Shown in pieces: positions 1 through 33,193 of a stretch of 33,193 bases of DNA. How positions within the stretch are numbered: the stretch's first letter is position 1; the number at the start of each line of letters is the position of its first letter. The position numbers and the translations under genes were made by a program. The stretch spans positions 1 to 33,193 of the IMG/VR virus record IMGVR_UViG_3300020453_000406. One strand, written 5' to 3'. Origin of the DNA: a virus. Under the pieces are notes generated by a model. It ran no database searches and had not been told where the DNA came from. It worked only from the letters and a program-made list of their open reading frames with translations.

Positions 1-672
1 CCCACTTCTTGCACTAATAATACCAACAGAATCAATATTTGTTACATCTTCATATGTTAATGTACCACCTATTGAAACATCACCTGTGAATGATCCTGTG
101 GCACCTGATACTTGACCACTAGCACTTAAATCACCTGTGTTGGAGTTGAATGTAAGGTTACTTCCAGTTTTAGGATTTATGTCTCCTGTAGCAGCAGTAG
201 CAAAAATTGGGAAGCAGGTTGTATCACTGGATTCATCAGCGACTGTGATAGTAGAAGCAACACCAGAACCACCGCCACCTTGAATGCTTACATCAATAGT
301 TGTTCCACTGACAGAAAAGGTATTTCCAGTGCCAATAAAGTTGAGGGTGCGAGCATTGCCAATAGAAACACCAGCAGACTGAATACCAACTCTATCATTA
401 GCCAGGTTAAATGCTTTATATGCAACACCTTCTAAAATATCACCACTTTGAGCACCACCATTCAAAACATCAATAGTAGTTGAATCTGTAGCAGTATAAT
501 CAGTTCCTTCAATAAGTCTTACACCATTGAGATATAGGTCAAGATATCCTGGTGTATAACTAGATGCAAAAGTAAAGGTAGTTGTTACTCCAGTAGGAGA
601 GAAAATCTGTCTAGATACAACTACTGATGAATCAGCAGGAGCTCTTCCAATATAACCGTTACGATCTGCCAT
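1..672 (-). CDS. Tail fibre / virion structural protein, C-terminus cut by window edge
   Basis: The reading frame opens with ATG at 672 and stays open for 224 codons to the window edge, so the C-terminus is missing. It begins MADRNGYIGRAPADSS and continues with a beta-rich domain (SYTPGYLDLYLNGVRLIEG, about residues 39-57), a Gly/Ser linker, and a stalk-like part with NLTFNSNTGDLSASG and LTYEDVTNIDSVGIISAR. The 'TYEDVTN.DSVGI..AR' pattern is familiar from fibre proteins of marine T4-like phages, so a virion fibre role is likely. The start overlaps the stop of the upstream 179-aa gene as TGATG, which implies co-translation. No receptor-binding tip or chaperone domain is visible in the part present. 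Confidence 0.75.
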   Translation of the reverse strand, partial: MADRNGYIGRAPADSSVVVSRQIFSPTGVTTTFTFASSYTPGYLDLYLNGVRLIEGTDYTATDSTTIDVLNGGAQSGDILEGVAYKAFNLANDRVGIQSAGVSIGNARTLNFIGTGNTFSVSGTTIDVSIQGGGGSGVASTITVADESSDTTCFPIFATAATGDINPKTGSNLTFNSNTGDLSASGQVSGATGSFTGDVSIGGTLTYEDVTNIDSVGIISARSG

Positions 673-1211
673 CAGTTAACTCCTGTAAGAATGCTGATAT
701 TTGCATCAATAGCATTTGCAGTATCACAAGAAACTTTAATGGCATCACTTGCTTCTAAAAGTGTCTTACCAGTATCAGAAATAACAAATGAAGAACCAGC
801 AGGAACAGGAATTTTGCTTGCAATTGCCACAGTTACACCTGCACTTTGATCTAATACTTGAACAGTAAGTTCTACTTGACTATTTGTATTATTTGCAAAG
901 GTTCCACCAATTAAAATTGTTTTTGTACCACCTGGTGATGTATAAATGGTGGTTGGTGTTAAAAATTTAACACTTTGATTTGTTGTTGATGATGTGTTAG
1001 TAGAATCTCTATCAACAACAACTTGACTAACACCAATTGATGAAACAGTTGTTCCTGCAATATAGTTTTGATTATCAACCAAGTCACCAACTGCCACTCC
1101 ACTAGTAGAAATACCAGTAATTTTGTTAGTGGTAATTCCAATAGCACCAGCAGCACTAGAATTAACAGTTCCCACAGCTCTTGCTAATTTATTTGAAAAA
1201 GATTCTGCCAT
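672..1211 (-). CDS. Small virion structural protein, fibre-associated (179 aa)
   Basis: The protein starts MAESFSNKLARAV and is rich in Thr, Ser, Val and Gly with few charged residues, typical of a beta-structured virion protein. Residues about 88-179 (TTIYTSPGGTKTILIGGTF, then VQVLDQSAGVTVAIASKIPV and ISILTGVN) look like a compact beta-sandwich such as those in phage decoration and fibre-cap proteins. There is no signal peptide or membrane segment. It lies between two fibre genes and has its own late-promoter-like element just upstream at 1232-1239. Its stop overlaps the start of the next fibre gene. I recognise it only as a conserved-looking marine myovirus structural type; the exact role is unknown. 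Confidence 0.65.
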   Translation of the reverse strand: MAESFSNKLARAVGTVNSSAAGAIGITTNKITGISTSGVAVGDLVDNQNYIAGTTVSSIGVSQVVVDRDSTNTSSTTNQSVKFLTPTTIYTSPGGTKTILIGGTFANNTNSQVELTVQVLDQSAGVTVAIASKIPVPAGSSFVISDTGKTLLEASDAIKVSCDTANAIDANISILTGVN

Positions 1212-1231
1212 TTTTCTTTACGTGATAGAGA

Positions 1232-1239
1232 TATTTATC
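1232..1239 (-). promoter_or_regulatory. T4-type late promoter (GATAAATA) for the 179-aa gene
   Basis: On the minus strand the octamer GATAAATA matches 7 of 8 bases of the T4 late consensus TATAAATA and lies about 20 nt before the ATG at 1211. Its first bases are shared with the TGA stop codon of the upstream 326-aa gene (TGATAAATA). Confidence 0.6.
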
Positions 1240-2218
1240 AAGCACCAAGTGCAATAACAAGTCCAAGTGAGACACTAGGTGTAACAGTTACTGTTGAAAC
1301 CCCAGATACAGTTGGTGTTGCTGTAACAGTGGCATTAACACCAGCAAAATCAATGATAGTTGCTGCTGTACCAATTAAAGTTCCACCAGAGGAAACTCCA
1401 ACAGAACCTGCTGGGAATCCTGTAAGATTTGAACCATCACCAAAGTAAGTAACAACACCAGAAGTTGCTGTAACAACACCAGAGGAAACCTTTACAGTTC
1501 CAAGTGTTGAAACACCTGTTATATTGGAATTACCAAAGACATTCAGTCCACTTGCTGTTGCAATACCAGTAACACCAAGTGTGCCAATTGTACCAATACC
1601 AGAGATATTGATGTTTCTACCAGTTACCTCATCATAAACAACATCATCAGCAACATATAAATCACCACCAACATATAAATCACCACCAGTGGTTGTAATA
1701 CCACCAGATTCAGCAAGGGTTGTGACTCCAAGTACTCTTAATTCTTTGAAGAATGTAACTGGTCCACCAGCAGTGGCAATGCCAGTGACATTTAATGTTC
1801 CAGTGGTTGCAGCAATAGCAACAATATAATTAATTGCACCCCCAGATACAACTAAATTGGGAGCAAAGATGTCATTATCAAATGTTGCAGCTAAAGTATC
1901 ACCTGCACCTGCTCTTACATCAAGTGCAAATCTTGGAGAAGATGAATGAATACCAAGATTGCCAGAATCTATATCAAACTTGGCAACTGTGGCACCAACA
2001 CCAATAACTACATCTTTCCTGAAGGTAGTAATACCAGCAATATCAACAGTGTTGACAATGCCTCCATCATCAGCAAATCTTACATCGCCTCTGACGTCAA
2101 GTCTTGTAAGGGGAGCAGTTGTCCCCAAACCCACATGAAGATCCTGAGCATCAGCAACAATTAATCTGCTACCAACCTCTAATCCGTTTTTGACTACAAA
2201 ATTCTTATTTACAGCCAT
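1238..2218 (-). CDS. Tail fibre protein with VGxGTT stalk repeats (326 aa)
   Basis: It starts MAVNKNFVVKNGLEVGSRL, an N-terminus common in marine T4-like fibre proteins. It then carries the stalk motif LHVGLGTTAPLTRLDVRGDV (about residues 28-47), several 'GIATA..' and 'VSTLG' beta-repeats, a duplicated GGDLYV, and the motif VTYFGDGSNLTGF. Motifs of this kind build trimeric beta-stranded fibre shafts. The last ~50 residues (TVTATPTVSGVSTVTVTPSV) are a Thr/Val-rich tip. No S74 autoproteolytic chaperone domain is present. A perfect TATAAATA lies upstream at 2254-2261. The shared YFGDGS motif links it to the 1964-aa fibre. Which fibre it belongs to is not known. Confidence 0.75.
   Translation of the reverse strand: MAVNKNFVVKNGLEVGSRLIVADAQDLHVGLGTTAPLTRLDVRGDVRFADDGGIVNTVDIAGITTFRKDVVIGVGATVAKFDIDSGNLGIHSSSPRFALDVRAGAGDTLAATFDNDIFAPNLVVSGGAINYIVAIAATTGTLNVTGIATAGGPVTFFKELRVLGVTTLAESGGITTTGGDLYVGGDLYVADDVVYDEVTGRNINISGIGTIGTLGVTGIATASGLNVFGNSNITGVSTLGTVKVSSGVVTATSGVVTYFGDGSNLTGFPAGSVGVSSGGTLIGTAATIIDFAGVNATVTATPTVSGVSTVTVTPSVSLGLVIALGA
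1652..1687. repeat. Perfect 18-nt tandem duplication
   Basis: The 18-nt unit aacatataaatcaccacc occurs twice head to tail (1652-1669 and 1670-1687) inside the 326-aa fibre gene and encodes GGDLYV twice. It lengthens the shaft by one repeat unit and looks like a recent slippage event, since the copies are identical. Confidence 0.85.
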
Positions 2219-2253
2219 AAGCTAGGTGGTTCACTATCCCCACAGGTTTTAGT

Positions 2254-2261
2254 TATTTATA
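2254..2261 (-). promoter_or_regulatory. T4-type late promoter (perfect TATAAATA)
   Basis: The minus strand reads TATAAATA, an exact match to the T4 gp55-dependent late promoter core, in the 46-nt gap between the 979-aa gene and the 326-aa fibre gene. It is correctly oriented, about 36 nt before the ATG at 2218. Confidence 0.8.
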
Positions 2262-2264
2262 ACA

Positions 2265-5204
2265 CTAAGATACGTATCTGGAGTCGCTTGTAAATGACCC
2301 TCCATCTGGTGTGACTTCTAAATCATTAAAATCACTATCAAGGTTATCATCCAACTGTAGAGTATTGCCAGATAATCTAAATGATAATCCTCTTCCTCCT
2401 GAAGCAGTTGAACTAGTTCTAGTGTAAACAGCATTTCGTGCAATTTGTGCGCTTACAGTTCCTCCATTAGGACCAAATGTCAATGTATCTGGACCAGTAC
2501 CACTCTGCCTGGTGAAAGTAACAGTATTACTGTCACCAGCATTTCTACTAACAGAGAAGCGTACAGTTCTTAGTCCATTGGAACTATTAGATTTTGGCGG
2601 AATACAAGGTGTAGGATCAAGATTTTCTGAATATACTTCAAAACAAATAAACGCCACATCATCATTTCCTCCAAGTTGTGTTCCAGTGGGAAGTACAGAA
2701 CTTGAAAGAATTTCTACTTCATCACTTGCATACCCTGAGGCACCTCCACCACCTGAACCATTATTTGTTGCACCAGTTCCACCTCTGGCACCTGCACCTC
2801 CACCACCTTGGTTTCCTGATGCAGCACCACCATTGTTTCTCCAACCCTGACCAGGTTTATATCCTCTCAGAAGTGTTGTTGAGTCTGAGATTGTGCTTCC
2901 ATCAGTATTGTTCATTTTTGATTGCCCAATGTCAGCGCAATGTGCAAATCTAGCAATCCAATAAACAGCACCAACAGTACATCCACCAATTCTGCCACTC
3001 CCAGAAGAATCATTATCAAAATCTCTGAGGCCAGTTCTACCAGCCTGTGTCAATCCAGTTGTGGGAAGTTCTCCTTGTTGTATTACAACACCACCTCGAC
3101 CAGATGATGAACCTTGTCCATCTTCACCAGCAACCTGAAGACCTCCCCCATCTCCACCTCTACCATTGGTGCCAGCACCACCTCCACCACCAGCAACAGC
3201 AATCATTTTTGCTTTGTGGTAGATTCCACAAATTCCTCCACCACCATTATTACCACCTCTTGGTCCTCCACCTTGCTGATCATTAACACCTAATTTAATA
3301 ATGTATTCTTCATTCCTTATCAAGGTTGTCTTGAATACAGAAATACCACCTGTTCCTCCTCTATTACCATTTCTATTAATACCTGCTGCGCCACCTACTG
3401 TAACTTTTACTTCTACATCTTCCTCAGCTGCCCAGACACAAATAATTCTTGCATTTCTATTTGCATCTGCTCTGAATGACAATCCACCCATTTTTGCAAT
3501 GTCTCTTTCTTCAGCTTCAACAGTTACTACACCTTGAGAATATCTTTCAAATTTTAATAAAGCTCTACCAACACTAACATCAAAGTTTACTTCTGTTGAT
3601 GATATTTTCTGTGGTCTTGCATCAATATGTGTTACAACACAACTTATTTTATCAAAAGAAGCATTTGAATTCCTAATAACTAATGTACTCTTGACTCCAT
3701 CAGATACCACTTCTTGTGAAACAGATCTAGTCAAATTTGAAAATGAACTTCCTCCTAATGACTGACCATTGAATTGCCAATCAAAAACCAATTTTTCATT
3801 TGACCCATCTTGAATAGATGCAGTAATCTCAAATGTGGCATTATTATTTGTAATTGTTGTCTGAGAAACTGGTTGAGATTTAATTTCAATTCTTGGCGGA
3901 ATTGATAGGGTAAACAAACCCGAATCAAATGGTTCATTTATAGCATTAGCAGTTGATTTTGCAATTCCTGTTTGAAAATATGCAGAATTTTCATAATTTG
4001 CTCTTAAGAAGAATTTTCTTCCATTATCTGCAAAAAGTGTGTTGTTTATTGTAAGAGTTGTTGTTGCTGTTCCAACTAAATTTGTTGATTCTGAGAGAGG
4101 ACCTACTCCTTCCTCATACCATTGATATTTTAACTCACCAGTATTTGTATTTCTTTTTGTTTGACCAGATGGAAATAATGCTGTTGCAATACCAGTAAGA
4201 ATTTTAGATCTATTTTCATAACTTGTTCCAAAAACAGTTACTCTACCACCACCAGTATTTGAAGCTTTTTCAAAAAAACCATTAACTATGTTTGTGACAG
4301 AAATAAATCCTGATCCACCACCACCTGAACCATTAATAGTGGATGCTTGATAACCACCACCACCTCCACCAAAATATCCACCTCCACCACCACCAGTATC
4401 ATTATAAGGACTTCCAGCGCCGCCTTGAAGAGCAGAACCATTTGATCCTGCATAAACTCCTTGACCACCTTCTATACTTTTTCCACCACTTCCAGCACTT
4501 AATTGTGTTCCACCTGTGCCTGAAAGAGATGTATTTGATACATTTCTGTCAGTAGGATTTACAAATCCACCTTGCAATCCACCACCATCTCCACCATCTG
4601 CCTTTCTATCTGGATTAAATCCTCCATCATCATCAGGGTCAGTTTCAAATGAACCTCCTCCACCACCACCTGCAATCAAAAGTGCATTTGCTTGTGAAAC
4701 AGTGCCTTTAAATAAACCAGTATAACCACCACCAGATCCACCTGCCCCTCCTTTTGTGGGTGATGTTTGAGAATTATCAGAACCGCCAGAAGCAGCACCT
4801 CCACCTACTGCGCCAGCACCACCATTATGTGTGCCTTTAGATCCAATTACAAGTGTATATGACTGTCCCTTTTCAAAACTAACTGTTCCTGTAACATTAC
4901 CACCTTTACCACCTTCTCCAAAGTTTTCAGCAACATCACCTGGACCACCAGCAGCACCCTGTAATGTGACTGTCATTAAAAAATTACCATTTGAAACCAT
5001 GGTGTAAATCTTTGATGATTCAAAATTTGAAAAATCACCAATTGTTTCTAAATCAATTGTGGTTGTGCCATCTGGTAATGCAGGTGAAATTGTTATTGTA
5101 GATTCAGTTCCTGATTCTGAACCAATTGATTTAAGTGTGGATAATGTTGGACCATTAAGATCCAGAAATGAATTTACTTGTCTAGCATGTTTAAACCCTA
5201 TCAT
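2265..5204 (-). CDS. Glycine-rich adhesin-like fibre protein with two Gly-rich domains and Ig-like domains (979 aa)
   Basis: The domain order is visible from composition. Residues 1-75 are an N-terminal attachment region. Residues about 75-325 form a first glycine-rich domain with runs of 4-6 Gly and 'GGxGG' spacing. Residues about 330-540 look like two Ig-like beta domains (LKYQWYEEGVG with NGRKFFLRANYEN, then PPRIEIKSQPVSQTT with KLVFDWQFNGQ). Residues about 630-855 form a second glycine-rich domain. A C-terminal beta domain ends with DSDFNDL (956-962), a possible metal-binding loop. The Gly-rich regions resemble the Gly_rich family seen in ALK kinase ectodomains and recall the polyglycine of T-even gp38 adhesins, so host-receptor binding is a reasonable inference. 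The start overlaps the 1964-aa gene stop as ATGA. No enzyme motif is visible. Confidence 0.7.
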   Translation of the reverse strand: MIGFKHARQVNSFLDLNGPTLSTLKSIGSESGTESTITISPALPDGTTTIDLETIGDFSNFESSKIYTMVSNGNFLMTVTLQGAAGGPGDVAENFGEGGKGGNVTGTVSFEKGQSYTLVIGSKGTHNGGAGAVGGGAASGGSDNSQTSPTKGGAGGSGGGYTGLFKGTVSQANALLIAGGGGGGSFETDPDDDGGFNPDRKADGGDGGGLQGGFVNPTDRNVSNTSLSGTGGTQLSAGSGGKSIEGGQGVYAGSNGSALQGGAGSPYNDTGGGGGGYFGGGGGGYQASTINGSGGGGSGFISVTNIVNGFFEKASNTGGGRVTVFGTSYENRSKILTGIATALFPSGQTKRNTNTGELKYQWYEEGVGPLSESTNLVGTATTTLTINNTLFADNGRKFFLRANYENSAYFQTGIAKSTANAINEPFDSGLFTLSIPPRIEIKSQPVSQTTITNNNATFEITASIQDGSNEKLVFDWQFNGQSLGGSSFSNLTRSVSQEVVSDGVKSTLVIRNSNASFDKISCVVTHIDARPQKISSTEVNFDVSVGRALLKFERYSQGVVTVEAEERDIAKMGGLSFRADANRNARIICVWAAEEDVEVKVTVGGAAGINRNGNRGGTGGISVFKTTLIRNEEYIIKLGVNDQQGGGPRGGNNGGGGICGIYHKAKMIAVAGGGGGAGTNGRGGDGGGLQVAGEDGQGSSSGRGGVVIQQGELPTTGLTQAGRTGLRDFDNDSSGSGRIGGCTVGAVYWIARFAHCADIGQSKMNNTDGSTISDSTTLLRGYKPGQGWRNNGGAASGNQGGGGAGARGGTGATNNGSGGGGASGYASDEVEILSSSVLPTGTQLGGNDDVAFICFEVYSENLDPTPCIPPKSNSSNGLRTVRFSVSRNAGDSNTVTFTRQSGTGPDTLTFGPNGGTVSAQIARNAVYTRTSSTASGGRGLSFRLSGNTLQLDDNLDSDFNDLEVTPDGGSFTSDSRYVS

Positions 5205-8200
5205 GAGAAGTTCTGTCCTCCTACAACTCCATAGAGTGATGTGCCACCATCAAATGTCACATAAGAATAAACATCAATTGCTGCTCCTGTATTTGTCAAT
5301 ACAGGAATAACTCCTCCAGGCCAATAAACTGGAATTGCAGATCCCCCTGTTGTTTCAAAACTGTCAACTGCAACTGTTCTTGGTGTGCTTCCTTGTACAA
5401 TTTTGATTGTAAATGATGCAGAACTTCCTGCCTTTACACCCTCAAGAACAAATTTATTTACATTTTCAGTTGTGCTATGTAAGAAGGTGTTTGCTTCATC
5501 AAGTTTTAAAGTAATAACGTTTGATGAACTTGTTACAGTTTTAGGAATTTCATATGTGCTCTGAAGTCTTGCAGGTTCAACAACATCAAGTGCAGCGCTT
5601 GGTTGAGTAGAATTTATACCAACACCAGTTGATTTGACAGCAAGAATAGTACAACCAGTGCCTATACAAATTTCAGTGGCAGTCAGGATGCCAACTGTCA
5701 TATTTGATGTTGAAGAATCAATATCAAAGTTAGTTAAATTCAGTTTACCTGTGATGTTTACATCACTTTCAAAGTCCACTGTTGATGAGAATCTTGACTT
5801 ATTATTAACTAACAAGTCAGTCTTGCCTGTTCCTGGAGATCCAAGTTGCAGAGTAAAGGTGTCATCAAATACTGTGGTTCCAATACCAACATTGAAGTTA
5901 GAGATAGGATGAATACCTGTTCCAAGACCAGATGTAACACCACTAAACAAACTATCATTCAATAGACCATAAAGTCCTGAACCATCACCAAAGTATGTGC
6001 CACCTGAACCAACAAAGATGCCATCACCATTGGTTCTAATATCATATCCATTAGCAGTGGTTCCAATACCAACACCACCATTACCATCAATGGCAACCAA
6101 TGATGTTCCTGAACCAACTTGGAATGTATTAGTTCCAGGTGAAGTTGTGCCAACTCCAACACCATCAAAGATATAGATTTGTTTATCTTTGTCTATGCTG
6201 ATATTGCTGAATGGATACCACTCATTGTCAGTAGTATAAACCCAACCAGAATTTGAACCTTCTTCAGGTTGTGCTTTCCAAACAACATCACCTGCTGTGG
6301 CAGAATTTGTAGGAGTGGCAATACCAACAGAGTATTTTCTTGAAACAGTTGCATCACCCTGAATGAATACATGGTTTGCCTCAATACCTTCTGAAGATGT
6401 GGAAGTAATCTTCTTATTGAAAAGTACAGGACCATCAAACTGTGAAAGAAGACTACCAGTGTTACCACCTTCAACCTTAATTGCTCTGGAGACTGTAACC
6501 TCAGCAGGGTTGATGATATCAATACCAGTATCAGTACCAACAGAGAAGATGTCTTCACCAGTAACTGTTGGAATTGGAGTATCAAATACCTCTTCCTTAC
6601 CAGTGTTAGATGAAATCTTCTTATTACCAACAAAGAAGTCACCTCTGTCATTCATTCCAGTGAATACTGTAATACCACCAGCACTATTGAATGATTGAGT
6701 AGCAAGTTGCTCCTTAGTTGTAGGTTGCTTAGACTGCTTCTCAGGCAGCGCAGTAGAGTAGTTTCCAGGACCAAAACCAAGATATTCAAAGGTATGACCA
6801 GATGCTCTGATGATAGATGGTCTTCTAAGTTCAATTGGTTCTACAAGAATTCTTCTTACAACAGAACCTGAAATGTGAGTTGCTGTCTTAGTTCCCATCA
6901 GACCTCTGAATACCTTTACTGGGTTAGAGGTAACAGATGTCTTAATTCTCATAATCTCATCATCAATTCTCATATAGTCACCAATCTTAAAGTCAAAGTT
7001 ACTCAGATTGGTAATATTGACTTCATCAGTGACTAATGTTGAGATAGGTGATGAAAGTTGTGCTGTCAGGTTATCATAAACATTAAGAACTCTACCACCA
7101 AAGTTTTCATCAAACAAGTTGATGATACCTGGTTGTGGAATCAAACCTGGTGTATATGCTCTTACAGTGCCACTGATACTTGGTGTTGTATCATTCTTAC
7201 CAATATCAACAGTAAAGGTAGTCAGACCAACAATCTTTTTAACAATGAAATCACCATTGAACAATGATGCACTTGATCCATCAATTGTGATTTGATTATT
7301 TGCTCTAAATCCATGATTAACCAGTGTAGTTACAGTGGCAATACCTGAAGTATTATCATAGACAAACTTTGTATTATCTACAGTAAGACCAATACCTGTG
7401 AGTGTGCCAAATGCACCACCTGTTACTGTAGCACCAATTCCAGTAAATGATGGATTTGTAATTGTTCCACCAATTGATAAAACTTGGAGTTCCTTATTTG
7501 TAGAAATTCCTGTAATTTCATACAGTTTATTGTATTCTTTTCTTTCAAATGATGTGATATTCTCAACTCTTATAGTGTCTCCAACATTATTGAGAATATT
7601 GTCTACTCTAACTTGTGCAGATACAAATGGTGAAAATGTTGATGTACCAGTGATTGTAAGAAGATCACCAACCAGATAATCTGAACCTGGGTTCATAATC
7701 TCAACATTTGTGATTGAACCAGAAGAGTTAACTGTGATTCTGGCACTTGCATCTATACCATTTCCACCTGTAAGTGTGGCATTATAAAGACTTTCTACAC
7801 CACCAGTATTGTTACCATAACCCTGACCAGCAGGTGCTCCACCAACAAGACTTACATTTGTAATTCTATTGAGACCATGCTCAGTCTTAGTAAAGATTGT
7901 ATGAGCAGTACCAGCAGAGTTAGATACAATATCAGTGATACCAAAACCAACAGCAAGGTCAACCTGACCCTGAGAGGCAACAAATCTTGTAAGAGAGTGC
8001 TTAGGATCATCAATCTCTACATTACCCAGTGTTCTAGATGAAGCATATGCTGTGGCAGCATCAGGGTTTGAATTGGGATTGTCTCTATCATATTGTGGGA
8101 ATAGATCCTTAATTGGTTGTGGGAAGGCAAACTTCAGTCTGTCATTATATGGTGCAATGGTAGGAGTATTAGTAGCATCAACAATGGTCAGATAGTAAAC

Positions 8201-11095
8201 ACCATCTTGAACACCAGTCTTATATTCATTAATCGTGTTTACATCATAGATGAAATAGTTATTAGGTGCCTTAACTCTATTGAAGTTAGGAAGACTTGTG
8301 TTTCTTTGTGATGTGTTATTTGAGAATGTTCCTGGGTTCTGAGTGCCCATTTGAACAACAAATTGATCAGATTTGGGAACTGAAACAACAGTGTACTTCT
8401 GGTTATATCCTGAATTTGCAATACCAATTGGGTTTGCTGTGCTGGTGACCTGATTAATTCTTACCTCTGAACCAAGCGTAAGACCATGAGGAATCTCACT
8501 AGTGAAGTAATTAAATGTACCATCAGTTACAGCATTCTTGATGAATCTAAAGTTTCTTAATTCAGACTGATTACTCATTGTCTGAGGAGTGGGACTGAAT
8601 TGCAGTGCTACCTCAGCATTGGTTGCACCAATAACAGTATTTGACTCTTCAACAACATATGAAGTGAGAGGTTGTCTAGCAGATGAAATGCCAGCGCCAG
8701 CTGGAAGAACATATCTAAACTTATAGATCTTATCACCAAGTGGTCTGGTGTCAGATTTTCTTGTGATAAAGGTTCTTGAAGTTGCATCACCTACAATGCC
8801 AGATCCAATACCCTTAATAGCATGGTAAATGCTATTCAATGACAAATCTGTGGGTACAGTAATATACCATTGCTCATTGATAGTATCAAACTGAATTGGG
8901 TGACCCAAATCTCCAACAATCTTGTCACTTACCCTACTCTGTACCTTAATTGAACCACCAAGGTTATTCAGAGGGATTTGTTGACCAGCAGATGCCTCAG
9001 TAAATGTTGATGCAACCTTAAGTTGATCAGCATTTAAACCATCTGTGATTGCAAAATAAACTTTGTTATTCTCAAGTCCATCAGGTAGTCTAGCATCTTC
9101 AGAGATAAATCTGATTGTCTCACCATTAATGAAGGTATGATCTTGAGTCAGGGTAAGGATATCACTAGTAATACTGTTTGCAGATCCTACTCTTCCAACA
9201 GTGAACTCCTTCATAGAAGCAATATCTGTGGTTCCAGGCATTACAATCCTAGAAGCATAACTCTTGGTGCCTGTGATATCAGATGAAATACCTACATTAA
9301 TTGTATCATTTACAGCAGCACCAATTCTATATCCCTGTACAAGGGTATTTGGAGCATCATCAACATTAGTTTTTTCTGTCAAGAAGAGTTTTGTTGTTGT
9401 TGCAGCACCTGCAGCAACACTCAATGTCTTAAGAACATCAATGGCATCATATTCAAGGTTAAAGTTGCCAGATGTAATCTCCTGTGGTGGAATAATGTGT
9501 GTGATATATCCTACATCATCTTTAGCAAATGCCTCTTCTTGATAACTTATTGAATTGAGAGCAATCTCACCAAAGTTAGAGTTAGAGTTGGTAACTGAGA
9601 AGTCACCACCAGACTCTGTAAGGAATTGTTGTGCATATCCAATAGCAAATACAGATACAATCTGGATTACTGCATTGTTTGATGCCTTAATGTGAAAACT
9701 ATAATAATCTGGGTGATACTTAGCATCACCATCACTATGAATATTTGGTGTTCCTCTCTCAAATGTTCCATCAGTCTTATACTTGATGAATGCTTGGTCA
9801 TCCTTTTGGAGTGACACACCAGTAAACTGTGCCACAACCATGGACTTGAATCCACCTGCCTTATTACCATCAGCGTGCATACCACACATGCCATACACTG
9901 ATCTCAATGAGATATTAAAGATGTATGGCGATGCAGACTTAACAGTATCAGTATCTAAAGTAATAGTTGCAGAAGCTGGATTCTCTAATGCATCAGTTGG
10001 AATTACAGGAACTTGATATGTGAATTCAAGGACTCTTCCTGTAACACCATCTACCTTAGTGATGCTGTCTACAACATATTGTCCATTGTAGGCAGAATCA
10101 GCACAATCATTCACCTGGAACATTGTGTCTACTTGGAGACCATCAATGCCCTGAACATTACCAGCACCTGTTCCAAGGTTGACTGTAATTGTTTTGGTTC
10201 CAGTTGAACCATCTCCTGCTTTAATTGTAGAGATTCCTACAGCACCACCCTTAGGTCCAACAATTCTAAATTCATCAACTTTTGCCTGAATATCAAGTCC
10301 AGATGATGGGAAGTCAGGTTCAATTGTTCTGCCAGAAGCAGGTCCATATGCCAGACCAACCTTCTCATAATACATGTCAAGGTCAGTTCTATCAAACTGC
10401 TTGTTTACATTAAAAGCATCATTAATATAAACCTTGTTTACACCATCAGCATACTCAAAGCAAGTTACTTTATGGTGTGAGAAGTTTGGAACAAACTGTG
10501 ATGGTGTGTAGTTCTTATAAACTAATCCATTTGGTCTACCATCAAAGAATGTCATCTGCCAGAAATAACATCCACCAGTTATTCTAAAGATGGCAGATCT
10601 TTCAATATTTGAATTGGTAGGATCTGGAACATAAAGTGGTCTGATCTTTGTCTTTCTCAGATCATAACCAACAAGAGACGTACCTCTGGGTACAATGACA
10701 CCACCATGCACACTGTTTAACTTGTATAATGCATTATCTGGAGATTCTACATCAAAATTGGTATTTGCATCAAAAGCAGAAAAACCTGTTGTTTCATTAC
10801 CATTTCTTTGGAGATAATTTGTCCCTGTAAGTGGTATGAATCCTGGTCTATTATCAATAAGGTGATCACCAGGCATCAATAGAATGGTGGTTTTACCAAA
10901 TCTATCATTGTCCAATCCCTTCTGATATGAGAATCTTGCTGCCTCAATTAGTGCCCTTTGAATGGTCTTAAAAGGACGTGCTGCAGAATTACCCTGATTC
11001 TCAATTGAGTCAGTAGAATCTAGGTCATTGGGACTGACATAAAGGATATTTCCTCTTACATTCTTCAGGAAATTATCAAGACGTGCTAAGGGCAT
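5201..11095 (-). CDS. Giant virion fibre protein with pectin-lyase-like N-terminus (1964 aa)
   Basis: The N-terminus (LARLDNFLKNVRGNILYVSP, then ARPFKTIQRALIEAARFSY and TTILLMPGDHLI) has the look of a right-handed beta-helix fold, in which 'PFKTIQ.AL..A' is followed by 'I.L.PG.Y'. The middle is long and beta-rich, with a GSxY motif (ITNVEIMNPGSDYLVGD) like those in the gp5-like hub. From about residue 1590 the fibre-shaft motifs VGVGTTSPG, GVGIGTT, NVGIGTT and GTYFGDGSGLYG appear. The last ~110 residues form a cap ending IDVYSYVTFDGGTSLYGVVG. Large proteins of this type are conserved in marine T4-like phages and annotated only as structural. The start codon is preceded by a late promoter at 11124. 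A baseplate-attached fibre is my inference. Confidence 0.7.
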   Translation of the reverse strand: MPLARLDNFLKNVRGNILYVSPNDLDSTDSIENQGNSAARPFKTIQRALIEAARFSYQKGLDNDRFGKTTILLMPGDHLIDNRPGFIPLTGTNYLQRNGNETTGFSAFDANTNFDVESPDNALYKLNSVHGGVIVPRGTSLVGYDLRKTKIRPLYVPDPTNSNIERSAIFRITGGCYFWQMTFFDGRPNGLVYKNYTPSQFVPNFSHHKVTCFEYADGVNKVYINDAFNVNKQFDRTDLDMYYEKVGLAYGPASGRTIEPDFPSSGLDIQAKVDEFRIVGPKGGAVGISTIKAGDGSTGTKTITVNLGTGAGNVQGIDGLQVDTMFQVNDCADSAYNGQYVVDSITKVDGVTGRVLEFTYQVPVIPTDALENPASATITLDTDTVKSASPYIFNISLRSVYGMCGMHADGNKAGGFKSMVVAQFTGVSLQKDDQAFIKYKTDGTFERGTPNIHSDGDAKYHPDYYSFHIKASNNAVIQIVSVFAIGYAQQFLTESGGDFSVTNSNSNFGEIALNSISYQEEAFAKDDVGYITHIIPPQEITSGNFNLEYDAIDVLKTLSVAAGAATTTKLFLTEKTNVDDAPNTLVQGYRIGAAVNDTINVGISSDITGTKSYASRIVMPGTTDIASMKEFTVGRVGSANSITSDILTLTQDHTFINGETIRFISEDARLPDGLENNKVYFAITDGLNADQLKVASTFTEASAGQQIPLNNLGGSIKVQSRVSDKIVGDLGHPIQFDTINEQWYITVPTDLSLNSIYHAIKGIGSGIVGDATSRTFITRKSDTRPLGDKIYKFRYVLPAGAGISSARQPLTSYVVEESNTVIGATNAEVALQFSPTPQTMSNQSELRNFRFIKNAVTDGTFNYFTSEIPHGLTLGSEVRINQVTSTANPIGIANSGYNQKYTVVSVPKSDQFVVQMGTQNPGTFSNNTSQRNTSLPNFNRVKAPNNYFIYDVNTINEYKTGVQDGVYYLTIVDATNTPTIAPYNDRLKFAFPQPIKDLFPQYDRDNPNSNPDAATAYASSRTLGNVEIDDPKHSLTRFVASQGQVDLAVGFGITDIVSNSAGTAHTIFTKTEHGLNRITNVSLVGGAPAGQGYGNNTGGVESLYNATLTGGNGIDASARITVNSSGSITNVEIMNPGSDYLVGDLLTITGTSTFSPFVSAQVRVDNILNNVGDTIRVENITSFERKEYNKLYEITGISTNKELQVLSIGGTITNPSFTGIGATVTGGAFGTLTGIGLTVDNTKFVYDNTSGIATVTTLVNHGFRANNQITIDGSSASLFNGDFIVKKIVGLTTFTVDIGKNDTTPSISGTVRAYTPGLIPQPGIINLFDENFGGRVLNVYDNLTAQLSSPISTLVTDEVNITNLSNFDFKIGDYMRIDDEIMRIKTSVTSNPVKVFRGLMGTKTATHISGSVVRRILVEPIELRRPSIIRASGHTFEYLGFGPGNYSTALPEKQSKQPTTKEQLATQSFNSAGGITVFTGMNDRGDFFVGNKKISSNTGKEEVFDTPIPTVTGEDIFSVGTDTGIDIINPAEVTVSRAIKVEGGNTGSLLSQFDGPVLFNKKITSTSSEGIEANHVFIQGDATVSRKYSVGIATPTNSATAGDVVWKAQPEEGSNSGWVYTTDNEWYPFSNISIDKDKQIYIFDGVGVGTTSPGTNTFQVGSGTSLVAIDGNGGVGIGTTANGYDIRTNGDGIFVGSGGTYFGDGSGLYGLLNDSLFSGVTSGLGTGIHPISNFNVGIGTTVFDDTFTLQLGSPGTGKTDLLVNNKSRFSSTVDFESDVNITGKLNLTNFDIDSSTSNMTVGILTATEICIGTGCTILAVKSTGVGINSTQPSAALDVVEPARLQSTYEIPKTVTSSSNVITLKLDEANTFLHSTTENVNKFVLEGVKAGSSASFTIKIVQGSTPRTVAVDSFETTGGSAIPVYWPGGVIPVLTNTGAAIDVYSYVTFDGGTSLYGVVGGQNFS

Positions 11096-11123
11096 TTCTC
11101 TACGCAGACTTTCTATTATGACT

Positions 11124-11131
11124 TATTTATC
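11124..11131 (-). promoter_or_regulatory. T4-type late promoter (GATAAATA) for the giant fibre gene
   Basis: GATAAATA on the minus strand, 29 nt before the ATG at 11095 and directly downstream of the terminator at 11134-11166. That terminator would stop transcription from the small-gene island, so this element probably restarts transcription for the fibre cluster. Confidence 0.65.
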
Positions 11132-11133
11132 CG

Positions 11134-11166
11134 CAAAAAAAGAGAGGGGATGTACCCCTCCCTCTT
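11134..11166 (-). terminator. Intrinsic terminator closing the small-gene island
   Basis: The minus strand reads GAGGGG-TACAT-CCCCTC, followed after one C by a run of seven T. This is a GC-rich 6-bp stem with further weak pairs outside it, a short loop and a T-tract. It lies about 20 nt after the 103-aa gene stop. Confidence 0.85.
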
Positions 11167-11184
11167 ACACTTCCTTCACACAAC

Positions 11185-11496
11185 TTATTTAGTTGCCCTT
11201 AAATATTCTACTGTATTAGCAATATCATTCATTGCCTCTCTCAAATCTTCCTGACCACCACTTTCTTGTATTTTGGGGTCTTCATCACAACTTAAAGTCC
11301 ATCTCCATTTACTGGAGTGCTCTGAGTACCAAAGATTGACTTTCATTGTCCTATTGAAGAATGAACTTTCACATCTGAAATAAAATCTAAGTTGATTATA
11401 CTTTTCATCTATGAGTTTTTCTACTGGAATATTCTTTTTGTATGGGTTTCTGGATTTTGTGTAAATTTTGTCGTATTTGTTTGGTGTTGGGTACAT
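11185..11496 (-). CDS. Conserved hypothetical protein (103 aa)
   Basis: I cannot assign a function. The N-terminal third is basic and Tyr/Lys-rich (MYPTPNKYDKIYTKSRNPYK). The middle is probably beta-stranded and aromatic (QLRFYFRCESSFF, KVNLWYSEHSSKWRWTLSC). The C-terminus is a predicted helix (EDLREAMNDIANTVEYLRA). No membrane segment or catalytic motif is seen. It is soluble, compact and unlike the structural proteins on either side. It is the last gene of the small island, followed directly by a strong terminator, and lies just after a tRNA gene with which it probably shares a transcript. Its start codon sits in one arm of an inverted repeat and has no good ribosome binding site. Confidence 0.6.
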   Translation of the reverse strand: MYPTPNKYDKIYTKSRNPYKKNIPVEKLIDEKYNQLRFYFRCESSFFNRTMKVNLWYSEHSSKWRWTLSCDEDPKIQESGGQEDLREAMNDIANTVEYLRATK

Positions 11497-11540
11497 ATAA
11501 GGTGTATTGTGTATATTAATGCCACAAGGGCACCTTATAT
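11495..11540. repeat. Inverted repeat between tRNA-Leu and the 103-aa gene
   Basis: Perfect 10-nt arms, atataaggtg (11495-11504) and caccttatat (11531-11540), are separated by 26 nt. In RNA from the minus strand the hairpin would start just after the tRNA 3' end and include the A and T of the 103-aa start codon. It may act in tRNA processing or limit translation of the 103-aa gene. Confidence 0.6.
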
Positions 11541-11544
11541 ATCA

Positions 11545-11629
11545 TGGGAGTGGAGAGACTTGAACTCTCACGTCATCAAATGACAACAGATTTTAAGTCT
11601 GGTGCGTCTACCTATTCCGCCACACTCCC
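11545..11629 (-). tRNA. tRNA-Leu (anticodon UAA)
   Basis: An 85-nt class II tRNA read on the minus strand. The acceptor stem GGGAGTG pairs fully with CACTCCC, followed by discriminator A. The D-arm GGCGGAATAGGTAGACGC is typical of tRNA-Leu. The anticodon loop CTTAAAA gives anticodon TAA, on a stem with 4 of 5 pairs (a C/T mismatch at 27-43). A long variable arm (GTCAT-TTG-ATGAC) is the leucine hallmark, and the T-arm GAGAG-TTCAAGT-CTCTC is perfect. The 3' CCA is not encoded. It would help read UUA codons, which are useful in an AT-rich phage. Its first 18 nt overlap the end of a small coding frame. Confidence 0.95.
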
Positions 11630-11788
11630 ATTAAGTTCCCAAGTGGGTGGATGAAATGCACAATACTCATTGAATGTGATTTTCATCTCTTTATTGCTTA
11701 GATTGCAATTTTTTGCTGCTTTTGGAAGATTCCACTTTGCAGTGAATAACATTTCCATAGATTGACGCGTTTCTGGTCTCATACTCAT
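11612..11788 (-). CDS. Small basic protein with possible helix-turn-helix (58 aa), ending inside tRNA-Leu
   Basis: The frame from ATG at 11788 reads MSMRPETRQSMEMLFTAKWN, then LPKAAKNCNLSNKEMKITFN and EYCAFHPPTWELNGSVAE. The segment W20 to Y42 (LPKAAKNCNLSNKEMKITF) resembles a Fis-type helix-turn-helix, with 'AAK.C.LS..EMK' matching the usual 'AA..LGIS...' pattern, so DNA binding is possible but unproven. A fair SD (TAGGTG) precedes the ATG. The last five codons and the TAG lie within the tRNA-Leu 5' half. A 67-codon frame with a TTG start overlaps it, but its sequence looks much less protein-like. The composition looks like a real small phage protein; I cannot name it. Confidence 0.6.
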   Translation of the reverse strand: MSMRPETRQSMEMLFTAKWNLPKAAKNCNLSNKEMKITFNEYCAFHPPTWELNGSVAE

Positions 11789-11833
11789 AACACCTAAGGA
11801 TTTCTTTGTAAAAATCTGCTTTGTAATAGTTCA

Positions 11834-11883
11834 TAAAAAAGTAAAGGGGGTCAATTTTTTCCTGGAGAATTTTTTGCCCCTTT
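11834..11883 (-). terminator. Possible weak terminator or attenuator after the 79-aa gene
   Basis: On the minus strand AAAGGGGC (11883-11876) can pair with CCCCTTT (11849-11843), followed by AC and a T-run. The intervening ~26 nt are AT-rich. It lies between the 79-aa and 58-aa genes, so it could reduce expression of the downstream genes and tRNA. The long loop makes this uncertain. Confidence 0.35.
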
Positions 11884-11890
11884 TTTGGAA

Positions 11891-12130
11891 TCAAAGTTGG
11901 TTTTTGACCAGGGGTTCAGAGTATGAAACAATCTCATCATCACACACAGCTCTGACTAACTCCAACACATTCATGAACTCATCTACATTATCACAATCAA
12001 CTTCTCTTGTATCACCTACATTAGAGTACAAGTAGAACTTGCGTGAACAAGTATCCACAACAACTTTGGTCAGATACTCATCATCTTCATTGTCAAGGTA
12101 GTAGTCATCTGGTTGGTAGGAGGAGGTCAT
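11891..12130 (-). CDS. Small acidic hypothetical protein (79 aa)
   Basis: The protein is strongly acidic at both ends (MTSSYQPDDYYLDNEDDEYL and ELVRAVCDDEIVSYSEP), with a central beta-hairpin-like part (KVVVDTCSRKFYLYSNVGDT) and a short helix (NVDEFMNVLELVRAV). No known motif is recognised. It is the first gene after the sigma70-type promoter at 12152-12180, so it is probably made early in infection, unlike the late genes around it. The predicted leader is only about 15 nt long. Small acidic early proteins of phages often bind host proteins or mimic DNA, but nothing here proves that. Confidence 0.65.
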   Translation of the reverse strand: MTSSYQPDDYYLDNEDDEYLTKVVVDTCSRKFYLYSNVGDTREVDCDNVDEFMNVLELVRAVCDDEIVSYSEPLVKNQL

Positions 12131-12151
12131 AGGATTTGTTTTGACTTCCTT

Positions 12152-12180
12152 AGTATAGGGCAGAGTGTGGGCAGAGTCAA
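12152..12180 (-). promoter_or_regulatory. Sigma70-type (early) promoter of the small-gene island
   Basis: On the minus strand a -35 box TTGACT (12180-12175) is followed by exactly 17 nt and a -10 box TATACT (12157-12152). Each box differs from consensus at one position. Transcription would start near 12145, about 15 nt before the ATG of the 79-aa gene. No late-promoter octamer is nearby. Confidence 0.85.
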
Positions 12181-12190
12181 GGGCAGTGTG
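12158..12190. repeat. Three imperfect 11-bp direct repeats overlapping the early promoter
   Basis: The plus strand reads gggcagagtgt (12158-12168), gggcagagtca (12169-12179) and agggcagtgtg (12180-12190). The period of 11 places them on one face of the helix, over the spacer and -35 box. The GC-rich runs stand out from the AT-rich surroundings. They may be an operator. Confidence 0.6.
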
Positions 12191-12196
12191 CCAGTT

Positions 12197-13309
12197 CTAA
12201 TCCTGGTATGAGGGGTCAGTGAGAATCTCAATGCAAGCTTCAAAACCTACTTTATCTTGTCCTGCCACAACTCTCATTCTCTTTCCAGACCATGTATTAA
12301 CAGCATGTGACTTCTTTTGTTTCTTAACTTCAACAGCTGCTTGATTAAATGATCCAACACCAACATCTTTTATATTTGACAATATACCAAATCTTAAATT
12401 TTCTACAATAGTTTTATTAGTAGAAATTGTGGTATTTTGTGATGATCCAGAAGTTGTATTGAAAGTAAAAACTTCACCAATCAATGGAGGTGATGGTGTG
12501 CATTGAACAAATGTATCTAAGTTTGGAACTGGTGCTGTAAGAGAAGTGTTTAAACCATTTGGAAAAAATGTATTGGCAAATCCAATGCCTTTATTGGATG
12601 ATGTAAGAATAACATTCGATGAATCACCAAATATATCATCTGTTCCAGGGTCAGGTGGTTCAAGATTGGGGTGGAAGTGCATCACATCAACATCCTTATA
12701 AATTGATGCTATTCCAATAAAATTAATAGTCTGATTAGAAGCATAAGCACTTCCACCAAAGTAAATAGTATTTCCTATACCAGATGAAAAACTTCTAGTA
12801 ATTGATCTTACAATACACGAAGTTGTAACTCCTACCTGTGGAGTAAAGTCAAAAGCAAGAACTCCAGATCCTCCACTAGCATCTGACACAGCGATACCAG
12901 CAGAAAAATTACCAGCTGGAGGATGAGTGCCAAGTCCTGTGAAACCAATGACAGGTGCTGCTTCCCTAAAGGAATAAAGTCCATCAGGATCAGTAAAGTC
13001 ACCATATATGCTGTTTAGTTTATTGATTGCATCACTTTCACTAGAATAAAATTCATAATTATTTAAAAAATTAGCTGCTGTTCCAGTGTTTACAACATTT
13101 TGTTTAGCCCCATTGATAGGATCAACAAATCTGCTCAAAATATTAGCATCTATCTTTGAGGCAGGTTGCTTAAACATCTCATACCTATCCTCATCAACCT
13201 TAACTTGAGTCACACTTTCAGGAAAATTAAGAGTCTGGTCAAGCGAAATAATTCTTGCTGATAAAATACCAACTGCCTCATCTTGATATGATGTTACTGC
13301 AAATCCCAT
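12197..13309 (-). CDS. Virion structural protein, baseplate/fibre-associated (370 aa)
   Basis: It starts MGFAVTSYQDEAVGILSARI and has a mixed N-terminal half (helical near FLNNYEFYSSESDAINKLNSIYG) and a beta-rich second half with many Gly, Ser, Thr and Ile. The C-terminus is basic and compact (VEVKKQKKSHAVNTWSGKRM, then GFEACIEILTDPSY). No catalytic or membrane motif is visible. It is the last gene of the run of overlapping structural genes (its ATG overlaps the upstream TAA as TAATG) and so is probably made late and built into the virion. I do not recognise a T4 counterpart. Its stop lies only 7 nt from the direct repeats of the early promoter region. Confidence 0.6.
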   Translation of the reverse strand: MGFAVTSYQDEAVGILSARIISLDQTLNFPESVTQVKVDEDRYEMFKQPASKIDANILSRFVDPINGAKQNVVNTGTAANFLNNYEFYSSESDAINKLNSIYGDFTDPDGLYSFREAAPVIGFTGLGTHPPAGNFSAGIAVSDASGGSGVLAFDFTPQVGVTTSCIVRSITRSFSSGIGNTIYFGGSAYASNQTINFIGIASIYKDVDVMHFHPNLEPPDPGTDDIFGDSSNVILTSSNKGIGFANTFFPNGLNTSLTAPVPNLDTFVQCTPSPPLIGEVFTFNTTSGSSQNTTISTNKTIVENLRFGILSNIKDVGVGSFNQAAVEVKKQKKSHAVNTWSGKRMRVVAGQDKVGFEACIEILTDPSYQD

Positions 13310-14208
13310 TAGTTTCCTCTCCTATCATAATCGTATCCAGCAATTGAGAAATGTGAGTTATCACCTGGGTAATCAGCAGGTGTTTCACCTTCATATTCAA
13401 CATGAAGTTTCTCTTCATATTGTCTAGCAGCCCATACTTGGTAGTAGCATTTTACTGGACCACCACTAGCATTCTTAATATAAACATTCTTACCCCACTC
13501 AATCTTTTCAACAAAAAGTTCTTGATAAGAACCAATTGGAGTGAGATGAACACTGATACTTTCTTTATCAACCAGACCATCCCAATAATCAGGGAGTTTT
13601 AAAAGATTACCTTCCAATTTACCTCTAACATAGATTGGACCATCCTCTGGACCCTCTACACAAATATGTCTTAATCTATGTCCCTCTTTGTTAGGATGCT
13701 TAATATCAAATCCCTTAGAAGAAGCATCTAATTTACTATTGATTTTTGTTGCTACATCACCCACTCCAGTGAGATTCATTGGACCAGTAAAGGTAAAGTT
13801 ACCATTGCAACTTAAGTTTCCAATAGCTTTAATATCACCAGTTGCTACAATATTACCAACAACATTAATATTTCCTGTAACATTTGTTGTATCAGCAAAA
13901 ACATTAAAGATAGGAATGTTGCCAGCACTATGTTGAAGATACATTTGTGCTGTTGAAACCCCATCACAATGAAATCCAACATAATTTGTCTCATTATTGT
14001 AAAGATAAGCACCAAGGTCTACGTTCTTAAACGCATAGTCACCAGGAACTGATTCAGTCCATGAACCTTCCATACTTGCTTTATCATAGTCATAGTTTGT
14101 AGAACTATTCTGTGGACCAGCAAATGTACCAAAGTTCTCAAATCTAAATGGAAGAGAACCCTCTACACCACCCTTAGGATTTCCTGGAAAAAGACCAGTC
14201 CAAGTCAT
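13309..14208 (-). CDS. Spike/fibre protein with hexapeptide stem and EGPE-VYxRG tip domain (299 aa)
   Basis: Three parts are visible. Residues 1-110 are a Tyr/Asn-rich N-terminal domain. Residues about 111-142 form an exact six-residue repeat, G-[N/D]-hydrophobic-x-x-x (GNINVV GNIVAT GDIKAI GNLSCN GNFTFT), which suits a trimeric beta-helix stem. Residues about 168-262 form a tip domain with CVEGPEDGPIYVRGKL, LPDYWDGLV and SISVHLTPIGSYQE. The same tip domain ends the neighbouring 227-aa protein. This domain is known from virion proteins of marine T4-like phages and some other large phages. The function is probably structural or receptor-contacting. A 37-residue acidic C-terminal tail follows (YEGETPADYPGDNSHFS). 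Confidence 0.7.
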   Translation of the reverse strand: MTWTGLFPGNPKGGVEGSLPFRFENFGTFAGPQNSSTNYDYDKASMEGSWTESVPGDYAFKNVDLGAYLYNNETNYVGFHCDGVSTAQMYLQHSAGNIPIFNVFADTTNVTGNINVVGNIVATGDIKAIGNLSCNGNFTFTGPMNLTGVGDVATKINSKLDASSKGFDIKHPNKEGHRLRHICVEGPEDGPIYVRGKLEGNLLKLPDYWDGLVDKESISVHLTPIGSYQELFVEKIEWGKNVYIKNASGGPVKCYYQVWAARQYEEKLHVEYEGETPADYPGDNSHFSIAGYDYDRRGN

Positions 14209-14888
14209 AATGGAACCTCTGTTACAAGTTTTTCTACATCATTTCTTTCTGCAAAGATATGGTAGTGACAATGAATAGGAAGACCTGGTTTTGCCTGAAC
14301 TACCACTTGATTATTTGCAACTCTCTTAACCATCAACCCCTGATCAATACCAACTGATGTTAGAGATACTGTAATAGAATTTGGTGAAACAATATCCTTC
14401 CAGACTTCTGGCAATTGAATTGTATCTTTATTCTTTAACACACCTCTAACATAGACAGCATTCTCTGGTCCTTCAAGACACGCATAAACTAGATTTGTAT
14501 TAGGAAGAGTTGGGTGTGGGATAGCAAAGTTCTTAATCTTTGCCATCAATACTTCAGTGTAGATTACTTTTGACTTAATAATCTTTACTGTAAGAAGGGT
14601 ATCTACCTTAAGGAAACTCTTGATCCTAGCAAATGTGGTGGCAAAGAATGCATAAAAAGGAGGACCAGCAAACGCAGGAGAAACAGTATCTGGATTGGCA
14701 GTTTGTCCTGCCATCAAACTTGCTCTCTCAAAAACTGGAACTGCAAACTGAGATGGATCACCCACCATCTCTGGACCCTCAATGTAAGAACTTCCTCTTA
14801 CCTTAGTGACCTCTCTACCAAATTGCTCTGGTTTTCCCTCACCAACTTCTAACTGTCCACCTACGTGAAAATTACCTACACTTGACAT
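14205..14888 (-). CDS. Virion protein with EGPE-VYxRG tip domain, paralogue of its neighbour (227 aa)
   Basis: Residues 1-120 form a mixed N-terminal region with a hydrophobic stretch (AFAGPPFYAFFATTF, about 72-86) and a short beta part (VDTLLTVKIIKSKVIYTEV). Residues about 121-214 are a tip domain with HPTLPN, ACLEGPENAVYVRGVL, LPEVWKDIV and SITVSLTSVGIDQG, ending HCHYHIFAER. It aligns end to end with the last domain of the 299-aa protein immediately downstream, so the pair arose by duplication. A strong Shine-Dalgarno (AGGAGG, 5 nt spacer) precedes the ATG, and the stop overlaps the next start as ATGA. Confidence 0.7.
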   Translation of the reverse strand: MSSVGNFHVGGQLEVGEGKPEQFGREVTKVRGSSYIEGPEMVGDPSQFAVPVFERASLMAGQTANPDTVSPAFAGPPFYAFFATTFARIKSFLKVDTLLTVKIIKSKVIYTEVLMAKIKNFAIPHPTLPNTNLVYACLEGPENAVYVRGVLKNKDTIQLPEVWKDIVSPNSITVSLTSVGIDQGLMVKRVANNQVVVQAKPGLPIHCHYHIFAERNDVEKLVTEVPL

Positions 14889-14889
14889 C

Positions 14890-15507
14890 TTAACCTCCTG
14901 TCATGTTAGCTGCTGCTTCTCTTGCATCTGTTACTGAACCACCCTTTCTTATTCTCCCAACAGCTGCACATCCAACATCATTACCATCTGTCATGTTCAC
15001 AAAATTGCCAATCAGATTCAAGATACCTCTAGCAATAGTTTCAACATCTTTATCTGATACAATTTTAATTGATACTTTAGCATGAATATCAACAATTTGT
15101 CCAGCATCTAAAACAATCTTCTCATTTGCTTTCATTCTGATATTACCAGTCTCACCAGTGTCTCCACTAGCGATAAACTCAATATCTTTTGCCATGAGTT
15201 TGATTCTACCACTTGGGGCAGAAAGAATAATATCTCCACTATTTGCAGTTAAATCAATTGATGGTGTTCCATCCTTAGCTCTGTCACCAGCAATGACAGA
15301 AAAAGAACCCATAGATCTACAAAGTGTGCTATCCCTCTGCCAATCTAATTCACCTGTCTGTACCATAGCAATATAGTGCTTATCAGCAGTCATGTAATTA
15401 TTCAGATAAACTGAATAAATTTGCTGGTTATCTGAGATGTGACCAAATTTGATCTCACCATCTTTAGTGCCTAATCTATAGGCTTCATAATTGATCTTTG
15501 CTGACAT
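14890..15507 (-). CDS. Beta-helix virion protein, likely separate spike (205 aa)
   Basis: Residues about 80-175 show short alternating-hydrophobic strands ending in Gly or Asp (IDLTANSGDIILSAPSGRIK, LMAKDIEFIASGDTGETGNI, RMKANEKIVLDAGQIVDIHA). The pattern resembles the trimeric beta-helix of the T4 gp5 C-terminal spike and VgrG. The N-terminal part (MSAKINYEAYRLGTKDGEIK and YIAMVQTGELDWQRDSTL) may dock it. It is encoded directly after the gp5-like hub, with a TAATG overlap. The hub itself lacks an obvious beta-helix of this kind, so this may be the spike split into its own gene. No PAAR-type tip is visible. Confidence in a spike-like fold is moderate. Confidence 0.6.
   Translation of the reverse strand: MSAKINYEAYRLGTKDGEIKFGHISDNQQIYSVYLNNYMTADKHYIAMVQTGELDWQRDSTLCRSMGSFSVIAGDRAKDGTPSIDLTANSGDIILSAPSGRIKLMAKDIEFIASGDTGETGNIRMKANEKIVLDAGQIVDIHAKVSIKIVSDKDVETIARGILNLIGNFVNMTDGNDVGCAAVGRIRKGGSVTDAREAAANMTGG
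14894..14899 (-). promoter_or_regulatory. Consensus Shine-Dalgarno AGGAGG for the 227-aa gene
   Basis: AGGAGG with a 5-nt spacer before the ATG at 14888. It is unusually strong for this window, where most starts have weak sites, and lies inside the end of the upstream 205-aa gene. Confidence 0.8.
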
Positions 15508-18500
15508 TAAAACTTACCTACACAATCAACTACTTGAATAACTTTTTCTTGATCAACAAGTGAAATGTCTCTCACTCTATCTATACAAAGTTTTGCTAGT
15601 AACACTGCATTCTGTCCAGTTGAACTCTCAATTGTTATCTCTGGAATCACTTGGAATCCTTCACCTGGTTTAGTAATAATAACATCTGATATTCTTCCAA
15701 ACTTATCAACAACTAACTCTGCTTCAGCTCCCATGGATGGGTTAATAATTACCCTATCAGTATTTTTATACCCAAAACCTGGTCTCTTGACAATAACATC
15801 ACAAAGATACATCAGAATAGGATAAGTATTTTGAGATGCTGGTCTCTCACCTGCTTGTGGGGTAGTTAAACATCCAGGTCTCTGCATAATATGTGGAGAA
15901 CCACCTTTAATTATTTCACCACCACCCTCACCATCAAATGGTTCAGTTGTTACAGTGGTTCCTGCAGGTAGAATAATTGTATCACCTTCATCAAGACAAA
16001 TTCTTGATCCAGGACCAGCAGGGACTTCTTTCACACCATCACTATATCTAATCCTTGTTTCATCAGGAGTAGAATAAGTTCTTCCATCACCACCAGTGCT
16101 TCCATCTTCTGTTGGTAAATATCCAAAACCACCATCTTCAATGATGATATCAACAATACCAATACCAGGACCGTCTATGCCACCAAGATCTGGTGGAACC
16201 ATAGTTCCTGGATATACAGGAATGCCTACAATGGGACCATAATTTGGTGTTTTATCAGGGTAGAAAGTACCAGGACCAGGTGGTAAAACAGTGATTGGTG
16301 TACCACCACCTCCAGGACTGATACCTCCTGGCTCTCCAGGAGGAGTACCAGGATCACCTGGACCAATTCCACCTGGATCTGAAGGGTCTCCAGGTCCAAT
16401 TGTTCCAGGTGGTGCAGTAGTATCAGTGTTTGGAGGACCAAGTGGAGGACCAAAACCTCCTGGGTCACCAGGACCAGGACCAATTCCACCTGGTGGAATA
16501 CCACCAGGTCCACCACCACCTACACCACCAGGATTCCATGATGGTGGAATGCTGCCAGGATCACCAGGATTAAATCCACCTGGGGGTATAGAACCAGGAG
16601 TTCCACCACCTCCACCAGTAAATGGTGCTAATGAACCCTCAGGACCAGTGCCTGGGAATGGTGTTCCTTGTTGACCAACTAGTTCACCAAATAATAAATT
16701 ATCATGGATAAACACGGCAGGTCCTACATGAGGTCCACCACCACCAGGAGGAATAGGACCAGGAACCCACTTACCAGGTCCCAAAGTTGTTGATCCAGGG
16801 AATGGATGGAATGTAGAGTTCTTACTTGGTCCAGGTGTCAAAATACCTGGAATACCACCATCTGTTGGACCAGGTGATGGGAATGTATATCCACCTGGAA
16901 CCAGTGCAGGAGTTGTAGGTGGTGGTATTGGAGTAGGAATAACTGGATCTGTAGGATCTGGAGTTACTTCTTTTTCTGATAAACAATAAAGAACAGCACC
17001 CTCTCTTCTCAGTCTTGCTGACTTAGGAAGCTTGAATTTACCTCTCTTAGCACAAATAACTAAGTCATTATAATCCTCATCACTTTCTCCTGGATCAAGT
17101 TTTTCAACCCAATAGGTTTCAATTCTTGTCTGTTCATCAAGTCTGAAGGTCTCTCTATCTTTTCCTTCTTCTGTTGGTTCAGTTGCTTCTTCATCTTCAG
17201 TTTGTGTCCATCTATTTCTCTTTTTACTATCACCAACATGCCTTACTTCTCTTCCTTCAATCTCAATGTATTCAATGGCAATGTCTGCTTTGCTTGGTTT
17301 ATCGTCCCAGAATAATGTACATTCAATAGTTCCCTTTCCAATTATAAAAAGTCCATCATCACTAAACCTTGCATCACCATTTGTAATTTCAAAAGATGCA
17401 TTGGTATCATCACCATGCCCATCTAAGAGATCAATTCTTGTATTATTTTTTTTAATTTTACCTTTAAAATATGTGGTTGGATTCTGTGCATATAGAGTTC
17501 TTTCTCTTTGATTACCAAGTACCCAAGTGATAGGAACAGTTGTTCTCTCACTACGAATAGTTCTAGTTCTTTGCTCTCTTGTTACTTTTCTTCCAAATAC
17601 ATCATCAAGTTGTACACACTTACCATCATTACTAATTTTTAATGGATTAAAAAGTGGTTCACCGTTAAATTGAAATCCTCTTACAATGTAACATTTATCT
17701 TCTACAACTCTTTGTCTCTGACCACCCTCAAAGGCTTCTCTAAATTCAAGTTCAAGACCATCACTTAAAATAGTTTCCTTTGGTGCAATAGTAAATTGTG
17801 ATTTGCCAGCACCTACAACTACTTGTCCATCTTGAAGTCTACCTTTTCCTGACTGATCTTCAGGAGAAAAGTCAAAATCAGTGTCAATATTATTAAGAAT
17901 TGACTTGTCCTGAAGGACAAATTTGATAACAGGTTTCTCTTTTGTTTTTGCAACAGGAATTGAGAAGGTTTCCATTGTAAATTTTACAATGCTATCCTCT
18001 TCTCTAATTTTGAGTTGTTGCTTTGGAGATCTTTTACCAATCTTAGAGAAACTAGGACCTAAACCATAAGATGGTGTTCCAAATGCCTTTGTTTTAGGAC
18101 TATATGGATCTCTTCTTATTGAGTCATCAGTATTTTCATTAAAAGGATATGGTGATGGATCAAATGGTCCAAAACCAAGACTGTCTGGTGAGGTAGCAGG
18201 TGTACCAGAATTAACACTTCTATTATTTACTCTATCTCTATCACTATTTGAAAAATTATTATTAACATCACCAAAAACAGGTCTTATAACAGCACCCCTT
18301 CCATTACCACAATCATCAATAACATTTGCTCTTGCTTGATCATCATATCCAATACCAAAACTCTGCATATCAACACCAATGACAGATCCAGCAGCATTGA
18401 TTACAAGATTACCAGCAGCACCTGCCCCTTGCTGTGATCCAAAGATGTTTAGATTTGGAGGACCACAAGGAAACTCATCAGTCATACAACCATCAAGTTG

Positions 18501-19973
18501 ACTACCTACATCTAAAATATTGCTAAAGTCTGTGTTATCTGCAAAATTGAAATTGTCAAGAGCATCTAAACCACCTTGTTGAACAGCACCTGCATATTCT
18601 TTTGCTTTGTTCAGGACATTTGCAACATCACCTTTACCAAACTGTGAACCTGATCCATAAAGGTGACTCCACTCACTGACTGGTGAGTTTTCAGGAATAT
18701 CATCACAATTAAGGAATGATAAGAGATTTCCAACCATACCCATCACATCACCAGCAAGATCAAGTCCTTGTCCTGCCAGATCAACTACCCCCTCTACCAT
18801 TCCTTGAATTGAATCCATTGCGCTACCAAGGAATCCACTGACAGTTCCTAGAACATTACCTGCAAATTTTTCAACAAAACAAGTTGGGACATTGACAATT
18901 TTATCAACTGCTTCTTTGATAAAGTCACTGACCATGCCAAGCAGACCAGCAAATAACTTTCTAAAGAAGCAGGCTAAAGTTTCTAATACCTTATCAATGG
19001 TGGTCTTTGCCACTTCAGTTTCACTTGGACGTGTAAGTGCCAGAACTTTTTTAAATGCTCCATCCATTTTCTTGAAGATGTTCTCTTCAATCATTTGATA
19101 GAGATATTTTACTGCACCTGCAATGAAAGTTGATGCCTCTTCTATCTTTGCATTTATCTCTGCTTCAACTGCTTCTAATCTTTCAATTTGTTCATCACCA
19201 ATTTCTCTTATGCTTTTTTTAAGTTGCTCAATTTGTTGAATAGCTCTCTGCAATGCCTTTTGCATACCCTTGATGGGCATCTCATTGGGGTCAGCAGAAG
19301 CAATGTATTTTGGGATTCTCTCAGTTGGATCTTTAGCTTGTTTGTGTACTACTTTTGTTTTTCTATTTTTGTGTGCATTAATACTGACTACTCTAGTTGC
19401 TGTTGCATCAGTTGCACTAGTGCCTGTTGACTCAGCAACAGTTTGTGTTCCTTGATTGCCCTGAGTATTGGCAATAGTAAGAGTGGATACTCTTTCAGTT
19501 TGTGTTTTATGTGTTTCACCACCTGCTGGTTTCTTTTTTTCAAGACCATAGAAAGGTTTAAAACCAATGCTAGGCACAGCCTCCATGACACTTTGATAGT
19601 CATTATAACCTATCAAACCCATGATAACAGGTTGCTGCGCCTCTTCACCATCAAGGAAGAAACCAAATACAAAATTACCTTGTCTTATATTTGAAGTTTG
19701 AGCAGCATCACCACCAGCACCAGCAGTTACTGGATACATGATGGAAGCAAATGGCAACTCATCATCAGGAATGTCTTGTTTATTCGCAGTATGGTAACCC
19801 ATAATGCGAACTCTATATCTCTCTCCAAATCCTGCCTCTTCTGAAGCAGCATCCTCCAACTCACCTGCTCCAAAATTTCTTAACCAAGTTTCTTCAGGCG
19901 CAACTTGTCCTATCCACCAGACAAATCCGTCTCTTCCTAAAAAATGTGATTTGAGAAAACCTTGATCAATCAT
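15507..19973 (-). CDS. gp5-like baseplate hub protein, without lysozyme domain (1488 aa)
   Basis: The N-terminus (MIDQGFLKSHFLGRDGFVWW, RVRIMGYHT, ASIMYPVTAG, RQGNFVFGFFLDGEEAQQPVIMG) has the OB-fold pattern of T4 gp5/VgrG proteins. A coiled coil follows (about 235-285), then amphipathic helices with Cys (300-425), a GxGY motif (538-543), a long beta region (660-985) ending in DEDYNDL (965-971), a Pro/Gly-rich linker (about 1005-1245), and two C-terminal GxGY-type repeats (GGFGY 1281-1285, PGFGY 1398-1402, PGEGF 1436-1440). No T4-lysozyme-like domain is seen. At over twice T4 gp5's ~575 aa, it is heavily elaborated. The start overlaps the gp27-like gene by 8 nt, consistent with a gp27-gp5 complex. 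Confidence 0.75.
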   Translation of the reverse strand: MIDQGFLKSHFLGRDGFVWWIGQVAPEETWLRNFGAGELEDAASEEAGFGERYRVRIMGYHTANKQDIPDDELPFASIMYPVTAGAGGDAAQTSNIRQGNFVFGFFLDGEEAQQPVIMGLIGYNDYQSVMEAVPSIGFKPFYGLEKKKPAGGETHKTQTERVSTLTIANTQGNQGTQTVAESTGTSATDATATRVVSINAHKNRKTKVVHKQAKDPTERIPKYIASADPNEMPIKGMQKALQRAIQQIEQLKKSIREIGDEQIERLEAVEAEINAKIEEASTFIAGAVKYLYQMIEENIFKKMDGAFKKVLALTRPSETEVAKTTIDKVLETLACFFRKLFAGLLGMVSDFIKEAVDKIVNVPTCFVEKFAGNVLGTVSGFLGSAMDSIQGMVEGVVDLAGQGLDLAGDVMGMVGNLLSFLNCDDIPENSPVSEWSHLYGSGSQFGKGDVANVLNKAKEYAGAVQQGGLDALDNFNFADNTDFSNILDVGSQLDGCMTDEFPCGPPNLNIFGSQQGAGAAGNLVINAAGSVIGVDMQSFGIGYDDQARANVIDDCGNGRGAVIRPVFGDVNNNFSNSDRDRVNNRSVNSGTPATSPDSLGFGPFDPSPYPFNENTDDSIRRDPYSPKTKAFGTPSYGLGPSFSKIGKRSPKQQLKIREEDSIVKFTMETFSIPVAKTKEKPVIKFVLQDKSILNNIDTDFDFSPEDQSGKGRLQDGQVVVGAGKSQFTIAPKETILSDGLELEFREAFEGGQRQRVVEDKCYIVRGFQFNGEPLFNPLKISNDGKCVQLDDVFGRKVTREQRTRTIRSERTTVPITWVLGNQRERTLYAQNPTTYFKGKIKKNNTRIDLLDGHGDDTNASFEITNGDARFSDDGLFIIGKGTIECTLFWDDKPSKADIAIEYIEIEGREVRHVGDSKKRNRWTQTEDEEATEPTEEGKDRETFRLDEQTRIETYWVEKLDPGESDEDYNDLVICAKRGKFKLPKSARLRREGAVLYCLSEKEVTPDPTDPVIPTPIPPPTTPALVPGGYTFPSPGPTDGGIPGILTPGPSKNSTFHPFPGSTTLGPGKWVPGPIPPGGGGPHVGPAVFIHDNLLFGELVGQQGTPFPGTGPEGSLAPFTGGGGGTPGSIPPGGFNPGDPGSIPPSWNPGGVGGGGPGGIPPGGIGPGPGDPGGFGPPLGPPNTDTTAPPGTIGPGDPSDPGGIGPGDPGTPPGEPGGISPGGGGTPITVLPPGPGTFYPDKTPNYGPIVGIPVYPGTMVPPDLGGIDGPGIGIVDIIIEDGGFGYLPTEDGSTGGDGRTYSTPDETRIRYSDGVKEVPAGPGSRICLDEGDTIILPAGTTVTTEPFDGEGGGEIIKGGSPHIMQRPGCLTTPQAGERPASQNTYPILMYLCDVIVKRPGFGYKNTDRVIINPSMGAEAELVVDKFGRISDVIITKPGEGFQVIPEITIESSTGQNAVLLAKLCIDRVRDISLVDQEKVIQVVDCVGKF

Positions 19974-21285
19974 TCTTAACCCTATATGAGTCTCTCACTA
20001 ATGTGAGACTTGAAAAAGTGTCTTTTGGTGTAGTCCTATGACACACGTGAGCAATCATATACTCACCACTTGTTTCATTATTTATTGGACCAGTTGTATC
20101 TGCTGGACCAATTTGTGGGAAGATACATTTGATGATATCACCAGCCCTTAGAGAGAAGTCACCAGGAACTTTTATCTCAGTTTGAATAGTGAACAACTGG
20201 TTGTATCTCATCACAGATTGCACAAGGTTCTTAGTGGCAATATCATTTGGTTTTGGTACATTACCATCTCTAACACCTGGAATTTGATCATCACCAGTGC
20301 CTGGTTGATTCCAACCAACATCCAATACTCTTGACATTAATCTAGATGGTGTCTCAATGAGTTGAGGATTCAATAAGTTAGCAGCAGTTGCCTCTTCTTC
20401 ACCAGCAGTGGTGATCTTTCCAGATTGTTGTTTAGTGTCAAAACCCTGAACAACATAACTGAAACTCAATGGATCAAAAAATATGGTTCTGTTATTGTAA
20501 ACACCTAGTGCTAGATTCTGCTGAACATCAATGTCAGCATTGATTTTATATGATAATATCTTACCATCATAATCTTCATCATCAGGAAGTCCAATACTTC
20601 CTGTGTAAATATAAGTCTTTTTTGGTTCTTGGTCAAGAAGATTGTCAATAGATTTAAAAAAGTGTCCATCTAATGTTTGATAGAACATGTAACCTGCTGT
20701 CCCACCAAGAGCAGAACCTTGTCCAGATGAACCAGGAATTGCCTTGGATGCTAACCAAGTAAGAATATAAAACGCTTTCCTATCATTACCATAGAAGTTA
20801 TAGTTGCCTGTAGTATCATCAATGTCTATGTTAGTAATACCCAATAGGCTACTTATATCTGAAACATGAGTAGATATGGGAGCATCTTTGTATCTCTTAG
20901 TTATTCTCATCTGCTCATTAGCAAAGTATTCTCTTGAGGAAAAGTCAATAAAGAATACCTCTTGTGATGTCCCTGGTTGTGCGTTTCTTACTCTATTCAC
21001 ATAGAGTTCAAAAACCATCTCAGTCCCATAGTTATCAACTACAGTTATATCTGTTCTCTCACCACCCCTTATAGGAAGAGCATCAATAATACTTCCTTCT
21101 CCAACTTTACTTCCCTCTTGCACACCAGTATCAATTACAACTGCTGTTGCAGTTACAGTATTTGACAAGACACTTTCAAAGTATCTAAACTCAACAACAC
21201 TTGGTGAGATATCAATTGAAAAGTTTTTAGAATTAGAACTGATACTAAAATCTTTAATATCACCTGCTTCAGTAAGTTTTGGCAT
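19966..21285 (-). CDS. gp27-like baseplate hub protein (439 aa)
   Basis: The protein is beta-rich with alternating strands (NFSIDISPSVVEFRYFESVL, TATAVVIDTGVQEG, TDITVVDNYGTEMVFELYVN, EVFFIDFSSREYFANEQMRI), a Tyr/Phe-rich middle (YMFYQTLDGHFFKSIDNLLD) and a C-terminal motif (TIQTEIKVPGDFSLRAGDII, then EYMIAHVCHRTTPKDTFSSL). That pattern fits tail-hub proteins of the gp27/gpD type, where the C-terminal 'PG.....G' strand ends in 'Y.I..V.H'. Its length is near T4 gp27 (391 aa). It sits directly before the gp5-like gene, as expected for its partner, and directly after the tail-lysis protein gene with a TAATG overlap. A gp27 role is inferred from fold pattern and position. Confidence 0.65.
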   Translation of the reverse strand: MPKLTEAGDIKDFSISSNSKNFSIDISPSVVEFRYFESVLSNTVTATAVVIDTGVQEGSKVGEGSIIDALPIRGGERTDITVVDNYGTEMVFELYVNRVRNAQPGTSQEVFFIDFSSREYFANEQMRITKRYKDAPISTHVSDISSLLGITNIDIDDTTGNYNFYGNDRKAFYILTWLASKAIPGSSGQGSALGGTAGYMFYQTLDGHFFKSIDNLLDQEPKKTYIYTGSIGLPDDEDYDGKILSYKINADIDVQQNLALGVYNNRTIFFDPLSFSYVVQGFDTKQQSGKITTAGEEEATAANLLNPQLIETPSRLMSRVLDVGWNQPGTGDDQIPGVRDGNVPKPNDIATKNLVQSVMRYNQLFTIQTEIKVPGDFSLRAGDIIKCIFPQIGPADTTGPINNETSGEYMIAHVCHRTTPKDTFSSLTLVRDSYRVKND

Positions 21286-24200
21286 TATCCTACTTTATAA
21301 AGTAACCCTAAGAGTTGTTGTTTATAGTAACTATTTAACATGGATTTTGTAGAGACACCTGTCCTCATCACACTTGACTTCCTTCCACCACCTGGCATTA
21401 CAGGTTGTGGTTGTCCACTAGGTCCTATAATATACACATTATTATCTCCAAGATCATATGATGGATAATGTTCAATGTTTCTTGTAGCTGGACCAGGTGG
21501 CACTACACTAGGACTTGGTTGCATTTGTGCAGAGGGACCTTGTGTAATTTTTGGAGCAGCAGGTCTAGTGGTGACAGCAGAACCATCACCCATTCTACCA
21601 ATAACAAGATGCTTGATATATGGTTCAGGGTCTATGTCAGAACCTCCACCTCCCATGGCAGGTCTAACCTCAAAGTGTAAGTGTTCACCACTTCCTCTAC
21701 CTGTATTTCCAATCTCTCCAATAACTTCACCATTATATGGTGTACCCTTCTTTAATGGTGAGGGTTGAGCAAGGTGAGCAAACAAGAAGTCTTTATCACC
21801 AACATTAATGATGAGGGTATTACCATACCCACTCAAGTAAGAGTTCAAACTTACAGTGCCTTTTAACTTAAAAGCAACATACCATCCTTTCTGTTTTCCT
21901 GTTCCTATATCCACACCACCATGACTACCACTTCTTCCTCTTGTTCTCACTGGACCAGTTGCCTCACCATAATTTACAGTCATTGCCCTGTCTGATATCA
22001 CATCTGTCAATCCACTGTATGTTTCTGTTGTTGCAGGTGATGTCACAGGAGCACCAGGTTGTGTTGGTCCATGACTTGGATTAGGAACCATCTGAGAGAG
22101 TGCTGCTACTGGAGGAGAGGAGGAGACTGTCTGAGATGTTGTCTCTTCCATTTTTCTATTCAATCTCTTAGTTTGAGAAACCATAGTAGATCTAAACTCA
22201 TCTTCTGTAATTTTATTACCATCTGGATCAAAATACTTATCCTCACCCATACCAAAGAAATTTCTACCACTTACAAAAGTACCTACATTCTTTAACCTAA
22301 CAGATTCACCTGTACCTTTGTTACCACTCAATGCATCTATCTCTGTTACTTGTTTGCGCATGGTAGCAAGAGTTGCTTTTGCTGCTGTTGCTTCAGCAGT
22401 AGGTATCATTCTGGTTTGTGGTTGTGCTGCTGGTGGTTCTGCTGCTGGTGGTTGAGATGAAGCATTAGACAAATCAAGTTGCTTTGCAGCAGTCATAAAC
22501 TTATCAGCATTACCATCTTTATATGCTCCCCAAGCTTCATATCCTTGAGCATCAAAGATTGCTTTTGCAGCTCTTGCATTAGTCAATGGATCTTTCAGGT
22601 CATCATAAGAACTAAGACCAAACTGACTCACTCTAGCTGGTCCTAATTTATCATACATATTAATTTGCCACAGACCATAGGACAAATCTCTTGTTGCTGG
22701 ATTATCATTAACTATATCTGCTCTAAATGTAGATTCACCACCAGCAATTGCAGCCATTATCTTTGCTTGTTCAGGAGTAAAACCAGCTTGCATTGCAATT
22801 TTTGCAGTAGCCAATAACTTTTGATTTATAGTGCCACTTATTGGCACAGGACTACCACTTTGTGGTGCATTTTGTGGTCCTTGTTGTTGCTGTTGAACTG
22901 CTTGAGTGGGATCTTCAACCATTGCTGTCAATGGCGCATTACCACCACCTAAACCTGCAGGAGTTGATGATTCAAAATTAGGAGGGAAGAAAGAATCCTT
23001 TAGTATCTTTGCCTTGTCCAATATATTAAATGGATTTAACATCCAAAGTATATTGGGGATCTTGGGTTCCATCAGGAACTTCTTGATATTGTCTTTAGCT
23101 TCCTGAGAGACATATGGTAATCTGTCAATTAACCACTGCCATCCGCCACCTGGTTTAAGACCAGGCAGTTTAATCATTGGAATGTTCTTAAGCAACCTTG
23201 AGAATCCTGCCTTAAAGAAGTCAAGTATTTTACCACCAACATTCAATGCACTTTGAAACTTATCAAATATCTTTTTCTTAACTGCTTCTACACCACCACC
23301 TTGAGTAAGATCATATAATAACTCACCACCAAACTCACCCAACAAACCACCAACAATTGTTCCAACAACTGGAATTGGAATCAGTGTGCCAAGTGCTTCA
23401 CCAAGTCCAGTACCCACTGCCTTGAACAATGTTTTTGTTGGTGGATCACCAGACAGTAATGATGAGATTGCTACAATAATAGGACCAACAATAGGAATCT
23501 TGATTCCCTTTGCTGCCTTTGCAACACCCTTCATCATCTTACTGATGCCACCAAAATTCTTTGCTGCTTCTTTACCAAATAACTTTGTTATTAGTGTTCC
23601 AGGTGCCTTAACTGCTTTACTTACTGCACCACCAACAGCAGATGCTGTTTTTGTGATACCCTTGATTGCAGCAGATGCTGGTTTAGTAAGACTCTTAATT
23701 AAATTAAATGCACCTTTACCACCTCTCTTCAATAGGTTTCCAAGTTGACCTGCAAATTTGACTACGTTTTTAAGGAGTGGAACTTTCTTTGCAAAGTTTA
23801 CTATAGATCTAAAAATATTCTTACCAAAATCAAATATAGCAGTGCCCACAGACCTTAGCATCTTGCCAAGGTTCTTCACACCTGATACTAGAATTTTACC
23901 AGTGGTTTTGAATATAGTCTTAATGGTGCCTGTTATAAATCTCAGAACACCCTTGACAGCACCTTTTAATATCTTACCTACCAGTCCTAATCCCTTTCCA
24001 AATACTTGAAATGCACCTCTTGTAAGTGCGAATATAAGATAAAGATTATCTCTCAAGAACGTGAGAGCACCCATAATCTTCTTAAAGTTCTTAAGAAGGA
24101 AAAGAAGGATGCCACCTATTAAAATGTTTTTAATAAAGTCAAGGAAGTTAAACTTACCTGCTACACCACCTATGATACCTGAGAGAACTCCTGCTGCTCC

Positions 24201-24683
24201 CTTGACACCTTCAAGCAGTCTCTCTCTTCTTCTTCTCCTTGCAGCAGCAAGTTGTTTCCTTCTCTCTTTTGCTGCTTCAACTTCTGCCTGATACTGACCT
24301 TTTATTGCGTCATCAATTGACCCTGATATACTAACAAGATTGCCTACCTGAGTAGTGATCTTTTCAAATCCTACCTTTCCACCAGTTGATGTTACTTTTG
24401 GATCTCTAGGTTTGATGGGAGGTGCCTTTACAATAGCACTAACACCACCACCTTCCATTGACCTGGCAAGAGCACCACCTTTTGACTTAACAAGGGCACC
24501 ATCTTTTCCTGTGACTCTTGCTAGAGCACCTTTCTTCTTTTTCTGAAGAAACTGTTTTGCTTTATTCTTTGCTACATTCCTTGCTTTCTTTTTAAAAGCA
24601 TCAGTTGCAGTTTTCTTGAGACCCTGCTTGGCAGCACCTGCCAACAATCCCTTAGCACCAGCGAGAAGAAGTGGAAGTGCCAT
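21285..24683 (-). CDS. Large tail protein with lytic transglycosylase and M23 peptidase domains (1132 aa)
   Basis: The N-terminus is very basic (about 1-160, with KKKKGALARV and RRRRRER). A membrane segment follows (about 185-198, NILIGGILLFLLKN) and then long amphipathic or hydrophobic helices to about 460, as in tape-measure proteins. Residues about 620-735 are a lytic transglycosylase-like domain (AAIAGGESTF with catalytic Glu ~650; YGLWQINM 669-676). Residues about 900-1025 are an M23 zinc endopeptidase domain (HGGVD 921-925, FAH ~970, HLHFEVRP 1001-1008), with the expected H/D/H ligands present. It would cut both glycan strands and peptide cross-links during DNA entry. It lies between the second large tail protein and the hub genes. 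Confidence 0.85.
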   Translation of the reverse strand: MALPLLLAGAKGLLAGAAKQGLKKTATDAFKKKARNVAKNKAKQFLQKKKKGALARVTGKDGALVKSKGGALARSMEGGGVSAIVKAPPIKPRDPKVTSTGGKVGFEKITTQVGNLVSISGSIDDAIKGQYQAEVEAAKERRKQLAAARRRRRERLLEGVKGAAGVLSGIIGGVAGKFNFLDFIKNILIGGILLFLLKNFKKIMGALTFLRDNLYLIFALTRGAFQVFGKGLGLVGKILKGAVKGVLRFITGTIKTIFKTTGKILVSGVKNLGKMLRSVGTAIFDFGKNIFRSIVNFAKKVPLLKNVVKFAGQLGNLLKRGGKGAFNLIKSLTKPASAAIKGITKTASAVGGAVSKAVKAPGTLITKLFGKEAAKNFGGISKMMKGVAKAAKGIKIPIVGPIIVAISSLLSGDPPTKTLFKAVGTGLGEALGTLIPIPVVGTIVGGLLGEFGGELLYDLTQGGGVEAVKKKIFDKFQSALNVGGKILDFFKAGFSRLLKNIPMIKLPGLKPGGGWQWLIDRLPYVSQEAKDNIKKFLMEPKIPNILWMLNPFNILDKAKILKDSFFPPNFESSTPAGLGGGNAPLTAMVEDPTQAVQQQQQGPQNAPQSGSPVPISGTINQKLLATAKIAMQAGFTPEQAKIMAAIAGGESTFRADIVNDNPATRDLSYGLWQINMYDKLGPARVSQFGLSSYDDLKDPLTNARAAKAIFDAQGYEAWGAYKDGNADKFMTAAKQLDLSNASSQPPAAEPPAAQPQTRMIPTAEATAAKATLATMRKQVTEIDALSGNKGTGESVRLKNVGTFVSGRNFFGMGEDKYFDPDGNKITEDEFRSTMVSQTKRLNRKMEETTSQTVSSSPPVAALSQMVPNPSHGPTQPGAPVTSPATTETYSGLTDVISDRAMTVNYGEATGPVRTRGRSGSHGGVDIGTGKQKGWYVAFKLKGTVSLNSYLSGYGNTLIINVGDKDFLFAHLAQPSPLKKGTPYNGEVIGEIGNTGRGSGEHLHFEVRPAMGGGGSDIDPEPYIKHLVIGRMGDGSAVTTRPAAPKITQGPSAQMQPSPSVVPPGPATRNIEHYPSYDLGDNNVYIIGPSGQPQPVMPGGGRKSSVMRTGVSTKSMLNSYYKQQLLGLLYKVG

Positions 24684-24684
24684 T

Positions 24685-27600
24685 TTATCCTACCAGACTG
24701 TAGATGGATTTGATGATAAGAGTCTCAGTGTTCATAGAGTCTGTTGAATCAAAAACAGGAACAGTATTTTGAGCACCACCAGATGCTGCAGATTGTGGTG
24801 TTGCACCTGGTGGTACTTGTCTACCATTTTGTGCAGCAGTGGTGACAACAGAAGTAGATGGTTGTCTTGGTCCAGGTGAAACTCTAGTGGTTTGTGATGG
24901 AGAAATTGCAGATGATGGTGATGTAACTGTCTCCTTTGGAGACACTACCTGTGCTTGTTGACTCTTGAACTTACTCTCTGCTACCAGATATTTTTGTAAT
25001 TGAAATTGTAGTTTTGATGTAACTCTTGCACCATCAACACTAGTGCCTACTTGTGCTGAAAGAAATCTACTTCTCTGACTCTCAGACATACTTTGGAAGA
25101 CACCAAAATTAGATGCATCTACACCCTCTGCTGATTTAAACTCAGCAGGAGATGAAGGTTGAGAAACAGGTCCTCCTGATGTTTGTGGAGCAGAACCAGA
25201 TAAAAATGATTTAATTTTTGATCTCATTTGATCACCACCCTTGGACTTCACTTGTTGTGTAGACCAAAATCCACCAGGGTGACTATAAGGACCAGGGGTG
25301 AGGGAGTCTAGGTCCCATCTCTGCACTGGTGGAGGAAGTTTGCCAGTCTTTACAGCATATCTTTCCCACTCACCATGAGTCATTACATTCTTATCAACAT
25401 CACCAGCAGTCTGACCATATGCTCTCATCAATCCAGCTGCTTCTTTTGCCATGGCAGTTGTTTGAGCATTGGTAAGAGGACTTTCTGCCCATCCTTTTTT
25501 GTCATCATAATATCTTGGTGTCATTCCTGTATGACCCAAAGCAGCAGCAGATAATCCTACTGAATTTGTATTGGCACCTTTTGTATGTGAATTCTTATCT
25601 ACACCATAATTAACACCAGCAGTCATTGGTTTGCCAGCACCATTGAATACCTGATGATACTTACTTGAGTTTCCATTATGAAAACCACCAGTCCAATGTA
25701 AAAATATTTTTCTATTCTTAGGATCTCTAGGACTCCCTGCTGTTCCTCCTACAATACCACCATTTGAAAAACCAAGTATTTGTCTACCCTTGGTCATAGC
25801 CCAATCCAAACCTTTTTCAAGCATGGATCTATTGTCAACAGCAGGTTCTGATGATACTTTTTTTGTGGTAGGAGTGACAGAACTCTTTATTGGACTTGGA
25901 AGATTTGGAACAATGCCATACTCTCTCATCACTGACTCAATCTTACCAGGATATACTGAGTGTGGATTGTATCCTTCAGCAGCAATATTTCTGATGGCTT
26001 CACTTGGTGTTTTGGCAGAACCATAATATTGCTTCCAGAGTTTAACTCTGTACTTAACAGACTCATCAAAACTCTTGAACTTAATAGCAGTATGTTTTCC
26101 CTCAATAGGATCAATATAATCATATTTTCTTGATGCAGGATATGATGGAGGAGCATCCTGACCAAACAAATTAAATGCTTCCTTTGCAAGCATTGACTTA
26201 CCAAAGTTGCTCTCCTCTACTGCTTGTGCAGCAACAACTTCTGGGAATGGATCACCATACTTCTTAGCAGATTTGTATATTTGAGCAAAAAATTGTCCAA
26301 AAGAATCACTTGGTTTTTCATAGTTTGGATAACCAGGAACAGGACTTTTATAACTTAGATTGGAACCATATCCAACCATACCACCACCTTGCATACCAGT
26401 TACTGTGCCTTGCTTAGGAACATTTGTTCCACCACCTTCCTTGTTCATTGAAAGTAGTTTATTAGCACCATGATACTGAACAGCAGGTTTGCTCATTACA
26501 ATCTCACCAGGTTGCAATGCAACCATCTGAGTGTCAGCGCCCATGCCCCTCACTTTCTGTCCTGTGTTGCCACTAACCTTACCACCCTCTGACATGGTTT
26601 GGACATTCACATCTCCAACATTAGTGGTGTTGTTAAGAACCACACCACCACCTTCAAGTCCTTGAGCAGGTGTGCTCTTTGGTGGGGGTGGTTTCTGTTG
26701 ATTCTGAGGTAAGGTATTGAATGGATCAAAGAGTGGAATCTCAGGTATCTTTGGTATCTGAATTTGTGGCGCTTGATCTGGTATGTTGTTCAGAGGATTT
26801 TGTCCAAAGAGTTTCAAGACATCATTAATTCTATCTTCAATAAAATTAAAGGCACCATAGATTGGACCAATAACAAAGTTGCTTATTGGTTTAAGAATCC
26901 AAAAATTAAATTCATTGATAAATCCATTGATTGCTCTGATAATACCATTGAAAAATTCAAGAACACTATTGAAAGCGTCAATCAATGGTTGTAAAAATTT
27001 CTTAGGATTTTGAAGTAATTTAAGAAGAAACAGAAGAGCACCACCAAGAAGAATATTCTTGAAGAAATCCATGATCATGTCAAAGATACCCTTGACAGGT
27101 TTGACCACTTTCTTATTGATACTCTTATCAGTTTTATCTGCCCCTTTGTCCTCTAACTTTGCCTCTCTTGCTTTTCTTTTTTCTCTTGCCTCTAAAGTAT
27201 CTTCTTTCTGTTCTTCTTCTTTGTCAAGTCTGAATTGATTCTTGAGAGTCTCTAAGATACTCTTTAAATTTTCCTCAAGGTCAGTGAGTTTAAGAGATAC
27301 TTCATCAATACCTTTCTTGACGTCCTCCTGCTGATCCTCCTCCTTCTCTTCTTGTTGAGGAGTAGCAGTTCCTGGAAGTAAAAGTTGTGGTGAAACTTTT
27401 TCTTTAGTTTCCTTTGCTGTGTTTTGAGCAGTCTTGAGAAACTTTTCTTGTGATATTCTAGTGTCTTTTATATCTTGTTTTTTCTCTTCAGTTTTTTCTT
27501 TTGCCTTCTCTTGCTCAGCAAAAAATTTCTTTGCGTCAATCTTTGATTGTTCCTGACTCTCAGGTATCTTTATCTTCTTTATTCTAACAAACTCTTTTGT

Positions 27601-27783
27601 AAGAATTTCTATATCACCACTATCAACATCGCTGCCACTCATTCTAGCAGCAGCAATCTTCTCTCTTATTAGTGTTTTATATGTGCCAAAGTCAATGTCA
27701 CTTCCATCACTGATGCCAAGATAATCGCGCAAGATACCCTGATCAACTTCCTTGTTTACATCTGTTTGGGAATCAGTTGCCAT
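24685..27783 (-). CDS. Tape-measure-like tail protein with glucosaminidase and amidase domains (1032 aa)
   Basis: Residues 1-225 are charged and helical. A membrane segment lies at about 241-255 (KNILLGGALLFLLK), followed by further hydrophobic helices to about 325. Residues about 375-470 form a Gly-rich linker with the tape-measure-type motif GADTQMVALQPGEIVMSKP. Residues about 490-625 are a FlgJ-like glucosaminidase domain (AQAVEESNFGKS with Glu ~523/524; AFNLFG 536-541). Residues about 690-830 are an amidase_2-like domain (FLHWTGG with His 696; MTHGEW with His 803; RWDLD ~822-826). Its position directly after gp26 and the frameshift ORF is the classical place of a tape measure. It shares the membrane motif with the 1132-aa protein. 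Confidence 0.85.
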   Translation of the reverse strand: MATDSQTDVNKEVDQGILRDYLGISDGSDIDFGTYKTLIREKIAAARMSGSDVDSGDIEILTKEFVRIKKIKIPESQEQSKIDAKKFFAEQEKAKEKTEEKKQDIKDTRISQEKFLKTAQNTAKETKEKVSPQLLLPGTATPQQEEKEEDQQEDVKKGIDEVSLKLTDLEENLKSILETLKNQFRLDKEEEQKEDTLEAREKRKAREAKLEDKGADKTDKSINKKVVKPVKGIFDMIMDFFKNILLGGALLFLLKLLQNPKKFLQPLIDAFNSVLEFFNGIIRAINGFINEFNFWILKPISNFVIGPIYGAFNFIEDRINDVLKLFGQNPLNNIPDQAPQIQIPKIPEIPLFDPFNTLPQNQQKPPPPKSTPAQGLEGGGVVLNNTTNVGDVNVQTMSEGGKVSGNTGQKVRGMGADTQMVALQPGEIVMSKPAVQYHGANKLLSMNKEGGGTNVPKQGTVTGMQGGGMVGYGSNLSYKSPVPGYPNYEKPSDSFGQFFAQIYKSAKKYGDPFPEVVAAQAVEESNFGKSMLAKEAFNLFGQDAPPSYPASRKYDYIDPIEGKHTAIKFKSFDESVKYRVKLWKQYYGSAKTPSEAIRNIAAEGYNPHSVYPGKIESVMREYGIVPNLPSPIKSSVTPTTKKVSSEPAVDNRSMLEKGLDWAMTKGRQILGFSNGGIVGGTAGSPRDPKNRKIFLHWTGGFHNGNSSKYHQVFNGAGKPMTAGVNYGVDKNSHTKGANTNSVGLSAAALGHTGMTPRYYDDKKGWAESPLTNAQTTAMAKEAAGLMRAYGQTAGDVDKNVMTHGEWERYAVKTGKLPPPVQRWDLDSLTPGPYSHPGGFWSTQQVKSKGGDQMRSKIKSFLSGSAPQTSGGPVSQPSSPAEFKSAEGVDASNFGVFQSMSESQRSRFLSAQVGTSVDGARVTSKLQFQLQKYLVAESKFKSQQAQVVSPKETVTSPSSAISPSQTTRVSPGPRQPSTSVVTTAAQNGRQVPPGATPQSAASGGAQNTVPVFDSTDSMNTETLIIKSIYSLVG

Positions 27784-27953
27784 TACTTTTTCTTTGCCTT
27801 TTCCTCTTCTTCTTTAAGATGTTGCTCAAGTAAAATAGTATATACTTCCCTCTCCCAAGGGATCAAATTTTCAATCTCAGTCAATGAGTATTTATGGTAC
27901 TGCATCAAGGCAAAATTTAGTTTATAGTATGACATCATATCCATATGTGCCAT
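27783..27953 (-). CDS. Small tail-assembly chaperone extension ORF in the -1 frame of gp26 (56 aa)
   Basis: The frame reads MAHMDMMSYYKLNFALMQYH, KYSLTEIENLIPWEREVYTI, LLEQHLKEEEEKAKKK. Its 'YKLNFALMQYHKYSLTEIENLIPWE' pattern and length recall the T/E' parts of tail-assembly chaperones. It is in the -1 frame relative to gp26 and is open upstream through the slippery site at 27962-27968. It has no useful Shine-Dalgarno: the only AGGG touches the ATG. It is therefore probably made mainly as a C-terminal extension of gp26 (about 296 aa). Its TAA overlaps the start of the tape-measure-like gene (TAATG). If made alone it would begin at 27953. Confidence 0.75.
   Translation of the reverse strand: MAHMDMMSYYKLNFALMQYHKYSLTEIENLIPWEREVYTILLEQHLKEEEEKAKKK
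27889..27896 (-). promoter_or_regulatory. Possible internal late promoter (CATAAATA)
   Basis: CATAAATA on the minus strand, about 105 nt before the tape-measure-like gene start and inside the 56-aa ORF. It matches 7 of 8 bases of the late consensus, but in AT-rich coding sequence it could be chance. Confidence 0.3.
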
Positions 27954-27955
27954 CC

Positions 27956-28672
27956 CTATGCGAAAAAACTTGAGAGTCCCTCCAATGTGACTTTGTTCTT
28001 CTTTTTTGTCTTTGGATTTTTCACATCAATAGTGTGAGAAAGTTTTGGCATTGTGCTAAAGAACTTCTCAATCTCTTTGAACTGCGTTGAGTTTAACTGC
28101 TCAAGAAATTCCTTTACCTCTTGAGGACTTACATCACCTGTAGACCATACCTCATCACTATCATAGATTTTATCAATACAAGTTCCAATCAGATCAAATG
28201 ATTGATCAAGATCTGGGTCTTCAAATTCAAAATTGTTTCTGATAAACTGATCAAGAGATGGATACTTCATATCCATGAAGTAAGTATCATCAAGTTTAAC
28301 AGTCTTTGTATGATTTTCATCTGTGATAACTTGAATGTCATCAAGATTGATTGACACCTTTACTTCAGTCTCACCATCATCTGGACAGACAATGTTTACA
28401 TCCACAACCTCTCCTACAGACTTCCCTCTGATATTCAAGAAGAGATATTCAATATCAAAAGTTGGTAGTTGGTCAACCTTAACATCCTTTGTCAAGATAC
28501 AATCACTGATGACTGCTTTGATTGCTGAAGTAATTTGCTGTGAGTCCTCTGACTCAAGTGCAATCACAAGTAGTTTTTCTTCCTTAACAAGGAAAGGTCT
28601 ATAACTAATTGTTTTTCCTGAAGAAGGCAAATCCAACTCAAATGTTGGTGTTACAATTTTTGGTAAAGGCAT
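27956..28672 (-). CDS. 26: gp26-like baseplate hub / tail-assembly chaperone protein (238 aa)
   Basis: MPLPKIVTPTFELDLPSSGK, ISYRPFLVKEEKLLVIALES, SAIKAVISDCIL and LPTFDIEYLFLNIRGKSVGE are characteristic of the T4 baseplate protein family that contains gp26 ('RPF.VKEEK.L..A.E', 'FD.EYLF..IR.KS.GE'). Its length is near that of T4 gp26 (208 aa). The middle is acidic with beta strands (EVKVSINLDDIQVI), and the C-terminus is helical and basic (EFLEQLNSTQFKEIEKFFST, KNPKTKKKNKVTLEG). It lies between the gp54-like gene and the tape-measure-like gene and ends at a probable frameshift site, so I infer a tail-assembly chaperone role as well. CTAAATA and an AGGA ribosome site lie upstream. Confidence 0.85.
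   Translation of the reverse strand: MPLPKIVTPTFELDLPSSGKTISYRPFLVKEEKLLVIALESEDSQQITSAIKAVISDCILTKDVKVDQLPTFDIEYLFLNIRGKSVGEVVDVNIVCPDDGETEVKVSINLDDIQVITDENHTKTVKLDDTYFMDMKYPSLDQFIRNNFEFEDPDLDQSFDLIGTCIDKIYDSDEVWSTGDVSPQEVKEFLEQLNSTQFKEIEKFFSTMPKLSHTIDVKNPKTKKKNKVTLEGLSSFFA
27962..27983 (-). promoter_or_regulatory. Probable programmed -1 frameshift site at the end of gp26
   Basis: On the minus strand, SD-like GGAGGG (27983-27978), a 9-nt spacer, then the heptamer T TTT TTC (27968-27962) in the gp26 frame (AGT TTT TTC GCA TAG). A -1 slip gives TTT TTT CGC ATA GGG ATG and runs into the 56-aa ORF. The layout resembles the dnaX frameshift site, which has an SD-like element about 10 nt upstream. 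No strong downstream hairpin is obvious. Confidence 0.75.
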
Positions 28673-28699
28673 AATATCCTATAAAAAAATCAGTGTGAA

Positions 28700-28706
28700 T
28701 ATTTAG
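28700..28706 (-). promoter_or_regulatory. Possible late promoter (CTAAATA) for gp26
   Basis: CTAAATA on the minus strand, 28 nt before the gp26 ATG and overlapping the TAA stop of the gp54-like gene. It resembles a late-promoter variant of T4-like phages; a matching first base is missing. Confidence 0.4.
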
Positions 28707-29509
28707 GCAGTATTTTGTTGCATAAAATTAAGTTCTGGATTAACCTTTCCATCACCTGGTTTGAAGTTAAGGAAGTTCTGAGACAGAAGAGAATTGAATA
28801 AGGTGGGTACAGGACTTTGTTCTTCTTGTTTCTTCTCAGTGTCAATGGTTGCTGGATTGTATGGTTCAGTCACATATCTGACAAATGAGAAGTTCACTGT
28901 TAGTTTGAGAAGATCAGTTGCACCATAACTGATGTCCATTGGGTTCATGGAGATAGGAAATCCCTGAATTAAAGTGTATTTGATACTTTGTTTTGTTGTA
29001 ACATCTCTTTCAAATTTATATAATTCAATTAGATTTTGAGATCTATAACCTTTACCCAGTTCACCAGGATCAGAATCAGGATAACTCATCCTAAATCCAT
29101 TCCTAAAGTTTTTATAACTTTCATTACTTCCTCTATCACCAATCTGTTTTCCAGCAATATAGTCCATCCATCCCTCAAAGAAGTGAAGGGTCTTATAGTC
29201 AGGATCAACAATCATTGACACAGACATCGTCTCATCATACATCCTCCTATATGCCATCTTTTCAGTGACACCCATGAAGTCTGATGTCACATCATGAGTG
29301 GCAAATGAAGATCCAGGAAGAGTGGCATCAGTGCAAGAAATATTAATTCTTTCTTTCAGATTTGCATCAACCAGTACATTTTTTTTCTGACCAATGTAAG
29401 TTGATACAGCTCCAGGTAAATTAATAGACAGAAAGTATTGTGAAGTTGTTGCATTGTGCAGCAACTTTTGTCTCAAACTATCTGTAGTGTACCTTGATAT
29501 CCCTGCCAT
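28703..29509 (-). CDS. Baseplate-tail tube junction protein, gp54-like tube fold (268 aa)
   Basis: The protein resembles the tail-tube fold shared by T4 gp19, gp48 and gp54. It has an N-terminal helix (YTTDSLRQKLL), strands (TSQYFLSINLPG, RINISCTDATLPGSSFATHD), a typical strand-helix (ETMSVSMIVDPDYKTLHFFE, GWMDYI, residues 93-118) and C-terminal strands (YTLIQGFPISMNP, LLKLTVNFSFVRYVTEP). gp48 is recognised separately on the opposite strand, so this is best read as the gp54 counterpart (tail tube initiator). T4 gp54 is 320 aa, so it is somewhat shorter. It is the first gene of the minus-strand run, and no late octamer or clear SD precedes its ATG. Confidence in the fold is good, in the exact name moderate. 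Confidence 0.65.
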   Translation of the reverse strand: MAGISRYTTDSLRQKLLHNATTSQYFLSINLPGAVSTYIGQKKNVLVDANLKERINISCTDATLPGSSFATHDVTSDFMGVTEKMAYRRMYDETMSVSMIVDPDYKTLHFFEGWMDYIAGKQIGDRGSNESYKNFRNGFRMSYPDSDPGELGKGYRSQNLIELYKFERDVTTKQSIKYTLIQGFPISMNPMDISYGATDLLKLTVNFSFVRYVTEPYNPATIDTEKKQEEQSPVPTLFNSLLSQNFLNFKPGDGKVNPELNFMQQNTA

Positions 29510-29510
29510 C

Positions 29511-29518
29511 TATAAATA
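29511..29518 (+). promoter_or_regulatory. T4-type late promoter (perfect TATAAATA) for gp4
   Basis: Exact TATAAATA on the plus strand in the short divergent gap between the gp54-like gene and gp4. Transcription would start near 29524-29526, so a start codon at 29494 or 29521 could not be on this transcript. Confidence 0.85.
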
Positions 29519-29547
29519 AGATGATTACCATACTATGTAGACAGAAA

Positions 29548-30036
29548 GTGGGGCAATCTATAAAGACAAAATATAAACCCACCAACCCAGACAAATACAT
29601 GGGCAATCCTAACAATATTATTTGTAGGAGTTCATGGGAAAGAAGGTTCTGCAAGGAGTGTGATACTAATCCTAGCATAAAAAAGTGGGCAAGTGAAGAG
29701 TTCTCAATCCCATATGTATCACCTGCTGATGGTAAGGTTCATAGGTACTATCCAGACTTCTTAATTGAGAAGACTGATGGCAAGAGATATATCATAGAGA
29801 TAAAACCTGACAAACAAACCAAACCACCTGAGAAGAAAAGTAGAGTCACCAAGTCATACCTATATGAATGTGCAACTTTTGAGATAAATAAAGCCAAGTG
29901 GAAAGCAGCGTCAGAGTTTGCCAAAGATAATGGTATTGAGTTTCAGATAATGACGGAGAATCAAATCTTCCCAGAAAAACATCATACTAGGAAGAACTAT
30001 GGAACAAGAGGAGTATCTAGAAAGCGCAGAAAATAG
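29548..30036 (+). CDS. 4: Head completion protein gp4 (162 aa from GTG)
   Basis: KYKPTNPDKYMGNPNNIICR, SSWERRFCKECDTNPSIKKW and ASEEFSIPYVSPADGKVHRY match the T4 gp4 family of head completion proteins, which fix full heads before tail joining and look like PD-(D/E)XK nucleases. The expected residues are present: WE (30-31), PD (69-70) and EIK (84-86). The C-terminus is basic (TRKNYGTRGVSRKRRK). I chose GTG at 29548 because the late promoter at 29511 would start transcripts after the upstream ATG at 29521, and family members begin just before the 'YKP.NP.KY.G' motif. T4 gp4 is about 150 aa. It overlaps the next gene by 38 nt. Confidence 0.85.
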   Translation: MGQSIKTKYKPTNPDKYMGNPNNIICRSSWERRFCKECDTNPSIKKWASEEFSIPYVSPADGKVHRYYPDFLIEKTDGKRYIIEIKPDKQTKPPEKKSRVTKSYLYECATFEINKAKWKAASEFAKDNGIEFQIMTENQIFPEKHHTRKNYGTRGVSRKRRK

Positions 30037-30376
30037 ATTAGAATATTTGGTAGATGATATCATCAACAAATCAACTGCTGATGATAGAATGATGTCTCTT
30101 CTTGAAGTGCTTACAGAAACTGATGTTGTTCCTGATGTTGGAAGGTACTACACCTTTGTGTATCAACCAAAGACACCCAGAATTAGATATGATCAAAACC
30201 CACTGATTGCTTGTGTATCAGTAGATAGATGGGGATTTAGGGGATTGAATTATCATTGGGGTAAGTTTAGAAACTATACCTGGAATGAAGTTGTGGGTAA
30301 TTTGCATGTGATATACCCACTTGAATTAAGGGATGCAAGATCTATTCCTTTTCAACATTTCCTAATAAATACTTAA
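29999..30376 (+). CDS. Conserved hypothetical protein (125 aa)
   Basis: The N-terminal ~45 residues are helical and acidic (EYLESAENRLEYLVDDIINK, MMSLLEVLTETD). The rest is a compact aromatic domain (VGRYYTFVYQPKTPRIRYDQ, NPLIACVSVDRWGFRGLNYH, WGKFRNYTWNEVVGNLHVIY). The 'YYTFVY.PKTP.I.YDQ.PL' and 'WGFRG.N.HWG..RNYTW' motifs are familiar from marine T4-like phages, where the protein sits next to gp4 and gp48. I do not know its role; head-tail joining or DNA packaging is possible from position only. An SD-like AGGA precedes the ATG. The start lies inside the end of gp4, which suggests coupling. Confidence 0.7.
   Translation: MEQEEYLESAENRLEYLVDDIINKSTADDRMMSLLEVLTETDVVPDVGRYYTFVYQPKTPRIRYDQNPLIACVSVDRWGFRGLNYHWGKFRNYTWNEVVGNLHVIYPLELRDARSIPFQHFLINT
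30364..30371 (+). promoter_or_regulatory. Possible late promoter (AATAAATA) for gp48
   Basis: AATAAATA, 7 of 8 bases of the late consensus, 20 nt before the gp48 ATG and overlapping the last codons of the 125-aa gene. An AAGGA ribosome site follows. Confidence 0.45.
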
Positions 30377-30391
30377 ATGCAAGGATGATCA

Positions 30392-31813
30392 ATGCCATCT
30401 AACAATAACAATACTAATTGGAAGAAAAAAAGTGGTAGTGACACCATCTATGAGACTGACTTGCCTTTTAATAAATATGATGATCCCAACAACCCTATTG
30501 ATAAAAAGAAAGGAATTGTCATATCAAGATTCAATGTAGTGGATGGAGAGATTCAACTCTTTGAAAAGAAAGGTTCTACAGAAACATTAATGTCAACCAT
30601 CAAGGCAGATGGTTCTCAAAGATTTGATTCTGGCGATCTTTATACAACTTACTTTGATGCAGATCCTTCAAACGATAGAGGTAAACAACTTAATCAAGTT
30701 CTGGAATTAACTAAAAACCAGGCAGTGATCAAAGCAAAAGAAGAATTAAGTCCACAAGATTTTTCTGATGTTTACGAAAATTCTGAAACATATAAATCTG
30801 TTAGTAATGATTCACAAACAGATCCTGACACTCCAGATGTTTCACCTCCACCTGATAATTATAGAGACCCAGCACAAACAGGCAAAGCAATACCTGAAGG
30901 GAAGTCTGTACTCAGATATCCTGTATCAGTTCCTGAACTTGGATATGATTTCATCAGAATTACTGCATATGAATACACTGCTGGTGGAAGACAAGCACTG
31001 ACATTAAAGAATAAATTAAGTGCAAAGAAAAGAATTGTAAGAGATGCAACTAAAAAGGAGACAGTGATTCTCCCCATGCAACCTAACTTCTCTGAATCAA
31101 ATGCTGTAAGTTGGGGAGGTGACAACCTCAATCCACTTCAAGCTGTATTAGGTAGAGCTGCTATGGGTGGTATAGAAGGAATAGGAAATATTGCCAACCC
31201 TAGTGTAGCGCTAGAAAAGATGGGGGATGCTCTAAAAGATGTAGGTACAGATCTTCAGGCAATGTTTAATGACCCTATGGCTGAAGCAGGATTGATTGCA
31301 TACTTTGCTGGTCAAGCAGTTGGTGCAAACATCCTTGGCAGAACTGCAGGTGTAACACTCAATCCCAATCTTGAACTTCTCTTCAAAGGTCCTAACCTAC
31401 GTACCTTTAATTTTAATTTTAGATTTACTCCAAGGTCACCAAAGGAAGCAAAAGAAGTAAAAGAAATAATCAGAGTTTTCAAAAAGAATATGGCAGTACA
31501 GAGATCTACCTCCAACCTATTCCTTTTGACACCTAGAGTATTCACTTTGGAGTACGTATATAATGCTGAAGGTAATGATGGTGGAAAAATACATCCATAT
31601 TTGAATATATTCAAACCCATGGCAATGACTAATCTGAATGTGAATTATACACCAGATGGAACTTACATGACATACAATGATGGTGGTTCACTTACAGCAT
31701 ATGATTTACAGATGAGTTTTGGTGAACTTGAACCAATCTATGCTGATGAGTTTGATGATCCAGATGATGCTGCTGTTGGACCATACGTTGATCACAGAAA
31801 CATGGGTTACTAA
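30392..31813 (+). CDS. 48: Baseplate tail tube cap gp48 (473 aa)
   Basis: The last ~126 residues match gp48: RSPKEAKEVKEIIRVFKKNM (from residue 348), LFLLTPRVFTLEYVY, GGKIHPYLNIFKPMAMTNLN, VNYTPDGTYMTYNDGG and LTAYDLQMSFGELEPIY, ending at the conserved GY. T4 gp48 caps the tube-facing side of the baseplate and starts the tail tube with gp54. The N-terminal half is polar and low-complexity (NNNNTNWKKKSGSDTIYETD, PDTPDVSPPPDN) and longer than in T4 (364 aa). The central Ala/Gly-rich part (GRAAMGGIEGIGNIANPSVA) is a likely helical hairpin. It is followed, 2 nt later, by gp53. Confidence 0.85.
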   Translation: MPSNNNNTNWKKKSGSDTIYETDLPFNKYDDPNNPIDKKKGIVISRFNVVDGEIQLFEKKGSTETLMSTIKADGSQRFDSGDLYTTYFDADPSNDRGKQLNQVLELTKNQAVIKAKEELSPQDFSDVYENSETYKSVSNDSQTDPDTPDVSPPPDNYRDPAQTGKAIPEGKSVLRYPVSVPELGYDFIRITAYEYTAGGRQALTLKNKLSAKKRIVRDATKKETVILPMQPNFSESNAVSWGGDNLNPLQAVLGRAAMGGIEGIGNIANPSVALEKMGDALKDVGTDLQAMFNDPMAEAGLIAYFAGQAVGANILGRTAGVTLNPNLELLFKGPNLRTFNFNFRFTPRSPKEAKEVKEIIRVFKKNMAVQRSTSNLFLLTPRVFTLEYVYNAEGNDGGKIHPYLNIFKPMAMTNLNVNYTPDGTYMTYNDGGSLTAYDLQMSFGELEPIYADEFDDPDDAAVGPYVDHRNMGY

Positions 31814-31815
31814 AA

Positions 31816-32481
31816 ATGTCAAACTATTTCTCTTATCTTCCTAACTTTGATTATGTAAACAGAATTCCTAGTGAGCAAAATATATCCTCATACACAGAGG
31901 TAAAAAATCTCTTTAAAAGAGTAAAGTTGAATGATCAATTATTTCAAGACCTAACTAACTTCACCAAGTATCAAATAGTTGGTGATGAAAGACCTGATAA
32001 TGTTGCCCAAAAAATATATAAAAGTTCTAATTATGATTGGATTGTTCTTTTATCAAACAATATTATAAACATTCAAGATGAATGGCCAATGAACCATAGA
32101 ACTTTTGAACTCTACATGAATAAGAAGTATGGTTTAACTAACTATGATGCCTTCCATCACTATGAATCTATTGAAGTAAAAGACTCAAGCAATAATTTTA
32201 CCATACTAAAAAAGGGACTTGAAGTCCCTTCTGATTATTCTGTTACTTTCTATGATGGTGCTTTAGGTAAAATGACAACCATCACAGATACAAATGTGGG
32301 TGTTACCAATTATGAGTATGAAACAAGAATTCAAGATGACAAGAGAAATATTTTCTTGTTAAGACCTGATCTTATTCATACTGTCTTAAGAGAAATCAAA
32401 AAATTGATGGAATATAAGAGTGGTAGCACCCAATTTGTAAGCAGACAATTAGTAAAGGGACAGAATATAAACCTATTTTAA
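31816..32481 (+). CDS. 53: Baseplate wedge subunit gp53 (221 aa)
   Basis: YFSYLPNFDYVNRI, EVKNLFKRVKLNDQLFQDLT, YQIVGDERPDNVAQKIYKSS, YDWIVLLSNNIINIQDEWPM and RTFELYMNKKYGL are the hallmark stretches of the T4 gp53 family, which binds gp6-gp25 and ties wedges to the hub. The 'GERPe.vA.kiY....yDWi.l..N' part is LysM-like. T4 gp53 is 196 aa. The C-terminus (NIFLLRPDLIHTVLREIKKL, FVSRQLVKGQNINLF) is also typical. The coding sequence contains, antisense, an intrinsic terminator (32208-32230). A short gap with a hairpin separates it from the convergent gp32 gene. Confidence 0.9.
   Translation: MSNYFSYLPNFDYVNRIPSEQNISSYTEVKNLFKRVKLNDQLFQDLTNFTKYQIVGDERPDNVAQKIYKSSNYDWIVLLSNNIINIQDEWPMNHRTFELYMNKKYGLTNYDAFHHYESIEVKDSSNNFTILKKGLEVPSDYSVTFYDGALGKMTTITDTNVGVTNYEYETRIQDDKRNIFLLRPDLIHTVLREIKKLMEYKSGSTQFVSRQLVKGQNINLF
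32208..32230 (-). terminator. Intrinsic terminator on the antisense strand, inside gp53
   Basis: On the minus strand AAGGGACTT-C-AAGTCCCTT is a perfect 9-nt inverted repeat (realistic loop of 5-7 nt) followed directly by TTTT. It would end minus-strand transcripts that leave gp32 and read antisense into gp53, about 310 nt past the gp32 stop. On the plus strand no T-run follows, so gp53 itself is not stopped. Confidence 0.75.
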
Positions 32482-32507
32482 TAAACTATAATAGGTTGCA
32501 ATTACAA

Positions 32508-32526
32508 GGAGGGTGAGACACCCTCT
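32508..32526. terminator. Hairpin between convergent gp53 and gp32
   Basis: GAGGGTG-AGA-CACCCTC, a perfect 7-bp stem with a 3-nt loop, extendable by a G-T pair. It lies in the 59-nt gap between the two convergent stop codons. Neither side has a T-tract, so it may stabilise 3' ends or act as a weak bidirectional terminator. Confidence 0.5.
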
Positions 32527-32540
32527 CTCATAAGTCCACT

Positions 32541-33193
32541 TCATGAGTCAGCAAGTTTTGCGAAGTAAGACATAGCGTCATCATCATCGTCAGAAGCAGT
32601 GGGTGCTGGGTCAGGAGTTTTTGATGCTTGGTAAGAATCTTCAAGCTTCCTGAGCACTTGCTCTTCTGTGACAGTCTTCTGTTCTGCTGCTGCGTAGTTA
32701 TCATATTCAGTTTCCTCTGCTTGTGGTGCTGGACGTGTTGATTTCTTTCCAAGTACATAATCAAGACGCTTCTTCAGTTCATCATAGGTCTTGAACTGAT
32801 CAGCAGCAGTAAAAGAACTGAGTGAGTACTGCTTCTTCCAGATACTCTCAAGGGCATCATCATCATCCAGGAGAGGACCAGGACGATCAAACTCAGAGGA
32901 ATCATAGTTCCAGTAACCAGCAACCTTCTTCAACTTCAGTTTGAAGTTAGCACCTTGCCAGAAGTCAAAAGGATTGATAGGAGTCTCATCCTCAAACTCA
33001 GGTTGCATAGCAGCCATGATCTTGTCAAAGATCTTCTTACCAAACTTATAGAGGAACACACCTCCTTCATTCTGTGGATTGGCAGGATCTTTAACAACAT
33101 AGATGTTGGCATAGAAGGACAGTTTACGCTTTTGCTTACGCACAGTGTCCTTATCAGATTCATTCCCACTGTTCCAAAGTTCCCTGTTCAGTT
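32541..33193 (-). CDS. 32: Single-stranded DNA binding protein gp32, N-terminus cut by window edge
   Basis: The frame is open to the right edge, giving 216 residues without a start: NRELWNSGNESDKDTVRKQK, then RKLSFYANIYVVKDPANPQN, EGGVFLYKFGKKIFDKIMAA and FDFWQGANFKLKLKKVAGYW. These match the OB-fold core of T4 gp32 ('K..YWANI.VVKDP..P.NEG.VF.Y.FGKKI.DKI'). The C-terminus is acidic with a DDDDD run and ends YFAKLADS, as expected for the tail that recruits replication partners. It coats ssDNA in replication and recombination. A GTG at 33143 is not the true start, because family homology continues upstream of it. The Zn-binding and N-terminal cooperativity parts are mostly outside the window. 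Confidence 0.95.
   Translation of the reverse strand, partial: LNRELWNSGNESDKDTVRKQKRKLSFYANIYVVKDPANPQNEGGVFLYKFGKKIFDKIMAAMQPEFEDETPINPFDFWQGANFKLKLKKVAGYWNYDSSEFDRPGPLLDDDDALESIWKKQYSLSSFTAADQFKTYDELKKRLDYVLGKKSTRPAPQAEETEYDNYAAAEQKTVTEEQVLRKLEDSYQASKTPDPAPTASDDDDDAMSYFAKLADS

Follow-up and report, generated by a model that had tools for sequence, protein, structure and literature searches.

The 3' end of gp26 in the marine T4-like phage analysed here raises the question of how the short open reading frame (ORF) behind it is expressed, whether as a small gene of its own or, through a programmed ribosomal frameshift, as the C-terminal part of a longer gp26 protein. In T4 itself gp26 and gp51 are listed as hub-assembly chaperones, gp51 being needed for assembly and missing from the final particle (PMC3004832). 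A preliminary description of the window (the whole stretch of DNA analysed, 33,193 nt, IMG/VR record IMGVR_UViG_3300020453_000406) had placed a -1 frameshift at the end of gp26, with gp26 as the counterpart of lambda G and a fusion of about 296 aa as that of lambda GT. The conservation of the signal, the existence of extensions that are constrained although they have no start codon, and homology to T4 gp51 all support this assignment, and we conclude from sequence comparison that a programmed -1 ribosomal frameshift very probably yields a 296-aa gp51-like (GT/TAC-NC) fusion beside the 238-aa gp26 (G/TAC-N). The elements concerned are the following:

28703..29509, minus strand: gene for a tail tube-like protein, immediately upstream of gp26 (phrog_45, PF23849)
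28672..27956, minus strand: gp26, the short chaperone form (G/TAC-N-like), 238 aa (ORF, Pfam and PHROGs)
28001..28007, minus strand: another possible slip site, A AAA AAG, in frame, not conserved
27983..27978, minus strand: Shine-Dalgarno (SD)-like GGAGGG, putative -1 stimulator (sequence, and anti-SD duplex energy in relatives)
27968..27962, minus strand: slippery heptamer T TTT TTC (sequence and conservation)
27958..27956, minus strand: zero-frame stop TAG of gp26, one codon past the heptamer (sequence and conservation)
27924..27959, minus strand: predicted 3' hairpin, -9.6 kcal/mol, its first base 2 nt past the heptamer (folding)
27942..27957, minus strand: AGGG and two ATGs (27953, 27944), which may serve as a weak start of their own for a 53-56-aa product (sequence, not conserved)
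27783..27962, minus strand: -1-frame extension, 59 codons and TAA, C-terminal domain of the predicted long form (GT/TAC-NC) (phrog_634, 'gp51' fragment)
24685..27783, minus strand: 1032-aa ORF, tape-measure candidate with a glucosaminidase domain, its start on the extension stop (TAATG)

The gp26 3' end reads GGAGGG ACTCTCAAG T TTT TTC GCA TAG, and the end of gp26, the heptamer, the coordinates and the reading frame are as first described, as is the GGAGGG at 27983..27978, separated from the heptamer by a spacer of exactly 9 nt. The product of a -1 slip would read FF-RIGMAHMDMM... for 59 codons and close at the TAA at 27785..27783; the last A of this stop doubles as the first base of the ATG that opens the 1032-aa ORF (TAATG), bearing out the earlier observation that the -1 frame ends on the start of a tape-measure-like gene, and the predicted fusion comes to 237 + 59 = 296 aa, the length originally estimated. 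Among the 10,692 codons of the window ORFs, T TTT TTC occurs in frame only this once. The A AAA AAG at 28007..28001, which lies 13 codons upstream of T TTT TTC and is followed by an open -1 frame, was also considered as a slip site and rejected, being absent from every other locus among 143.

Profile searches indicate what the two reading frames encode. The gp26 of the window matches the Pfam family T4_baseplate (PF12322, E=5.5e-75, 252 bits against a curated cut-off of 24.5) and the PHROGs family phrog_150 (E=6.7e-80), and the extension matches phrog_634, 'baseplate hub assembly catalyst' (E=3.4e-26), as well as the C-terminal end of the gp26 profile (phrog_150 positions 239-282, E=4.7e-5). 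In T4, gp26 (208 aa) matches PF12322 across its full length, and gp51 (249 aa) matches PF12322 over residues 1-201 and phrog_150 as far as profile position 280, while its C-terminus matches phrog_634. When the predicted fusions were made into a profile, this too aligned with T4 gp51 across the junction. These matches identify T4 gp51 as a gp26 paralogue that already has the same extension domain joined to it in frame. When nine phages were searched whole, T4 had two PF12322 genes and the other eight one each. The small ORF was also considered as a full-length gp51, which it is not, since it matches only the C-terminal part of the 249-aa T4 protein; the 56-aa 'gp51' genes of the databases are fragments of the predicted frameshift product.

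Phage records disagree on where the 'gp51 / baseplate hub assembly catalyst' gene starts, and that of S-CAM1 omits the gene, apparently because there is no consistent start codon. None of the phage records examined joins the 'gp51' ORF to gp26.

The preliminary description had proposed alignment of the junction in related genomes as a check, and heptamer, SD-like element and frame all proved to be conserved or enriched. The junction is common to all 80 of 80 close relatives in IMG/VR. In a wider set, whose loci span distinct families and are related, so that the counts are not independent events, T TTT TTN stands in frame at the gp26 end in 143 of 144 distinct loci (TTTTTTC in 140 of them), the downstream ORF lies in the -1 frame in 142 of the 143 heptamer loci, and exactly one codon separates heptamer from stop in 134. 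Codon choice indicates selection on the heptamer beyond its amino acids: the junction pair is TTT TTC in 140/143 loci, against 2/160 for the other Phe-Phe pairs of the same gp26 genes (TTC TTT 102, TTT TTT 42, TTC TTC 14, TTT TTC 2), and the codon before the Phe pair has T as its third base in every locus, whether it encodes Ser, Asp, Ala, Asn or Gly. A -1-frame stop lies no more than 8 codons upstream of the heptamer in 82% of loci, which places the slip in or right before the heptamer. Members of the set include Caulobacter Cr30, Stenotrophomonas Yut2, Vibrio ValKK3, VmeM-32, Aeromonas 65 and Rhizobium I34, among which the last base of the heptamer is C, T or G (T TTT TTG in Rhizobium I34). 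Outside the set, the Salmonella jumbo phage SD-6_S16 (Asteriusvirus, locus L197, ~2140-2160), whose gp26 relative is barely detectable, carries CAT TTT TTC GAG TAATG with the -1 frame open.

Among the alternatives, the one that survives best, though we regard it as improbable, is translational coupling, with termination at the TAG and reinitiation at 27953 or 27944 behind the AGGG giving a separate gp51 of 53-56 aa. The window itself lends it some material, its ATGs lying 2 and 11 nt past the gp26 stop and its AGGG (27957..27954) 9 nt ahead of the in-frame ATG 27944; a 53-aa stand-alone product from this possible weak start is conceivable in this one genome, where the earlier remark that the small ORF lacks a good ribosome site was accordingly too strong. 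As a general mode in the clade, an independent start of the small ORF was rejected on the extensions that have none: 30 of 142 loci lack an ATG in the first 9 extension codons, and 20 lack ATG, GTG and TTG in the first 18, yet in those 20 loci pN/pS past the stop is 0.32 in the -1 frame, while the remaining two frames give 1.29 and 1.53; this supports the view that in some relatives the extension is translated although it has no start codon. Coupling also leaves unexplained both the T TTT TTC codon choice and the SD-like element, whose position suits the heptamer and is 24 nt away from the first ATG, and T4 gp51, as a full-length fusion, speaks against it too.

Three exceptions among the relatives speak for coupling or for routes of a similar kind. 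A separate ORF with no heptamer, the arrangement that the preliminary description had named as contradicting a frameshift, was looked for and is approached in two distant phages only, not in the clade: Vibrio K445 (L085, ~3672), which has a single PF12322 gene, and Pseudomonas Cygsa01 (L193, ~1809) have no T6 run and show a TAATG overlap between gp26 and the gp51-like ORF, and these two may use reinitiation, a possible third route to the second product. In Synechococcus phage S-SCSM1 (MK867354.2, L089), the second ORF lies outside the -1 frame: an 11-nt insertion, AATCCTAATAG, past the gp26 stop (after position 2493) puts the extension in +1, so that a -1 slip there yields only RLES*. This phage retains the SD-like element, the heptamer and the palindrome, and its insertion could be a sequencing error, the mark of a broken copy, or a sign of another expression route.

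The sequences around the heptamer resemble a ribosomal frameshift signal of the dnaX kind. In E. coli dnaX an SD-like sequence about 10 nt upstream, an X XXY YYZ heptamer and a 3' stem-loop make up the signal, and the window has counterparts of the first two and a predicted one of the third, with the differences that dnaX uses A AAA AAG and the window T TTT TTC, that the hairpin in the clade of the window is weaker and not universal, and that the predicted frameshift product here gains a domain rather than losing one. Among the relatives, the mean duplex energy with the 3' end of 16S rRNA reaches about -7 kcal/mol at 11-12 nt before the heptamer (gene-body mean +0.1), and anti-SD pairing of -5 kcal/mol or stronger is present in 79% of loci as compared with 11.5% of background windows. 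Local folding energy corrected for G+C shows its strongest dip just past the heptamer. For a 36-nt window beginning 6 nt past the heptamer, codon-preserving randomisation gave z = -1.93 +/- 0.13 over 126 representatives, with p<=0.05 in 49% of loci under this null; windows between 36 and 72 nt, and the one at 108 nt, were flat, and a weaker second dip appeared at 84-96 nt. Stem haplotypes vary on both arms together (GATCC/GGATC, GGTCC/GGACC, GGTTC/GAACC), and shuffling of blocks with the arms kept intact revealed a modest excess of pairing (mean pairs 3.46 vs 3.19, the maximum of 2000 shuffles being 3.34). Taken alone, the hairpin of the window is modest (-9.6 kcal/mol, z=-1.66), and in many loci the hairpin is weak or absent. 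One hairpin common to all loci was rejected, as the 5-bp palindrome fits about half of them and the others use different stems. We treat the hairpin as a lineage-dependent putative enhancer, and these folding results support it as a third dnaX-like element, one that the preliminary description had missed.

The same elements bear on RNA polymerase slippage on the T6 run, in which a U added to the mRNA would give the same fusion. A run of six Ts could slip in principle, but it is short for transcriptional slippage, and both the constant spacing of the SD-like element and the 3' hairpin point to the ribosome. The run, moreover, keeps step with the two Phe codons, opening on the third base of the preceding codon in all loci, and it seldom grows because it is kept in that register with a last base C in 140/143; we consider this explanation very unlikely. 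That the junction is conserved merely by protein constraint (a C-terminal SSFFA) and overlapping extension coding, with no functional shift, would account for some codon choices, the overlap encoding both frames, but has next to no probability given the rarity of TTT TTC at Phe-Phe pairs elsewhere (2/160) and the constraint that persists in the -1 frame past the overlap in loci without a start.

With a programmed frameshift as the preferred explanation, expression of the locus may be pictured as follows. Most ribosomes would read gp26 to the TAG and release the 238-aa short form, while some would pause at T TTT TTC, held by pairing of GGAGGG with 16S rRNA upstream and by the hairpin just downstream. 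On slipping back one base, the two Phe tRNAs would re-pair from TTT TTC to TTT TTT, and the slipped ribosomes would add 59 codons to give the 296-aa fusion. By homology, T4 gp26 is the counterpart of the short form and T4 gp51 that of the fusion. Their joint role is presumably that of lambda G/GT (TAC-N/TAC-NC), in which case the tape measure protein would be coated by the short form and the extension would recruit tail tube subunits or the hub. We infer the production of the fusion, its ratio and its binding partners. T4 makes the equivalent two products from two paralogous genes, without a slip site.

A short form and a C-terminally extended form with a common N-terminal domain are present as coding potential in this clade and as two genes in T4. 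Neither T4 nor six two-gene relatives have a T6 run at the gp26 end, which instead reads TTC TTT in T4 and Klebsiella P545 and TTC TTC in Erwinia COW86c, and T4 and these relatives each have a gp51, 248-257 aa long, that includes the extension in frame. The slip site is missing where a second gene supplies the long form. It is an even call whether the full cassette (SD-like element, T TTT TTC and lineage-shifting hairpin) is the ancestral mode of gp26/gp51 expression in T4-like and related phages, lost when duplication in the T4 lineage gave rise to 26 and 51, with a stop/start overlap taking its place in phages like Cygsa01 and K445. If so, a single homologous system would hold three interchangeable answers to one two-protein problem.

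The existence of a chaperone pair in T4-like phages has already been published. In 2022, Vladimirov, Gautam and Davidson (Virology 566:9) reportedly established which proteins serve T4-like phages as tail assembly chaperones, with gp26/gp51 as TAC-N/TAC-NC. A further source states that some T4-like phages have separate short and fused genes in place of frameshifting (PMC10885494), and another, citing Vladimirov et al., mentions that the TAC-N genes of T4-like phages contain poly-T slippery signals (PMC12846349). In the literature searched, which covered few subscription papers, we found no description of stimulators or of a cyanophage signal. What is added here, given that the pair was known, is a complete description of the signal and of how it is conserved rather than a new kind of system. 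T4 gp26/gp51 belong to the same families as the products of the window (PF12322/phrog_150, with the extension resembling the gp51 C-terminus), but T4 obtains its long form from a second gene without a slip site, whereas the phage of the window has one gene and a frameshift signal. By analogy, lambda G/GT resembles the window in its short and fused forms, its overlapping ORFs, its -1 shift near the end of the first ORF and its position after the tail tube gene (PMC5009743), and differs from it in that the slip site of the window is T TTT TTC with an SD-like putative stimulator and a hairpin; the ratio of the two forms in lambda is 30:1 (PMC5009743). In Vandenendeviridae and Andersonviridae, phage families other than that of the window and likened to it by slip-site layout, a -1 shift occurs at a T run (motif GTTTTT) ending TAC-N, and the downstream piece is likewise mis-annotated as a separate gene (PMC12846349). 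The present proposal offers a source for gp51, a long-puzzling hub assembly protein, in widespread marine T4-like phages, and comparison with T4, which has two genes and lacks the slip site, amounts to a natural experiment in how phages fix the proportions of two paired chaperones.

As for the function of the pair, public annotation of Acinetobacter phage Lazarus labels both gp26 and gp51 tape measure protein assembly chaperones. For an AlphaFold model of gp26 (pLDDT 85.7), the best-ranking PDB entry is 2OB9, a tail assembly chaperone of HK97 (probability 0.91, E 0.43, not significant), followed by YqbN 3KLU (E 1.1, not significant); these chaperone-fold matches are suggestive at the level of a predicted structure. 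A sequence search of solved structures with gp26 and T4 gp51 gave no matches. The listing of the T4 proteins as hub chaperones, the Lazarus annotation and the suggestive fold matches together make a lambda G/GT-like role for the pair likely.

The 1032-aa ORF behind the extension has a hydrophobic stretch at about residues 237-316, and it is tape-measure-like by this stretch and by position; to call it the tape measure is to guess from its location. The adjacent large ORFs at 21285-24683 (SLT and M23) and 24685-27783 (glucosaminidase and a weak amidase), both on the minus strand, carry peptidoglycan-cleaving domains and have a weakly similar stretch in common (E 6.6e-4), and either could be the tape measure. 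Further along the minus strand, the neighbouring genes at 13309-14208 and 14205-14888 both match phrog_17490 (unknown function) and look like a tandem duplication, and a tRNA-Leu gene with anticodon TAA (11544-11630, minus strand) lies among the structural genes.
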